From Oscillatoriales cyanobacterium (lineage in GTDB: Bacteria; Cyanobacteriota; Cyanobacteriia; Cyanobacteriales; Laspinemataceae), in contig JAABRM010000008.1 of the NCBI GenBank assembly GCA_011390955.1, positions 62,001-126,000 on the forward strand: a DNA stretch of 64,000 bases, written 5' to 3'. Numbering within the stretch: position 1 is the first letter of the stretch; each line of letters opens with the position of its first letter. Below the pieces are notes generated by a model. That model was given only the letters and a program-made list of their open reading frames with translations. It made no database searches and had not been told where the DNA came from. Below are positions 1 through 64,000 of the stretch, piece by piece. The position numbers and the translations under genes were made by a program.

Positions 1-702
1 TTTCAAGACATTTTCTGGATGACTGACATGAGCGGATAATCCTTTTAAAAGCGGCTGCGCTTGTTCAAAGGTAAATCCCCCTAAATCGATCGCCGTCCCA
101 ATATTAAAAGGAGTGCGGCTTTTATCTTGGATTAGATCGTTGGGAGTCGCCACCCCAAACAAGGCAAAACTCAGGCGATGATATGCGGGATTCGTGGCTC
201 TTTGATTATAGCAAAAGCGAATCAGGGCAAAAAAGTCATCTACCGGAAAATCTAAGCCCAAAATACTATCAATTTCATCCACAAAGATAAAGATTTTTTC
301 GGCGGTGACATTAGTGAGAATAACCGCTTCGATAAACTGGCTTAATTTTTGTAAAAGTGAGATATTTTCCGTTTCTTGCCACCAAGATTTTAACCGCAAT
401 TTGCCAATTAAATTAAATCCCTGCCATAATTCCGTGACAATGCCTTTATACCACTGTAAAGGAGTAATATTTTCACTACCAATTTTGGTCAGGTCAATGG
501 TAGTACAAGCATAACCAGCTTTTTCTAAGCGCTTTCTCGTATGTACCAGCAAGGAAGATTTGCCCATTTGCCGGGAATTAAACACATAGCAAAACTCGCC
601 TTTTACTAAGGTTTGATATAGTTGCAGATCGGCGAGACGTTCCACATAAGTGGGGGCATCACTGGCTAGACTGCCCCCCACTTGATAAAAGTATTCAGTC
701 AT
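1..702 (-). CDS. AAA-like ATPase domain protein, C-terminus beyond window
   Basis: An open frame runs without a stop from an ATG at 702 to the window edge, giving 234 residues of an N-terminal AAA-like (AAA_35 type) NTPase domain. A Walker A-like [12 protein letters not shown] lies at residues 41-52 and a Walker B-like [12 protein letters not shown] at about 137-148. The protein is nearly identical to the N-terminus of the WD40 protein at 2771-6349, and divergence begins only in the last ~20 residues. It starts 54 bp downstream of the AAA-GGDEF gene at 757-2415, the same order and spacing as the other copy. The missing C-terminus is probably also WD40 repeats, but this is inferred from the paralogue only. 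Confidence 0.88.
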   Translation of the reverse strand, partial: MTEYFYQVGGSLASDAPTYVERLADLQLYQTLVKGEFCYVFNSRQMGKSSLLVHTRKRLEKAGYACTTIDLTKIGSENITPLQWYKGIVTELWQGFNLIGKLRLKSWWQETENISLLQKLSQFIEAVILTNVTAEKIFIFVDEIDSILGLDFPVDDFFALIRFCYNQRATNPAYHRLSFALFGVATPNDLIQDKSRTPFNIGTAIDLGGFTFEQAQPLLKGLSAHVSHPENVLK

Positions 703-756
703 GGTTTTTTTGCGGTTAATTTATGCTGGCCTGAACCATTACAACATCGGGTTAAT

Positions 757-2415
757 TTAATTAAATTTATTAGATTTTCCCAGTCTATTTCCTCCTCTAC
801 TTATACTGGTTTTTAAAGCTTCTTCTGTGGCTTTGAGAAAGCGATCGCAATCCTTGAAATCCTCGATATCCTCATTGTTTACTGTCGGCTTAGTCGTTGC
901 TAACCCCAAGCTAACTGTGACAAAACTTTCCGGGAATAAAACATAATTCGGAATATCGATCTCAATATTTAACGCCCTGACATTCTCTAGGATCCGGTGC
1001 GCTAATTCAACCGCCTCTCTGGAATCTATTTTTGGTAAAATTACCGCAAATCTATCAATATCATACCGAAAAACTCGCATATTTCCACTGGTAATTACCA
1101 GTGAAAAGGCTTGGGCAATTTGCCGTAAGCATCGCTCCGCAAGCTTGACTCCGTAGTAATCTTTATAAGGTTTGAAAAAGTCAACTTCACCGATAATCAG
1201 AGAGAGGGGAGATGCCCCATCAGATAATATATACCACTCTTGGGCTAATTGCCAATCAAAAGATTCTCGATTTCCTAATTGAGTCACTGGATCGAGGGAA
1301 AACAATTGCTTCAACTTTTTATTTTCTCGTTCCAACTCCAGGATCCGCTTGACTGGAAATGGTAAACTTACGTCATTTTCAGCTTCTAACTCAAAGCGCT
1401 GGTAAAAGTAACTGCGATATAACTCATACCTGACCTGAAATTGCTGGTCATCGAGTTTCACTAATCCAAGACTGTCTAGTTTATAAGCGAAAATTGACTG
1501 TAACCCCAGAGGTTTATGGTGCAGAATCAACTTTTTCAAAGCCAGTTTTAATTCTGGGTCATTTTCGATAATGCGGAACAGCCGCTGTAAATGTTCTTGG
1601 TAAATGCCGCGATCGCTTGTGGCAGATTTAAGCAAGTTTTCCAGGGTTTCATCTTCTGATACACTGAGGTGGTAAAACGCTAATCGCACTAACAACGGAT
1701 GTCCCCCCACCATTGCCATTAATTGCTCAGTTTGCTGTCGGTTCCACTCTAAATTATGCAATTGTGCCAACTGTTCCACCTGTTCTACCGTAAACTCTGA
1801 CAAAGTTAAAGGCAAGCCAATATTAAACGGTGATTGGGTAATTTTTAACGGCACATAAATTTCGGTACTATAAACGATAATTAAGCGGAGTTTCCGCCAA
1901 GTTTCTATCTGTTTCCCTTCCTCGTACCACGATCGCAGCAAAGGCAGAAAATCTTCCGTCAGTTGGGGATATTCAAATAGGTGGTTAATTTCATTCAGCA
2001 CCAACACCAAAGGACGGTCAAGCTGTTCCAGGAGATGACAGCGAAAATAAACGCTACAACTTACCTTGCTGCCGATATCTTCATCCCAATATTCATCCAG
2101 TTCAGGTTCCAGATTTAATTGTGTAGTCACTTGCAGACAAAAACTACGCAAAAATCTGTCTAAATTTTTCAGCGAATCCGGATCAAATTGTTTAAAATTA
2201 ATGGTGGCAATTTGATATCGTAGATTTTCCGCATGGTCAACTATTCTTAACATCAAAGAAGATTTACCCATTTCCTTCGGTGCTCTAATCCGAATTACCG
2301 CACCGGGTTTGGTAATTTCTTGGCATCCTAGCTTTTCCAGGGGTGGACGGGGAATATACAGGGATGAATTCAGGGCTACAGGGCCATTAGGATATTCTAC
2401 GAGAGTATTTTTCAT
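757..2415 (-). CDS. AAA-like ATPase fused to a degenerate GGDEF domain (copy A)
   Basis: 552 residues. The N-terminal ~340 residues form an AAA-like domain with a Walker A-type APKEMGKSSLM at residues 45-55 and a hydrophobic Walker B-like strand ending LVLVLNEINHLF near 135-147. A short coiled-coil linker follows (ELERENKKLKQLF), then a GGDEF-type domain beginning LDPVTQLGNRESF. The active-site GGDEF is replaced by DIDRF (in RYDIDRF), so cyclase activity is unlikely. The likely role is NTP-dependent signalling in which the GGDEF fold acts as a structural or binding module. It is a full-length paralogue of 6409-8040, and the next gene downstream starts 54 bp later. No substrate can be assigned. 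Confidence 0.85.
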   Translation of the reverse strand: MKNTLVEYPNGPVALNSSLYIPRPPLEKLGCQEITKPGAVIRIRAPKEMGKSSLMLRIVDHAENLRYQIATINFKQFDPDSLKNLDRFLRSFCLQVTTQLNLEPELDEYWDEDIGSKVSCSVYFRCHLLEQLDRPLVLVLNEINHLFEYPQLTEDFLPLLRSWYEEGKQIETWRKLRLIIVYSTEIYVPLKITQSPFNIGLPLTLSEFTVEQVEQLAQLHNLEWNRQQTEQLMAMVGGHPLLVRLAFYHLSVSEDETLENLLKSATSDRGIYQEHLQRLFRIIENDPELKLALKKLILHHKPLGLQSIFAYKLDSLGLVKLDDQQFQVRYELYRSYFYQRFELEAENDVSLPFPVKRILELERENKKLKQLFSLDPVTQLGNRESFDWQLAQEWYILSDGASPLSLIIGEVDFFKPYKDYYGVKLAERCLRQIAQAFSLVITSGNMRVFRYDIDRFAVILPKIDSREAVELAHRILENVRALNIEIDIPNYVLFPESFVTVSLGLATTKPTVNNEDIEDFKDCDRFLKATEEALKTSISRGGNRLGKSNKFN

Positions 2416-2514
2416 AAGTCAGCGGTAATTTTAAGTCAATTAATTTTATATACTAATTTACACTAATTTGGGTTTAATTTTTAGTCGTAGTCGTAGGGTG
2501 GGCAAAAAATTTTT

Positions 2515-2755
2515 TTCACCGGACAATATATGATATATGATGGTGGGCATTGCCCACCCGACAATATAACTTTTTCTCACCGGACAATATATGATGGTGG
2601 GCATTGCCCACCCGACAATATAACTACTCACTTTTTCTCACCGGACAATATATGATGGTGGGCATTGCCCACCCGACAATATAACTACTCACTTTTTCTC
2701 ACCGGACAATATATGATGGTGGGCATTGCCCACCCTACAATATAACTACAATATA
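2515..2755. repeat. Tandem array of palindromic GGTGGGCATTGCCCACC units
   Basis: Four perfect copies of the palindrome GGTGGGCATTGCCCACC lie at 2542, 2596, 2657 and 2718. They sit inside longer direct repeats of about 54-61 bp that also carry CACCGGACAATATATGAT and a CTACTCACTTTTTCT-like spacer. The array fills the 355-bp gap between the two tandem AAA units. Each palindrome can form a strong hairpin in RNA of either strand. Related copies occur at 8062-8262, 9658-9885 and 31582-31699. Confidence 0.95.
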
Positions 2756-2770
2756 ACTTGATAAAAATAT

Positions 2771-5700
2771 TTAGTCATTTTTTTCCCCTGGTTTTACTCC
2801 ATCACATAAGTGCCGGTATTTTTCCTCTACTTCCGCATTTGTTCGCAGATAATCCCGCACCCAATCACAAGCATAAGCTAATTCATCAACGCGGAGAATT
2901 TTATTGATATCCCACATCATTACAGTGCGATAGTTTCCCCCAGAAATCAAGAATTTACCGTCAGCAGTAAAAGCCACACTCTTTACTGTTCCTTGATGCC
3001 CGGGTAAAGACTTGAGTAATTTTCCCTCTAAATTCCATAATTTCACCTGATTATCAATGCCGCCAGTGGCAATCATTTGACCGTTGGGACTAAAAGCAAC
3101 TCGGATTAACCCATGACTATTTGCCTTAATTATTTTGAGTAATGTTCCGTCTCTTTTCCAAAATTTAATCGTGTCATCTAAGCTAACAGAAACAATCAAA
3201 TTGCCTTGCGGACTAAAAGCAACTCCCCAAATCGATCCCTCGTGACCTGTAAGGGTTTTCACTAGCCTACCATCGGGTTGCCAAAGCTTCACTGTCCGAT
3301 CGTCGCTGGCAGAAGCTAGAAGTTGCCCGTCAGGACTAAATGCTAATTTCCAGATGATCTCTTTATGTGCATTAATACTGTGCAGTAGTTTACCCTCAAA
3401 ATTCCAGATTTTGATCGTTTTGTCATCTCCTGCCGAAGCAATAGTTTTCCCATCGGGAGAGATCGCCACAGCAAAAATAATAGCCGGATGTCCAGTAAAA
3501 GTTCTTAACAGTTCGATCGGCGATTTATGACTGTCACCCAAATCCCAAATTTGCACAATTCCAAACAGGTTTCCTGTCACCATCATCCGACTATCTGGAC
3601 TAAAGCCCACACTGAGAACACCAGATTTTGTTTCTCTGATCGTTGGCCAAAGTGTGCCATCAGAGTGCCATAATTTCATGGTATTATCCCCATTGACAGT
3701 CGCGATCGACTTCCCATCTGGGCTGGTGACAATGTCCAAAGTCGAATCATTATGACCGTAGAGTGGTTTGACAAAATCTTTATTGTGTTGCCAGAGTTTA
3801 ACAGTGCCATAATCACTGGTGGAAGCAACAATCAAACCATTAGAACTCAGTGCCACATCTTGAACAGTGGTATCATGCTGCTTTAAGTCTCTAATAAATG
3901 TGCCATCTAATGTCCAAATTTTGAGATGATTATCTTTGCCACTGGTGGCAATATATTCACCCTGACAATCAACACCTAAAATGGTATTATTGCTGGGCAG
4001 AGTTTTGACTAAAGTGCCGTCTATTTTCCAGAGTTTGATAGTGCGATCGCTACTCACGGAAACCAGTAAATTAGATTGAGAACAAAATGCTAAATCCGTG
4101 ACAGGATTCTGATGTCCTTCTAAGATTTTCAGCAACTTGCCATCAACACTCGCAAGTTTAATTATATTATCAAATCCGGCGGTAGCAACGATCTGACTGT
4201 CTGGACTAAAAGCTACCGCCATCGCTGATTTGTTATGTCCGATCGAGGTTTTCCAGAAAGTACCGTCAAGCTGCCATAATTTAACAGATCCATCGCCACT
4301 AGCAGAAGCAATCAGCTTACCATCAGGGCTGAAAGCAACTCCCCAAACAGGGTTTTTATCTACCTGAATATTTTTTACCAAAGTACCATCAACACGCCAA
4401 ATGTTCAGAGTACCATCGAAACTACCTGAGACGAGCAAGCGACTATCAGGACTGAAAGCAACGCGATATACTGTGCCGGTATGTTTTAAGGTTTTCCATA
4501 ACGTACCATCTCGTTTCCAAATTTTAACAGTTTTATCAGCACTACCAGTGGCAATTAATCGATCGTCAGGACTAATTGCCACTCCCAGCACGACACCTTT
4601 ATGACCGATTAAACGGTTAAATTCATTGTTGCTATAAGCCGATTGTCTCAAGGCAATTTCTACATCTTCAGTTATTTTACTATCTACACCCCCCAAACTT
4701 TCTAATCTTTGTTTGGCTTTAATGGCATCAATCATCGCATCTAACTGATTATTGGAAGAAAACAAGCCTTTAGAAGAAGACGCTAGGGCTTTAATTTCAC
4801 TAATTCTTGCTTCTCGATATTGCCAAAAAGCAAATATACCAATTCCTGAAGCAATGGCGAAAGCCACGCTGACAACTCCTAACATTAACCGTTGTAATTT
4901 CGCGGCTTTTTGTTCTTGTTTGAGTCGGGCTTCTACTTCTTTCGTTCTAGCCGCTTCTAATGCTATTTGTGTTTCTTTTCTATCCAGTTCGGCACTTTGG
5001 CTTAAAAACTGATAATCTAAATCGCTTAAACTTTTGCCCTGAGCCCAAAGTTGAGCATCTTTTAAGGCTTCACCTCGCAAGAGTCGCGATGTATCCGTTT
5101 GCCCCGAAGCTACCCAAGCATCAAAAGTTTGAGAATAAGGTCGCAGGTTAGAGAGTTGTTCCGCCACCCATTCTGGATTAAAAACTTCCTGATAAAGCCA
5201 GTTTTTAACTTTTAAATATCCTTGATTTTTTACCAGTAATCCCGATAAAATTAGTTCCACTTGTTCCCGACTATTATCACTTTTGATCCTCCGATCGCCA
5301 CCCATTAAAACGGGAAGTGAATTAGATTCTAATCTATCTATTTTATCCCCCATTCTTAAGGGGTATTTGGGGTTATTTGCCTCTAATATATGCTGATAAA
5401 TTACCAATAATCTACCGGCTTTTTTTGGGTTGCGTAAAAGGCGATCGCGTATCGTCCTAAAATGTTCTGGTTCATCCTGGGATTCCCAATGGTGAATAAT
5501 GTACTTTTTCACTAAATTTTGCACCCAAATTGGCTCACTCCCAGGATCGATAGTTAAACCTTCTGTCATTTCTGAGGCAGCGATCGCCACTAACTTACAG
5601 AGTTTTTGGGTCAAAAAAGGTTGGCCATTTGTCCAAGCTAAGATTTCTTTTAATACGGTTTCTGGATCGTTCACATACTCTGATAATCCTGGTAAAAGAG

Positions 5701-6349
5701 GCTGCGCTTGTTCTAAGGTAAATCCCCCTAAATCTATAGCGGTGCCAATATTAAATGGAGTCCGGCTTTTATCTTGGATTAGATCGTTGGGAGTGGCTAC
5801 CCCAAATAAGGCAAAACTGAGGCGGTGATATGCGGGGTTAGTGGCTCTTTGATTATAGCAAAAGCGAATCAGGGCAAAAAAGTCATCTACCGGAAAATCT
5901 AAACCCAAAATACTGTCAATTTCATCCACAAAAATAAATATTTTTTCGGCGGTGACATTGGTGAGAATAACCGATTCGATAAACTGGCTTAACTTTTGCA
6001 AATCTGAGATATTTTCCGTTTCTTGCCACCAAGATTTTAACCGCAATTTGCCAATTAAATTAAATCCCTGCCATAACTCCGTGACAATACCTTTATACCA
6101 CTGTAAAGGAGTAATATTTTCACTACCAATTTTGGTCAAGTCAATGGTAGTACAAGCATAGCCAGCTTTTTCTAAGCGCTTTCTCGTATGTACCAGCAAG
6201 GAAGATTTCCCCATTTGTCGGGAATTAAACACATAGCAAAATTCGCCTTTAATTAAGGCTTCATAAAGTTGGCGATCGGCCAAACGTTCCACATAAGTGG
6301 GGGCATTTTTCCCTAGACTGCCCCCCACTTGATAAAAGTATTTAGTCAT
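2771..6349 (-). CDS. AAA-like ATPase / transmembrane / 14-WD40-repeat protein
   Basis: 1192 residues. The N-terminal ~230 residues are an AAA-like domain (Walker A-like [12 protein letters not shown] at 41-52, Walker B-like [11 protein letters not shown] near 139-149), followed by a helical region. The segment around 400-455 contains [20 protein letters not shown], a stretch common in cyanobacterial STAND-like WD40 proteins. Next come a coiled coil ([20 protein letters not shown]) and one membrane helix ([19 protein letters not shown], about 490-510). The remainder holds 14 WD40 repeats from about 580 to 1165, enough for two seven-bladed propellers. The architecture suggests a membrane-anchored NTPase sensor or scaffold. 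It lies 59 bp downstream of the AAA-GGDEF gene at 6409-8040 and is probably co-transcribed with it. Confidence 0.92.
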
Positions 6350-6408
6350 GGTTTTGCTGATTTGAATATTTCAGCCATTACCTCAAACATTAGACTGGGT
6401 TGATTGGA

Positions 6409-8040
6409 TTAAATTAATCGGCTTGAGAGGCCGTTTCCTCCTTGATTTTTACTGGCTTTTAATGCCAATTCTGTTGCCATTACTAACTCTTTACTACTAT
6501 TATTTGCTTGCGGCATAGTTGTGGCAACTCCTAAGCTAACCGTAACAACTTTTTCGGGAAAAAAAATATAATTAGGAATCTTGAGATCGATATTTAAATT
6601 TTGGACATTTGTGATAATTTTACTGCCAATTTTTATGGCTTCTCTGGTATCAATTTTCGGCAAAATCAGAGAAAATTTAGCCTCTCCATACCGAAAAACT
6701 CCCATATCTTCACTGGAGATTACTTCACGAAATACTTGGGCAATTTGCTGCAAGCAACTTTCGCCACTTGGCAATCCGTAGTAATCGCTATAAATTTTGT
6801 AAAAGTCAACTTCCCCGACAATCAAAGATAGAGGGGATTTTGAATCCGATAATAATTGCCACACCGCAGGTAATTCCCGATCGAAGTATTGTCTATTCCC
6901 CACCCGTGTCACGGGATCGAGGTTAAATAATTGTTTCAATTTTTGGTTTTCTGCTTCCAACTCAACGATCCGGCTGACTGGAAATACTAATAACGGATCT
7001 GCTTGAGATTCTAACTTAAATTTTTGGGAAAAATAACGGCGATATAACTCATAGCTGACCGGCAATTGCTTGCAATTTATTTTCAATAATCCGAGACTGT
7101 CTAGTTTATAAGCGCTAATGGATTGTAAGCCCAGACTTTTGTGGTTGTGCAGAAACTCTTTAAAGGCATTTTTTAATTCTGGATCTTGTTCTAGGGTTTG
7201 CCAAATTCGCTGTAAATGTTCTTGGTAAATGCCGCGATCGCTTGTCGAAAATTTAAGCAAGTTTTCCAGGGTTTCATCTTCTGACACACTGAGGTGATAA
7301 AAGGCTAATCTGACTAAAAACGGATGGCCTCCCACCATTGCCATTAATGCCTCAGTTTGGTGCCGGTTCCAATCTAAATTATGTAATTTTGCTAAATCTT
7401 CCACCTGTTCTACCGTAAACTCTGGCAAGGTTAAAGGCAAGCCAATATTAAACGGTGATTGGTTAATTTTTAACGGCACATAAACTTCGGTACTATACAC
7501 GATAATTAACCGGAGTTTTTGCCAAGTGTCTATCTGTTTGCCTTCCTCGTACCACGAACGCAGCAAAGGCAGAAAATCTTCCGTCAGTTCGGGATGTTCA
7601 AACAGTTGGTTAATCTCATTCAGTACCAACACCAAAGGACGGTCAAGCTGTTCCAAGATATGCCAGCGAAAATATAGGCTACAGCTTACCTTGCTGCCGA
7701 TATTTTCATCCCAATATTCATCCAGGTCAGGTTCCAGGTTTAATTGTTTAGTCACTTGCAGACAAAAACTACGCAAAAATCGATCTAAGTTTTTGAGAAA
7801 GCTGCTATCAAATTGTTGAAAATCAATGGCAGCAATGTGGTATCCTAATTTTTCTGCCCGGTTCACAATTCTTAGCATTAGGGAAGATTTGCCCATTTTC
7901 TTGGGCGCCCGGATCCGAATTACCGCACCGGGTTGGCTAATTTCTTGGCATCCTTGCCTTTCCAGGGGTGGACGAGGAATATACAGGGATGAATTCAGTG
8001 CGACTGGGCCATCAGGATATTCGATTAGAGTATTCATCAT
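6409..8040 (-). CDS. AAA-like ATPase fused to a degenerate GGDEF domain (copy B)
   Basis: 543 residues, a paralogue of 757-2415 along the whole length. The AAA-like domain has a Walker A-type APKKMGKSSLM near residue 45. The linker coiled coil is ELEAENQKLKQLF, and the GGDEF-type domain starts LDPVTRVGNRQYF. The GGDEF signature is replaced by GEAKF (in RYGEAKF), a different degeneration from copy A, so diguanylate cyclase activity is unlikely in both. Two adjacent ATGs (8040, 8037) can start it. Copy A begins MKNTL, which fits either choice. It is the first gene of the two-gene unit, with palindrome repeats upstream at 8062-8262. Confidence 0.85.
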   Translation of the reverse strand: MMNTLIEYPDGPVALNSSLYIPRPPLERQGCQEISQPGAVIRIRAPKKMGKSSLMLRIVNRAEKLGYHIAAIDFQQFDSSFLKNLDRFLRSFCLQVTKQLNLEPDLDEYWDENIGSKVSCSLYFRWHILEQLDRPLVLVLNEINQLFEHPELTEDFLPLLRSWYEEGKQIDTWQKLRLIIVYSTEVYVPLKINQSPFNIGLPLTLPEFTVEQVEDLAKLHNLDWNRHQTEALMAMVGGHPFLVRLAFYHLSVSEDETLENLLKFSTSDRGIYQEHLQRIWQTLEQDPELKNAFKEFLHNHKSLGLQSISAYKLDSLGLLKINCKQLPVSYELYRRYFSQKFKLESQADPLLVFPVSRIVELEAENQKLKQLFNLDPVTRVGNRQYFDRELPAVWQLLSDSKSPLSLIVGEVDFYKIYSDYYGLPSGESCLQQIAQVFREVISSEDMGVFRYGEAKFSLILPKIDTREAIKIGSKIITNVQNLNIDLKIPNYIFFPEKVVTVSLGVATTMPQANNSSKELVMATELALKASKNQGGNGLSSRLI

Positions 8041-8061
8041 AAGTCAGCAGGAATTCTAAGT

Positions 8062-8262
8062 TGTAGGGTGGGCAAAAGAGTTTGCCCACCCTAGAATATA
8101 ACATTCGTAGGGTGGGCAAAAACTTTTCCTCACCGCACAATATATGATCGTGGACTTTTGCCCACCCTACAATATAACTCTTGCCCACCGGACAATATAT
8201 GATGGTGGATTTTTGCCCACCCTAGAATATATGATGGTGGGCAATGCCCACCCTACAATTTA
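8062..8262. repeat. Cluster of GTAGGGTGGGCA / TGCCCACCCTAC repeats
   Basis: The gap between the leftward AAA-GGDEF gene and trmFO is made almost entirely of the palindrome family seen at 2515-2755. It contains a GTAGGGTGGGCAAAAGAG and TTTGCCCACCCTAGAAT pair, several ACAATATATGATGG links, and a final GGTGGGCAATGCCCACC at about 8235-8251. Any promoter for trmFO or for the AAA unit must lie within or next to these repeats. Confidence 0.9.
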
Positions 8263-8297
8263 TTTTTCCCTGTACTGAACAAATTAAAGTAAGAACG

Positions 8298-9635
8298 ATG
8301 AATCAACAACCCGTACAAGTGATTGGTGGTGGACTTGCTGGGACTGAAGCCGCGTGGCAAGTAGCCCAAGCGGGAGTGCCTGTGGTTCTCCATGAAATGC
8401 GCCCAGTGCAAATGACCCCCGCCCACCATAGTGAGGAGTTAGCCGAGTTAGTTTGTAGTAATTCTTTTGGGGCAAAAGCAAGCGATCGCGCCGCCGGATT
8501 ACTCCATGAAGAATTGCGACAACTAGGGTCAATTATTATTGGCAAAGCAGACGAACATTCAGTTCCCGCTGGTGGGGCGCTGGCGGTCGATCGCGGAGTA
8601 TTTAGTCGAGAACTAACGGAAACTTTGGCCAATCATCCATTAATTGAACTGCGCCGGGGTGAAGTGCAAAATATTCCCTTAGATGCCATTACCGTACTCA
8701 CCAGCGGGCCCTTAACCAGTGCGGCATTAACGGCGGATTTACAACAGTTTACCGGCATGGAATATATGAGTTTTTTTGATGCCGCCAGCCCCATTGTTTT
8801 GGGGGAATCAATTAACTTTAATATTGCCTTTCGTGCCTCTCGTTATGATAAAGGAGATGCGGACTATATTAACTGTCCCATGAACCGAGAACAATATCTT
8901 AATTTTTGGCAAGAATTATGTGCCGCCGAACAAGCAGAATTAAAAGACTTTGAACGAGAAACCGCTAAATTTTTTGAAGCCTGTTTACCCATTGAAGAGA
9001 TGGCCAAACGGGGGGAAGATACTATGCGGTATGGGCCATTAAAACCCGTGGGACTAAATGACCCGCGCACGGGGGAACGTTATTATGCGGTGGTGCAATT
9101 GCGCCAAGAAGATAAGGCGGGGAATTTATGGAATATGGTCGGATTTCAAACTAATTTGAAATGGGGGGAACAAAAGCGGGTTTTTCAGCTAATTCCCGGC
9201 TTAGAAAATGCGGAATTTATCCGCATGGGGGTGATGCATCGGAATACGTTTATTAATTCTCCAGAATTGCTCGATTCTACGTTACAATTTAGAACCAGAC
9301 CCACGTTATTAGCGGCTGGTCAACTAATTGGAACGGAAGGTTATACCGCAGCAGCGGCTGGGGGTTGGTTAGCGGGAACAAATGCGGCTAGAATTGCTTT
9401 AGGTTTGCCTCCGGTGGCGTTACCGGAAACGACGATGATGGGCGCATTATTTGCGTTTATTAGTTCAGCTTCGCCCAAACATTATCAACCGATGCCGCCG
9501 AATTTTGGCATTATTCCTGATTTACCTCAAAAGGTGAGAAGTAAGCCAGAACGTTATGGCAAATATCGCGATCGCTCTTTAGGGGATTTAGCTAATTGGC
9601 GCCGGAATATTTTCCAGCCATTAGTAGCGGTTTAA
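8298..9635 (+). CDS. trmFO: Methylenetetrahydrofolate--tRNA (uracil-5-)-methyltransferase
   Basis: FAD/folate-dependent enzyme making m5U54 in the T-loop of tRNA. The FAD-binding glycine loop [11 protein letters not shown] is at residues ~9-19. [16 protein letters not shown] (with the conserved Cys) and the late [12 protein letters not shown] segment are typical of TrmFO/Gid. The start was set at ATG 8298 ([12 protein letters not shown]), because the fold begins at once there and the extra 18 upstream residues fall in repeat DNA. This gives 445 residues, the usual family length. It reads convergently toward truB, another tRNA-modification gene, across a 261-bp repeat-filled gap. Confidence 0.95.
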
Positions 9636-9657
9636 TTTATACCATTTCGTTCTCGGT

Positions 9658-9885
9658 CTGTGGTGCGTTACGGCTGGAATCAGGGTTAATTGTTTATTGC
9701 TTAAATCAATTGCCAGCCTAACACACCCTACATTTTGCTATATATGATGGTGGGCAATGCCCACCCTACTTACCTGTGGTGCGTTACGGCTGGAATCAGG
9801 GTTAATTGTTTATTGCTTAAATCAATTGCCAGCCTAACACACCCTACATTTTGCTATATATGATGGTGGGCAATGCCCACCCTAC
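9658..9885. repeat. 112-bp direct repeat, two copies with 116-bp period
   Basis: Two essentially identical copies (9658-9769 and 9774-9885) start CTGTGGTGCGTTACGGCTGG and end with the palindrome GGTGGGCAATGCCCACC plus CTAC. Each carries both a GTGCGTTACGG and an ACACACCCTAC motif, which are frequent in cyanobacterial intergenic repeats. They fill the space between the convergent trmFO and truB stop codons and could act as bidirectional terminators. Confidence 0.97.
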
Positions 9886-9896
9886 CATATATGATG

Positions 9897-10814
9897 TTAG
9901 GCCATTTCCGCGAATACCATTTTGGGGATTAATTGAGGAGGTTCGCTATCAGAAATTACGGCAATGCCTAGAAATTCCCCAGCTTCAGAATGGACTCGAA
10001 AAGCTGAATTTTCTGTCGGTGACTGGTTAGATAAAAACTCGGTAATTTTCTGCCCTTGGCACCAACGACGAGCGATCGCATTTTCCAGAGTAATTTCTGG
10101 TAAATGGATTAACCCGGTTACGGGCGAAATCAAATTAAAACTGCCCGATTGTAACTGAGTTTCTAACTCTTCAAAGGTGATACTTTCCTCAAGAGTAAAG
10201 CCACTACTTTCGGTGCGAGTCAAATGGGCCAGAGTGCCCCCCGTACCGAGACGCTGCCCCAGGTCACGAGCGATCGCCCGAATATAAGTTCCCGGCCCAC
10301 AGGCGATCGCCAGATCCAATTCAGGAAAGTCCCCATCACGCCAATCTAGGAATTTAATCTCGGAAACCTCCACCTCCCGGACAGGCACCTCCACCGCTTC
10401 CCCGCGACGGGCTAAATCATATAATCGTTGACCTTGGACTTGAATCGCACTATAAGCCGGTGGGACTTGGGGAATTTTACCGACAAATTCCCTCAAAACA
10501 GCGATCGCGACCTCCGGCAATCGCTCCACGGACACCGGCTCACAAGTCAACATTTCCCCTTCTAAATCATCGGTCGTCGTGGTTACACCTAAGCGAATCG
10601 TAGCGCGGTAAGCTTTATTTTGGGGCAAATACTGCAACAATCGAGTTGCCCTACCGACCGCCACGGGCAAAACCCCAGTGGCCGCAGGATCCAAAGTGCC
10701 AGCGTGACCCACACGCTTAGTCCGCAACAGTCGTCGGATGCGGGCGACACAATCGTGGGAAGTCATTTGTGCAGGTTTATTCAGACTCAAAAATCCGGAC
10801 ACGGCATTAAACAA
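9897..10814 (-). CDS. truB: tRNA pseudouridine(55) synthase TruB
   Basis: 305 residues. It isomerises U55 to pseudouridine in the T-loop of tRNAs. The start [17 protein letters not shown] and the motif [17 protein letters not shown], which holds the catalytic Asp of GTLDP, are diagnostic. Further conserved blocks are [26 protein letters not shown] and [12 protein letters not shown]. The C-terminal ~80 residues form the PUA-like tail found in bacterial TruB. The length is normal. The enzyme acts on the nucleotide next to the one methylated by the convergent neighbour TrmFO. Confidence 0.97.
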
Positions 10815-11002
10815 TGAGTAGTGATTGATATTGTACTATTAACTACTGTTTTAACCACTGTTACTTAGCAGGAAGATGCTCTCGGCCTGCCATTTACCAT
10901 CAGAAAAATTTTTTACCTATTTTGCCCTGATTCAGCAGAAGCAGTCATCAATTCTAGTGGACAAATCGATGTCAAAAGTGTTAATGATGAGGGAGGACAT
11001 AA

Positions 11003-11023
11003 ATGAGGGGTCTAACCCCTCAT
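11003..11023 (+). promoter_or_regulatory. Perfect 8-bp hairpin over the leader ATG
   Basis: ATGAGGGG and CCCCTCAT pair perfectly around the loop TCTAA. There is no T-run after it, so it does not look like an intrinsic terminator. It would sequester the leader ORF start codon and could affect translation of the following RodZ-like gene. Confidence 0.5.
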
Positions 11024-11080
11024 TCAGGGCTGCGGCTACCAGAAAAATTTTGTTGTACTCAGCCAAGGAGACATCGGTGA
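11003..11080 (+). CDS. Possible 25-codon leader ORF overlapping the RodZ-like gene
   Basis: A small frame starts at ATG 11003, seven bases after GGGAGGA, a good ribosome-binding site. It runs 25 codons (MRGLTPHSGLRLP...) and ends with TGA at 11078-11080, which shares its A with the ATG at 11080 of the next gene (TGATG). Such overlap usually means translational coupling. The start codon itself lies in the hairpin at 11003-11023. No homologue is recognised and the frame may be fortuitous. Confidence 0.35.
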   Translation: MRGLTPHSGLRLPEKFCCTQPRRHR

Positions 11081-11799
11081 TGTTAAGAGCTAATTCAACG
11101 TTTGGTTTTACCCCGGATTTACTAGGAACTTTTGCCAAACCACAGACCGGAAGCAAATCCCCCAAGCCTTTGCCGGGGCAAAATCAGCGCCATGGCAATG
11201 CTCATCAAGCCCACCAACAGGATCATCAAGCAGTCAGTGATGTTGTCGCCAAAAATAGCCACGATCGGGGTGTCAGTAAACCTGTCAGTAAATCTGTCAG
11301 CAAACCTGTCAGTAAACCTGTGACGAATGATTGGCAAGAATTCTTGCTTAAAATTGGTCAGCAATTCCGTGATGTTCGCATTTCCCTGGGAATGTCGCAG
11401 TACCAACTCCATTACCAAACCCTCGTACCGATCGCCCATATTCAAGCCTTGGAAGCCGGACAAATTGAAGCCTTGCCCACGGCAGTCTATGTGCGAGGAT
11501 TTGTGAGAAAAATTGGTACAGCTTTGGGGTTAGATGGCGATCGCCTAGTGGATTCGATGCCTGAAGCCGATCCAGCCAGAGTCATCCTGGGTTCTGGGTG
11601 TTTATTGTCCAAGTCTTCTCCGTCGCCAATTCTCCTAACTCGGATGCATTTATATATGGGCTATTTTGCCCTGTTGCTCATATCCGGTGTTTGGTTACAA
11701 CGGCAAGAAAATGCAGCCCAAACTCAAATAGAAAAGTCAGCTTTCTCTGAAATTCAGGCAAATGCCAGCACTGAAACAAAATCCTCTACTCAACCTTAG
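11080..11799 (+). CDS. RodZ-like helix-turn-helix membrane protein
   Basis: 239 residues from ATG 11080, chosen because GGAG lies nine bases upstream. An in-frame ATG at 10876 would add 68 residues of unlikely composition. After a low-complexity N-terminus and a VSKPVSKSVSKPVSKPV tract comes an HTH_25-type domain (FRDVRISLGMSQYQLHYQT ... IQALEAGQIEALPTAVYVRG) at about 90-150, then a membrane helix (YMGYFALLLISGVWL, about 195-210) and a short Q/T/S-rich tail. RodZ proteins link MreB to the membrane in cell-shape control. The usual large extracytoplasmic domain is absent here. The cyanobacterial family also includes plain HTH membrane proteins of unknown role. Confidence 0.7.
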   Translation: MLRANSTFGFTPDLLGTFAKPQTGSKSPKPLPGQNQRHGNAHQAHQQDHQAVSDVVAKNSHDRGVSKPVSKSVSKPVSKPVTNDWQEFLLKIGQQFRDVRISLGMSQYQLHYQTLVPIAHIQALEAGQIEALPTAVYVRGFVRKIGTALGLDGDRLVDSMPEADPARVILGSGCLLSKSSPSPILLTRMHLYMGYFALLLISGVWLQRQENAAQTQIEKSAFSEIQANASTETKSSTQP

Positions 11800-12124
11800 C
11801 CATCAGCGGGGCGGAAATGATCCGGTAAAACCAGTGCTTGAAATCTCAATGCTCGATCTAAAAAGCGATTGATCTGCTTCCAATTTTGATTAACTGACCC
11901 GTAGGGATTCCACTTGGGTGATTTTTGACCCTGGTTGAATTCCTCGATTTCTTTCTTCTAGGTCTGAACTGCGAATCTGTTTCTTTTCCGGTCTTAAGTA
12001 GCATCTGGAATTACTTGATGCTTTGATTTCGGGTTAAATCAATATCAAACTGAATATAACTGAATTGGCACTGATGGCCGTGAATAATAAACTGCGATCG
12101 AAACTCAATCCCTGAACCAATAAA
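11800..12124. other. Intergenic stretch with no recognised feature
   Basis: This 325-bp gap lies between the RodZ-like gene and the NACHT gene. Apart from a single GCGATCG-type site near 12095, no RNA gene, clear terminator or repeat is visible. It presumably holds the NACHT gene promoter. Confidence 0.6.
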
Positions 12125-14647
12125 ATGCTCCCACAAATTGTTCGCACCCTAATCAATTTGCTTCCGGGCAAGTCTCACCAAAGCTTCTTGCCCAATGGTT
12201 CTTATGCCACTGTTGTTCCGCAAAATTGTCGGGGACTTCGACATCAGCGGTCTGCTGATTTCTTTATTCCCCAAAGACTCACCCCAGACAGCAGTAATTT
12301 ACTTTCCCAGTCAATCATTCAAGCCAAGGAATCTACCGGCAGCTTGGAAATTTGGGATGTCTTGGCGGCAATGGTCACGGATCCATCCTCCAGACGGATT
12401 GCTTTAATTGGCAGTCCGGGGAGCGGAAAAACAAGCTTATTGGAGTATATACAGCGCAGTTATGCGGAAAATCGGCACAAAGAGCACCATTCTGGAGTTC
12501 CTCACCTGATTCCCGTCCGCTTGTGTTTGCCGGATATTCAACGGATGATTGCCCAAAATCCTCCATTGAGTTTGGTGGAACTGATCGCACCAGGAGAAAC
12601 CCCGGAAAAACAACAATGGTCTTGGTTGCTGAATCGGGGAGAGTGTTTGGTGATGTTGGATGGTTTGGATGAAGTGGATAGCAGTAACGATCCAGACGAT
12701 TCGCGGGAGCGATCCGCTTTGGGGAATTGCACCAGTGCGCGGGGTCAGATTAGCCACTGGATCGAGCAGCAGATGCAAGCTTATCCCAATACTCCGTTTA
12801 TTATTACTGCCACTTCCCATGCTTATCACCTCAGACCTTTGGCAGATGTGGGAATGGTTCTGGAGTTGCAGCCGTTTAGCGATCGACAAATTCAAGAATT
12901 TTTGCATCATTGGTATCAGGTCAGCGATCGCTATTCCTCATCGCAGTTTGCCCCAGAAATGAATATTGAGAATAAAAGTAAGCGATTGCTGGGTGAGATT
13001 AAATCGGTGCGATCGGTGGCGAATATGGCCACCAACCCATTATTACTCACGGCGATCGCCCTGGTCTACGATTTGGGTCAAATTCCCCCTCGCCGAGTAG
13101 AACTTTATCAAGCCCTTTGTGATGTCTTGCTGAATCCAATAGGTAAAAAAGAAGAGGGTTTCATGCTTAAGAAAACTTTCTTACAAAAACTGGCTTTGGG
13201 CTTAATGGAGCAAAAAACTAGCCAATTTACTAGCAACTCATTAGGCACGCTGTTAGGAGAAAAAGTAGCCCCATTACCTGAATTAGAAAGTTTCGGGGGT
13301 TTATTAGTTGAAATTCAACCCGGAGTTTATAAATTTTCCCATAAAATTTTTCAAGAATATTTAGCAGCAGTCGAAATCAAGGATTCTCAGCAAGAAGAAT
13401 TACTGGTGAAAAATATTCAACATCTCTGGTGGCATGAAACAATCAAATTTTATACTGCCATGAGTGAAAATTATCTCACGAATGTGATCGAAGCGGCGCT
13501 CTTGGAACCAAACACCTTAAACTTAGCTTATGATTGCTTGCAGGATTGCTGGCAGGATAATTGTAATGTGCCGTTGCCCCTGCAAAAAATCTTTAACCAG
13601 AAATTAGATAGCGCCCTGGAATCAACCACCCCCAGCATTTTTAAGTCAGCGGCCAAAGTGCGGTTAAAACAACGCTGCCAAAACTTGTTGCAAAGTCAAA
13701 AGTCTGTAGCGATCGATCCTGATTATATTACTAATGCCGAATATCAATTATTTATTGACGATCGCCGCAAATTGGGTCAATCTCGCCAACCGGATCATTG
13801 GTCAAGCAGACAATTTCCCCCTGGAGAGTCTCAGGAGGCGATCGCCGGAGTCCGGGGCAGTGATGCGGAGGAATTTTGTGAATGGTTAACCCAACAATAT
13901 GCGGGGTATGGGGTTAAATTTCGCTTACCTACTTTCGCCGAAGTGCAAAGTCATCCAGCCCATGAAGAACATCTAGGGGCGTGGTGTTATGCAGAAAAAG
14001 ATAAGGCGATCGCGGGATTTTCTGACCAATTCTGGCAACAATGGCAACAGCAAATTGCGATCGTCCTGGATCGTGACCTGGAACATTTGCGTCGTCAACA
14101 AAAAGCCTTAAAGCTTGACTTAACTCGCGCCTTAACTCGTGAGATAGCCTTAAAACTAGCTGAAGCGGAAAAACAGCAATTGCTTGAACAAATTTCTCAA
14201 CGATTACAGCGGGGTAAATCCCACGAACTCGTCAAAAATTTAGCTCATATTCACGAGTTAGTATTTACCTTAAGTAATGTCGATAAGTTTGAACAAATTC
14301 GGGAATTTGCCCTAAAAATTTCTAAAATTCGCCAGCTTTTTGCTTTGCGCCAACTGCTGCGATATAATCCCGGTGAATTTGACATAATTCGGCAGGATTT
14401 TTTGCTGATTTATATCTGTTTTAATTGCTTAAATAATTATCAAATCACGATGACTGAAAATTCAGCGATGTCTTGGTCGTACTCTCAGAATGTTGCCAAA
14501 GAACTGCTGAAACCTAGTCACTACTATGAGCAAAAGAAAAATGAAGCCCTCAATCTTTATGCTTTTTTTGTCCTCATCCATCAGCGTCATTTTCACCAAT
14601 TGCCCGCTTTTGAAGGAATTAGAATTGTTAAAGAATCCGTCGCATAA
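12125..14647 (+). CDS. NACHT-family NTPase with degenerate FGE-like module
   Basis: 840 residues. The NACHT domain has Walker A GSPGSGKTS at 96-104 and Walker B CLVMLDGLDEVD at 174-185, followed by the helical ARC-like region (MATNPLLLTAIALVYD, KFSHKIFQEYLAAVEI). Residues ~535-640 (DYITNAEYQLFIDDRRKLGQ, GSDAEEFCEWLTQQYAGYG, VKFRLPTFAEVQSHP) look like a shortened formylglycine-generating/C-type-lectin fold domain. The remaining ~200 residues are helical and coiled-coil rich. Bacterial NACHT proteins include anti-phage NLR-like sensors, and FGE-like folds serve in some as variable ligand-binding domains. No effector domain or defence partner gene is seen, so a defence role is only a possibility. 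Confidence 0.88.
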   Translation: MLPQIVRTLINLLPGKSHQSFLPNGSYATVVPQNCRGLRHQRSADFFIPQRLTPDSSNLLSQSIIQAKESTGSLEIWDVLAAMVTDPSSRRIALIGSPGSGKTSLLEYIQRSYAENRHKEHHSGVPHLIPVRLCLPDIQRMIAQNPPLSLVELIAPGETPEKQQWSWLLNRGECLVMLDGLDEVDSSNDPDDSRERSALGNCTSARGQISHWIEQQMQAYPNTPFIITATSHAYHLRPLADVGMVLELQPFSDRQIQEFLHHWYQVSDRYSSSQFAPEMNIENKSKRLLGEIKSVRSVANMATNPLLLTAIALVYDLGQIPPRRVELYQALCDVLLNPIGKKEEGFMLKKTFLQKLALGLMEQKTSQFTSNSLGTLLGEKVAPLPELESFGGLLVEIQPGVYKFSHKIFQEYLAAVEIKDSQQEELLVKNIQHLWWHETIKFYTAMSENYLTNVIEAALLEPNTLNLAYDCLQDCWQDNCNVPLPLQKIFNQKLDSALESTTPSIFKSAAKVRLKQRCQNLLQSQKSVAIDPDYITNAEYQLFIDDRRKLGQSRQPDHWSSRQFPPGESQEAIAGVRGSDAEEFCEWLTQQYAGYGVKFRLPTFAEVQSHPAHEEHLGAWCYAEKDKAIAGFSDQFWQQWQQQIAIVLDRDLEHLRRQQKALKLDLTRALTREIALKLAEAEKQQLLEQISQRLQRGKSHELVKNLAHIHELVFTLSNVDKFEQIREFALKISKIRQLFALRQLLRYNPGEFDIIRQDFLLIYICFNCLNNYQITMTENSAMSWSYSQNVAKELLKPSHYYEQKKNEALNLYAFFVLIHQRHFHQLPAFEGIRIVKESVA

Positions 14648-14657
14648 ATGAGATATC

Positions 14658-14682
14658 ATCCGGTTGTAAAAACCGGATTTAA
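14658..14682. terminator. Hairpin between convergent NACHT and invertase genes
   Basis: ATCCGGTT and AACCGGAT pair perfectly around GTAAA, and are followed by TTTAAT. The hairpin lies 11 bases after the NACHT stop codon and before the invertase stop on the other strand. It is probably a bidirectional terminator, with a short U-run. Confidence 0.7.
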
Positions 14683-14725
14683 TATCACAAAGCAACATAA
14701 TAGCAAATAAATTTCACAAAACTAT

Positions 14726-16123
14726 TTACTCGTGATTGGGAATATAACTTTTAAAAGTCATAAACCCGATCGCATCAGGATTTTTGAGAATTTCTTCGGC
14801 TAATAAAAATCCGGCAATTGACCAGGTTTGATACTTCCGTGATTCTTTACCCACTAAACGGCCATTTTTGCCATCATAATATTCCGCCCAATCATCTTTT
14901 TCCAATCGGGCAGCGGCAATTTCGATCGCTTTTTCCGCCAGTTCTGGTCTGCCGGTTTTATACGCCGCAGCGGTTAACATCCACAGCAAAACCGGCCAAT
15001 TTCCTCCGTTATGATAAGACCAAGGGCGGTTTTTGGGATCGCATCCCGTCAATATTTCCCAATCGCGATATTTTAGGGCTGGAAAACAAATTTTCATCGG
15101 CATACAGCCAACTAAATCCTCCCACCGCTGTGCGATCGCATTCATAATTTTTTGAGACTGCTGTTCGCTGGCAAGACCAGAAAGAATTGCCATCAAATTT
15201 CCCACTGTAAAAAAGCGACAATCTAGATGGGATGGGCCTAAATTACCCGCCAGATAGCCCCCGTCTTCTGTCAGCCAACGACTTAATTGATCGTAAGGAA
15301 TTGAGTCAGAATAAATATTAAATTGATTTAGGGCTGCTTCGCCATATTCTTCACTTTTAAACCGATAAATCTCATTTAACCTTTCCAAGTCCAGCCAATA
15401 ATGACGGCGAATGTGATTAATTAGCGGTTGGAAGCGATTAGTCACCGCCAAATTCACATCAGCATTTTCGGCGTTATTGACTAACAATTCTTGAGCCGCA
15501 CATAAGGCAGTATAAAATAATGATTGAATCTCTAACGGATGTCCGTTAATGCCCATGCGTCGGTCAATCATGCAAGCACCATCGGGAACCAAAAGGGTGG
15601 GATACATATCAAAGCGAGCGGATAGGCAAAGTCCCATGATTAACCGAATTCCTTTTTGGAATTCTGGTTGATGTGCTAGGGTGTAATCACCCGTGACTTT
15701 GACATAAGCTCGTAATAAAAATAGCCACCAAAGACAAGAGTCAACAGGGGTGACTCGACCGATCGCATGATCCCCAAAATCCGCTCGTAAAGATTGATTT
15801 CCGGCATCGGCGACCACCTTAAAACTGGCAGGCATTAAGCCTCGACCGGGTTCGAGAAAATCGAGTTGTTTTTCTTTAATTTGCAGTTTTAAGGTTTGAA
15901 TCAGAAAATTATGGACAATTTCTGTATTTCCCCGAATTAAAAAGACCAAGGCGCAGGGAACAAAATCGCGAATAAAGCACTGATCGTAATTGAGGGCTTC
16001 TACGGTAGGATCTGATGCGGCCACCGTGCCAATCGGTTGATTGTGGTGATAGATAATTGTATTTTTCAGAAGTTGCCACGCTTGCTCGTTTAAGTGTTCT
16101 CTCAAAGTAGTAGATTTGTTCAT
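14726..16123 (-). CDS. Alkaline/neutral invertase, GH100 family
   Basis: 465 residues, the size of cyanobacterial InvA-type enzymes, which hydrolyse sucrose to glucose and fructose in the cytoplasm. The N-terminal block [20 protein letters not shown], then [55 protein letters not shown]-like [17 protein letters not shown] and DWAEYYDG are family hallmarks. By analogy with the characterised Anabaena InvA (from memory), the catalytic pair should be the Asp of CMIDRRMG (~187) and the Glu of DWAEYYDG (~414); both are present. No sucrose synthesis gene lies nearby. Confidence 0.95.
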
Positions 16124-16258
16124 TGATAAATTAGGGGAACATTGCTCCCAAAACGTCAGAAAAATTTAAGGGTTTGGCGATCGCGCATCACATAAATGCT
16201 GTTCACCCTTGACCAGGCTACTCGCGAAATTGCCAGTCCACCTCATCAGGTTATACTA

Positions 16259-16305
16259 ATTTTATCGGTAATTTTGTAAAATATTTATAAAATTACCGAT
16301 AAAAT
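16259..16305. repeat. Perfect 17-bp inverted repeat in a 329-bp gap
   Basis: Arms ATTTTATCGGTAATTTT (16259-16275) and AAAATTACCGATAAAAT (16289-16305) pair perfectly around a 13-base AT-rich loop. It lies upstream of the invertase start (16123) and downstream of the aminotransferase stop (16453), both leftward genes. It may be a terminator for the aminotransferase or an operator for the invertase. The rest of the 16124-16452 gap shows nothing else recognisable. Confidence 0.9.
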
Positions 16306-16452
16306 ATTGCTACATATCAACGATTAAAGATTCCCCCTATTCCCCAATGGCGGCTAGGGGGGATCTATCGATGCAGACTGATTAGCATTCTTCGGGCAAA
16401 AAACTGAGATAACAAGCTGAGATAAAAACATGAGATATCGTCGGTGGAAAGG

Positions 16453-17277
16453 TTAACCCGTTAAGTCAATGCTGGGGTCAAAAAAACGCCGAAAACTAGC
16501 AAAAATCGCCGGATTAGGCGAATAATGCCGCACCTGTTCCCCTATCCGCACTTGGCGAATGGGGACTAATTCCATCACACTATTACTCATCGCCATTGCT
16601 TCAAATCCCCGGATCAGATCCTCAGTCCAAGGTTCTTCCTGGACTAACTGCCCCTGACTCCTCAACCAGTCAATCAGTTGCGATCGCATCAAACCGGGCA
16701 AAATTCCCCCGTTGTCAGGGGGAGTCCACCAGCGTCCGTCTTGCCACCCCCAGAGATTGCCAATACTGGTTTCCAGCCATTGACCCCGGTCATCCACCAA
16801 AATCGCATCGTCAGCCCCTTGCTGTTTTGCCCCTTGTAACGCCAACCAACAAGCTAAATAATTGCCGGTTTTATGGTCGGGCAGCGATCGCCGAAACTGG
16901 GGCGCATCCCACACCACCACGGAAATCCCTTGCTGCTGTTTTGCGGCTAAATCCCCAGGCAGCGATCGCCCGGTAATTAATTCTCGACCATCGGGAAAAA
17001 TCGTCACCCGCAACACCGACCAATGGGCAATCATCGCGGACGCCCCTTCACGAATTTGTTGCCAGTTTGGTTCGGGCCAGCCAAAGATATTTAAACTATG
17101 TTTGAGGCGATCGCAATGTCCTGTCCAATTAGTCATCGGATGATCCAAAGACCCCCCATAAACTCGTAAAGTCGTAAACACTGTCGCCCCATAAATCAAC
17201 CCTGGATCGTCAATTCTCAACGCTAAAATTCCAGAATCTTGCAATTTTCCCTGATACCAAAATACTTGCAAAGTCAC
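16453..17277 (-). CDS. pabC: Class IV aminotransferase, probable aminodeoxychorismate lyase
   Basis: 274 residues, a PLP-dependent fold-type IV protein. Typical segments are DDPGLIYGATVFTTLRVYGG at 23-42, HCDRLKHSLNIFG, the likely Schiff-base Lys in DHKTGNYLACWLA (~138), LETSIGNLWGW and GILPGLMRSQLIDWL. The best match is 4-amino-4-deoxychorismate lyase, which releases pyruvate to give p-aminobenzoate for folate. Branched-chain and D-amino acid aminotransferases share the fold, so the substrate is inferred from the overall pattern. It does not overlap any folate gene. Confidence 0.75.
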   Translation of the reverse strand: MTLQVFWYQGKLQDSGILALRIDDPGLIYGATVFTTLRVYGGSLDHPMTNWTGHCDRLKHSLNIFGWPEPNWQQIREGASAMIAHWSVLRVTIFPDGRELITGRSLPGDLAAKQQQGISVVVWDAPQFRRSLPDHKTGNYLACWLALQGAKQQGADDAILVDDRGQWLETSIGNLWGWQDGRWWTPPDNGGILPGLMRSQLIDWLRSQGQLVQEEPWTEDLIRGFEAMAMSNSVMELVPIRQVRIGEQVRHYSPNPAIFASFRRFFDPSIDLTG

Positions 17278-17361
17278 GATCGCACCCTATCTGAAAGTTT
17301 AACTTATAGGCAATTTATCGTAGGTTGGATAGATCGAAGCGAAACCCAACTTATAAGTATA

Positions 17362-17448
17362 GTTATGAAGTGTAAAAAAACTTGTCATTCCCGCGAAGGC
17401 GGGAATCCAGAAAACCTCTGTACTTCCGAAGGGACAATAACCGCTATA
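17362..17448. repeat. Interspersed element with ATTCCCGCGAAGGCGGGAAT palindrome
   Basis: The element starts GTTATGAAGTGTAAAAAAAC, contains the palindrome ATTCCCGCGAAGGCGGGAAT and ends near ACAATAACCGCTATA. A second copy with the same ends but a rearranged centre lies at 33275-33382. The centre resembles dRS3-like hairpin repeats known from other bacteria. Flanking 17300-17540 also holds cyanobacterial intergenic motifs such as GTAGGTTGGAT and GGTGCGTTACGC. Confidence 0.85.
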
Positions 17449-17540
17449 ATTTTTGTTGGGTTTCGTGGACGGTGGACCCAACCTACGGACTCTATATATG
17501 GGGTATTATATGGGGTATTGGTGCGTTACGCTTTGCGCTT

Positions 17541-18386
17541 TCACACCCTACCGATCGCGCTTGTATGTAAGTCCTGACGGTGAAATTTCGCCTCCTTCGG
17601 CTGCCTCCCGTTGCCCCTGCTTGCCCTGTTTCCCTCATTTTCCTCATTTTCCTCCTTTGGGGATAACGATTTTTCCTTTGCCGCGATCGAAGGCGATCGA
17701 GTCACACCGATCGCCCCATCCAACTTCACCCCAACCAAATTAGCGCTAGTAAAATCAGTATCTAGCAGGGTCGCACCTGTCAGGTTCGCATTCAACAAAT
17801 TAGCATTTCTCAAATTAGCGCCGGTTAAATCCGCATCACTCAAATCCGCTCCTACTAAATTTACATCACGCAAATCTGCATAAGAGAGATTTGCCCCAGT
17901 CATTTTAGCCTCCTGGAGATTAGCCCCTTGAAAATTAGCCCCCACACTATTAGCTTTTTCTAAATTAACCCGAATTAAATTAGCCCCAAATAAATTCGCC
18001 CCTTGAAGATCGGCGGCAAAAAGATTGCAATTCACCAAGCTAGAAAAGGTCAAATTTGCCCCAGCTAAATTAGCGCGATCGAGTTTTGCCTCCAACAAGT
18101 TGCTACCTTTGGCTTGCACCCCCTGAAGTATGGCAGCGGTCAGGTCAGCATGAACCAAATTTGCAAAACTTAGTTGACAACCACTCAATAAAGCATTTTG
18201 TAAATTTGTTCGACTCAGATTAGCAAATAATAACTGCGCCCCTCTCAGGTCAGCACCACTGAGATTAAGACCCGCAAGGGCTGCTTGATTTAGGTAGCCA
18301 CCTTGACATTGTTTCGTAGCAATTAATCGACTGATCTCAGGGCGATCGCTCATCATATCCCGATCGTTTCTGGAATTATCCGCCAT
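17541..18386 (-). CDS. Pentapeptide-repeat protein
   Basis: 281 residues. About 190 residues are tandem A(D/N)LxX repeats (for example LSGADLRGAQLLFANLSRTN), which fold as a right-handed quadrilateral beta-helix. The N-terminus EISRLIATKQCQGGYLNQA matches the second pentapeptide protein at 19020-19889, so they are paralogues. The ~50-residue C-terminal tail is charged and partly built on repeats (EENEENEG). The start ATG has a near-perfect AAGGAGG ribosome-binding site at 18391-18397, and a 200-bp heptamer array lies directly upstream of that. Function unknown. Confidence 0.9.
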   Translation of the reverse strand: MADNSRNDRDMMSDRPEISRLIATKQCQGGYLNQAALAGLNLSGADLRGAQLLFANLSRTNLQNALLSGCQLSFANLVHADLTAAILQGVQAKGSNLLEAKLDRANLAGANLTFSSLVNCNLFAADLQGANLFGANLIRVNLEKANSVGANFQGANLQEAKMTGANLSYADLRDVNLVGADLSDADLTGANLRNANLLNANLTGATLLDTDFTSANLVGVKLDGAIGVTRSPSIAAKEKSLSPKEENEENEGNRASRGNGRQPKEAKFHRQDLHTSAIGRV

Positions 18387-18400
18387 ATAAACCTCCTTAA

Positions 18401-18606
18401 TAGTTGTTGGTTGTTTGTTGTTTGTTGTTTGTTGTTTGTTGTTTGTTGTTTGTTGTTTGTTGTTGGTTGTTTGTTGTTTGTTGTTGGTTGTTTGTTGTTT
18501 GTTGTTGGTTGTTTGTTGTTAGTTGTTTGTTGTTGGTTGTTGGGTAGGGATTCTTTGGTTGTTAGTTGTTGGTTGTTGGGTAGGGATTCTTTGGTTGTTA
18601 GTTATT
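18401..18606. repeat. Heptamer (STRR) array, GTTGTTT/GTTGGTT type
   Basis: About 200 bp of seven-base units (GTTGTTT with GTTGGTT and GTTAGTT variants), interrupted twice by GGGTAGGGATTCTTTGG. It abuts the ribosome-binding site of the leftward pentapeptide gene, so the mRNA-sense form is C/A-rich (AAACAAC). Tandem heptanucleotides of this kind are known in filamentous cyanobacteria as STRR sequences. Confidence 0.97.
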
Positions 18607-18610
18607 AGTT

Positions 18611-19019
18611 AACATATGCAAAAATTATGAATAACCGCTATCCGTAGGGTGTGTTAGCGAAGCGTAACGCACCAATTCGCTATATATAGATTAATTGCGT
18701 AATTCCTAATATAAATATTTGTCATGTGATTTCAGATATAAAAAAATATCCCAACATTTTTTATATTGATATTGCCGGGGAAATGCCGGGGAAATATTAA
18801 ATGCATCGATCGCCCAAAAAATCTCTTCAATTTTTAAACTAACTACTTATTAATTAATCATTCAAACTCCAAAGGCTTATTTCAGGATTTTTTTTGAGCA
18901 AATAAAATAGACCAGATTTGATTATAAAAAACCCCCCTTAAAAAAGGAGGGTTGGGGCGATCGACGCCGGTATTCTGGCAGAGATAAAATATCGAAAACG
19001 GCGGCAATATCTATTAAAA
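18611..19019. other. Intergenic gap with common cyanobacterial repeat motifs
   Basis: 18644-18673 holds the motif GTAGGGTGTGTTAGCGAAGC followed by GTAACGCACC, a widespread cyanobacterial intergenic repeat. 18930-18958 holds a C-rich/G-rich hairpin of the form ACCCCCCTTAAAAAAGGAGG. This may terminate or flank transcripts between the two leftward pentapeptide genes. Nothing else is recognisable. Confidence 0.6.
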
Positions 19020-19889
19020 TTAAGACATTCCGGGACGAGGTAGCGCCAAACCATTCACCCCACCGGGATAAGTTCCGGTTTCTCCATTCGTCATATAAGC
19101 CGAATTCGGAATTACCCGATTCTGGGGATAATTTGGCGGATAATTTTGGGGATAATTTGGCGGATAATTTGGCGGATAATTTGGCGGATAATTTTGGGGA
19201 TAATTTGGCGGATAATTTTGCTGCATCATCGGATTATGATAAATCCCGATCGCCCCCTCTAACTTCGCCCCGCCCAGATTTGCCCCCGTAAGATTTGCCC
19301 CCGTAAGATTCGCCCCACGCAAGTCCGCATGACAAAGATTCGCATTTCTCAAATCAGCATTACTCAGATTAGTATCTTTTAAATCTGCATCTACTAAACG
19401 CGCCCCACTCAAATCAGCATTAGATAAATTCACTTCTAACATTTGCGCTTGACCCAAATTAGCGCCACTCAAGTGAATTCCACTCAAATTCGCATGATTT
19501 AACTGCGCCCCAATCAGATTTGCCCCTTGAAATTCCGCTCCACTTAAGTGGGCTTCGGTTAAATTACTATGAACGCAATTAGCAAAACTCAGATCGGCCC
19601 CACTCAAGTTTGCTCCCGCGAGATTAGCTTCAAACAAATTAATACTTTTCGCATCTAAACCACTCAGGTCAGCATTTTTCAGATTTGCTCCCATTAAATT
19701 AGCAAAACTGAGATCCGCCCCACTTAAATTCGCTTGACTCAGATTCGCCCGATTCAGATTGGCAAACAGTAACTTGGCCCCACTCAGGTCCGCTTGACTC
19801 AGATTAAATCGAGGTAAGTTGGCATCATTCAAAATGCCCCCTTGACATTGTTTCGTTTCTAGTAAGCGTTTGATGTTATTTGCATTCAT
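19020..19889 (-). CDS. Pentapeptide-repeat protein with PPNYPQNY tail
   Basis: 289 residues. The N-terminus NIKRLLETKQCQGGILNDAN is shared with the paralogue at 17541-18386. About 200 residues of near-perfect A(D/N)LSX repeats form a long beta-helix. A proline/asparagine/tyrosine-rich tail follows, with repeated NYPPNY and NYPQNY units at about residues 222-256, then a short GETGTYPGGVNGLALPRPGMS-like end. The tail is encoded by tandem DNA repeats at 19110-19225, so its length may vary between strains. The repeat tail could mediate self-assembly or surface contacts. Function unknown. Confidence 0.9.
   Translation of the reverse strand: MNANNIKRLLETKQCQGGILNDANLPRFNLSQADLSGAKLLFANLNRANLSQANLSGADLSFANLMGANLKNADLSGLDAKSINLFEANLAGANLSGADLSFANCVHSNLTEAHLSGAEFQGANLIGAQLNHANLSGIHLSGANLGQAQMLEVNLSNADLSGARLVDADLKDTNLSNADLRNANLCHADLRGANLTGANLTGANLGGAKLEGAIGIYHNPMMQQNYPPNYPQNYPPNYPPNYPPNYPQNYPPNYPQNRVIPNSAYMTNGETGTYPGGVNGLALPRPGMS
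19110..19225. repeat. In-frame tandem repeat coding the PPNY/PQNY tail
   Basis: Twelve-base units GGATAATTTGGC and GGATAATTTTGG alternate inside the pentapeptide-repeat gene. Reading leftward they encode NYPP and NYPQ. The repeat number is likely to change by slippage without shifting the frame. Confidence 0.92.
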
Positions 19890-20027
19890 ATTGTTTTTTC
19901 GATCGGTGAGATTTTAGACTATGCGGCAGGGACATTATGGTGTAGGTATGGTGTAGGGTAGGCCGAAGCCCACTCTAGATCGGCGACATCAGGCGACATC
20001 AACTGGATCGGCATAAGCGATCGCCAC

Positions 20028-23000
20028 TTAAGCCATAAGTTGGCGGTGATGATGATTATATTTTGTCAGGAGTTTAGTTGCTTGGAGCGCAGGAATCGGA
20101 CGACTAAACAAAAAACCTTGCATATCTTCACAGTGCATCCGTCGCAACACTTCCAGTTGTTCCACGGTTTCTACCCCTTCAGCGATCACCCGCAGATTTA
20201 AGGCGCGACCGAGAGCAATCACCGCTTGAGCGATCGCCCGATCTTGCTCATCTATGCCAATATCCTGGACAAAAGACTTATCCACTTTCAAGGAATGGAA
20301 AGGAAATTTTTGCAGATAACTCAGGGAAGAATAACCCGTGCCAAAATCATCCATCGACAGGTGAACCCCCAGAGACTCCAATTCACCGAGCACCTTGCCA
20401 GTCCATTCCACATTTTGCATGGCGATCGTTTCCGTAATTTCCAACTCCAGCAAATTCGCAGGCAGACCCGTTGCGCTTAAAATTTCTGCCACCCGCTCGA
20501 CTACATTCGGTTCTTGAAACTGACGGGCCGAAAGATTAACTCCCATCCGCAGGGGTGAAAAGCCCGCTTGCAACCAAGATTGATTTTGCTGGCAAGCACT
20601 GCGTAAAACCCACTCCCCGATCTCCACAATCAGTCCCGTTTCTTCTGCCAAAGGAATAAAGCGACTGGGGGGCACCAGACCGAACTCTGGATGTTGCCAA
20701 CGCACCAATGCTTCCATGCCAACGATTTTCCGAGTTTTCACATTCACTTGCGGCTGATAGTGTACGTGAATTTCGCCGCGTTCTAAAGCCGCGTGCAAAC
20801 TATTTTGCAAGGTCAGCAACTCCGAAGCTTCAGAATTCATCGTCGCACTGTACAATCGGTAAGTCGATCGCTGTTCTTTCGCCTGGTATAAAGCCACGTC
20901 CGCGTTCCCCAGCAAGGTTTCCATATCTTGCCCATCTTGAGGATAGACCGCCATACCAATGCTAGTGGAAATATGTAGTTGATGTCCGTCCAAGTCAAAC
21001 ACGGGTTTTAACGCGGCAATAATTCTTTGGGCAACATGAACCGCATCATCAGGAGTATGAATTTGCGGCAGCAGCAAAGTAAACTCATCACCCCCCCAAC
21101 GGGATAGAGTGTCATGTTGACGCAGACAATGACAAACCCGTTGGGCGACTTGCTGCAAAAGTAAATCCCCGATCGCGTGACCCAGAGTATCGTTAATGGT
21201 TTTAAAGCGGTCTAAATCCAAAAACATCACTGCCAAGTGATAACCGTGATGTTGGGCTTTGGTTAACGCTTCCAGCAGACGTTGATTATACAATGCCCGG
21301 TTTGGCAGTCCCGTCAGCAGATCGTGAAACGCTTGATAGTTGACTTTTTCTTCCGCGTGCTTGCGTTCCGTGATGTCACTAATTAAGCCATCATAGGAAA
21401 CAATCTCACCGTGGCTATTTTTGCGGACAACCGGGGTATTTCTCACCCAACGGAGTTCGCCATTTTTGTGAATAATCCGGTGTTCCAAGGGTTCGGCTTT
21501 TCCTTCAGTCAGAATTTGCGCCGTTTGCTGTCTCACTGCTTCCAAATCTTCTGAGTAAACAATTTCATCCCAGCGGTGAGGATCCGCTTGATATTCTGCT
21601 GGGGTATAACCTGTAACCGCAATGCAACCGTGACCATGATCCGTGGCGATCGCCTTGCCATTTTTCACTTTCACCGTATAAATATAGTCGGTCACAGAGC
21701 CCAGGAGTTGTTTATACCGGGCTTCACTTTCTCGGAGTGCTTGTTCAGCCTGTTTGCGTTCCGTAATATCGATACCAGTGGTCATAATTGCCGGTTCCCC
21801 TTCATAAATCACCGGAGTAAAAGTAGAAGCCATCTGAATTTTATGGCCATCAATTCTAACCAGTTGATGTTCAACCGGGTCTTGGGTGCCGTTATTTTGG
21901 CTGGCTTGTTTAAATTGAGCTTGAATCAGTGGTTTATAATCTTCTAACCAAAATTTTTTAAACGGTTTACCCAGAACCAGCTTATAATTCCTAGTCCCTA
22001 AAAGTTTTAAGGCGGTGGGATTGACAAAGACTAATTTGCCTTTTTTGTGAACAAAAATTGCCGCTGGGGATAGTTCAATCAGATGACGATAACGCTCTTC
22101 ACTACCTTTGATAGTTTTTTCCATCTGCTTGCGATCGCTCAGATCGAAAGCCGTTCCCAATAAGCCAAAACTCCGGTCGAACTTAATTAAGTTCACCGTA
22201 AAATCAACCCAGCGTTCCTCGCCGGTTTTGGTCAACATTTTAACTTCACCTTTCCAGGTGACAGGCTGCTGACTATTTTTTTTATGCTGCAAACTTTTTT
22301 TAATTTCTTGATGAAATTCGGGATGAATCACCTGCCAGCAATTCATGGTGAGCAAGGTACTTTTCCCATAGCCGGTTAAGGTTTCCATTGCTGAATTCAC
22401 ATAGACAAACTGTTTATGTTGATAAATAAAAGTCGCAATAGGAACCGTTTCCGCGAGTTGGTAAAACTTTTTCTCCTTGCGTTGTGCGGCTTGCAACTGG
22501 TGATGTTCCGTAATATCTGTCACCCACAAAATTACGCCCTGAGTCTGATTTCTTTTCCGCAAAAAAGACCAAGACAGCAGGGCGATTATCTTCTCTCCTT
22601 GTTTACCTTTTAAGGTCTTTTTAATTTTGCTGCCAGATAGTTCTTTTCCTGGCTTTCCGTTAAATAAAAAATCACTATTACCCAAAATAAGCTTAATATT
22701 TTGATCTAACAATTCTTCCGGATTATAGCCTAATTTGTCCAGTATATTATTGCCAATAAACTGAATTATCCCTGCTGAATTTATGAGAATTTGACTATCG
22801 CTAATTATTGGATAAAGTTCGGCTAAATTTTTTAGCGGGTATTTTCCCACCTGACGCAAATAATTTTTGGCTTGAATATCGCGGGGGTTTCCGCTCATTT
22901 GTTTGGCCGAAAATTTTTGCTGGATGGCAATAGCAATTGTCCCCAGAATTAAGCCGAAAGCAATTAGGAATACTTGAAATTGATGAAAAATTAATTTTTC

Positions 23001-23303
23001 TAATCTACCGGCTGATGTAACTAAATTTTGGAGCAATTTGTAATTTTGATTCGGGTCGGATTCGGCAGCGCGGAAAGTTGGCAATTTTTCTGCTGGCTGC
23101 CCATTGAGTAAGGATAATTCAAAATTCACCGGGTTGGTTCTGGTCAAAAAAAAGTCTGGAATTGAAATCCGAGTGAGGGAAAATAACTTTGAGGAAAATA
23201 TTTGAAAATTTCGCTCAAAATTAATTAGATGCAATGGTTGGCAAAATCCGAAAAGAATTAGCAAAATACTAAGTCGGAATAACCTTTGAGCTTTTTGTTT
23301 CAT
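20028..23303 (-). CDS. Membrane-anchored multi-PAS GGDEF-EAL protein
   Basis: 1091 residues from ATG 23303; a TTG at 23327 would add eight. An N-terminal hydrophobic segment (LFRLSILLILFGFC) and a second helix (FLIAFGLILGTIAIAI, ~115-130) suggest a periplasmic sensing loop. Four or more PAS/PAC units follow, then GGDEF with an intact RWGGDEFTLL and EAL with intact EALVRW, ETIAMQN, DDFGTGYSSL, LKVDKSFV and IAEGVET. Both c-di-GMP synthesis and hydrolysis are therefore possible; PAS-GGDEF-EAL proteins with all EAL residues often act as phosphodiesterases. The related gene at 23848-26646 is in the same direction, 545 bp upstream. Confidence 0.93.
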   Translation of the reverse strand: MKQKAQRLFRLSILLILFGFCQPLHLINFERNFQIFSSKLFSLTRISIPDFFLTRTNPVNFELSLLNGQPAEKLPTFRAAESDPNQNYKLLQNLVTSAGRLEKLIFHQFQVFLIAFGLILGTIAIAIQQKFSAKQMSGNPRDIQAKNYLRQVGKYPLKNLAELYPIISDSQILINSAGIIQFIGNNILDKLGYNPEELLDQNIKLILGNSDFLFNGKPGKELSGSKIKKTLKGKQGEKIIALLSWSFLRKRNQTQGVILWVTDITEHHQLQAAQRKEKKFYQLAETVPIATFIYQHKQFVYVNSAMETLTGYGKSTLLTMNCWQVIHPEFHQEIKKSLQHKKNSQQPVTWKGEVKMLTKTGEERWVDFTVNLIKFDRSFGLLGTAFDLSDRKQMEKTIKGSEERYRHLIELSPAAIFVHKKGKLVFVNPTALKLLGTRNYKLVLGKPFKKFWLEDYKPLIQAQFKQASQNNGTQDPVEHQLVRIDGHKIQMASTFTPVIYEGEPAIMTTGIDITERKQAEQALRESEARYKQLLGSVTDYIYTVKVKNGKAIATDHGHGCIAVTGYTPAEYQADPHRWDEIVYSEDLEAVRQQTAQILTEGKAEPLEHRIIHKNGELRWVRNTPVVRKNSHGEIVSYDGLISDITERKHAEEKVNYQAFHDLLTGLPNRALYNQRLLEALTKAQHHGYHLAVMFLDLDRFKTINDTLGHAIGDLLLQQVAQRVCHCLRQHDTLSRWGGDEFTLLLPQIHTPDDAVHVAQRIIAALKPVFDLDGHQLHISTSIGMAVYPQDGQDMETLLGNADVALYQAKEQRSTYRLYSATMNSEASELLTLQNSLHAALERGEIHVHYQPQVNVKTRKIVGMEALVRWQHPEFGLVPPSRFIPLAEETGLIVEIGEWVLRSACQQNQSWLQAGFSPLRMGVNLSARQFQEPNVVERVAEILSATGLPANLLELEITETIAMQNVEWTGKVLGELESLGVHLSMDDFGTGYSSLSYLQKFPFHSLKVDKSFVQDIGIDEQDRAIAQAVIALGRALNLRVIAEGVETVEQLEVLRRMHCEDMQGFLFSRPIPALQATKLLTKYNHHHRQLMA

Positions 23304-23847
23304 CGTTAAAAACCATTGGAAAATCAAGAGATTCCCGATAGAACAAATTGATTGGCTATGATATAGCCAATCTTCAGCAGCGCTGAAATAGATTAAATCT
23401 CTAGGAATCTAAACCGATTTTTAAAGGCACCCTAACAGAAAAAACATGACCATCACCGCAATAACTTGCGGTGATTAAATTCACTGAAGCCCTGGATCCG
23501 CCGCGATCGCATGATGAAAAAGTAAGCCCATCAGCCGGCAAAAGCGATCGGTCAAAAGCGATCGGTCAACAGCGATCGGTCAACAGCTATCTATCAATGG
23601 TTGATAGGTTTTAAGCTGAAAGCTGAAAGCTTACTGCTGATACATTTTGGGCTTACATGAAAAATTCATCGCTCATATCATTATACTTTTAAAATCGTAT
23701 AGTAACTAATCCCAATTTCACCTCCGTAAAATCCCTGAAAATTTCCGTAGAATTACAGAGCGATCGCGATCGGTATTTTCCCAGCCAATCCATCACAAGT
23801 TACGGACAAGAAACCCCTAATGGGTTAATCAGAACCCAATTAACAAT
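23304..23847. other. Intergenic region with four 14-bp repeats
   Basis: The 544-bp gap between two GGDEF-EAL genes contains four units of 14 bp at 23541-23596 (AAAGCGATCGGTCA twice, ACAGCGATCGGTCA, then a degenerate ACAGCTATCTATCA). These are followed by the hairpin CTATCAATGGTTGATAG at 23591-23607. The units include a GCGATCGG HIP1-like core. No gene is visible. Confidence 0.75.
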
Positions 23848-26646
23848 TCAAGAAACATGAAATTGACCGGGCAAGGTGAACAACCGAGTAGCATCAGAAG
23901 CAAACAGGGGTGGACTCAAAAATTCTCCTTGAATTTCCTGACAATCAAGGGTAGCTAAAACTGCTTGTTGGGCTGAAGTTTCGATGCCTTGAACCACCAC
24001 ATGAAAACCGAATTGACGACCCAAATCAATCATCGAGCGAAGGGTCGCCACATCTTGAGGATTTTCCCCTAAGTTCTGGACAAAGGAACGGGCTATTTTG
24101 ACTCGATCGAAAGGCAAACTTTTGAGGGCAGTTAAAGAGACAAACCCGCTGCCAAAATTATCCAAAGCCAAAGAAATGCCCATAAAATGTAACTGATGTA
24201 ATCGATGGCGAGTAAACTCTAAATCTTTCATCGCGGTACTTTCGTTAATTTCCAAGCCCAAACAGTCGGGAGTGATGCCAGTGCTGTGGCACACCTCAGC
24301 GAGGATTTCTAATAAATTATGTTGCTGGAATTCTGCCCGGGACAAATTGACCCAAATCTTAAGTTTCGGCCAGCCAAGATTTTGCCAAATACGCATCTGG
24401 GTGCAAGCCATTTCTAGCACCCATTCTCCTAGCTTTAAAATCACGCTATCTTGTTCTAATAACCCAATAAATTTCTCTGCCGGAAGTAAGCCTAATTCCG
24501 GGTGATCCCAGCGAATGAGAGCTTCTATACCGCTAATTATCCGGGTTTTTGCGTGGATTAATGGTTGGTAAACCAGTAAAAATTCTTGTTGCTTCAGAGC
24601 AGCTTCGGCGTTATTTGCTAATAACAGTGACTCCGGAATTTCCGAGTTCATATAGGGGGTGTAAAATTCATAGCTATTGCGTCCAGTTTCTTTCACCCGA
24701 TATAAGGCGAGATCGGCATTTTGCATCAAAGTGGGGGAATCGATGCCATCCTTTGGGTACATGGCAATGCCAATGCTACAACTCACATAAAGCTGATGCT
24801 CTTCGATGAAAAAAGATTGCTGGATAGAATTGATAATCCTTTGGGCAATATGTCTGGCATCTTCTGGATTGTGGATATGATTCAGGATGACGATAAATTC
24901 GTCACCGCCCCAGCGAATAATCATGTCCTGTTCTCGCAGAGAACGTTTTAATCTTTCGGCAGCCTGTTGCAAGAGTTGATCCCCAACCCCATGACCTAAA
25001 GTATCGTTGATGATTTTAAATCGATCTAAGTCGATAAACATGAAAGCGACTTTTTCTTCTTCTTGTTGCGCTTTGACCAACATCTTGGGGAGAAATTTTT
25101 CCAAGTGCTGTCGGTTGGGTAAACCTGTTAATAGATCGTGAAAGGCTTGATGGTGAATCACTACTTCTTGTTGATGCCGTTGGATTGCCCCACCAATACT
25201 GCCCGCGATCGCCACTAAAATTGATGCTTCACTTTTTGACCAATCTCGTGCAGTTTGGCAATCATCAAATCCGACATAGCCGAAAAATTCTTCTTGGACA
25301 ATAATGGGGACTAACAAACTGGAAACCACGTCGGCATAACCAAATACGGCGCGATCGCCTGGACTCATTCGATCGGTCAATGCGGTGACAACTTCACCGG
25401 CTAACAAACATGGAAAAATATCAGAATCGACGGGAATGCTCACTCGATCCGCTGTTTTGGCACTGGAAATTCTCGCCGATGTCCATTCATATTCCATAAT
25501 TAAGGTGGGGCGATCGGCTGTGACTGGGGCATGGCGATCGCTATTTTTTCCTTCTATACAGACATATACCCGATGGACTTCTACGGCTTCCCCCAACTTT
25601 CCTAACCCTCGACGCACCGCTTCTCGGTGGTCAGGATTCAACAATAATTCATTCATCGCAGCGGCCACCGCTTCCAGCAAACAATCCCGTTTAATCAATT
25701 CGATTTCTGCTTGCTTCCGCTGAGTAATATCGACCACCGTCCCCTCATAGCCAATCACTTCTCCAGAAGCATTGCGAATTTTTCGCGCACATTCTGAAAT
25801 CCAAATAGTTTGGCCATCTTTACGGTAAATTTCTGACTCAAACCCCCAGACCGCATTTTGTGTTTCCAGTAAGCGGCTAAACTCCTTTCGCCGTTGGGGA
25901 TTAACATAAAGTTGCCGCTCAATATCCGTCAGACTGGCCATCATCTCTGCGGGGGAATCATAACCGTAGATAGTGGCTAACATCGGGTTAACCGTGAGAT
26001 AACGACCATCGGCGGTGGTTTGAAAGATGCCCTCAACTGCATTTTCAAAAATACTCCGATATTTTTCCGTGGTATCTTTTAATCGCTTTTCGGTTTGTTT
26101 TTGGTGAAGCAACACGGTCAATTGAGGCATCAAATGATGAATCACACCGAGTTGGCTCGGATTTTCTGATTTAGATTTAAGCATAAAAAATAAAATGACT
26201 GCGACGACTTGATTCTCAATCAAAATGGGCAAACCCAAGCCGGTTTTAATCCCCAGCTTTTTTGCTATTTCAACTCTAGGAAAAACTTTTTTTGACAGCT
26301 TAGATACATCAGGATACCACTCAGGTTGTTGGGAAACCCACAGTCGTCCGGGCAAGCCGATATTCGGTGGAAAAATAAATTCTAAACTATGAGTTTTGAG
26401 TTGCTCGATCGCCAAAGAATGTCGTTTAAATCCAGCTTGACTGCATTGCAAATAGGCACCACTGGCACTGGGAATCCATACTTCTCCATAATCCCAGTCC
26501 GTGACTTCACAGATTCTCTCTACTACGATACTTAAAGCGGTTTCCAGATTCTCAGCAGCCGCGATTTCTAAAATTAGCCTTGGCAATAAAGACTGATCCA
26601 TTTTTATTAGCTTATTGGCTCGGTTTTCTTGAAAAATTGCCGTCAT
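23848..26646 (-). CDS. GAF-PAS-GAF-GGDEF-EAL protein with degenerate EAL
   Basis: 932 residues from ATG 26646; a TTG at 26697 would add 17. Order: GAF (~30-180), PAS/PAC (~190-315), GAF (~320-480), GGDEF and EAL. The cyclase site RWGGDEFIVIL is intact. In EAL, EALIRW and INESTAM are kept, but DDFGTG is DNFGSG, the KID motif is KIA (VKIARSFV) and AEGVE is VQGIE. Three metal or catalytic positions are therefore changed. The protein is most likely a diguanylate cyclase with a non-hydrolytic EAL domain that may bind c-di-GMP. It has no membrane helix and is probably cytoplasmic. Confidence 0.92.
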   Translation of the reverse strand: MTAIFQENRANKLIKMDQSLLPRLILEIAAAENLETALSIVVERICEVTDWDYGEVWIPSASGAYLQCSQAGFKRHSLAIEQLKTHSLEFIFPPNIGLPGRLWVSQQPEWYPDVSKLSKKVFPRVEIAKKLGIKTGLGLPILIENQVVAVILFFMLKSKSENPSQLGVIHHLMPQLTVLLHQKQTEKRLKDTTEKYRSIFENAVEGIFQTTADGRYLTVNPMLATIYGYDSPAEMMASLTDIERQLYVNPQRRKEFSRLLETQNAVWGFESEIYRKDGQTIWISECARKIRNASGEVIGYEGTVVDITQRKQAEIELIKRDCLLEAVAAAMNELLLNPDHREAVRRGLGKLGEAVEVHRVYVCIEGKNSDRHAPVTADRPTLIMEYEWTSARISSAKTADRVSIPVDSDIFPCLLAGEVVTALTDRMSPGDRAVFGYADVVSSLLVPIIVQEEFFGYVGFDDCQTARDWSKSEASILVAIAGSIGGAIQRHQQEVVIHHQAFHDLLTGLPNRQHLEKFLPKMLVKAQQEEEKVAFMFIDLDRFKIINDTLGHGVGDQLLQQAAERLKRSLREQDMIIRWGGDEFIVILNHIHNPEDARHIAQRIINSIQQSFFIEEHQLYVSCSIGIAMYPKDGIDSPTLMQNADLALYRVKETGRNSYEFYTPYMNSEIPESLLLANNAEAALKQQEFLLVYQPLIHAKTRIISGIEALIRWDHPELGLLPAEKFIGLLEQDSVILKLGEWVLEMACTQMRIWQNLGWPKLKIWVNLSRAEFQQHNLLEILAEVCHSTGITPDCLGLEINESTAMKDLEFTRHRLHQLHFMGISLALDNFGSGFVSLTALKSLPFDRVKIARSFVQNLGENPQDVATLRSMIDLGRQFGFHVVVQGIETSAQQAVLATLDCQEIQGEFLSPPLFASDATRLFTLPGQFHVS

Positions 26647-26939
26647 ATTCTTGGTATCCAGATTAGAGGTCAAAATTAGAATTGCCGCGAACAGCAATTT
26701 TTAGTGCGAACATCTAGGTAAATTAGATCGTTGCTGTTGGGCGATCGCCTTGTGCAACAGCTATTCATTGGCGTTCGGTGTTAATTGCGTAATTATAGAT
26801 TTGCACCGCTGAAGAAAGCTAGTCAAATAAAATAACTTAGGATTTGTGAGATTTGTTTTGGTGTCCAGTCATTCACTTCTCGTCAAACCTGTAATCTTAT
26901 CCCCAGTGAAGCGGTTCAGATATTGCTCTAGATGCAGAT

Positions 26940-27098
26940 ATGGATTGTTTTAACCTTGACTCATTAGCCATCAAATTAGCTATCAAATTGGCCATCAAAT
27001 TTGCTAGAGAATTAGCCATGAAATTAGCCCTGAAATTTGCCATCAAATCAGCTATGATTTTGGCTATAAAGTTAGCCATAAATTGGCCATTAAATTAG
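26940..27098 (+). CDS. Possible 52-aa cationic amphipathic peptide, (LAIK)n
   Basis: A short frame opens at ATG 26940 (MDCFNLDS) and stops with TAG at 27096. Ten tetrads follow: LAIK three times, then FARE, LAMK, LALK, FAIK, SAMI, LAIK, LAIN. The pattern would give a Lys-rich amphipathic helix. No clear ribosome-binding site precedes it. The DNA is a 12-bp tandem repeat, so the frame may be a by-product. A minus-strand frame over the same DNA would read LMANLIAN-type repeats. Confidence 0.25.
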   Translation: MDCFNLDSLAIKLAIKLAIKFARELAMKLALKFAIKSAMILAIKLAINWPLN

Positions 27099-27118
27099 TC
27101 ATAAAATTGGCCATTAAA
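26964..27118. repeat. Tandem 12-bp repeat, consensus TTAGCCATCAAA
   Basis: About thirteen units of 12 bases (TTAGCCATCAAA, TTAGCTATCAAA, TTGGCCATCAAA, TTAGCCATGAAA and so on) lie in a 1.1-kb region without a recognised gene. Substitutions mostly keep a Leu/Phe-Ala-Ile/Met-Lys reading on the plus strand. Confidence 0.9.
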
Positions 27119-27776
27119 TCGATCTAGAGAAGGTTTTCGCCCCGGAAATTGACTGATTGAAAACCCTTTTCTTTTCGTTGCTTGGCTAAAGTCTGATTTC
27201 CCGACTAAGGCGATCGACAAGCAAGCACCTGAATACTCGGTTGACTTACGGGCATCACGCAAAAGTTATGCTTTGGTGACAAGGGGGTCAATTCGGTTTT
27301 GTCACCATGATATCCGTTACCGCTAATTCCGGGGCGAAAACTGAAGGCAATGGCCTTCCTAGTAAGTTTCCCAGAGAATCTTAACGAGGGCGGTAAATTT
27401 AGATTCAGTATGAGTAAGACCATCAAGGGGATGGTTCCCACCCATTATATATTTAATCTCTTCTTAACTTGAGTAAAAATAGGCAAAATTTCCGCATCAA
27501 ATTACACAAATTTGAGCAAAAATTGAAAAGAAATATCAAGACGGATCGCTGAAATTAGAGTTTCGGCTTCAGCCGATCCCGTTTTGACCGATCGCCGTTG
27601 GGGGAGTTGCTTCCCGCTTTCCTGGAGATTAAATCACCCAATTAAATTGACCGGGACTGACCCATGACTTTTATCTTTCGTCAGGGCAATAATCTTGCCC
27701 CTACATGGATCTGGCGATCGCATCCATTCGGGGCAGTCGCGATCGACATGATTAAATTCCCCGACTCATCCAGCCC
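27119..27776. other. Sparse region with separated inverted repeats
   Basis: GTTTTCGCCCCGGAA (27133-27147) and its exact complement TTCCGGGGCGAAAAC (27327-27341) bracket 209 bp. Inside is a hairpin GGTGACAA ... TTGTCACC (27275-27306). No transposase or convincing ORF is present. The pair resembles terminal inverted repeats of a small non-autonomous element, but no target duplication is clear. Confidence 0.5.
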
Positions 27777-28217
27777 TCAAGTTTTATAGTTATAGTCTAA
27801 GGCATCCAGATACCAAGTTTTCTGGTCTTTAATGAAAGACATATTTAAGGGAATTTTTTGACCCGTTTTCGTAATCACTGTCACCTCTAAAGAATGACAG
27901 TTTTCTTCTACGGTGGGGATTGACATCAAAGTGCGAGTATATTGATGTAGTTTATGCTTTTTGATAAACTTAGTAAAAGCTTGTTTAGAGGTTTTGGCTT
28001 TAAAATTATCCGTCGTCCCCTGATAAGCCTCGGTGACATTGCCCTCGACAATCAAAGTCAAAAACGTGCGAATCGCCTGGGGTAATCCTTTGGTTTTTCG
28101 CAAAATACTGAGGGCAACGATGACCCATACTAATAACAACAGACCGACAATGCCAGCCAGACCAATTCCTAGATAAGATAAATAAGGGGGAAAGTTTGCC
28201 ATAAGAGTTGAAGACAT
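27777..28217 (-). CDS. Small single-pass membrane protein of unknown function
   Basis: 146 residues. A long hydrophobic helix (LGIGLAGIVGLLLLVWVIVA) at about 15-35 anchors a soluble C-terminal domain of ~105 residues. That domain (FLTLIVEGNVTEAYQGTT, NFKAKTSKQAFTKFIKKH, TWYLDALDYNY) has the look of NTF2-like/DUF4864-type small alpha+beta folds, which often end in a W-x-L-D strand; this is only a resemblance. The start ATG 28217 precedes the helix, although the Met four residues on is also possible. The gene stands alone on its strand, convergent with nothing. Confidence 0.6.
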   Translation of the reverse strand: MSSTLMANFPPYLSYLGIGLAGIVGLLLLVWVIVALSILRKTKGLPQAIRTFLTLIVEGNVTEAYQGTTDNFKAKTSKQAFTKFIKKHKLHQYTRTLMSIPTVEENCHSLEVTVITKTGQKIPLNMSFIKDQKTWYLDALDYNYKT

Positions 28218-28279
28218 TAAACGTAATTGCGGATCCGATTTCAGAGTACAGAAGTTTCAGTGGCAGGAACGGCGAACCG

Positions 28280-28500
28280 TCAACCATTAACCATGATTAA
28301 CCATTATTAACCATGATTAACCATTAAACCAGAACAATAGACAATTCTGGCTTTCATACCGGAGAATATCCCCCCAACCCCCCTTCCCAAGGGGGGCTTT
28401 TTAGAATGAAGTCTAATCAACCATCAACAATCAACAATCAACCATGAACCACCAACCATCAACAATCAACCACCAACCACCAACCATAAACCATCAATAA
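28280..28500. repeat. AACCATTA and CAACAATC heptamer arrays with a C/G hairpin
   Basis: 28285-28330 holds ATTAACC/ATGATTAACC repeats. 28368-28402 holds CCCCCCAACCCCCCTTCCCA followed by AGGGGGGCTTTTT, a terminator-like hairpin of a common cyanobacterial repeat family. 28418-28500 holds heptamers of the CAACAAT/CAACCAT type reading into the leader of the SirB1-like gene at 28567. Confidence 0.85.
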
Positions 28501-28566
28501 ATCTATCCCTGACGTAAAATAGAACCGTACCATTGAATCACCCACGAGTCAGTCTTCAATATCAAC

Positions 28567-29388
28567 ATGGAATTATCCGCAGCGCGACAATTATTTTACC
28601 AAGAAATTCAGCAGCCAGACGAGAAAATTGATCTGGCAAAAGCCGCTTTGTATATTGCTCAAGAAGAATATCCCGATCTAGATGTCGATCGCTCCCTCAA
28701 GGCTTTGGATCTGATGGCGAACGAGGTTCAGGAAATGTTACCGGCAGAACGCTATCCCCTCCGAACGATCAAAACCATTAACCAGTATTTGTTCGATCGC
28801 CTAGGTTTTCGGGGTAACACTGATGATTACTATGACGAACGCAATAGTTTTCTTAATCAGGTAATTTCCCGGCGCACGGGGATTCCGATTACCCTATCCT
28901 TAGTTTACCTGGAAGTGGCTCGGCGCATCGATTTTCCCATGAGCGGCATTGGGATGCCCGGACATTTTATCATCCGTCCAGATTTTGAAGATGCGGGAAT
29001 TTTTGTGGATGCTTTTAATCGCGGTGAGATATTGTTTGCGGAAGATTGGCAGCCTAGATTAGCTCAACTTTATGGTCAACCAGTGGAGTTGCGACCAGAA
29101 TTTTTTGCCCCAGTCACGTCACGGCAGTTTTTAGCCCGGATGCTGATGAATTTAAAAATGATTTATGTCCAAAAAAAGGATGCCAAAAGATGTCTAGGGG
29201 TGATTTCCCGGATTTTGCTCTTGTTTCCCGATTCCCCAGATCAACTGCGCGATCGCGGCATTTTATATTACCAAAGCGATCGCTGGTCTGAAGCTCGTCA
29301 AGATTGGGAATACTATCTCACCATTGCGCCTAATTCTCCCGATGCCCCCATGATTCGTCAATTACTCGATCGCATCAGAGATATTTAA
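28567..29388 (+). CDS. SirB1/transglutaminase-like family protein with TPR tail
   Basis: 273 residues. The central part (YYDERNSFLNQVISRRTGIP, ITLSLVYLEVARRIDFPMSG, GMPGHFIIRP, FVDAFNRGEIL) matches the SirB1 N-terminal domain of the transglutaminase-like superfamily. The C-terminal ~90 residues form TPR-like helices (YVQKKDAKRCLGVISRILLL, YYQSDRWSEARQDWEYYLTI). Members are widespread conserved proteins of unsettled biochemical role. Its leader is a C/A-rich heptamer array and no ribosome-binding site is visible. Function inferred from family only. Confidence 0.85.
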   Translation: MELSAARQLFYQEIQQPDEKIDLAKAALYIAQEEYPDLDVDRSLKALDLMANEVQEMLPAERYPLRTIKTINQYLFDRLGFRGNTDDYYDERNSFLNQVISRRTGIPITLSLVYLEVARRIDFPMSGIGMPGHFIIRPDFEDAGIFVDAFNRGEILFAEDWQPRLAQLYGQPVELRPEFFAPVTSRQFLARMLMNLKMIYVQKKDAKRCLGVISRILLLFPDSPDQLRDRGILYYQSDRWSEARQDWEYYLTIAPNSPDAPMIRQLLDRIRDI

Positions 29389-29410
29389 GGGCTTTTGGGG
29401 TGTAGGGGAA

Positions 29411-29594
29411 ACAATTAACAATTAACAATTGATAATTGACAATTAAAAATAATTATCAATTATCAATTATCAATTATCAATTATCAATTATTAATTATTA
29501 ATTATTAATTATTAATTATCAATTATCAATTATCAATTACACCCCAACCAAAGAATCCCTACCCAACAACAAACAACAACCAACAACCAACCAA
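29411..29594. repeat. AATTGAT/ATTATCA and CAACAAC heptamer arrays
   Basis: The 212-bp gap between convergent SirB1-like and menD stops holds AACAATT, AATTGATA, then many ATTATCA heptamers (to ~29536). These are followed by a 20-base spacer with AAGAATCCCTACCC and then CAACAAC-type units. The two AT-rich halves are complementary and can fold into a long hairpin. Confidence 0.93.
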
Positions 29595-29600
29595 CGCCGA

Positions 29601-31442
29601 TCAAATATTGGCAAAATAACGGAAATGTTGCTTACGCCACTGAGCATCAGATTTGCGATCGCAGCGTAACTCTAATACGCGAATTCCCTGACTGGGCAAT
29701 GGATTTAATAATTGGCTTAATTGCGGCCAAGAACTAATCACTTGATGCTCAACCCCATAACTGGCAAAAAGTTGGCCAAAATCCACTTCTTGCGGCGTGG
29801 CAAAAAACTCCTCAAACGGGGGGTCAAACTTGGCCACGGGTAACATTTCAAAAATACCGCCGCCGTTATTGTTAATTAAAATAATCGTTAGATGACCTTG
29901 AAATTTAGGTCGGAGTAAAAACCCATTGGTATCATGGAGTAAGGCTAAATCCCCAGTTAACATAACCGTGGGTTGTTGGCGATGGGCAACTCCCAAAGCG
30001 GTGGATAATGTGCCATCAATCCCATTCGCCCCACGATTAAAAAATGGCCGCACCTGAAGATTTCCCGGTTGCCAAAAATATTCGACATCTCGCACCGGCA
30101 TACTATTGGCAATAAATAGCGGCGTGCCAATGGGTAAAGCTTGGGAAACTACCCAAGCTAATTTCGGCTCAATTATGCTATCGATTCTAGCAAATGTTTG
30201 GGCGATCGCGCCGCGAAGTTTCCTCTCAGCTTCTACCCAGTTTTGCCGATATTCTAACTGCGATAAACTCAAATTATTTATGCTAAAATTAGCTATATAA
30301 TCCGCTATTTTTTCTACGGAAACTGATAAATGAATCGTCGCTCCGTGGAGGGGGTCGAGATTATGGTCTGATGGGTCGATGACAAACCGGCGAACATTGG
30401 TTTTTTCTAACCATTGTCGCAGTTCTTTACTAATAGGTAACTCTCCCAGTTGAATCACGATTTCTGGGGTCAATTTTTCGGTCAAATTCTGATTGCGTAA
30501 AATTAGATCGTAAGTCGAAATTAAATTAGGATTAATTTCGGCATAATTCCGCACGGGAGAAAGCCCTTCAGCCAGCACCGGCCAAGCAAATTTTTCCGCT
30601 AGTTGCGCGATCGCCTGACAATATTTTTCTGGTTCCGGGGGTTGGGCTGAACCGGCAATAATTAGACCTGTTTTGCCTTGCCATTGCTGAAATAGCTGAA
30701 ATATTTGCCCATATTGCCCATATTCTCGATCCCTCCCAGGCGCCCTTAACGGAGGTTGGGGGAAATCCTCTGCAACCCCCCTTAAACCAGGGGCAGTTTG
30801 TAAGTCTTGACAATGGGCAAAAAAATCCTCAGCGTCAAAAGTTTGCGCCAATTCCTGCGCCAAATTCTGGGCTAATTCCCCTTTGTTAGTTTCTGGTAGC
30901 GGAGGCAGGGGATCGCGCAAGGGCAAATTCAGATGAACGGCGCCGGGCACCGGAAACAGAGTTTTCTGCCACCCATAGATTATGGTTTGCCGCAAATAAC
31001 GCAGCATAGCGATATCTAATGATGGGGTCGCTAACTCCGCTTGCCAGTTCGGGTAATCACCATAGAGTTTTACCTGGTCGATCGCCTGTCCCGCGTGACA
31101 ATCTCGCAATTCTGGGGGGCGGTCTGCGGTCAACACCAACAACGGCACCCGACTTTCCCGCGCTTCAATCACTGCGGGATAAAAATTCGCCCCTGCGGTC
31201 CCGGAAGTACAGGCGATCGCCACTGGCAAATGGCTTTGTCTTGCCAGTCCCAGGGCAAAAAAAGCCGCCGATCGCTCATCGAGCACGGAAATTGCGGCAA
31301 TTTTTGGGTGAGACGCAAAGGCGATCGCCAATGGAGTCGATCGCGAACCGGGACAAATCACTGCGGTAGTGAGTCCCAAACGGTGCAAAGTTTCAACTAA
31401 AATTGACGCCCAAACTGTATTTGTATTCCGAAAATCTATCAT
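29601..31442 (-). CDS. menD: SEPHCHC synthase MenD
   Basis: 613 residues. This ThDP enzyme joins 2-oxoglutarate to isochorismate to give SEPHCHC, the first committed step toward phylloquinone. Diagnostic segments are VICPGSRSTPLAIAFASHP near 28-46, VLDERSAAFFALGLARQS, IACTSGTAGANFYPAVIEA and RPPELRDCHAGQAIDQ. In the C-terminal ThDP-binding part they are SMPVRDVEYF, NRGANGIDGTLSTALG, MLTGDLALLHDTNGFL and ILINNNGGGIFEMLP. It lies downstream of menF on the same strand, 279 bp away across repeats. Confidence 0.97.
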   Translation of the reverse strand: MIDFRNTNTVWASILVETLHRLGLTTAVICPGSRSTPLAIAFASHPKIAAISVLDERSAAFFALGLARQSHLPVAIACTSGTAGANFYPAVIEARESRVPLLVLTADRPPELRDCHAGQAIDQVKLYGDYPNWQAELATPSLDIAMLRYLRQTIIYGWQKTLFPVPGAVHLNLPLRDPLPPLPETNKGELAQNLAQELAQTFDAEDFFAHCQDLQTAPGLRGVAEDFPQPPLRAPGRDREYGQYGQIFQLFQQWQGKTGLIIAGSAQPPEPEKYCQAIAQLAEKFAWPVLAEGLSPVRNYAEINPNLISTYDLILRNQNLTEKLTPEIVIQLGELPISKELRQWLEKTNVRRFVIDPSDHNLDPLHGATIHLSVSVEKIADYIANFSINNLSLSQLEYRQNWVEAERKLRGAIAQTFARIDSIIEPKLAWVVSQALPIGTPLFIANSMPVRDVEYFWQPGNLQVRPFFNRGANGIDGTLSTALGVAHRQQPTVMLTGDLALLHDTNGFLLRPKFQGHLTIILINNNGGGIFEMLPVAKFDPPFEEFFATPQEVDFGQLFASYGVEHQVISSWPQLSQLLNPLPSQGIRVLELRCDRKSDAQWRKQHFRYFANI

Positions 31443-31478
31443 TGAATCGCGATTTTTTTTTATTCCTGTGTCTGTAGG

Positions 31479-31699
31479 GGCGCAATGTTTGCGCCCGCAA
31501 TGTTTGCGCCCGCAATGTTTGCGCCCGCAATGTTTGCGCCCGCAATGCCCATCCTACGCAGCTTAATTCCTCAGCTTTTTTGGTGGGCATTGCCCACCCT
31601 ACTTTTCCGGTGGGCAATGCCCACCCTACGCAGCTTTTCTCAGCTTTTTTGGTGGGCATTGCCCACCCTACGCAGCTTTTTTGGTGGGCATTGCCCACC
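31479..31699. repeat. 15-bp GCGCCCGCAATGTTT tandem repeat plus four palindromes
   Basis: GCGCCCGCAATGTTT is repeated at a 15-base period from 31491 to 31550 after a GTAGGGGCGCAATG opening. Four copies of the GGTGGGCA(T/A)TGCCCACC palindrome follow at about 31582, 31609, 31651 and 31683, with GCAGCTTTTTT spacers. The block separates menF from menD and may attenuate read-through into menD. Confidence 0.95.
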
Positions 31700-31721
31700 G
31701 GAAGAATATCGGCAAATTCCC

Positions 31722-33146
31722 TCAAACTAATGTTTTTAAAAGAGCTTGAAGTTTTAGGTCAATTTCTGCCAATTCTTGAGCGGGATTTGAACCTTGAACA
31801 ATTCCCGCACCGGCATACAGTCTAGCATGGCATCCTGTGATTAAAGCCGAGCGAATCCCCACAATAAATTCGCCATTTCCTTGGGCATCTACCCAGCCAA
31901 TGGGTGCCGCATATAAACAGCGATCGAAGGTTTCATAGCGGCGGATTTCTTCACAGGCAATATCTCTAGGAACTCCGGCCACCGCTGGGGTGGGATGCAG
32001 TTCGGCTAAAATATCTAACGGATGCACCTGCGGAGAAATAGTGGCTTTAATCGGTGTCCATAAATGTTGAATATTCGAGAGTTGTAGCAGGCGAACTTCG
32101 GGATAAATTCGGGGATTTAACCCTAAATTAATTAGGCGATCGCGAATAAAATCAATCACCACTCGATGCTCATGTCTTTCCTTCTGACTAGAAATTAACT
32201 TATTCGCCAACTGGGCATCTTCTGCGGGAGTCTTGCCTCTCGGTGCTGACCCGGCTAAGGCATCGGTAATCAGTTGGTGATTTTGAATACTCAGTAACCT
32301 TTCTGGACTGGCTCCGATAAAATTTTGCCCCTGGGGATTGCTGGTGAGAAAGAGATAACAATCGGGATAAAATCTCCGCAAATTTTGTAAAGATTTGACC
32401 AGGTTAAAAGGTTTCGGGGAACTGACATCAATGGCATGGGCTAAAACGACCTTACTCAATCGCTGATTGGCAATCGAATCCAACGCCGAATTCACTGCCA
32501 GTTTAAAGTTATCCGTTTGGGTAATATGTCGTTTTTTATTGAGGGATTGACCATTGGTTTCTGTCCAGTTCAACCCCTGGGAATTAATTAAATTAATTTT
32601 CTGGACTTTTTGCCAAATACTTGTGGCTAAATTTTCAATATTGCGATCGGGTTCAAGGAGGCAGTTGGCCACTAATAAACAATGATTTGCCGATCGCGAA
32701 ACTTGCCAACGGGGTAAAAAAACTGTCGCCCCAGGAAAGGGCGAATCAGTGGATTGCTCCGGGGCAAAAAAGGTAAAACTACAAAAAAAGTGCGGCCCGG
32801 AAAAAGGCAAGTTTAATGCACCTGTGCTCAGAGTGTTGGCCAGGGTAGCGTTGATAAAATCTTTAGTTTGCGTAAACCGATCGCCGCTGTTTGCCGTAAA
32901 ATCTACTGCGGCATCAAAGGCAGCGATCGCTTCACCTTTTCCCCCTTTTTCCACATAAAAATGTAAGGGAGATTCTGGACTGAGAACCTGAAACACCGCC
33001 AGCGGATCCAATAGCGGAATTTCCAGGGAAATGCTGATAATTTGACCACAGCCTTTTTCCCTGGACACTTGCTGACAAGCGGCCAGAAACTGGCAGAGTT
33101 CCCGATGACCTTGCAATAGATTGGCATGAAACGGTACAACTGGCAT
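31722..33146 (-). CDS. menF: Isochorismate synthase MenF
   Basis: 474 residues, a chorismate-utilising enzyme that converts chorismate to isochorismate. The C-terminal half has family motifs: LSKVVLAHAIDV, FIGASPERLLS, ALAGSAPRGKT, KERHEHRVVIDFIRDRL, LQHLWTP-like LSNIQHLWTPIKA, LAELHPTPAVAGVP and YAAPIGWVDAQGNGEF-type segments including the GE(F)IVGIRSA end. The N-terminal half is variable, as usual. It is the first gene of the leftward menF-menD pair and diverges from menA across 551 bp. Confidence 0.96.
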   Translation of the reverse strand: MPVVPFHANLLQGHRELCQFLAACQQVSREKGCGQIISISLEIPLLDPLAVFQVLSPESPLHFYVEKGGKGEAIAAFDAAVDFTANSGDRFTQTKDFINATLANTLSTGALNLPFSGPHFFCSFTFFAPEQSTDSPFPGATVFLPRWQVSRSANHCLLVANCLLEPDRNIENLATSIWQKVQKINLINSQGLNWTETNGQSLNKKRHITQTDNFKLAVNSALDSIANQRLSKVVLAHAIDVSSPKPFNLVKSLQNLRRFYPDCYLFLTSNPQGQNFIGASPERLLSIQNHQLITDALAGSAPRGKTPAEDAQLANKLISSQKERHEHRVVIDFIRDRLINLGLNPRIYPEVRLLQLSNIQHLWTPIKATISPQVHPLDILAELHPTPAVAGVPRDIACEEIRRYETFDRCLYAAPIGWVDAQGNGEFIVGIRSALITGCHARLYAGAGIVQGSNPAQELAEIDLKLQALLKTLV

Positions 33147-33697
33147 GGAAGAGAAAATCGCAGGTTTTGGCTGTAGGGACGCAGGTGTCCCCTTAGAGGT
33201 TGGCTACTTAACTATAAACGAATCAGGTGGAACTAGACGCACTGCCGATATCTGCTGATATAGCACTTATCAGAGTTATGAAGTACAAAAAAACCTGTCA
33301 TTCCCGCCCCACGCCTTCGCGGGGGTAAACTCCGACGGGAATCCAGAAAACTCTGTACTTCATCCGGATCGGAACCGCTATATCTACAAAGGGTGCATAT
33401 TGCCCCCCGATCTGGATGGTTTGGCGCGATCGCACTTACCAGTCCCAAGACCAATCATTCCTGATTTCTTGCGGATGCGAGTCAAATCCCTCGGTTTCTG
33501 TAATATTTCTCAACAATTCTCAGGGATCATCCACCGATCTGCAACTGTAAAATTGTGAAGTTCACTCTCACCCACTGAGCGTCACACCGTCCGATGGGTT
33601 GGTCACGGGTTTACCCGCGATCGCCCAGGGATTCCAACTCTGAAGTCTGGCCGAAAATATCTGTTGTTTTCCATCTAATCTAATATTTCCAGTTAAA
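33147..33697. other. Divergent menF/menA control region
   Basis: The 551-bp gap must hold the promoters of both menF (leftward) and menA (rightward). Besides the interspersed element at 33275-33382 it contains two GCGATCGC-type sites (33427, 33619) and no ORF or RNA gene that can be supported. No operator could be recognised with confidence. Confidence 0.6.
33275..33382. repeat. Second copy of the ATTCCCGC...GCGGGAAT-type element
   Basis: It starts GTTATGAAGTACAAAAAAAC and ends ACCGCTATA, like the copy at 17362-17448. Its centre is altered to CATTCCCGCCCCACGCCTTC followed by GCGGGGGTAAACTCCGACGG and GAATCC. The shared ends define the borders of a repeated unit. Confidence 0.85.
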
Positions 33698-34603
33698 ATG
33701 ACCACCCAAACCATTCAACCGTCCAAACGTAAACTGTGGCTTGCTGCCATTAAACCACCCATGTATAGCGTGGCGATTATGCCCATTTGGGTCGGCAGTG
33801 CGATCGCTTTTTTTCAAACCCAAACGATGAATTGGGGGATTTTTTCCACCTTTATGACTGCGGCGATTTTAATTTTAGCTTGGGAAAATCTCTACAATGA
33901 TGTCTTTGACTCAGAAACCGGCATTGATAAAAATAAACATCACTCATTGGTGAATCTCACCCAGAATAAATCCCTAATTTTTTGGATTGCCAATCTTTTT
34001 TTAGCCGTGGGCATTCTAGAAATTATCGCGATTAGTTGGTGGCAGCAAGATTTAACGGTACTATGGTTAATTTTGCTGGCCTGTTTCCTCGGCTATATGT
34101 ACCAAGGACCACCGTTTCGCCTCGGTTATCACGGATTAGGAGAAATTCTCTGCTTTGTTACTTTTGGACCCCTAGGAGTTGCCGCTGCTTATTACAGTCA
34201 AACTCAAAGTTGGTCGATGTTAGATATATCTACGATCGCCGCATCGGTGATTGTAGGCATTGCCACCACGCTGATTTTATTTTGTTCTCATTTCCACCAA
34301 GTAGAAGATGACATTGCTGCCGGAAAGCGATCGCCTGTTGTCCGCTTAGGAATTGAAACTGGCACCAAACTCCTACCGTGGTTTTCTGGGAGTATCTTTG
34401 TCTTCACCGGCATCTTTGTGGCATTAGGAATGTTCCCTCTCGCCACCTTACTCAGTTTGGCTGGTTTACCCTTTGCCATTAAACTTTCTCGTCAAGTCCA
34501 AACCTATTATCAAGAACCAGACAAGTTAATTAACTGCAAATTTCTCGCCGTCGGGCTTCATTTTATTAGTGGCAGTCTATTAGGATTAGGCTTTCTTTTC
34601 TAG
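33698..34603 (+). CDS. menA: DHNA phytyltransferase MenA
   Basis: 301 residues, a UbiA-family integral membrane prenyltransferase with about eight hydrophobic helices. It attaches phytyl diphosphate to 1,4-dihydroxy-2-naphthoate in the thylakoid membrane. The first Asp-rich motif NDVFDSETGIDKNKHH (about 68-83) and the second loop HFHQVEDDIAAGKRSPVVRLG (HxxxxEDD, ~190-207) are the expected Mg/diphosphate sites. The N-terminus KRKLWLAAIKPPMYSVAIMP is typical of cyanobacterial MenA. It is the first gene of the rightward men group. Confidence 0.96.
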   Translation: MTTQTIQPSKRKLWLAAIKPPMYSVAIMPIWVGSAIAFFQTQTMNWGIFSTFMTAAILILAWENLYNDVFDSETGIDKNKHHSLVNLTQNKSLIFWIANLFLAVGILEIIAISWWQQDLTVLWLILLACFLGYMYQGPPFRLGYHGLGEILCFVTFGPLGVAAAYYSQTQSWSMLDISTIAASVIVGIATTLILFCSHFHQVEDDIAAGKRSPVVRLGIETGTKLLPWFSGSIFVFTGIFVALGMFPLATLLSLAGLPFAIKLSRQVQTYYQEPDKLINCKFLAVGLHFISGSLLGLGFLF

Positions 34604-34674
34604 CTATATTGAATCGTTTACCTGAATTTCTTAGTCCTAAATTGCTTGTTCCTGAATTTATTAGCGCTCGTTAA

Positions 34675-34711
34675 TTAATCATTAGTCCTTGGATCGAGGA
34701 CTAATGATTAA
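34675..34711. terminator. Perfect 15-bp inverted repeat between menA and menH
   Basis: TTAATCATTAGTCCT pairs with AGGACTAATGATTAA around TGGATCG, 72 bases after the menA stop codon. No T-run follows, so it may be an attenuator or mRNA-stability hairpin rather than a full terminator. A decayed version of the same sequence lies near 46510-46545. Confidence 0.6.
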
Positions 34712-34765
34712 TCCAAGAAAAACGAAATTAATTAACCATAAAGCATCAAATATTTCAGATTAAAT

Positions 34766-35572
34766 ATGAATATTTATTATTCTATTTATGGAAACAAAAA
34801 TAACCCGGTAATTTTGTTTTTGCATGGATTTATGGGAACTGGGGAGGATTATCATCAGATTGCGGATGAACTTAAAAATCAATTTTGTTGCTTAACCGTT
34901 GACTTACCCGGACATGGGAAAACCACGGTAAACGGTGACGAAAAATGCTATCTTATGCCCCAAACCGCTCAAGGTTTAATTTCCTTACTGGATAGGCTCA
35001 AAATCAGCCGATGTTTTTTAGCAGGCTATTCAATGGGTGGGCGACTGGCTTTATATTTAACTCTACATTTTCCCCAACGATTTTATCAGGTGATTTTGGA
35101 GTCTGCCTCCCCTGGATTAAAAACAGACCAAGAGCGATCGCAGCGTCGTGAAGCCGATGAAAAACTCGCCAGAAAACTAGAAAATATCCCACTGTCATCT
35201 TTTTTAATCGAGTGGTATAACCAAAGCCTGTTTAAAACCTTAAAGCAGCACCCTGACTGGCAAAAATTAATCGAACGTCGGACGCAGCAAAACCCCCAAG
35301 AATTAAGCAAATCATTAAGAAATCTGGGAACCGGCAACCAGCCTTCTCTATGGGAACAATTATCCGATAATTCCGTTCCTCTATTGCTCTTAGTCGGCGA
35401 GTATGATGAGAAATTTAGCCAGATTAATGCGGAAATGGCTCATTGCTGTGCGATCGCCCAGTTGGAAATTATCCCCCATACAGGTCATAATATCCACTGG
35501 GAAAATCCGAGAAAGTATCTCGAAGAATTAATTAAATTTTTCGGAACGGGCGATCGCCGGAAATCTTTATAA
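34766..35572 (+). CDS. menH: SHCHC synthase MenH, alpha/beta hydrolase
   Basis: 268 residues. MenH removes pyruvate from SEPHCHC to form SHCHC. The oxyanion segment LFLHGFMGTGEDYHQI (17-32), the nucleophile elbow AGYSMGGRLALY (Ser near 91), the acidic LLLVGEYDEKF and the late histidine PHTGHNIHWENP form a complete triad in the MenH pattern. It follows menA by 162 bp and precedes menC by 143 bp on the same strand. The pathway context removes most of the ambiguity of this broad superfamily. Confidence 0.93.
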   Translation: MNIYYSIYGNKNNPVILFLHGFMGTGEDYHQIADELKNQFCCLTVDLPGHGKTTVNGDEKCYLMPQTAQGLISLLDRLKISRCFLAGYSMGGRLALYLTLHFPQRFYQVILESASPGLKTDQERSQRREADEKLARKLENIPLSSFLIEWYNQSLFKTLKQHPDWQKLIERRTQQNPQELSKSLRNLGTGNQPSLWEQLSDNSVPLLLLVGEYDEKFSQINAEMAHCCAIAQLEIIPHTGHNIHWENPRKYLEELIKFFGTGDRRKSL

Positions 35573-35715
35573 ATTTTCTCAATGATAGCCCTAAATTGTC
35601 GCTAAAATGGGTATTGTTAATTAGCTACCATGTAGCCCGCTTTGGTATTTAACCAACAACCAAGTCAATCCTTCATCTCCGATCTACAAATCTCAACCAG
35701 ACAACAAATTGTATA

Positions 35716-36729
35716 ATGGAATACAAATTTGCATTTCGTCCCTACCAGCGCCAATTCCGGATCCCACTAAAAACCAGTCATGGCACCTGGGATATCCGAA
35801 AAGGTATTATCCTGCGCCTCACCGACGACAAAGGTAAAGAAGGTTTCGGTGAAATTGCCCCAGTAAGCTGGTTGGGGTCGGAAACCTTTGACCAAGCTTT
35901 AGACTTTTGTCAAAAATTGCCCAAGGTGATTACACCGGCCAATATTTTTTCAATTCCCGATGAGTTGCCCGCTTGTCAATTTGGGATTGAATCAGCCTGG
36001 GAAGCGATCACCACTCAAACAATGACTCTCAGCGGCATCCCATTAGAGGATTTGCCCGATTTCACATCGGAACCGGAAATGTGTAGTGGTTTACTTCCCG
36101 CTGGACAAGCTGCCATCCTTGCCCGCAAGATTCTGTGGAAAAAAGGATATCGCACATTTAAATGGAAAATCGGTGTGATGCCTATCGAATTAGAACTGCG
36201 AATTTTAGAGCAGTTAGTGAAGTCAATTATGGAAGAATTGCCATCGGATGAACCGATTTCCCTGCGTTTAGATGCCAATGGAGGACTGACGGATTTAGAA
36301 GCCAGTCAATGGTTGCACGTTTGTGATAAGGCAGGGAAAATTATTGAATTTTTAGAGCAACCTTTGCCGGTGGATCAGTTGGAAAAAATGCAGAAATTAA
36401 GCGATCGCTTTTCCACCCCCATTGCCTTAGATGAATCAGTCGTCACTTTGAAGCAAATGAAAGAGGTTTATCACCAAGGCTGGAACGGAATTTTTGTGAT
36501 TAAACCCAGTATTGCCGGTTCTCCGTCCCAAATTCGACAGTTTTGCAAATCTAAAGACATTGATGCGGTATTTTCTTCGGTGTTTGAAACCGAAATCGGC
36601 AGAGATGCTGCTTTGAGATTAGCCTCAGAATTAAATACTAAACATAATCGACCCGTTGGATTTGGGGTGAGCCAGTGGTTTGACGATCGTTTTGATGTTC
36701 ATCAACTTTGGCATGATTATTTGGCATAA
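35716..36729 (+). CDS. menC: o-Succinylbenzoate synthase MenC
   Basis: 337 residues, an enolase-superfamily dehydratase that converts SHCHC to o-succinylbenzoate. It has the KxK catalytic strand (TFKWKIG, ~154-160), metal ligands in SLRLDANGGLT, FLEQPLP and IALDESV, and the second-base Lys in IFVIKPSIAGSP. The N-terminal capping domain begins FAFRPYQRQFRIPLKTSHG. The length is normal. It sits between menH and menE. Confidence 0.96.
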   Translation: MEYKFAFRPYQRQFRIPLKTSHGTWDIRKGIILRLTDDKGKEGFGEIAPVSWLGSETFDQALDFCQKLPKVITPANIFSIPDELPACQFGIESAWEAITTQTMTLSGIPLEDLPDFTSEPEMCSGLLPAGQAAILARKILWKKGYRTFKWKIGVMPIELELRILEQLVKSIMEELPSDEPISLRLDANGGLTDLEASQWLHVCDKAGKIIEFLEQPLPVDQLEKMQKLSDRFSTPIALDESVVTLKQMKEVYHQGWNGIFVIKPSIAGSPSQIRQFCKSKDIDAVFSSVFETEIGRDAALRLASELNTKHNRPVGFGVSQWFDDRFDVHQLWHDYLA

Positions 36730-36834
36730 TTAAAATTAGTCCAGGAAAATAGATGTTGATCTGATTCGCTCGCATCGGATCTATTTTTTTCAACTTATCG
36801 CGATTTGGTGTAGATTTCACGAACCAAGGAGTGC

Positions 36835-38358
36835 ATGACCCATTTGCTTTTACCGATATTCGCAGCGCGAAATCATCAAGATTGGCTCAAAGGAATTGAT
36901 GGGCAAAAAATTGAGGCGATCGCCCAGCAAAAATTTCAGGAAATCACCGCTATTTGCCCGGATTTCAGGCCGAAAATTCTCCTCTGTGAAGCCGACCCGG
37001 AGCAATTTATTGGTCATTTTCTAGCCGCAGTCGATGCCAAAGCTTCGATTTTTCTGGGCAATCCGCACTGGCAAGCACAAGAATGGCAGCAGGTCTTTGA
37101 TTTTCTCCAGCCTGATATTATTTGGGGCAATGACTTAGCAAATTATTTAGCACATTATTTAGCAGATTTACAGAAATGTCCCAGAAAATCTCCCACATCA
37201 AAAGAATCTGACCAGTTTTTCCCCTTAACTAAAAACAAAGCGGCGATTATGATTCCCACCGGCGGATCGTCGGGAAAAATTCGCTTTACTATTCACACTT
37301 GGGCAACTTTAACCGCATCTGTGAGCGGATTTACTGAGTATTTTCAAGTGCCTAAAGTCAATTCATTTTGTCTGTTGCCTCTATATCATGTTAGTGGTTT
37401 GATGCAATTTATTCGCTCGTTCACTACCGGCGGAAATTTGGCAATTTTCCCCTCTTATAAAGAGATTTTAAATGCCCTCACTTCAGAAGCGGGTGAGGCA
37501 ATACCCAGTAAAAAAATTCTGGAAGAAATTAACCCGGAAATTTTTTTTATTTCCCTGGTTCCCACCCAGCTTTCTCGGTTCTTGCAACAGGCGATCGCGG
37601 CAGATTGGTTATCACAATTTCCCACGGTTCTCCTCGGTGGCGCCCCCGCATGGCCAGAATTATTAGCAAAAGCTAGAAAGTATCAGATTAAATTAGCGCC
37701 AACTTACGGCATGACCGAAACAGCCTCCCAAATTGTCACCTTAAAACCCAGCGCCTTTTTAGGGGGAAATCAAAGTTGCGGTCAAGTTTTACCTCATGCC
37801 CAAGTGAGCATTTGTAATGAAGATGGTCAGCCATTAGGGGTGAATCAAATTGGCATGATTAAGATTAGGGCGAAATCTTTAGCTCTGGGTTATTATCCCC
37901 CAGGTGGATCAATTTCCCAATTAGAAGAGAATTCACCAGAGTACAGTTCTGATGATTTGGGTTTTTTTGATGCTGATGGTGACTTAAATATTGTGGGACG
38001 CCGTAGCGACAAAATTATTACAGGTGGTGAAAATGTGTTTCCCGCTGAGGTGGAAGCCGCGATTAGAGCCACGGGTTTAGTTGCCGATGTTTGCGCGATC
38101 GCTTTACCGGATCCTGACTGGGGTCAAGCGATCGCCGCTGTTTATATTCCTAATCATTTAACCGTTTCCCCGGAATCTCTGAAAATACAGTTAGTAGATC
38201 GGTTGGCTAAGTATAAGCAGCCAAAATATTGGGTGCCGGTGACAGAGTTGCCTCGGAATGCTCAGGGAAAAATCAACCGCGATCGCCTCTATCAAATAGC
38301 CCAAGCATGGCGTCTTAGCCAACCAAAAACGACTAACCAACATTCAACCGTTCCATGA
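36835..38358 (+). CDS. menE: o-Succinylbenzoate--CoA ligase MenE
   Basis: 507 residues, an ANL-superfamily adenylating enzyme activating OSB with CoA. The P-loop MIPTGGSSGKIRFTIHTW (~137-154), LPLYHVSGLMQFIRS, LAPTYGMTETASQIVTL, SSDDLGFFDADGDLNIVGR, RSDKIITGGENVFPAEVE and the late Lys region RNAQGKINRD are all present. It lies 105 bp after menC with a possible AAGGAG six bases before the ATG. It converges with the small gene at 38363, only four bases apart. Confidence 0.96.
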   Translation: MTHLLLPIFAARNHQDWLKGIDGQKIEAIAQQKFQEITAICPDFRPKILLCEADPEQFIGHFLAAVDAKASIFLGNPHWQAQEWQQVFDFLQPDIIWGNDLANYLAHYLADLQKCPRKSPTSKESDQFFPLTKNKAAIMIPTGGSSGKIRFTIHTWATLTASVSGFTEYFQVPKVNSFCLLPLYHVSGLMQFIRSFTTGGNLAIFPSYKEILNALTSEAGEAIPSKKILEEINPEIFFISLVPTQLSRFLQQAIAADWLSQFPTVLLGGAPAWPELLAKARKYQIKLAPTYGMTETASQIVTLKPSAFLGGNQSCGQVLPHAQVSICNEDGQPLGVNQIGMIKIRAKSLALGYYPPGGSISQLEENSPEYSSDDLGFFDADGDLNIVGRRSDKIITGGENVFPAEVEAAIRATGLVADVCAIALPDPDWGQAIAAVYIPNHLTVSPESLKIQLVDRLAKYKQPKYWVPVTELPRNAQGKINRDRLYQIAQAWRLSQPKTTNQHSTVP

Positions 38359-38362
38359 TTAA

Positions 38363-38692
38363 TTAGCTCACTGAAGTCAATTCTTGAGCGTGAACCTGTT
38401 GCCAAAGATATTGCACATAAGACTTACGAGCCGACATCATCAGGCCGTTTTCCGCCAAATCTTCGGCGGTTTGTTCTAAAATTCGCACGTCAATCGCATT
38501 CAGTCGTTGCCGCCGCTTGGTAGAACTCAACAGCCAGACCAGTTTAAACATCATCTCTGGGTCTGCGGTGGTGTTGGGATTGCACCAAGCCAGTGCCATT
38601 TTATGATTATGGTTTTTGCGGTTCGTCAAATTCAACCGATCCCAATACCCTAATTCTCTGATCCTTGTATAAAATTGTTGTTCCAGTGTCAT
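38363..38692 (-). CDS. Conserved hypothetical small protein
   Basis: 109 residues, no signal or membrane helix, rich in basic residues and Trp. Visible features are a Trp/Tyr-rich start (REL-GYWDRLNLTNRK), the helix FKLVWLLSSTKRRQRLNAID and the end YVQYLWQQVHAQEL. Its good codon usage and convergent tight packing with menE (4 bp) support a real gene. No function is recognised; the family seems to be cyanobacterial. Confidence 0.65.
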   Translation of the reverse strand: MTLEQQFYTRIRELGYWDRLNLTNRKNHNHKMALAWCNPNTTADPEMMFKLVWLLSSTKRRQRLNAIDVRILEQTAEDLAENGLMMSARKSYVQYLWQQVHAQELTSVS

Positions 38693-38946
38693 AATGCCCT
38701 ACTTTGTTCCACAGACTAGAAAGTGTGCCTTAACCAACCCGGATTAGATTCACTAATTCTTAATATATCTTAATGTATTAAAAAAATGTTAAATAGTTTG
38801 TATTCTTTTACACAAAATTACAATTAATTAATAAATTATTTTTTTTCTTTAAACTTCTTGTAGATTTATTAAGATTAATTGAGTTAAATGTAGTTATTTT
38901 AAAATAAGCTAATATTTATTAAGTTTAATTAAGATTTGGTAAGCAT
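38693..38946. other. Very AT-rich intergenic segment
   Basis: About 250 bp of strongly AT-rich DNA (AATATATCTTAATGTATTAA and similar) lies between the small hypothetical gene and the thioesterase, both leftward. It may hold the promoter of the hypothetical gene. No ORF, hairpin or repeat unit stands out. Confidence 0.6.
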
Positions 38947-39381
38947 TCAAGGGTCAGCATCTCGCGGATCTGCCCCTGGTGCCAACCACTGCATCATCTG
39001 TGGTGATAAGGTTTGGCGGCGGCGATCGCTGGGATTAATACAGACATGGCGAGTTAAAGCTTTAGCAAGGCAATGATGGGTCAGGTTTGGCTCCGGGAAA
39101 ATTTCATACACAATTTCAAAGGTATTCTCATTTAACTGATGAGGGGTTAACTCGACCCGGAGGCGATCGCCGCAAAACATAGGACGGAAAAAATCCACAC
39201 TCGCATGAACAATCGGCAGGGCTACTTCCGGGTTCCGAAAAAAATCTTTCAGATTAAACTCTGCTGCCACCAGTGAAGCTTCATAAGCTTCATGGCAGAT
39301 CGCCAAAACATTACTAAAATAGACCACTCCCGCAGCATCGGTGTCTTGAAAGCGCACAGTCCGTAAGTAACTAAATATCAT
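38947..39381 (-). CDS. 1,4-Dihydroxy-2-naphthoyl-CoA hydrolase (hotdog thioesterase)
   Basis: 144 residues from ATG 39381 (MIFSYLRTVRFQDTDAAG). This is a 4HBT-type hotdog fold with the catalytic segment DTDAAGVVYFSNVLAICHEA (Asp ~13-15), SVDFFRPMFCGDRL and FEIVYEI. In Synechocystis the slr0204 protein of this family hydrolyses DHNA-CoA to DHNA for phylloquinone; the nearby men genes support the same role. The frame stays open 54 codons upstream through a heptamer array. That Q/T/N-rich extension is judged to be untranslated leader, but no Shine-Dalgarno marks ATG 39381. Confidence 0.88.
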   Translation of the reverse strand: MIFSYLRTVRFQDTDAAGVVYFSNVLAICHEAYEASLVAAEFNLKDFFRNPEVALPIVHASVDFFRPMFCGDRLRVELTPHQLNENTFEIVYEIFPEPNLTHHCLAKALTRHVCINPSDRRRQTLSPQMMQWLAPGADPRDADP

Positions 39382-39545
39382 ATTGTTGGTTGTTTGTTGT
39401 TGGTTGTTGGTTCTTGGTTGTTTGTTGGTGGTTGTTTGTTGGTTGTTGGTGGTTGTTTGTTGTTTGTTGGTTGTTCTCCTCTGCCCCTCCGCTCCCCTGC
39501 TCCTCTGCCCCTCCGCTCCTCCGCTCCTCCGCTCCTCCGCCACGG
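39382..39545. repeat. TTGTTTG/TTGTTGG heptamers and CTCCGCTCCTC tract
   Basis: Heptamers of the TTGTTGG/TTGTTTG type occupy 39383-39476, directly against the thioesterase ATG. They are followed to about 39541 by a CCGCTCCTC/CTCTGCCCCTC pyrimidine repeat. In the mRNA sense of the leftward thioesterase gene the array is C/A-rich. The pyrimidine tract is an AGCGGAGGAGCGGAGG-type purine repeat in that strand and could mimic ribosome-binding sites. Confidence 0.95.
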
Positions 39546-39974
39546 AAAAGCCCCCTACAAAAATATTACGATTTCTATAGGATTGCTATATCAACTAATT
39601 GAGTAATCAATAACGGATTATTTTGTAGAGTTTATGTGAATTTCCAGGAAAATTCGAGCATTTCTATTGCTGCTTTTTTTTGTCCAGTGCGGTGTTTTTC
39701 CAGAACATCTAAGTTAAGTTAAAATTATGCCACGAACCGATTGAATCCGGGCGGCATTTTTAAGCCAATAATCTTGTAGTGGGTGCGAGGGTGCAGCGAT
39801 CGCCCGACGATCTGCTTAACTCAACGGTTGATTCAGGTAGTCCTCTAGGCGGTCAAAAATGGCTGACCACCCAAGAGCGATCGCGATCGCTGACAGCAAT
39901 TTTCAAGGTTTCATCACCAAACTGGGTTTTTGTCTCAGCAAATACAGAATATAATATAAATCCCAGCTTAGGGG
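39546..39974. other. Intergenic gap, nothing recognisable
   Basis: About 430 bp without a supported gene. It contains three GCGATCGC/GCGATCGCGATCGC HIP1 sites near 39796 and 39880 but no repeat array, terminator or RNA gene that I can identify. It probably holds the thioesterase promoter. Confidence 0.55.
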
Positions 39975-40066
39975 TTAATTTCCCAAGTTGATTTGCGGTA
40001 TCATTAAAGTTAGTCGGGGAAAATTGGCTGGCTTATGTATGCTTCGACCTCTGGGAAAATTTTCTT

Positions 40067-40357
40067 TTACTTTCGCAGACTCACCATATTGGCAATAATC
40101 ATCCCAGAGGTCATCAGTCCTACCCCACCGAGGAGTCCCCACTTGAGAAAGCGATCGCGGAGAATTTTTAGAATTTTTTCTTTCATGGTTTTCGGTCGCT
40201 TCATTGGACAAGCGATCGAGATTGCTTCAAGTATTTGGTAAAATACTTGCTCAAATAATTTTTCGGATCCAGATGATTCTTTTTTTACCCTAAATTTGGT
40301 CAAAATCTGTGACATATATTTTTTTAATTGAACCGAGGTTTTATTGAAAAATAACAT
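40067..40357 (-). CDS. Possible small C-tail membrane protein
   Basis: 96 residues from ATG 40357 (MLFFNKTSVQ); ATG 40315 (MSQILTKF) is an alternative giving 82. It is basic and ends with a hydrophobic helix WGLLGGVGLMTSGMIIANMV followed by SLRK, as in tail-anchored proteins. The segment KTMKEKILKILRDRFLKWG is strongly amphipathic. No homologue is recognised and an overlapping frame exists, so the call is tentative. Confidence 0.42.
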   Translation of the reverse strand: MLFFNKTSVQLKKYMSQILTKFRVKKESSGSEKLFEQVFYQILEAISIACPMKRPKTMKEKILKILRDRFLKWGLLGGVGLMTSGMIIANMVSLRK

Positions 40358-40664
40358 AATCAAAATATGAATATGTCACCGAAATTACCGAGCGAATAAA
40401 GGAATGAGAAGGGGCGAAAACCGCTGGCCAAATATTTAGCCAACCAGAACAGTTGATTATAATCAGATCGGGGTGAGCAAATCGATCCCGAAAGCTGTAG
40501 CAAGAATCAGAGATTTAGGCGAAAATATAAAAAAAATCAAAAAATTCATTCGTCTCTGGCGATTTCTGAATGGTCAAGCCGGTTACAGTCATTCAACGGC
40601 TGATGCAATATTGGGATAGTAGCGAGAGACTCTCCATTATCAAGGTCAGGAGGCTCTATAAACA

Positions 40665-43600
40665 ATGTCTGAACGGCAACTAGCAACGCAAATCGAGGAT
40701 CTCAGTAAACAAATCGCAGAATTGCAAACAACATTGCAAGCAGAAATCAAGGCTCGTGAATATGTCGAGTCTTTACTCTGGAAACAAGAAATAGCTGAAA
40801 ACACCGCCAAACCATTAGATCCCAGCCCTGGCAACCCTGGGGTGGAGCATCTCTTAAACTGGGATCCGCAGTTGGCGAATCAAATTGTGAATACTATTGC
40901 GGATCCCATTTTTGTCCAGAGTGAACAACATCGCTACTTAATGGTTAACGATGCTTTTTGTCAACTGGTGGGATATCGCCGCGAACAGTTAATTGGTCAG
41001 TCCGACGAGCGAATTTTTCCCCAAGTGGATTTGTTCCGAAAACAAGAGAAACGAGTGTTAGCCTGGGGATCTCCGGTAGAATATGAGGTGCATTTTACCA
41101 ACGCTGTCGGCACAACTCATATTCTTTCAACGAAGTTATCTTATTTTGAGGATGGCAGTGGGGAGAAATTCTGGGTGGGGATCGGTCGAGAAATTAGCCA
41201 GCAAAAAGAAATGGAGTTGACCATGCTGGAATGTCAAGAGCGGTTTTTGGATATCATAGATCAAGCAGCGGTTGGCATTGCTCAACTGTCCCTTGATGGT
41301 CAGTTTTTGTGGACGAATTCTGGGTTTGGCAAAATTGTCGGTTATGCTGATTCAGAATTGCTACAAATGAGTTTTCAGGACTTGACTTATGCGGAAGATG
41401 TGGGGCCAAGTCTAGAGTTATGTCAGGCATTAATTAATGGTTTAATTCCTAAGTTTTCTAAAGAAAAACGATACGTTCACAAAGATGGTTCGGTGGTTTG
41501 GGGCAATGCGACTGTTTCTTTAGCGCGAAATTCTGAGGATAAGCCGAAATATTTTGTGGTGGTTTTGACGGATATTAGCGATCGCAAACGCACGGAACAA
41601 GCATTACAAGATAGCGAACATCGATATTATAGCTTGATGCAGGTTTCTCCCGTGGGCATTTTTCACTTAGATGCCAGTGGGGAATGTGTTTATGCCAATC
41701 CTCATGCTTGTGAAATTGCCGGGTTAGGACTGGTGGAAATGTTGGGAGAAGGATGGGTTCAAAATATTCATCCCCAAGATCGTTTGGTGGTGTTTGAGCA
41801 ATTGCAGTATATCCATAAACATCGCACGAAAGTTAGTTGTAAGTATCGGTTTTTACGGGCTAATAATCAGGTGAATTGGGTTTTGTCAGAGGCGATCGCG
41901 CAATGTGACAAAGAAGATAAAATTACTGGGTATGTTTGGACTGTCACCAATATTAGTGAATTGAAAGTCACGGAAGAAGCATTGCGTCAAAGTGAAGAGC
42001 AATTTCGTCATACCTTTGAATATGCTCCTATTGGTATGGCGATCCAGTCTTTGCATGGGCCATTTCTGCGGGTGAATCAAGGCTTGTGTGAACCTTTGGG
42101 TTACACCGCTGAAGAATTGTTAGGCAAAAGTTTTGCGGATTTAATCCATCCAGAGGAAGTGACGGCATTTCTGGAACAAAAGCAGCATTTATTAGCCGCT
42201 AAAATTGCTTCTTTTCAAATGGAAAATCGCTATTTTGCTAAAGATGGTCATGTAGTTCATGCTTTGTTAAAAATGGTTTTAGTGCGGGACTTTATGGGAG
42301 ATCCGCTCCATTTGCTCGGCCAATTTGTGGATATTAGCGATCGCAAACAAGTCGAGCAACAATTAGTTCACGATGCTTTCCATGATGCTCTCACAGGTTT
42401 GCCAAATCGGGCGATGTTCTTGGAAAGAGTTTCCACCGCCCTGAAACGAATTAAACGATATCCCAATCAGCTATTTGCTGTCTTATTTTTAGATGTCGAT
42501 CGCTTCAAAATTGTCAATGACAGTATGGGGCCGGTGATGGGCGATCGACTGTTAATTGCGATCGCCGATAAACTGAATCAATGTCTGCGGTCTACAGATA
42601 TGGTCGCCCGTTTGGGTGGCGATGAATTTTCTATTTTACTAGAAGATATTAAAGATATTAAAGATGCCACAAAAGCAGCCGATCGCATTTTAGAAATCCT
42701 GGGTTCACCCTTTACTTTGAATGGTTATGAAGTCGTCACCACGGCGAGTATTGGCATTGCCATGCTATCCCCCGCTTATGAACAAGCCGAACAAGTGCTT
42801 CGCGATGCAGATATTGCCATGTATCGAGCCAAACGCGCTGGCAAAGCCCGTTATGAAATTTTTGATAAAGTAATGTACTCCTATGCTTTGGGTTTATTAC
42901 AGTTAGAAAATGACTTGCGAAGAGCCATAGAAAAACGCGAATTTAGAGTACATTATCAACCAATTACTTCTTTAATTTCCGCCACTTTAACGGGGTTTGA
43001 GGCATTAGTCCGTTGGGCGCATCCAGAGAAAGGCATGATTTCCCCGGTAGAATTTATTCCCATTGCGGAAGAAACCGGATTAATCGTTCCTTTGGGTGAG
43101 TGGGTGCTGCGTGAAGCTTGTCAGCAAATAAAAAAATGGCAAGATGAATTTCCCTGGACGGCATCTTTGAAAATGAGTGTAAATCTTTCTGCCAAACAGC
43201 TTAGAGAACGGCACTTAATCCAGACTATCGATGATATTTTAATGGAAACAAATTTAAATCCCAATTGTCTCAAATTAGAAATTACTGAAAGTGTGTTAAT
43301 GGAAAATACCGACGTGGTGGCGAAAATTCTCTGGCAACTGCGATCGCGCAATATTGAGTTAAGTCTGGATGACTTTGGCACCGGCTATTCTTCCTTAAGT
43401 TATTTACATAGTTTCCCCGTCAATACGGTGAAAATTGACCGTTCTTTTGTCAGTCGCATGAATGAAAATGAAGAAAACTCAGAAATCGTCAAAGCGATCG
43501 TCACCCTGGCGCATACTTTGGGCATGGATGCGGTAGCCGAAGGCATCGAAACTTCTGAGCAATTAGCTCAATTAAAATCCCTCGCTTGCGAACAAGGACA

Positions 43601-43691
43601 AGGTTATTTCTTTTCCAAACCTTTGGATAGTCAAGCGGCAACAGATTTATTAGCTAAAGCGCCAAACTGGTTAAATCACGAAGAAGAATAA
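40665..43691 (+). CDS. Multi-PAS GGDEF-EAL protein
   Basis: 1008 residues. A short coiled coil (~5-45, QLATQIEDLSKQIAELQTTL) is followed by four PAS/PAC units (~75-190, 195-315, 320-440, 445-565), then GGDEF and EAL. Both catalytic sites look intact: RLGGDEFSIL, EALVRW, ITESVLMEN, DDFGTGYSSLS, VKIDRSFV and VAEGIET. There is no membrane helix, so cytoplasmic signals or redox/light cofactors in the PAS domains are likely inputs. AGGAGG at 40648-40653 is the ribosome-binding site. It stands alone on its strand. Confidence 0.94.
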   Translation: MSERQLATQIEDLSKQIAELQTTLQAEIKAREYVESLLWKQEIAENTAKPLDPSPGNPGVEHLLNWDPQLANQIVNTIADPIFVQSEQHRYLMVNDAFCQLVGYRREQLIGQSDERIFPQVDLFRKQEKRVLAWGSPVEYEVHFTNAVGTTHILSTKLSYFEDGSGEKFWVGIGREISQQKEMELTMLECQERFLDIIDQAAVGIAQLSLDGQFLWTNSGFGKIVGYADSELLQMSFQDLTYAEDVGPSLELCQALINGLIPKFSKEKRYVHKDGSVVWGNATVSLARNSEDKPKYFVVVLTDISDRKRTEQALQDSEHRYYSLMQVSPVGIFHLDASGECVYANPHACEIAGLGLVEMLGEGWVQNIHPQDRLVVFEQLQYIHKHRTKVSCKYRFLRANNQVNWVLSEAIAQCDKEDKITGYVWTVTNISELKVTEEALRQSEEQFRHTFEYAPIGMAIQSLHGPFLRVNQGLCEPLGYTAEELLGKSFADLIHPEEVTAFLEQKQHLLAAKIASFQMENRYFAKDGHVVHALLKMVLVRDFMGDPLHLLGQFVDISDRKQVEQQLVHDAFHDALTGLPNRAMFLERVSTALKRIKRYPNQLFAVLFLDVDRFKIVNDSMGPVMGDRLLIAIADKLNQCLRSTDMVARLGGDEFSILLEDIKDIKDATKAADRILEILGSPFTLNGYEVVTTASIGIAMLSPAYEQAEQVLRDADIAMYRAKRAGKARYEIFDKVMYSYALGLLQLENDLRRAIEKREFRVHYQPITSLISATLTGFEALVRWAHPEKGMISPVEFIPIAEETGLIVPLGEWVLREACQQIKKWQDEFPWTASLKMSVNLSAKQLRERHLIQTIDDILMETNLNPNCLKLEITESVLMENTDVVAKILWQLRSRNIELSLDDFGTGYSSLSYLHSFPVNTVKIDRSFVSRMNENEENSEIVKAIVTLAHTLGMDAVAEGIETSEQLAQLKSLACEQGQGYFFSKPLDSQAATDLLAKAPNWLNHEEE

Positions 43692-43857
43692 TTGATAATT
43701 GATAATTGATAATTGATAATTGATAATTGATAATTGATAATTGATGGCTTAACATAATTATCAATTGATAATTGATAATTGTTAATTGATAATTGTTAAT
43801 TGTTAATTGATAATTGTTAATTGTTAATTGTTTCCCCTGCACCGATGGCAGCCCTAC
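43690..43857. repeat. AATTGAT heptamer array ending in GATGGCAGCCC
   Basis: It begins inside the EAL-gene stop region and runs as AATTGAT units, switches to TTAATTGT variants after 43741-43760, and ends with TTTCCCCTGCACCGATGGCA and GCCCTAC. The same tail (CCC...GATGGCGGCCC) follows heptamers near 60987 and 63213. Confidence 0.92.
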
Positions 43858-43899
43858 AGTTATAAAGAAAGTGCTACTTCTAATTCACGGAGATATTTG

Positions 43900-44439
43900 A
43901 TGGATTTGCAACGGAAAGTCACTCCCGCAGAGAATCCCGCAGAGAATAGGGAAATGTGGGAATTTGCCGAACCAGAGGAACGTCAACGGTTAGATGTGGT
44001 GATGGTGCCACCGGAAACTATACCGAGTGGCGAAGACAATATCGCCGATTGGTTGTCAGTCCCCGCAGAGGATATGGCTGAAGCATCTCAGCCACCGAGT
44101 ACGAGAGAAAGAATCGTTAATTTTTACCTAGCTTTGACGAAAATTGACCGTCAGAGCATCACTGATGCGGAAATGCAACCAGCCCGAATTCAGACCGGAT
44201 TGCTGTTTGTGGGATTTTCGGCGTTGCTGTTGATGTGGCTGCTATTACATAGTCACACCATCCACCCCGGACTCACCTCCGTGCAGCAAATTCAACGGTA
44301 CTGGGAACCGTATATCGCCTTTGTTTGTATGGGAGTCGCGGGAATGATGATGCTGGGTCGGGAAGCTATGCGTCCACGGGTCAAGCTGCCCGTGAACCAA
44401 CCAGAATCCGTCACTGACTCCGGTTCAACTGAGGCCTAG
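43900..44439 (+). CDS. Two-helix membrane protein of unknown function
   Basis: 179 residues from ATG 43900, chosen because GGAG lies seven bases upstream and residues upstream of it are repeat-derived. The first ~90 residues are acidic and soluble (TIPSGEDNIADWLSVPAEDM). Two helices follow (GLLFVGFSALLLMWLLLHS and YIAFVCMGVAGMMMLG) with a short extracytoplasmic loop. The last five codons overlap the convergent GntR gene by 15 bp. No family is recognised. Confidence 0.65.
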   Translation: MDLQRKVTPAENPAENREMWEFAEPEERQRLDVVMVPPETIPSGEDNIADWLSVPAEDMAEASQPPSTRERIVNFYLALTKIDRQSITDAEMQPARIQTGLLFVGFSALLLMWLLLHSHTIHPGLTSVQQIQRYWEPYIAFVCMGVAGMMMLGREAMRPRVKLPVNQPESVTDSGSTEA

Positions 44440-45408
44440 TTCTCGTTTGAGCCGATTAATTGAATCGGGGTTGATGTAATGGTCGATGCAGTAAACTTGC
44501 GGGGCGCGAATTAGGTCTTCTCTAGCCCCGGCGATCGCTGCTTTCACCGAAGGTAAACTCGCGGGGTCGCAACCGATCACCCTTGCTCGTCGGACAATAG
44601 AATTGAGCTTATAAGCATCTTCTATTTGCGCCGTAATCACCAATAGTTCATCCCCCCGCATACTATTAATAATCACTTCCGTGGCTCGCAACCAACCCGG
44701 ACTAATGCTTACCAGACCCAGACAGCTATCCTTGGGTAGCTGTTTGACGATCGCCTCTTCTTTGGCATGGTCGTAAATATCAATCGGCAAAACCCGCACC
44801 GCTTTCGGTCGAGCGATCTCCTCCGCTTGACCAATAAAATAACGAGTCGTCACCACCGTTCCCGAAGGCGCTTGGGCCAGGGTGTCCGCCAACTCCTCCA
44901 AAGCCACAAGCTGCACCGGCGTCGCCAGGGCTTCTTCCAACTCCCACCGCATCCACTTGCCAATGCCGATATCTTGAGACGGGGCAGTCACCAGAATTCG
45001 CGCACTACACCTTAAGCGCCAATCAATTTCCCCTAAAAATAGTTCTCTGATTTCATGGAGAGTGCAACCTAGAGAAATCAGCTTGTCAACACTTTGCTCC
45101 ACAATTTCACTAGCTTGGGGGTATTCTGCGGAAATGTGAGATTTACTGGGTCGTTGACCGGGAGAACCTTCCGCTTTCACATAAATCCCTGACCCCGCTT
45201 GGGATTCCACCAAGCCGATCGCTTCTAATTGTTCGTAAACTTTGCTAATCGTATTTCGATGTAAACCCGTTTGCATGGCCAACGCACGGGTACTCGGTAG
45301 CTTTTCCCCCGGAGAATATTGCCGAGAGGCGATCGCAAACCGAATTTGATTAAATAATTGGCTCGATGCAGAAATGTCGCTATCAGACTGAATGTGAAAG
45401 TTAACCAT
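44425..45408 (-). CDS. GntR-family transcriptional regulator
   Basis: 327 residues. The N-terminal winged helix (LFNQIRFAIASRQYSPGEKL, PSTRALAMQTGLHRNTISKV, YEQLEAIGLVESQAGSGIYV) at ~18-85 is a clear GntR domain. The C-terminal ~230 residues do not look like the usual FCD or UTRA ligand domains; segments such as VQLVALEELADTLAQAPSG and CLGLVSISPGWLRATEVI suggest a periplasmic-binding-like or cyanobacterial-specific domain. GGAG ten bases before the ATG is the ribosome-binding site. It diverges from the dienelactone hydrolase gene across a heptamer array, a possible control region. Confidence 0.88.
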   Translation of the reverse strand: MVNFHIQSDSDISASSQLFNQIRFAIASRQYSPGEKLPSTRALAMQTGLHRNTISKVYEQLEAIGLVESQAGSGIYVKAEGSPGQRPSKSHISAEYPQASEIVEQSVDKLISLGCTLHEIRELFLGEIDWRLRCSARILVTAPSQDIGIGKWMRWELEEALATPVQLVALEELADTLAQAPSGTVVTTRYFIGQAEEIARPKAVRVLPIDIYDHAKEEAIVKQLPKDSCLGLVSISPGWLRATEVIINSMRGDELLVITAQIEDAYKLNSIVRRARVIGCDPASLPSVKAAIAGAREDLIRAPQVYCIDHYINPDSINRLKRELGLS

Positions 45409-45433
45409 ATCAGGGACTCCAGGGACAAATTAT

Positions 45434-45712
45434 TTGTTGATTGTTGATTGTTGTTGGTTGATTGTTGTTTGTTGATTGTTGATTGTTGATTGTTGATTGT
45501 TGATTGTTGGTTGTTGTTGGTTGATAGTTGATTGTTGATTGTTGATTGTTGGTTCTGGCTAACCTATAATAACCAATAACCAATAACCAACAACTAATAG
45601 CTAATAACCAATAACCAATAACCAACAACCAATAACCAACAACAAACAACAATCAACAAACAACCAACAACCAACAACAAACAACCAACAACCAACTATC
45701 AATATAAAATCA
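45434..45712. repeat. Strand-switching heptamer array between divergent genes
   Basis: From 45434 to about 45555 the plus strand is GATTGTT/GTTGGTT; from about 45567 to 45710 it is CAATAACC/CAACAACC. The switch sits near GGCTAACCTATAATAACC (45557-45574). Each divergent gene (GntR leftward, dienelactone hydrolase rightward) therefore has a C/A-rich leader in its own sense. The two halves are complementary and can fold into a long cruciform or hairpin. Confidence 0.95.
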
Positions 45713-45734
45713 AACCAGTTATGTCAGAGAAACT

Positions 45735-46484
45735 ATGTCAGAACAGCAAATACTTACTCATCAGGTTAATGTCACCAACGGAGATTTGCAAATTCCCGCC
45801 TACTTAGCCCAACCTGTGGGTGAAGGGACATTTCCAGGTGCGATCGTGTTCCAAGAAGTCTTTGGGGTCAATTCCCATATTCGGGATGTCACCGAACGCA
45901 TTGCCAAACAAGGATATGTGGCGATCGCCCCGGCAATTTTTCAACGCACTGCCCCCAACTTTGAAACCGGATACACCGAAAAAGACCTAGAAATCGGCAG
46001 ATATCACAAAGACCTCACCACCGCAGCCCAACTCCTCAGCGATACCCAAGCCACCATCAACTATCTGAAAAGCTTGCCCGTCACCACGGACAACATTGGC
46101 TGTGTGGGCTTCTGCTTTGGCGGTCACGTCGCTTACCTCGCGGCCACATTACCGGAAATCAAAGCCACCGCCTCATTCTATGGCGCTGGAATTGCCACCA
46201 TGACCCCTGGAGGCGGTGAACCCACCATCACCCGCACCCCAGAAATCAACGGCACCATTTACCTATTCTTCGGCAACCAAGACCCCCTCATTCCCAATGA
46301 ACAGGGCGATCGCATTCAAGCCGAACTTCAGAAACATCAAATATCTCATCGCGTCTTTCGCTACGATGACACCAACCACGGTTTCTTCTGCGATCGACGG
46401 CCTAGTTACAACCCCAGCGCCGCTGCTGACGCTTGGACTCACCTCTTACAACTTTATGACGAAACCCTCAAAACCTCTGACTAA
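45735..46484 (+). CDS. Dienelactone hydrolase family protein
   Basis: 249 residues, an alpha/beta hydrolase of the DLH family. The nucleophile is Cys in GCVGFCFGGHVAY (~121), as in carboxymethylenebutenolidase. The acid lies in FGNQDPLIPNEQ and the His in DDTNHGFFCD. EVFGVNSHIRDVTERIAKQG is the typical N-terminal block. The real substrate is unknown in cyanobacteria; such enzymes may detoxify lactones or esters. A C/A-rich heptamer array forms its leader, and no strong Shine-Dalgarno is seen. Confidence 0.9.
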   Translation: MSEQQILTHQVNVTNGDLQIPAYLAQPVGEGTFPGAIVFQEVFGVNSHIRDVTERIAKQGYVAIAPAIFQRTAPNFETGYTEKDLEIGRYHKDLTTAAQLLSDTQATINYLKSLPVTTDNIGCVGFCFGGHVAYLAATLPEIKATASFYGAGIATMTPGGGEPTITRTPEINGTIYLFFGNQDPLIPNEQGDRIQAELQKHQISHRVFRYDDTNHGFFCDRRPSYNPSAAADAWTHLLQLYDETLKTSD

Positions 46485-46594
46485 GTGAAATATTAATCAT
46501 TGGTCGGAAAGTCATTGGTCATTCTTGAACCGAGGACAAATGATCAGTGGTCACCAACAAATATCAACTATAGCTATCCTAAATGATTTATGAA

Positions 46595-46640
46595 GATGCT
46601 CCCCTCTCCCCCTCTGGGAGAGGGGTTGGGGGTGAGGGCT
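46595..46640. repeat. Interspersed CCCCTCTCCC...GAGAGGGG hairpin repeat
   Basis: CTCCCCTCTCCCCCTCTGGG followed by AGAGGGGTTGGGGGTGAGGG is a well-known cyanobacterial intergenic hairpin type. It lies ~110 bases after the dienelactone hydrolase stop and before the RTX gene, and may end the upstream transcript. Confidence 0.75.
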
Positions 46641-46720
46641 TATTTCACGATTGATTTAGGATTGCTATATCAACAGTTGATTCAGCTAAAATTTAGCTAA
46701 ATGCTACAGGAGTAAACAGA

Positions 46721-48967
46721 ATGGTTCAGGGCGTTTTCACAGATCCCAACGTGGAATTTTTTCCCTTTGAGCAAGAAATATTCGATCGCGAATTTTATCT
46801 CGCGGCCAACCCCGACGTTGCCGCCGCCGGATTCAATGACGAGCAACTATTAAATCACTTCCTCAACAATGGAATTGATGAAGGGCGGCAATTTTCTCTC
46901 GTATTTGATTTTAACTTTTACCGCGCCGCCAACCCAGATTTAGCTGGGTTAAGTAATCGGGATCTATTGAATCATTTTAAAACATCAGGAATCAGCGAAG
47001 GTCGGCCATTTTCCCCATTTATTGACCTGGACTTCTACATTCAATCATATAGAAAGAGAAACGAATTAACCACCGCAGTTCCCGAAGATTTTAACCCCAT
47101 AGAATCAGCGAACCGACAATGGCTCCGGTTATTAGTGAACCAACTACAAACCGCTCCAGCACAACCAGAAGAAGGAGAAGATTTTTTCCGCTTTTCTCCC
47201 TACATTGATATTCAAGAAATTTACCTACCCACTAACCCGGATTTAGTCAACGCTGGTTTCAACGTCAAACAAGCCTTACAACACTTACAACTGTTTGGCC
47301 TAAATGAAGGTCGCCGGTTTTCGATTATTTTCGATCCGAAATATTATATAGAAAATAATCGGGAGCTTCAGACGGCTAATTTCAACAGTCGCACCGCCTT
47401 AGAACATTTTATCCGATTTGGTGTCAATGAAAGTCGCCGTCCATCGCTGCTGTATGATACTCAATATTATCGAGATAACAATCAAGATTTAAAAGAACAA
47501 AATCTCAATAATAAGCAACTAATCGATCATTTTCGTCTGATTGGTTTGCCCGACGAGCAACGGCAATCTTCTGTATATTTTGCCCCTAGAGCGATTGATG
47601 CTTTACTCCAAAATCAAACCCCTGCCGAAGATCCTGATGAAGCTTTGGGTTCAAATAACATTTTACAGCCAAAACAAAAGTGGAACACCAGAGTTAATGG
47701 CACCCTGACTTATAGCTTTGTGACTCAAGCTAGTGCCGGTCTTTATACCGGGGTAGAAAGTGGGGTTGGGGAGGTGAGCGAAGCGATTAAAAGTAATGTC
47801 CGGGAAATCATGCAGCAGTACAATGAAATTCTCCCATTTCAACTGGTGGAGGTGCCGGACAGACCCCCGAATACCGGGGAAATTAGAATTATGTTTTCTA
47901 ACGGACAACCCAATAATTTTGGCAACTTTTATGCTTATGCTTATGACCCAGGAGTTAATGATATTAATTTACGGGGTGATATCCATTTAAGTAGAAATTT
48001 TGAGTCGGATCAAAATAATGCTTTTTCCCGACAAAAAGGCACTTTTGGCTATGAATCTTTGGTGCGGCAAATTGGGTTTGCTTTAGGGCTGAAAAATCCG
48101 GGAATTGCTAGTGCAAATCCTTTAAATAATTCTCCAGTAAGTTCCACAGAATTACAGCCTTTTTTACAGGCTTTTCAAGACAACAATACCAATACGGCGA
48201 TGAGTTATAACTTTGCCGGGGTAGGCGCGGTTAGCCCGATGTCTTATGATATTCGGGCGCTGCAATACCTGTATGGGTTTAGTGATGCCAGAAAGGGCAA
48301 TGATGTCTATACCTTTGATGGCAGTAATTTTATCGGGATGAAACAGACCGTCTGGGATGGTGGTGGCATCGATACCCTGGATTTTTCTCAACTGCCGGGA
48401 ATTGATAGTTATTTCTTTAATATGAATGAGGGGGGACTGAATACCACCTTTAGTGCCCTGAATGGTTCTACTTATACCGGAGTCACTGCCCTCAGAGATG
48501 CCGATGGAAATTTAGAACGAAATCAGGCTAATGCTTTAATTACCACCCCAGATGGACCTCATATTACCAGTAGTTATGGCACGGTGATTGGTTTTGGGGT
48601 GCTGGTTGAGAATTTGATTGGTTCGCCCGTGAATGATCTTATTTCCGGCAACAATCTGGATAATGTGATTAACGGGGGTGCTGGGGCGGATACAATTATC
48701 GGTGGCAGAGGCGCCGACACTCTCACCGGGGGGCCGGGTTCTGATATTTTTGTGTACGCGATCGGCGATGGACCCGACCGGATTACGGATTTTGCCGATG
48801 GGGTGGATAAAATTGGCTTGTCTGCTGGGCTGACCTTTGACCAGTTGTCGATTACTGGGGTCGGGGCAGATGCGTTGATTCGGGTTGCCGGTACGGGTGA
48901 ACTTCTGGCGGTATTAACTGGGGTGCCTGATTTTGCGATTACGGCGGGTGATTTTGTTTTGGTCTAA
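46721..48967 (+). CDS. RTX protein with pseudo-serralysin (M10) domain
   Basis: 748 residues. The N-terminal ~290 residues hold five repeats of about 45 residues (FYLAANPDVAAAGF, LLNHFLNNGIDEGR, LNEGRRFSIIFD), common in secreted cyanobacterial proteins. Residues ~325-515 resemble an M10 serralysin: GTLTYSFVTQAS, VREIMQQYNEILPFQLVEV, Met-turn region PMSYDIRALQYLYG. The zinc motif HEIGHALGLKHPG is replaced by RQIGFALGLKNPG, so all metal ligands are lost. RTX repeats (NVINGGAGADTIIGGRGADT) end the protein. With no signal peptide it should leave by a type I exporter. AGGAG at 46708 is the ribosome-binding site. Confidence 0.9.
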   Translation: MVQGVFTDPNVEFFPFEQEIFDREFYLAANPDVAAAGFNDEQLLNHFLNNGIDEGRQFSLVFDFNFYRAANPDLAGLSNRDLLNHFKTSGISEGRPFSPFIDLDFYIQSYRKRNELTTAVPEDFNPIESANRQWLRLLVNQLQTAPAQPEEGEDFFRFSPYIDIQEIYLPTNPDLVNAGFNVKQALQHLQLFGLNEGRRFSIIFDPKYYIENNRELQTANFNSRTALEHFIRFGVNESRRPSLLYDTQYYRDNNQDLKEQNLNNKQLIDHFRLIGLPDEQRQSSVYFAPRAIDALLQNQTPAEDPDEALGSNNILQPKQKWNTRVNGTLTYSFVTQASAGLYTGVESGVGEVSEAIKSNVREIMQQYNEILPFQLVEVPDRPPNTGEIRIMFSNGQPNNFGNFYAYAYDPGVNDINLRGDIHLSRNFESDQNNAFSRQKGTFGYESLVRQIGFALGLKNPGIASANPLNNSPVSSTELQPFLQAFQDNNTNTAMSYNFAGVGAVSPMSYDIRALQYLYGFSDARKGNDVYTFDGSNFIGMKQTVWDGGGIDTLDFSQLPGIDSYFFNMNEGGLNTTFSALNGSTYTGVTALRDADGNLERNQANALITTPDGPHITSSYGTVIGFGVLVENLIGSPVNDLISGNNLDNVINGGAGADTIIGGRGADTLTGGPGSDIFVYAIGDGPDRITDFADGVDKIGLSAGLTFDQLSITGVGADALIRVAGTGELLAVLTGVPDFAITAGDFVLV

Positions 48968-49110
48968 ATCCGATTCCGCCAGAACGGATCGCTACCGCGA
49001 ATCGCAGATAACGATCGCCGAAAAAGAGCGATCGGGCAAAGAATTAGCTAGACTGGGTAAGCATATTATTGATGGAATGCTGATACAGATATTCCATCCC
49101 CAGTCAGCGA

Positions 49111-49154
49111 CTACAACTCTGACTACAACTCTGACTACAACTCGGCAGTTGTAG
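49111..49154 (+). promoter_or_regulatory. Triple CTACAACT leader with competing hairpins
   Basis: CTACAACT occurs at 49111, 49123 and 49135 (12-base period). AGTTGTAG at 49147-49154 can pair perfectly with any of them; the last makes an 8-bp stem with a CGGC loop. The structure lies 51 bases before the S1-protein start and could be a leader control element. Confidence 0.5.
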
Positions 49155-49205
49155 CGGTCAATTTCTATCACTATTATTCTATTTTTCTCAAATCCTGAAA
49201 TTGCT

Positions 49206-50108
49206 ATGAATCAAGAATCGACCCGTTCTCAAAAGGGTAAGCCTTCTTTTTCTGCTGAAGATTTTGCCAAAGCCCTTGCAGAACATGACTATGCGTTTAG
49301 TCTCGGTCAGGTAGTGTCCGGTCGGATCAGTGCCTACGCAGGCGATGGTGTCTATATAGACATTGGTGCCAAGTCCCCTGGGTTTCTGCCGAAACGAGAA
49401 GCAGCAGTGGCATTCGTTGAGGATCTTGAGGAACTATTGCCCCTTGATGAAGAACGGGAGTTTTTGATTATCCGCGAACAAGATGCGGAAGGTCAGGTGA
49501 CTCTTTCGATTCGACAATTGGAACTTAAGCAAATCTGGGATAAGTTGGCGGACAAGCAAAAAGAAAATCAGTCCGTCGATTTGTATGTCACGGGTGTAAA
49601 CAAAGGTGGGGTGACGGTGGATTTAAACGGGTTGCGCGGCTTTATTCCCCGATCGCACTTGGTGGAAAAACATAATCCCGCATCCCTGGTGGGTAAAAAT
49701 GTGACGGCGAATATTTTAGAGTTGGATCGCGATCGCAATAAGCTGGTATTTTCCCAACGGCAATTAGCCCAATCCAGTCGGATTGGTGAAATTCAGGTGG
49801 GTCAACTCCTGGAAGGAACTGTAGTCAGCATTAAACCCTTTGGGGTTTTTGTGGATGTGGATGGGATGACCGCTTTACTCCATATTAATCAAGTGAGTAA
49901 AAATTACGTCCAATCTCTGAATGATGTGTTTTCTTTACGGCAACCAATTAAAGCGATCGTGATTGATATTGATGAAACTAAAGGCCGCGTTTCTCTGTCA
50001 ACCAAGTTGTTAGAAAATCACCCCGGAGAAATCATAGAAAACTTTAATGAGGTGATGGATAACGCTGAAGCCCGTCATAATAAAATCAGTCAAACATTGC
50101 CCTCTTAA
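49206..50108 (+). CDS. S1-domain RNA-binding protein, ribosomal protein S1 homologue
   Basis: 300 residues with three S1 domains (~31-100 SLGQVVSGRISAYAGDGVYI; ~115-185 SVDLYVTGVNKGGVTVDL; ~198-270 VGQLLEGTVVSIKPFGVFVD). Cyanobacteria carry two S1 homologues, Rps1a (~330 aa) and the shorter Rps1b. The size and N-terminus suggest the Rps1b type, which lacks a strong Shine-Dalgarno-binding role. It would bind mRNA leaders on the 30S subunit. A terminator follows at 50135. Confidence 0.88.
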   Translation: MNQESTRSQKGKPSFSAEDFAKALAEHDYAFSLGQVVSGRISAYAGDGVYIDIGAKSPGFLPKREAAVAFVEDLEELLPLDEEREFLIIREQDAEGQVTLSIRQLELKQIWDKLADKQKENQSVDLYVTGVNKGGVTVDLNGLRGFIPRSHLVEKHNPASLVGKNVTANILELDRDRNKLVFSQRQLAQSSRIGEIQVGQLLEGTVVSIKPFGVFVDVDGMTALLHINQVSKNYVQSLNDVFSLRQPIKAIVIDIDETKGRVSLSTKLLENHPGEIIENFNEVMDNAEARHNKISQTLPS

Positions 50109-50134
50109 TTAGTTAATTAGATTAGTCAAGAAAT

Positions 50135-50166
50135 AACCCTGATTTGTCCACAAATCAGGGTTTTAA
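50135..50166 (+). terminator. Strong intrinsic terminator after the S1 gene
   Basis: AACCCTGATTTG and CAAATCAGGGTT pair perfectly (12 bp) around TCCA, followed by TTAAATTA. It lies 27 bases after the S1-protein stop codon. Confidence 0.88.
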
Positions 50167-50205
50167 ATTAACCATCAACCAACTTGCCAGGGAACAGAGG
50201 AGAAC

Positions 50206-50315
50206 AATTAACAATTGATAATTGACAATTGTTAATTATCAATTGTTAATTATCAATTGTTAATTATCAATTATCAATTATCAATTATCAATTATCAACC
50301 ATCAACCATCAACCA
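50206..50315. repeat. AATTGAT/ATTATCA heptamers running into a gene end
   Basis: AACAATTG and ATTATCA heptamers are followed by AACCATC heptamers (50296-50318). The last units cross the stop codon (50302-50304) of the acyl-CoA dehydrogenase-like gene and encode its final MVDG residues. Confidence 0.93.
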
Positions 50316-51360
50316 TCAATTGATGTAAAGTCGCTGTCATTACATCAGTGGTTTGACCAAAGACCGTAAATAGTAACACTTCTCGATACACTCGTTGGGC
50401 GGGATGTTGCAGAGAATTCGCTTCCCCACTGGCAACAGTGACGGCAGCATGGGCACAACGATTAGCTAAAGCGATCGCTTCTGCTCTTAATTTTAAACCA
50501 TTTTCATAGATCGCCTCGGTGGTCAATTCTGACAAAATTGCCTCGCGACACCGGGTTAGCTTCCGATCCAAAATCTCAAAAGTTTCTTGAATAATAGGTA
50601 AGTGTTTTGTTTTCGCCGTCTGTTCAATAATATCTAAAGCAGCGCGAGCACAACCTAAACAGAAAAAACTAAACATCAGCACTTTTTTGCGGTCATTTTC
50701 ATGTATCCAACCGGGGGGCTGAATGCCCACAATATAATCTTGGGGGACAAACCAATTTTTGATTTCCCCACTGACCGTATTCGTAGACTGCATCGCCGCT
50801 AACTGCATCGGTTCGCTAAAATGAATTTCGCCCCCATTCGGTTGGGTCGTATTCGTAAAAGGAATAATCGCGAAGACTGCCCGACCATCGGCTAAGGTGG
50901 CCGCTACAATTAATTCAGGAAATATATCAAATCCCGTCGCCCAGCGTAAGTCCCCAGAGATGCGATAGCCCCCTTTGACCGGGAAGGCTTTGATCCGGGG
51001 TTCCCCAGCACGTCGGAGGTGGGAAAAGCCAACCCCTAAAAGGCGATCGCCCGTTGCTAACCCTGATAAATAAGCTTGTTTGAGTGCCTTATTTTCACTG
51101 GCGAAGATCGTACTACTGGCACTTTGATGTTGAATTTGCAGAAAGGCTAAAGCACCAGAATATCTCGCGACCAATTCCTGAAATCGCCGAAAGTTTTCTT
51201 CTGATTCGGTGAGTTTTAAGGCTAATAAGGAGCGATCGCCCAATCCTTGCATTGCCCAACGCAAGACCGCTTGGTCGCGATCGATGGCAGCGGCTTGAGG
51301 TGCGATTTCTGACCGCAGATAAAACTCCGCAATCTCCAGCAGGGGTGGCTGACTACTCAT
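50302..51360 (-). CDS. Acyl-CoA dehydrogenase-like flavoprotein
   Basis: 352 residues, matching the acyl-CoA dehydrogenase fold: N-terminal helices (IAEFYLRSEIAPQAAAIDRD), the middle beta domain (KAFPVKGGYRISGDLRWATG) and C-terminal helices (CLGCARAALDIIEQTAKTKH). Typical family length is ~380. The usual catalytic Glu region is not clear here, as in dibenzothiophene-desulfurization-type or unassigned members. The true substrate is unknown. The last codons are heptamer-derived, so the original C-terminus may have been lost. Confidence 0.78.
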   Translation of the reverse strand: MSSQPPLLEIAEFYLRSEIAPQAAAIDRDQAVLRWAMQGLGDRSLLALKLTESEENFRRFQELVARYSGALAFLQIQHQSASSTIFASENKALKQAYLSGLATGDRLLGVGFSHLRRAGEPRIKAFPVKGGYRISGDLRWATGFDIFPELIVAATLADGRAVFAIIPFTNTTQPNGGEIHFSEPMQLAAMQSTNTVSGEIKNWFVPQDYIVGIQPPGWIHENDRKKVLMFSFFCLGCARAALDIIEQTAKTKHLPIIQETFEILDRKLTRCREAILSELTTEAIYENGLKLRAEAIALANRCAHAAVTVASGEANSLQHPAQRVYREVLLFTVFGQTTDVMTATLHQLMVDG

Positions 51361-51439
51361 AATTTGGCTAAAATTTTACTGCTTTTAATTTTAGAGTTTA
51401 AACGACCATAACTCAAACTAAAAAAAACGAAATTTAGTT

Positions 51440-52387
51440 ATGCCCCTAAATCAAGAAACCGAAATATTTTTAGAACAAGTGGCCCAGTCCGGTCAACCGC
51501 CACTCAATGAGCAACAACCGGAAACTGCCCGGAAAATGAACGTCGTGTTCGTGGCTGCTTCCCCACCCCCCGAACCTGTAGCCCAAGTGGAACCTCGCAC
51601 CATCCCCGGTCTTGGGGGAGAAATTCCCCTCTGGATTTATACCCCCTTTGGGGCTGGGCCGTTTCCCTTGTTGGTGTATTTTCACGGCGGCGGTTGGGTA
51701 GTTGGTGATTTGCCAATGGTCGATAGTATTTGTCGGACTTTAGCCAATGCCCCTGGCTGCGTGGTGGTTTCCGTGGATTATCGGTTAGCCCCCGAACATA
51801 AATTTCCCGCTGGTCTGGAAGATGCCTACACCGCGACTAAGTGGGTGGCGGAAAATGCGGCATTATTAAATGGCGATCGCCGCTTAATTGCGGTAGCGGG
51901 GGAAAGTGCCGGGGGAAATCTTGCGGCAGGAGTGACGTTAATGGCACGCGATCGCGGCGAATTTGCTTTAATCTATCAATTACTGATTTATCCTGCCACT
52001 CAGTACCAATCCAACACCGCATCCTTTCACCAATATGGAGAAAACTACTTTTTAACTGCTGACTTAACTAACTGGTTTTGGCATCATTATTTACCCAGTC
52101 CCACGGAGGGAAAAAATCCTTATGCCTCTCCCTTGTTGGCGGAAAATCTGGCCAATTTACCCCCAGGATTAATTGTCACCGCTGAATTTGACCCCCTGCG
52201 CGATGAAGGGGAAACTTACGGCGATCGCCTGCGGGAAGCTGGGGTAGAAATCAAAACCATTCGCTATGATGGCACCATTCATGGTTTTATTAATTTCGCG
52301 AAATTCTTGCCCCTGGGTCAAACTGCCTTAAAGGAAATTGGGGCAATTCTCCAAACTGCCTTCGCCCAGGCAAAAAATCACTCTTAA
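51440..52387 (+). CDS. Alpha/beta hydrolase, hormone-sensitive-lipase type
   Basis: 315 residues, family Abhydrolase_3. The oxyanion motif HGGGWVVGDL (~80-89), nucleophile GESAGGNLAAG (Ser ~154), acid EFDPLRDEGE (~252) and His in GTIHGF (~282) form a complete HSL/arylesterase triad. No signal peptide is seen, so it is probably a cytoplasmic carboxylesterase. It diverges from the acyl-CoA dehydrogenase gene by 79 bp and is followed 23 bp later by a lipoprotein gene. Confidence 0.92.
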   Translation: MPLNQETEIFLEQVAQSGQPPLNEQQPETARKMNVVFVAASPPPEPVAQVEPRTIPGLGGEIPLWIYTPFGAGPFPLLVYFHGGGWVVGDLPMVDSICRTLANAPGCVVVSVDYRLAPEHKFPAGLEDAYTATKWVAENAALLNGDRRLIAVAGESAGGNLAAGVTLMARDRGEFALIYQLLIYPATQYQSNTASFHQYGENYFLTADLTNWFWHHYLPSPTEGKNPYASPLLAENLANLPPGLIVTAEFDPLRDEGETYGDRLREAGVEIKTIRYDGTIHGFINFAKFLPLGQTALKEIGAILQTAFAQAKNHS

Positions 52388-52410
52388 TCACCGATAAAAA
52401 ATAGAGGGAA

Positions 52411-52794
52411 ATGATGATACCACACCGCCGAATATTTCATCTTTTAATCACCTTATTTCTCATCTGCCTCATGGGATGTGCTCCTGCCCAAGCATCCCTA
52501 GATATGGCAGCCCGACTCAGCCGATTAGAATCAGAATTTTTCATGGTGCGATCGCAGATCAATTCCCTCGAATCTCAAGTTTCTCGACTCAACAACCGCC
52601 TAGATTTTGCCCAAGTCCGACAGTCCCCCGAACCGGCGATCGTTCCCCTACCCCAACGGGAAATCGTCGAATCACCCAACAAACAACAATTCGATCGATT
52701 AGCTACCCTTTTAATCGAACTCAAAGAACAAATCAACACCCTAGAAACCCGATTTTCTCAGTTAGAATCCCAATTTAATCAGACGAACCAATAA
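52411..52794 (+). CDS. Small coiled-coil lipoprotein
   Basis: 127 residues. The N-terminus HRRIFHLLITLFLICLMGCA carries a lipobox LMGC, so the mature protein should begin at Cys ~23 and be lipid-anchored. The rest is coiled coil (LSRLESEFFMVRSQINSLES, LESQVSRLNNRL) with a proline-rich break (SPEPAIVPLP) and a second coil near the C-terminus. ATG 52411 and ATG 52414 are both possible; GAGGG lies just upstream. It is probably co-transcribed with the esterase. Function unknown. Confidence 0.75.
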   Translation: MMIPHRRIFHLLITLFLICLMGCAPAQASLDMAARLSRLESEFFMVRSQINSLESQVSRLNNRLDFAQVRQSPEPAIVPLPQREIVESPNKQQFDRLATLLIELKEQINTLETRFSQLESQFNQTNQ

Positions 52795-52859
52795 CCACCA
52801 AAGCATCCCGACCTAAGCATAAACCACCCTAAACATTAACCCGATTAACCCTAAAAATT

Positions 52860-53852
52860 ATGGCCAAATGTCCAATTTGCTATACAGCATATATAGAAGG
52901 AACCATAGAAAATTGCCCCGTTTGTGATTGGGATTTAAAATCTTATCTGTCACCCACTACGGGCAAATATCGCCAAGCTTTTGTGGCAAAAGAACAAGCC
53001 CATCTAGACTGGGCGAGAAAAATGTGGCAAAAATATCTGGTACAACAAAATCACTCCCTGACTCAGCCCGTAAACGCCAACCCTTTAGTCAATAATTCTT
53101 ATGGTTCTTCAGCCAATCAGAGTCTTGAATCTGCCATCATATTCAAACTTGAAGCCCGCTTAGATCAATTAGAATCTCGGTTACAAAAATCAGAATTAGA
53201 AATTAAACAATTACGCGCCGAACTGACGATTGAACAAGAGGAAAATCGCCATTTAACATCGCAAATGGAATGGGTAATTTATGTCTTACAGGAAGCCAAC
53301 CCCCAAGAAATGCAACAAACCCTCTGGCAACTGCAAGAATGGGCAAATTCTCTGGCGAATTCCCAGCCACAAAATCATTTAAAATCAGCCGTAGGCATGG
53401 ACTATTCTAAATTAGAAAAACTCCTGGCTGCGGGAAAATGGCGACAAGCGGACGAACGCACTTGGGAAATCATGCTGAAAATCACCAATCAAGAAGAAAA
53501 AGGATTTTTTAATCCCGAAGATATCGAATTATTTCCTGCTACTGACTTAGAAACGATCGCTTGGCTTTGGGACTATTATAGTAGCGGTAAGTTTGGCTTC
53601 CATATTCAGCAAAAAATCTGGCAAACCGTGGACAATGACTACACTACTTTTTGCGATCGCGTGGGTTGGCGAGTCAAAGAAAATTGGCTGTATTATGATG
53701 ACTTAAACTGTTCTCTCGATGCCCAACAAGGTCACTTGCCGGTGATTGGATGGCGCAAACGTGCCTGTTATGGCGTCGGAGGAGCCACAGCCCACGAAAA
53801 TATTGCCGCGTTAATTTCTCGCTTTAATGAATTTAATCACGTGAATATTTAA
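52860..53852 (+). CDS. Zinc-ribbon / coiled-coil / GUN4-domain protein
   Basis: 330 residues. Two CxxC pairs (KCPICYTAY and NCPVCDWD) make an N-terminal zinc ribbon. A central coiled coil runs ~95-145 (LEARLDQLESRLQKSELEIK). The C-terminal ~140 residues are a GUN4 domain (LEKLLAAGKWRQADERTWEI, SSGKFGFHIQQKIW, FCDRVGWR, YDDLNCSLDAQQGHLP). GUN4 itself binds protoporphyrins and stimulates Mg-chelatase. Fusions like this one are common in cyanobacteria and may sense tetrapyrroles. Whether this one binds porphyrin is untested. Confidence 0.93.
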   Translation: MAKCPICYTAYIEGTIENCPVCDWDLKSYLSPTTGKYRQAFVAKEQAHLDWARKMWQKYLVQQNHSLTQPVNANPLVNNSYGSSANQSLESAIIFKLEARLDQLESRLQKSELEIKQLRAELTIEQEENRHLTSQMEWVIYVLQEANPQEMQQTLWQLQEWANSLANSQPQNHLKSAVGMDYSKLEKLLAAGKWRQADERTWEIMLKITNQEEKGFFNPEDIELFPATDLETIAWLWDYYSSGKFGFHIQQKIWQTVDNDYTTFCDRVGWRVKENWLYYDDLNCSLDAQQGHLPVIGWRKRACYGVGGATAHENIAALISRFNEFNHVNI

Positions 53853-54055
53853 ACATTTTTTAACTAATACCATTTACAAAAATTAATCCAACAACCCCTA
53901 ACATTCGTAGGGTGTACGTTGCAGGGTGTAGGGCTACACCCTACACCCCCTCTTTCCTCTATCCTCTATCCTCTATCCTCAGTGTGGATTTTTGCCCACC
54001 CTACAATATAAATACTACAGCATTGTATCAAGCACAATTGAAATGTCTATAACCG
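53853..54055. other. Intergenic gap with short hairpin and CTCTATC heptamers
   Basis: GGGTGTAG and CTACACCC form a hairpin at 53934-53951. CTCTATC heptamers follow (53956-53980), then TTTGCCCACCCTAC, a half of the palindrome family. It separates the convergent GUN4-domain and galT genes. Confidence 0.7.
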
Positions 54056-55102
54056 CTATAAATAAGGGGGAGATTTTTTATCCATATCATGGTTGCCGGA
54101 TAAACTGGGAATTTCTACCGAACGCAAAAACTCCGCACTTTCTTCGGGTAAAGAGGTGTTAATAAACATTCCACTGCCTAACTCAAAGCCAGCAGCTTGT
54201 GATACTCTAGGGATAATGGCTAGATACCAATGATAGTAATCCGTGTAGTCTTGATCCGTGGGAATTGAGCGAATGGTATAGTTATAATCTGGGTCGTTTA
54301 ATCCATAATATAATTTAGCCAAGACTGTTCGCAAAATCCGAGCCATATCGATGATTTCCTCATCAGAAATATGTTCAAACGACGAGGTATGTTTTTTGGG
54401 AAAAATCCACAGATGAAATGGCGATAAGGCCGCATAAGGAATAAAGGCGACAAAATGTTTATTCTCCGAGATAATCCTCTGAGATGCTGATAGTTCATCT
54501 TTCATGGTTCGACAGTATAAACAGTCCCCGGTTTCATCAAAATATCGCATTGCTTCTGAGATGCGATCGCGCATTTGACCAGGAACAACCGGGGTCGCCG
54601 CAATTTGCGAGTGAGGATGTTCTAAAGACGTTCCCGCTTTCGGGCCATGATTCTTAAAAATCACAATTGTTTTAATCCGAGGATCGCGTTTTAGTTGACG
54701 ATATCGTTCCCGATACATCGTAAAAATATTGGCAATTTCGCTAATCGAGAGAATAGCCGGATTGACGTTATGCAAGCGATGCTCGATAATCACCTCATGG
54801 ACGCCGAAACCGGAGATCGAACGGTAAGATTTTTGAATTTTGCGGATCGGTTCTTTATCGGGGGAAACTGCCGGATATTTATTCACAACAGCACGAACTT
54901 TCCAGTTATCGCGATCGCCTAAACAACAGATTTCCTCCGCAGTATTATGCTCATTGCCCGGACAAAATGGACAGTTAGCTTCATAAGCGGGAATAATCCG
55001 GTTATTTTCGGATTTTTTCGCAAATTGATTCGGCCTTTTTGCGCGTTCATTGGCAATGATTACCCAGTCTCTTGTAATTAAGTTTTGTCTCAGTTCTGAC
55101 AT
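54056..55102 (-). CDS. galT: Galactose-1-phosphate uridylyltransferase family protein
   Basis: 348 residues, a HIT-superfamily nucleotidyltransferase. NCPFCPGNE is the first zinc-site region, and IIEHRLHN and ASLEHPHSQIAA-type GTSLEHPHSQIAATP contain the His-x-His-x-Gln nucleophile. DCLYCRTM, HFVAFIPYAALSPFHLWIFP and WYLAIIPR are also typical. It would swap UMP between UDP-glucose and galactose-1-phosphate; some family members act as ADP-glucose phosphorylases or use other hexose-1-phosphates. No other Leloir gene is nearby. Confidence 0.9.
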   Translation of the reverse strand: MSELRQNLITRDWVIIANERAKRPNQFAKKSENNRIIPAYEANCPFCPGNEHNTAEEICCLGDRDNWKVRAVVNKYPAVSPDKEPIRKIQKSYRSISGFGVHEVIIEHRLHNVNPAILSISEIANIFTMYRERYRQLKRDPRIKTIVIFKNHGPKAGTSLEHPHSQIAATPVVPGQMRDRISEAMRYFDETGDCLYCRTMKDELSASQRIISENKHFVAFIPYAALSPFHLWIFPKKHTSSFEHISDEEIIDMARILRTVLAKLYYGLNDPDYNYTIRSIPTDQDYTDYYHWYLAIIPRVSQAAGFELGSGMFINTSLPEESAEFLRSVEIPSLSGNHDMDKKSPPYL

Positions 55103-55673
55103 AGGGTTTATCTAAATTTAAATTCAACGTTTTTAATCGAAATTAATTAACTTCTGGAGGGGCTGTAGGGCAACAGGTTAAGGAACAACGACGCCGAACA
55201 CCGCCTCCCTGGAGAGAATTTTTTAGCGCTAAAAAAATTCACAAAAATTAACATTTACTCGATCGACTCAACCGAAAAAACCTTGGCTGATAAATCTGTC
55301 AGCAAAAAACCGCGAAGGTTTTTCTCAGTGATTCAATTGGCTAAATCATTATTTATTATAACTTGATTTCCAACCGGATTTGATCTTTCACTAATCTAGG
55401 GCAGTTAAATTTTTGGCGTCTTGGTGAAATTATTGACAGCTTAAGGGTGAATGCTTCAGGCTAAATTTTGCCCCAATTAATTCCGGATCGAAATTACTTC
55501 GGTAAAACTACGGAAAAAACGTAAATTTATTTCAAGAATTGTTAAATTTTATAACTTACCGAGGTAGGTGAACCAGGGAATTTCCGACGAAATCAGGGTT
55601 TTGCGGCAGTGGCAGACTTAAATCAACATAGCAACAGGAGAAAATTTTTGGCAGCGATCGCAGTAATAGAGCA
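55103..55673. other. Long leader region upstream of galT, no gene seen
   Basis: About 570 AT-rich bases without a supported gene. AAAAAACCTTGGCTGATAAA and AAAAAACCGCGAAGGTTTTT (near 55274-55324) form a possible imperfect hairpin. No tRNA or riboswitch motif could be identified. Confidence 0.5.
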
Positions 55674-55919
55674 GTGATAGAATTTATGCTATTTATGGGA
55701 ATGATTCGCTATTTTACCCTCATTGAAGATACCATTCATGTAATTGTTGGGGTGGCACTTGCGGGTTTAACCATCTTTCCTGTCACGGGAGTTTATGGCC
55801 ATGATACCATCATTCAATCCACAGACCAAGAAAACATTGAACCCGGATTATCTAAGATGGAAACAAGTGTTTTAACTTCAGCAAATTTTGTTTTATGCGA
55901 TCTAGAACACAAGTTATAA
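55674..55919 (+). CDS. Possible small membrane protein
   Basis: 81 residues from GTG 55674, or 77 from ATG 55686. A hydrophobic stretch (DTIHVIVGVALAGLTIFPVT) is flanked by polar ends; the C-terminal half is ordinary. There is no clear ribosome-binding site and no recognised homologue. It is listed because it lies alone in a ~990-bp gap. Confidence 0.28.
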   Translation: MIEFMLFMGMIRYFTLIEDTIHVIVGVALAGLTIFPVTGVYGHDTIIQSTDQENIEPGLSKMETSVLTSANFVLCDLEHKL

Positions 55920-55985
55920 AATTTTAATAAATTTATCGATTGATTAATGATAAAATAATTAATCACGCAAATTTTCTAAAAATGT

Positions 55986-56032
55986 CACTTCGGAAGTAGG
56001 GACAATCATAAATTGCCCCTACTTCCGAAGTG
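55986..56032. promoter_or_regulatory. 21-bp inverted repeat upstream of corA
   Basis: CACTTCGGAAGTAGGGACAAT pairs with ATTGCCCCTACTTCCGAAGTG around CATAA (one G-T pair). It ends 58 bases before the corA ATG and lacks a T-run. It could be a repeat element or a leader structure. Confidence 0.75.
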
Positions 56033-56089
56033 GGTCATAAGTCCGGGCAACAAACAAAATCAGATTAATCAATATATCGGGAGAAAAAA

Positions 56090-57334
56090 ATGCCACATAA
56101 ACATTTATTGCAATTAGAAATCAAAGAAAAGATTCAAGAAAAACTCAAAGAAAAAAAACAACCAGACATCAAAGATAAATCAGCCCGGAAAACCGCCGCA
56201 GACATCGAAGCAGATATGCAAGAAGAAGAAGAAGATTATTTCGATTATTATTACGACGAACCGGGTAGCGCACCGGGAACTTTGACCATTGAGTCCGATG
56301 CTGTTCCCACCAAAATTGTCTTAATTGACTATAACTTAGATCGAGCAACTCGTGTAAAAATTATTGTTCCAGAAGAATGCTATAAATACTTAGATACCGA
56401 GTCAGTTTCTTGGGTAGATATTCAAGGATTAGGAAATGAAGCCACTTGGCAACGGATCGGGGGTGTATTTCATTTGCATCCCCTGGTACTGGAAGATGTG
56501 GTGAATGTGCCACAGCGACCTAAAGTAGAAGAATATGAAGACCAATTGCTGATTATTTCCCACATGGTAATGCCGATGGAAGATGGGCAGGGTTTTTATC
56601 TGGAACAGGTCAGTTTTGTGTTGAGCAAACATTATCTGTTGACGGTGCAAGAAGAACCTGAACATGATTGTTTTGGGTTGGTGCGATCGCGCATTCGCTC
56701 TGGCAAAGGCATGATTCGCAACAACGGGGTTGATTTTCTTGCCTATGCCTTGTTAGATGCCATTATTGATGGGTTTTTCCCCGTATTAGAAGACTACGGC
56801 GAACGCATCGAAGAACTGGAAGATGAAGTAGTGGCAAATCCCTCGCGAAAGACCCTACAAAAAATTTATGAAGTGCGTCGAGAACTCCTGGCATTACGGC
56901 GAGCAATTTGGCCGCAGCGCAACGCGATTAATCGGTTAATTCGTGATGATAGTAAGCTGATTAGTCACGATGTGAGACTTTATTTACGGGACTGTTACGA
57001 TCACGTCACCCAAGTGATTGATTTGGTGGAAACTTATCGAGAATTAACCTCTGGATTGATGGATGTTTACTTATCAGCGGTGAGTAATAAAATGAATGAC
57101 GTGATGAAGTTACTCACAATTATTTCCACCATTTTTATTCCCCTCACTTTTATTGTGGGAGTGTACGGGATGAATTTTAATCCCGAAGTTTCGCCGTTTA
57201 ATATGCCCGAATTGAATTCACCTTGGGGCTATGTCGGCTGTTGGGCCGTGATGATCTCGATCGCCCTCACATTAGTCTATTTCTTTTGGCGTCAGGGTTG
57301 GTTTGAGAATTTCTCATCCATTGACAAAGATTAA
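56090..57334 (+). CDS. corA: CorA-family Mg2+/Co2+ transporter
   Basis: 414 residues. A highly charged N-terminus (KEKIQEKLKEKKQPDIKD, DMQEEEEDYFDYYYDE) precedes the cytoplasmic CorA funnel domain (TWQRIGGVFHLHPLVLEDVV). Two C-terminal helices (LLTIISTIFIPLTFIVGVYG and YVGCWAVMISIALTLVYFFW) flank the signature YGMN. It forms pentameric channels for Mg2+ uptake, with possible Co2+/Ni2+ transport. GGGAG lies about nine bases before the ATG. The acidic N-terminal extension is longer than in enterobacterial CorA but common in cyanobacteria. Confidence 0.95.
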   Translation: MPHKHLLQLEIKEKIQEKLKEKKQPDIKDKSARKTAADIEADMQEEEEDYFDYYYDEPGSAPGTLTIESDAVPTKIVLIDYNLDRATRVKIIVPEECYKYLDTESVSWVDIQGLGNEATWQRIGGVFHLHPLVLEDVVNVPQRPKVEEYEDQLLIISHMVMPMEDGQGFYLEQVSFVLSKHYLLTVQEEPEHDCFGLVRSRIRSGKGMIRNNGVDFLAYALLDAIIDGFFPVLEDYGERIEELEDEVVANPSRKTLQKIYEVRRELLALRRAIWPQRNAINRLIRDDSKLISHDVRLYLRDCYDHVTQVIDLVETYRELTSGLMDVYLSAVSNKMNDVMKLLTIISTIFIPLTFIVGVYGMNFNPEVSPFNMPELNSPWGYVGCWAVMISIALTLVYFFWRQGWFENFSSIDKD

Positions 57335-57483
57335 TTTTCTCTGATTTGAACTTGACAAAAGATATTTTTTATGCACATAACCAGATTAAGTGAAGTAACC
57401 GCCAGCTAATCGCCTAAAACAACGAGTTTTTTCCTACCCCTGGGGAATTTCACCAATAACCAACAACAACAGGCAACAGTGGA

Positions 57484-57724
57484 GCGGAGGAGCGGGGTAA
57501 AACAATTAACAATTGATAATTGACAATTGACAATTAAATAAAATTAACAATTGATAATTGACAATTGACAATTAAATAAAATTAACAATTGATAATTGAC
57601 AATTGTCAATTAAATACCAAGATCAATTATCAATTATCAATTATCAATTATCAATTATCAATTATCAATTATCAATTATCAATTACACCCCAACCAACAA
57701 CCAACTAACAACCAACAACTAAAA
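57484..57724. repeat. 38-bp triplicate of AT heptamers, then CAACAAC units
   Basis: TTAACAATTGATAATTGACA starts at 57506, 57544 and 57582 (38-base period). After TACCAAGATC the array changes to ATTATCA heptamers (57625-57685), then ACACCCCAACCAACAACC units up to the next start codon. The two AT halves are complementary. A GGAGCGGAGGAGCGGGG tract precedes it. Confidence 0.95.
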
Positions 57725-57726
57725 CA

Positions 57727-58038
57727 ATGATTTCTATCTTGCTTATTTTCACTGTGGGCATCATTCCGCCATTAATATCCGTTTGGGTAATTCGCCAAGC
57801 GCAAGCGGAGGCCAATGACCGATTGCAACGAGCAATTTCCAGAGCTTCTAGGGCATGGGTTCCTGATGATTCAGCGCCGGATCTGTCCCCAGAACCGTGG
57901 CAAATTATTGGCGATCGCACCTGCCAATTTAATGCCCATTCTGCTTATATTCGTTGTGCAGTCAATCCGTCCGGCCCTTGTCAAGGTTGCCGTCATTATG
58001 AACCGGCAAATTTTAGCCTACAAAATCTCAATTATTAA
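57727..58038 (+). CDS. DUF6464-like small anchored protein
   Basis: 103 residues. An N-terminal helix (ISILLIFTVGIIPPLISVWV) is followed by an amphipathic segment and a Cys-containing C-terminal domain (DRTCQFNAHSAYIRCAVNPS, GPCQGCRHYEP), with Cys spacing suggestive of metal binding or disulfides. This pattern matches cyanobacterial conserved proteins I recall as DUF6464. A C/A-rich heptamer leader ends only three bases before the ATG, without a Shine-Dalgarno. The final codons lie in the hairpin at 58016-58074. Confidence 0.7.
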   Translation: MISILLIFTVGIIPPLISVWVIRQAQAEANDRLQRAISRASRAWVPDDSAPDLSPEPWQIIGDRTCQFNAHSAYIRCAVNPSGPCQGCRHYEPANFSLQNLNY

Positions 58039-58074
58039 CCAATGGTAATCACTGATAATTGAGATTTTGTAGGC
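58016..58074. terminator. 20-bp hairpin overlapping a stop codon
   Basis: GCCTACAAAATCTCAATTAT (58016-58035) pairs perfectly with ATAATTGAGATTTTGTAGGC (58055-58074) around a 19-base loop. The left arm encodes the last residues of the DUF6464-like protein, and its TAA is the first loop bases. It separates two convergent genes and probably acts as a bidirectional terminator. Confidence 0.8.
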
Positions 58075-58097
58075 AAATAGCTACCATTTAATCCAAC

Positions 58098-60104
58098 TTA
58101 AACGGTCGAATAAATCTTTTCTTGCAAATGAATTTGATCCCGTCGGGGGTCAGAATAACTCACTTGGACATCGAGGCGATCGCCCAACTCAAAGGGACGG
58201 GGGAAACGCCATGCCAACTCCAAGCCCAACTCTTCCAACAAGATTAAGCCCAAATTATCTTCTTCTTTCAACCAACGCAGCACCAAAGCCTGCCAAACCT
58301 CACCGGAATTGCGCCGCAGATATTCCAAAGCCCAATAGCGATTAGTCTGACGTTCTACCAAAGTGGCTTCCTTAGCGGTACTGGTGACACTCATCAGCAT
58401 TTCTTGGAGTTCTTGGGACGAAAAAGCCAACGGATCGCCCCGTAGATGGGCTTTAATCTGGAAATGGGCCAGCAAATCGCTATAGCGGCGAATTGGGGAT
58501 GTCACCTGAGTATAAACATCCAAAGCCAAACTCGCATGACGGGCTGGGTTTGTCCCCATTTCACTCCGGGGCATACAGCGACGAATGGCACAAGAACGCA
58601 CCGGCCCTGGTTCTAATAAAATTAACTCTTCTTCCGGGGGCAGTTCTGGCTGCATTTGGGCCCGGAAAGGTAGGGGAATATTGTTAGTTTGCCCGTAGCG
58701 TCCGCCCACTTCTCCAGCGAGAATCATCATTTCCGAGACCAGTTTGCGGGACATCGCATCTTCCAAGACATTGATATAAATCTGGTCATCTTTGACTTTA
58801 ATCACCGCTTCGGGCATGGAAATGCTGATTGCCCCTTGGGAAATTCGCCATGCTTGTCGAGTATTTGCCCACTTCGCCAGAGTCGCCAATTCCGCTTCGG
58901 CACTCAGGGCCAAATGCAGCATCTCATCCACATCTTCGTAAGTGAGGCGATAGGTAGGTTGAATCAGGCTGGGATGAATCGTATATTCGGCGATCGCGCC
59001 ATTGGGTTCCAGAATAATCGCAAAACTCAGGGCGGGACAAATTTTGCCTTGGATCAAACTCATCGGCCCCGTCGCCAACTCTGCGGGAAACATCGGCACC
59101 ATCCCTGTAGGCAAATACACCGTGGTGCTACGTCGTCTGGCTTCCAGATCCAACTCATCCCCAGGAGACATTAATCGGGTCGGGTCAGCAATATGAACCC
59201 ATAGACGTTCCCGACCATCCTCCAGATATTCGACACTTAAGCCATCATCAATTTCTTGGGTACTTTCATCGTCGATTGTATAGACCTTGAGATGGGTCAG
59301 GTCTAAGCGATTGTTTTCGTCGGGATCGGCAGGGGGAGAAATCAAACAACGATGCGCCACTTCCAGCACCTTGGTAGAAAAATTTATGGGGATTTGAGTC
59401 CGTCGCAAAAATAGATTTTCATGCTCAGTCCACAATCCTAAGTCCACTAACAGATCGAAAGCCCCCTCCGGGGTCTCAGGACGTTGCAAGACCGCTAAGA
59501 TTTCTTTAGCATTAATCCGTTCTTTCGCTTCTTCGGCAAAGACGGCGTATCTTTCGATCGCCTCAATGCGAATGCGATCGCCACTTGACCATTCCACCTT
59601 CTCACCGGCCAAACTTTGAGAAACCCGGGACAAAAACTCTGTCCAATCCCGCTGTCGAGTTTCTTCCACGTCTTTTTGATGTTTCAGTTCAGCCACCTGA
59701 GAAGCAGAACGGGGTTCGTAGCGATCGCCTCTTTGCTTAAAAAACAGCTTATCTTGAGACAATAAACAATAAGCTGCATAGCACTGAGCGGGAGTCTGGT
59801 CAGAAAATAGAAGTAAGGCCATTTCTGCGGGAGAAACTGCCTCCGCATCTTCTACCAAAATTTCCCATGCCACCTCCAGGCTATCTGGATCCAGATATGG
59901 TTCTACTTCTTGTCGGAAGTTAGCCAGATCGGACTGTTTATATCCGTCCCTAGCAATTTCATAACTCACTTGCTGGGGCCGGATACTTTGGGATTGACCG
60001 AGTTCGTCAATCACAATCCAGTTTTTTTTGCCATCTGGACGTTCTGCCACGGCGAGTCTACGCTCGGCGTGAATGCGATATTCGATCAGTGTTCCCTTTT
60101 CCAC
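58098..60104 (-). CDS. RNase II/R-family exoribonuclease (Zam type)
   Basis: 668 residues. The RNB catalytic domain begins DLTHLKVYTIDDESTQEIDD, which holds the Asp cluster, and continues VHIADPTRLMSPGDELDLEA, RSTTVYLPTGMVPMFPAEL, SLIQGKICPALSFAI and YTQVTSPIRRYSDLLAHFQI. The N-terminal ~210 residues and the C-terminal S1-like end (ELGDRLDVQVSYSDPRRDQI) fit the size of the Synechocystis zam product. It degrades RNA 3' to 5'. It follows rpsR and rpmG on the same strand, as in other cyanobacteria, but a 102-bp gap to rpsR leaves room for its own promoter. Confidence 0.93.
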   Translation of the reverse strand: MEKGTLIEYRIHAERRLAVAERPDGKKNWIVIDELGQSQSIRPQQVSYEIARDGYKQSDLANFRQEVEPYLDPDSLEVAWEILVEDAEAVSPAEMALLLFSDQTPAQCYAAYCLLSQDKLFFKQRGDRYEPRSASQVAELKHQKDVEETRQRDWTEFLSRVSQSLAGEKVEWSSGDRIRIEAIERYAVFAEEAKERINAKEILAVLQRPETPEGAFDLLVDLGLWTEHENLFLRRTQIPINFSTKVLEVAHRCLISPPADPDENNRLDLTHLKVYTIDDESTQEIDDGLSVEYLEDGRERLWVHIADPTRLMSPGDELDLEARRRSTTVYLPTGMVPMFPAELATGPMSLIQGKICPALSFAIILEPNGAIAEYTIHPSLIQPTYRLTYEDVDEMLHLALSAEAELATLAKWANTRQAWRISQGAISISMPEAVIKVKDDQIYINVLEDAMSRKLVSEMMILAGEVGGRYGQTNNIPLPFRAQMQPELPPEEELILLEPGPVRSCAIRRCMPRSEMGTNPARHASLALDVYTQVTSPIRRYSDLLAHFQIKAHLRGDPLAFSSQELQEMLMSVTSTAKEATLVERQTNRYWALEYLRRNSGEVWQALVLRWLKEEDNLGLILLEELGLELAWRFPRPFELGDRLDVQVSYSDPRRDQIHLQEKIYSTV

Positions 60105-60206
60105 AATCCACTAACTTTCGTCACGAAGTGTTTTTTTTCCAGACAAACTTGGTTGAGTCGGCTTCGGCAAGGATTACCAGACTCTCAGCCAACCATCATT
60201 CTCAGC

Positions 60207-60422
60207 TTAACCTTCTTGATTAACAAAAGGTAACAAAGCTAAGATTCTGGCTCGCTTAATTGCTACAGTCAGTTCTTTTTGTTGTTTGGCCGTCAGCCCA
60301 GTAATCCGACGGGGCAGGATTTTGCCTCGTTCGGTGACAAACTTCCGCAGCAGTTCTACATCTTTGTAGTCTATGGGGTCTTTGGGATTAATGGGGGAAA
60401 CTCGGCGACGAAAATAACTCAT
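60207..60422 (-). CDS. rpsR: 30S ribosomal protein S18
   Basis: 71 residues. The core [40 protein letters not shown] and [11 protein letters not shown] are diagnostic for S18, which sits on the platform of the small subunit with S6. Length is normal for cyanobacteria. It follows rpmG by 131 bp and precedes the RNase II gene, forming a rpmG-rpsR-rnb order. Confidence 0.97.
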
Positions 60423-60553
60423 AGTTTTCTTTTCTTTAATTGATCAATGAATTTTTCTCTTTCTCCAGATGGGTTTTACCCGGAGGAATCATCTGTAATG
60501 ACCTGCCGGATAGACCATAAAGCCTTGGAAAACCCAGGGAGTCCTAACCAGCT

Positions 60554-60742
60554 TTACTTGATTTCTTTGTGAACAGTATGTTTGTTACAGTGAGGGCAGA
60601 ACTTTTTCAGTTCCATCCGGGCCGAGTTATTCCGACGATTCTTTTGCGTGGTATAGCGAGACACTCCAGGAGAGCGCTTAGTCGGATTCGTGCGACATTC
60701 TGTACATTCCAACGTCACTACAATACGAACACCTTTAGCCAT
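60554..60742 (-). CDS. rpmG: 50S ribosomal protein L33
   Basis: 62 residues. The N-terminus [16 protein letters not shown] and the C-terminal [17 protein letters not shown] retain the two CxxC pairs (CTEC, CPHC), so this is the zinc-binding type of L33. The middle [18 protein letters not shown] is typical. It is the first gene of the leftward ribosomal group. Confidence 0.97.
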
Positions 60743-60837
60743 TTTTCTATATAATCCGCAACCGGGAGATAATTAGACACAGAGGTTGATTATATCACAT
60801 CATCTGCCACTAATCGCTAAAAAATTAGTCAAATTTC

Positions 60838-60997
60838 CATTATCAATTAACAATTAACAATTAACAATTGATAATTATCAATTATCAATTATCAATTATC
60901 AATTATCAATTATTCCCTCTTCCCCTACACCCTACACCCTACACCCTACACCCTACACCACACCCTACACCCTACACCCTACACCGATGGCGGCCCT
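60838..60997. repeat. ATTATCA and CCCTACA heptamers, then GATGGCGGCCC
   Basis: AACAATT units, then ATTATCA heptamers (60870-60911), a TTCCCTCTTCC link, CCCTACA heptamers (60925-60984) and CCGATGGCGGCCC. The order of units matches the arrays ending at 43857 and 63224. It fills the gap upstream of rpmG and downstream of the TonB-like gene. Confidence 0.95.
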
Positions 60998-61009
60998 ATT
61001 CCCCGTTAA

Positions 61010-62953
61010 TTAATTGCCAGAGGGCGGGATGGGCACTGGGGCAAAGAACTCCTGTGAATTCCCATTACGGGGTTCGGTGTCCAAGGTTAAAGATGCCGGA
61101 GGTTGAGGGGCAGCATTCTCCGTGGTTTTCTCGGTGGCTGGTGGAGCGGATGTTGCCGGAGCGATCGCTCCGGGATCCTGGGGCTGGAATGCCTCAGTTT
61201 CAACTGGCTGACTGTCACCTTGACCCGTTGTGGCTCCACTGGGAACCGCCGGATTGCTATTTCCTGGGGATTCTGCCTCTGGGTTGACCACTTGAGGCGT
61301 TGCGGGCTGATTGGTGGTATCGCTGTCTGGTTGGGCGATCGCGCAAGTTTCCGCACTGTAGTTAAACTCAAAAGGATACTGATAAGCCGTTGGGTGATCC
61401 TGGACGGGAAAATCCTTGGACTCAACGTAGCGTAAAGCCTCATTATCCAAAATCTCCGAGCCACTGCTATGCAACAGCTTCGGTGACTTAATCATTTCAC
61501 CGTCGGGGTTCACCACGGTCCCGACGACCGCCCTGCCTTCCAACTTCCGATCGCAAGCTGCCAAGGGATAATTATTCGCGATCGCGCTGGGAGTTTTAGC
61601 GGACAAATCCGGCAACTCCTGGCGTAATTGCATAAACCAGATATAAAACTCTTCCCCACCCGCTAACATCGCTTCTTCGATGGCAGACAAAGACCCGCCT
61701 TGTTGCTGAAGGCGCTGTTGTTCCTTTAGCTGTTGCTGGTAAGCCAACATCTGTTGCTGATGATGAGTCAACTGCTGTGGTGGAGTTGCTGGCGCCGATT
61801 CGGGTTGTTTCTGTTGCTGGCGATCGGCCAACTGTGGCGGATTCGATTCTTGCGCCAATTCGGGTTGTTTCTGTTCAGACGGTGCATTGGCGCTTGCTTC
61901 TGGTGGAAGATTCGGCCTCGTCTCCGTTGCCTCCAATTTACCATCCCGGAATGCTTGCCGGAGTTTTTCTTGATAGGCCAAAACTTCTGGCCTTAAACCG
62001 GGCACTAATTTAGTTTCTTCTTGACTTTGACTGGTTTGTTCTCTGGGTGCGATCGCTAAATTAGGATTCACCGGCTGCTGCGTATCCAACAACGGTTGGG
62101 CCGAGTCCACGGGTTGTCTGGGCGTTACCCCACCGGGCAAAGCCGAGTTCCGATCCGGTGCAGGGTTCCCAGAATTCGGGGAATTCATTACCAGTTCTTC
62201 TGGATCGATCGAGGGAGGAGTCTGGTTTTGACCCTGGGGGGGAATCACTTGATTGGGGGGGAAACTGGGATTAAACCCTTCAAACTGTGGGGCAAACTGT
62301 GGGGCTGGAGGCAGTTCCGGGGGAGCATCTGGCAACGCCGGAATCGTATAAAACTGCTGGGGAACCTGACTGAGTAAATCAGACGGATTATTGTACGGTG
62401 CCACTGGGGGCGGTGGGGGTAATTGACTGAGCAATTCTTCCAATGGCGATCGCACCGCAACTCGCTCTTGAGTGGCAGGGGTTTGGTTTAAGCCCGGATT
62501 ATTCTTGAACGGTGAGGAACTATTTTTCTTTGGCGGTTCAGAAGCGATCGGCGGGGGAGTTGGCGGCCAGTTTTCCAAATTGGGTATAGTGGCCAAAGAT
62601 TCTCCATTATAAAGAGAAGAACCTTCGGGCAAAGTCCAAGGTTGCAGGGGTTCACCGAGTGGGGGTAAACCGGGCAAACCAGAAAGAGGGGCGCCAGGAG
62701 AGGGCGGCACCAAGGTGTCGAATTTCATCGCCGTCATATCGGGCTGAGAAAATTCTGGCAAAATACCCAGTTGTTCCGGGGTGAGTTCCACCAGTTGCAC
62801 CGGGGAAATATCTTTTTGCTTTGACAGGATTGGCACATTTTGCAAACTGACGCCAATGAGTCCGTGGATCCCCACAGAGGCGATCAGGGCTACCCCTGTC
62901 GGCTGACGAAAGACGGTCAAAAAGTTGGTATTTTGTGGTATGGCGTAAGACAT
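61010..62953 (-). CDS. Proline-rich TonB-like energy-transducer protein
   Basis: 647 residues from ATG 62953; AGGTGAG lies 11 bases upstream, and a GTG at 62968 would add five. An N-terminal helix (TGVALIASVGIHGLIGVSLQ) anchors it in the inner membrane. A ~350-residue Pro/Gln-rich span follows (PPPPPVAPYNNPSDLL, QQMLAYQQQLKEQQRLQQQ). Residues ~440-540 form a TonB C-terminal-like domain (GRAVVGTVVNPDGEMIKSPK, SEILDNEALRYVESKDF). A further ~100-residue Pro/Thr-rich tail is unusual. TonB proteins transmit energy to outer-membrane receptors; no ExbB/D is nearby. Confidence 0.85.
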   Translation of the reverse strand: MSYAIPQNTNFLTVFRQPTGVALIASVGIHGLIGVSLQNVPILSKQKDISPVQLVELTPEQLGILPEFSQPDMTAMKFDTLVPPSPGAPLSGLPGLPPLGEPLQPWTLPEGSSLYNGESLATIPNLENWPPTPPPIASEPPKKNSSSPFKNNPGLNQTPATQERVAVRSPLEELLSQLPPPPPVAPYNNPSDLLSQVPQQFYTIPALPDAPPELPPAPQFAPQFEGFNPSFPPNQVIPPQGQNQTPPSIDPEELVMNSPNSGNPAPDRNSALPGGVTPRQPVDSAQPLLDTQQPVNPNLAIAPREQTSQSQEETKLVPGLRPEVLAYQEKLRQAFRDGKLEATETRPNLPPEASANAPSEQKQPELAQESNPPQLADRQQQKQPESAPATPPQQLTHHQQQMLAYQQQLKEQQRLQQQGGSLSAIEEAMLAGGEEFYIWFMQLRQELPDLSAKTPSAIANNYPLAACDRKLEGRAVVGTVVNPDGEMIKSPKLLHSSGSEILDNEALRYVESKDFPVQDHPTAYQYPFEFNYSAETCAIAQPDSDTTNQPATPQVVNPEAESPGNSNPAVPSGATTGQGDSQPVETEAFQPQDPGAIAPATSAPPATEKTTENAAPQPPASLTLDTEPRNGNSQEFFAPVPIPPSGN

Positions 62954-63060
62954 AGCAAAGGATCTCACCTCGGTTTTTTGGTTATTGCACAGATTGGTAC
63001 TACCTCCCCACTTATATTAGCGTTGAATGCGAAATCGATCGGTAGGGAGCGGGGGGCTTG

Positions 63061-63385
63061 AGAGGGTGTAGGGTGTAGGGGTTTGAGAGGGTGTAGGGTG
63101 TAGGGTGTAGGGTGTAGGGTGTAGGGAATAATTGATAATTGATAATTGATAATTGATAATTGATAATTCTGTTTAATTGTCAATTATCAATTGTTAATTG
63201 TTAATTGTTTTCCCGATGGCGGCCCCAACCAACAACCAACAACCAACAACCAACAACCAACAATCAACAATCAACAATCAACAACCAACAACCAACAACC
63301 AACAACCAACAACCAACAACCAACAACTAACAACTAACAACTAACAACTAACAACAAATAACAAACACAAATAACAAATAATAAA
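63061..63385. repeat. Three heptamer families in one block
   Basis: GTAGGGT heptamers (63066-63126), AATTGAT heptamers (63127-63170) and TTAATTGT variants, then CCCGATGGCGGCCCC (63212-63226) and a long CCAACAA/CAACTAA array to 63385. It separates the leftward site-2 protease gene from the TonB-like gene downstream of it. Confidence 0.95.
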
Positions 63386-63402
63386 CACCTAACATTAAAT
63401 AA

Positions 63403-64000
63403 CTAAATTGGTAATAAAATTTTGGGGGCGGGGATGATAATTAGCACTAAAATTAAGAGGGCAATTAAGCCTAAGATATCTCGCTTGTTATCTAATTCTG
63501 TGACATCATTGAGGGCTGGGCTATCAACGATGGGAATTAGGAATAAAAAGATTGCCCAAAGGATTAACTCTGGTTTGGCGATCGCGAGGATAAAAAACAA
63601 AAACCGAGTAATTTGGCCAATGGTGATGGCCATTTTTTGCCCAAACATGGCATGGACGATATGACCGCCATCAAGAGAACCCACGGGCATTAAATTAAAG
63701 GCGGTGAGGATTAAACCAATGTAACCGGCGATCGCCACAGGATGTAAATCAATTCCTTGATTAACTCCCAGGGGAGAAGGCAAGCTAATTTTACTCAGTA
63801 GGGTTAATAAAAAAGAAAAACTCGGATTTAAAGAATTTATTGATAATAGTGTCACCTCTGAGGGTAAGTCTACAACAGTGGAATGAGCCAGACCCCAAAT
63901 TAAAATCGGCATTGTCACCAAAAAACTACAAATTGGGCCAGCAATGCTGACGTCAAATAAGATTTTTCGATTGGGCATGGGTTGGCGAATTTGCATAAAG
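63403..64000 (-). CDS. Site-2 protease family (M50) protein, N-terminus beyond window
   Basis: The frame is open to the window end and gives about 199 residues of the C-terminal part of an M50 intramembrane zinc protease. IRQPMPNRKILFDVSIAGP and the metal-binding FNLMPVGSLDGGHIVHAMFG (the LDG Asp) match the cyanobacterial/plastid EGY-like group. Hydrophobic helices are LVTMPILIWGLAH, GYIGLILTAF, FLFFILAIAKPELILWAIFL and LIALLILVLIII. The HExxH motif would lie upstream, outside the window. The last helix ends within three residues of the stop. Confidence 0.88.
   Translation of the reverse strand, partial: FMQIRQPMPNRKILFDVSIAGPICSFLVTMPILIWGLAHSTVVDLPSEVTLLSINSLNPSFSFLLTLLSKISLPSPLGVNQGIDLHPVAIAGYIGLILTAFNLMPVGSLDGGHIVHAMFGQKMAITIGQITRFLFFILAIAKPELILWAIFLFLIPIVDSPALNDVTELDNKRDILGLIALLILVLIIIPAPKILLPI

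Follow-up and report, generated by a model that had tools for sequence, protein, structure and literature searches.

The 64,000-nucleotide stretch of cyanobacterial DNA analysed here (the window; G000:C57:62001-126000 of a 7.12-Mb genome in 113 contigs) contains a run of 12-bp repeats between two genes, and the question it raises is whether this run encodes a peptide or is repeat DNA whose reading frames only look like one. A first-pass annotation had described about thirteen units in an intergenic gap of about 1.1 kb. Analysis of the 64-kb window with TRF returned an array of period 12 with 13.2 copies at 26963-27119, which bears out both the unit number and the location. The array scored 125 at period 12 and 146 at period 24. 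The best score among 60 first-order Markov sequences (64 kb each) was 60, and the 12-bp array is far above chance. The end given in the first-pass annotation, 27118, corresponds closely to the end of the array (27119) but not to that of the ORF, which is at 27098. The array and its neighbours are as follows.

26963 to 27119, no strand assigned: tandem array of 13 units of 12 bp, consensus ATTAGCCATCAA (TRF and unit alignment), partly arranged as 24-bp pairs.
27072 to 27082, no strand assigned: unit 10, 11 bases long; a 1-nt deletion shifts the last three units from the LAIK frame.
23848 to 26697, minus strand: flanking gene with GAF, PAS, GGDEF and EAL domains (Pfam); longest ORF from TTG 26697.
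27777 to 28217, minus strand: flanking gene of 146 aa with a weak DUF4864 match under the Pfam cut-off.

Both flanking genes are on the minus strand, and the array is located downstream of the stop of the 146-aa gene. Judged by eye, the GGDEF/EAL gene probably starts at ATG 26601, a codon that the relatives share, and the array lies about 0.36-0.52 kb upstream of this codon. Elsewhere in the same gap, positions 27390-27512 are 88% identical to genus relatives, compared with 81% for the adjacent GGDEF/EAL gene, and 27380-27520 folds as minus-strand RNA with a z of -1.88; the segment is possibly a small RNA or leader.

Two ORFs cross the array.

26940 to 27098, plus strand: LAIK-type ORF of 52 codons from ATG 26940; start not conserved in relatives.
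26897 to 27079, minus strand: MANL-type ORF of 60 codons, on the other strand across the same array.

The plus-strand ORF is built of the tetrads LAIK, FARE, LAMK, LALK, FAIK and SAMI. The 52-residue frame reported earlier is present as an ORF, but it does not stay intact through the whole repeat, being broken by the 1-nt deletion in unit 10. Past that unit the LAIK frame reads NWPLN and then stops, and the last three units resume LAIK in another frame. The deletion may be a recent event or an assembly error. The longest open stretch across the array is 65 codons. A 12-bp period preserves the reading frame, 12 being a multiple of 3, and three of six frames run without a stop through 13 pure consensus units; such an array automatically yields tetrad peptides from either strand. 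When 27 random substitutions were introduced into such units (5000 trials), these three frames stayed open in 26% (LAIK), 34% and 57.5% (MANL) of trials. Because the consensus frames so often survive random substitution, the openness of the LAIK and MANL frames says little.

The LAIK peptide had been put forward as an amphipathic helix. Over its full length, its helical moment was 0.164, no higher than that of shuffled versions (0.130 +/- 0.067), as would be expected from a repeat of four residues, which falls out of step with a helix turn of 3.6. In its best 18-residue window, the moment was 0.537; the best windows in the frames of other 12-bp arrays ranged from 0.20 to 0.71, and 4 of the 6 equalled or exceeded the LAIK peptide. 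A Pfam search with the LAIK and MANL translations gave no match for either. When both were searched against the proteins of 59 genomes, 7 of the 59 matched per frame (own genome included for LAIK), and no ORF counterpart was found among the matches inspected. A homologous small protein elsewhere was rejected, as the matches inspected were other 12-bp arrays, out-of-frame repeat tracts in longer ORFs and an unrelated coding gene. The LAIK peptide is most likely a by-product of repeat DNA, and we judge the MANL-type ORF to be one as well.

The 1.3 kb around the array was then compared with 29 genomes by nucleotide search. Eight of the 29 matched, including the genome itself. The flanks were matched only in the genus members G001 and G002; five others matched via their own 12-bp arrays, and G011 matched additionally through a 31-bp piece. 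G001 and G002 are near-identical at the array site and were treated as one independent comparison. In both, the flanks align, and about two imperfect units (GTAAGCTAGAGA and GTAAGCTAGAAA) stand in place of the 13. The unit number at one site therefore differs between relatives (13 versus about two, with one genome per species), as is typical of minisatellites or VNTRs; so are the head-to-tail tandem units, within the range of about 10-100 bp. In this outgroup-free comparison, it would be simpler to suppose that units were gained in this genome than that the relatives lost them. The first-pass annotation had named frame-breaking changes in close relatives as what would speak against the peptide, and such changes were found: ATG 26940 is replaced by TTA in G001 and G002, and the alignment, read by eye, shows an in-frame TAG in the relatives' first unit. 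The LAIK ORF is therefore not conserved.

Further sites behave in a similar manner. A second intergenic 12-bp array (TTTGCCGTTAAG, with FAVK and LTAN frames), which came up in the protein search with the LAIK frame, is present in G001 and G002 (L161 and L162, about 1500-1655) but missing from the corresponding site of the genome under study (G000:C11, about 4745-4878), where its flanks are found. At a third site, four members of a related genus (G007, G009, G010 and G011) carry AAATTTCAGGGC in 4.0, 4.0, 3.0 and 5.8 copies, respectively, within flanks that by eye are common to all four genomes. Intergenic 12-bp arrays turn over in the genus.

Arrays were also surveyed in 2.2 Mb of loci from 114 sources, some of them overlapping (L016 and L030 apparently are the same contig). 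An array was scored as non-coding if no ORF of 120 codons covered 80% of it, an imperfect rule, as a 581-codon open stretch starts with the L156 array at 16156. This revealed 31 period-12 arrays of at least four copies; 23 of them lay within ORFs of 120 codons or more, and the other 8, the window array included, were outside. Arrays outside ORFs with periods of 10, 11 and 13 numbered 10, 14 and 6 in the same 2.2 Mb. The count for period 12 is like these, and thus a non-coding 12-bp array is ordinary for these genomes. Tandem repeats in the survey are dominated by period 7 (194 arrays outside ORFs and 38 inside), and the window itself holds many long heptamer arrays, e.g., at 18403-18610, 43688-43830, 45434-45696 and 63226-63367. 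It also holds an exact 116-bp tandem duplication (9658-9885; two copies, 100% identity) and a perfect 15-bp tandem repeat of 4.5 copies between two minus-strand genes (31481-31547).

Taken as a whole, the array is very probably a lineage-specific non-coding minisatellite. It would have started as a short 12-bp duplication at an intergenic site, still visible in the sister species as roughly two imperfect units. Expansion to 13 units may have come about via replication slippage or unequal crossing-over, with slippage our inferred mechanism, and point changes and the 1-nt loss would have gathered between and after rounds of copying. The array frames are probably not translated.

One property of the array counts in part against a non-coding reading and keeps a small doubt open. 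The first-pass annotation had proposed that substitutions between units tend to conserve the Leu-Ala-hydrophobic-Lys pattern. In an alignment of the 13 units, 21 of the 27 deviations from the consensus fall in columns 3, 6, 9 and 12 (1 of 495 four-column sets), which are third codon positions in the LAIK frame and equally in the MANL frame on the opposite strand. Single changes are synonymous in the LAIK frame in 15 of 27 cases, versus 27% expected, and in the MANL frame in 9 of 27, versus 21% expected. As copies share changes via duplication, changes were also counted on a minimum spanning tree, and 12 of the 18 on it were at third positions. When slippage was simulated with the same rate for all columns, 12 of 18 in any one class came up in 0.3-0.6% of runs; with unequal column rates, this rose to 2-7%. 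The chance that the three hottest columns fall in one class is 5.5%. When distinct variants were counted once each, 8 of 14 were at third positions (P of 0.06 for that class and 0.17 for any class). The proposed bias towards conservative changes is thus partly borne out, but its strength is model dependent (P of 0.003-0.07), and the codon-level signal, which was singled out after the fact, is suggestive.

We also compared the share of the largest class among arrays with periods of 9, 12, 15, 18 and 24 (four copies or more, indels of 2% or less and a minimum of four variants). The sample comprised 15 coding and 9 non-coding rows, and the window array accounted for two of the latter. The share was 0.70 for the window array versus 0.36-0.62 in the 7 other non-coding arrays. 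Among the coding arrays, 2 of 15 had a share of 0.70 or more, and the window array lies within the coding range.

These figures are the case for a newborn or recently broken small gene, LAIK on the plus strand or MANL on the minus strand, in which purifying selection would have held the Leu-Ala-hydrophobic-Lys pattern until a recent deletion. We consider such a gene improbable. The third-position excess and the surplus of synonymous changes in both frames favor it, but start and frame are missing in the genus relatives, the window copy is frameshifted in unit 10, 12 of the 27 changes are non-synonymous, the signal weakens when each variant is counted once, and the best helical moments are nothing special among 12-bp arrays. 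A variant of the same idea is a gene in the making, with a lineage-specific start, selection for a cationic membrane-seeking LAIK peptide and a frameshift that is either recent or an assembly error; this, too, has a low probability. The earlier suggestion of a membrane-active peptide or new gene therefore keeps the suggestive codon bias in its favor but fails on conservation and frame integrity, with an amphipathicity that is not special, and a new small gene at the array is unlikely.

The array could instead serve as a non-coding regulatory element acting as DNA or RNA, e.g., a hairpin, or a spacer dependent on copy number, in the region upstream of the GGDEF/EAL gene. Its distance from the likely ATG of that gene would suit such a role, and an effect of unit number on the gene is possible from position. 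The plus-strand RNA folds better than shuffled sequences (z of -2.62; 2 of 200 as good); the minus strand, which is that of the GGDEF/EAL gene, is less clear (z of -1.69; 14 of 200). However, the relatives retain the GGDEF/EAL gene with just about two units, and partly palindromic repeat units would be able to fold well without selection. Promoter- and terminator-like sites were not above shuffles (2 versus 2.8 and 1 versus 1.1, respectively), and no Rfam family was found at the cut-off. A known RNA was rejected, Rfam giving three sub-threshold matches only. We regard a regulatory element as a slim prospect.

Among 243 genomes of the order, 17 contained the core AAATTWGCC at 12-bp spacing; the reversed pattern occurred in 1. 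Several AAATTWGCC arrays (L086-L090 and L099-L101) lie inside long ORFs, where their frame reads by eye as GLIF-type tetrads, and a NACHT domain was found in all four of the GLIF-type array proteins tested. The window array has core and period in common with these NACHT-gene arrays of the same order. Unlike them, it is intergenic, and the GLI-type frame has stops here, so it is not one of the GLIF-type NACHT arrays. That it is an inserted fragment of a repeat-bearing gene (a GLIF-type NACHT gene, or a WD40 gene with similar 12-bp arrays) is hardly credible: the AAATTWGCC core does occur in arrays within such genes of other genomes, but the flanking sequence is continuous with that of the unexpanded site in the relatives, and the frame that gives GLIF in NACHT genes is the one interrupted by stops. 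A transposed fragment was rejected in a search of the genome itself, which returned the window copy and one 40-bp match at 86% only, and no donor gene with matching flanking sequence was found among the genus genomes compared.

As a lineage-specific non-coding minisatellite, the array resembles bacterial minisatellites or VNTRs in being head-to-tail, imperfect and intergenic, with a unit number that differs between related genomes; bacterial VNTRs vary within species, whereas the window array was compared across species, with one genome each. STRRs are cyanobacterial short tandem repeats with a 7-bp unit. These heptamers, abundant in the window, share with the array their tandem arrangement and intergenic position in the DNA of a filamentous cyanobacterium, but the array, with a period of 12 and another sequence, falls outside their 7-bp definition. 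The listings and abstract openings covered by a literature search contained no description of the window array.

Every stop-free 12-bp unit produces a tetrad repeat, and frequently both strands do so; a peptide that looks designed is therefore weak evidence for a gene. That non-coding short tandem duplications can become a repeat protein is described for fish antifreeze glycoproteins (PMC8622921). The antifreeze glycoprotein genes are expressed and functional (PMC8622921), whereas the frame and start of the window array are not conserved. As a minisatellite, the array matters little beyond illustrating how easily 12-bp arrays give peptide-like frames. Were the codon-level signal real, the array would represent a repeat gene of very recent origin, with its unexpanded site still visible in a sister species, and would be a useful test case for how bacterial genes begin.
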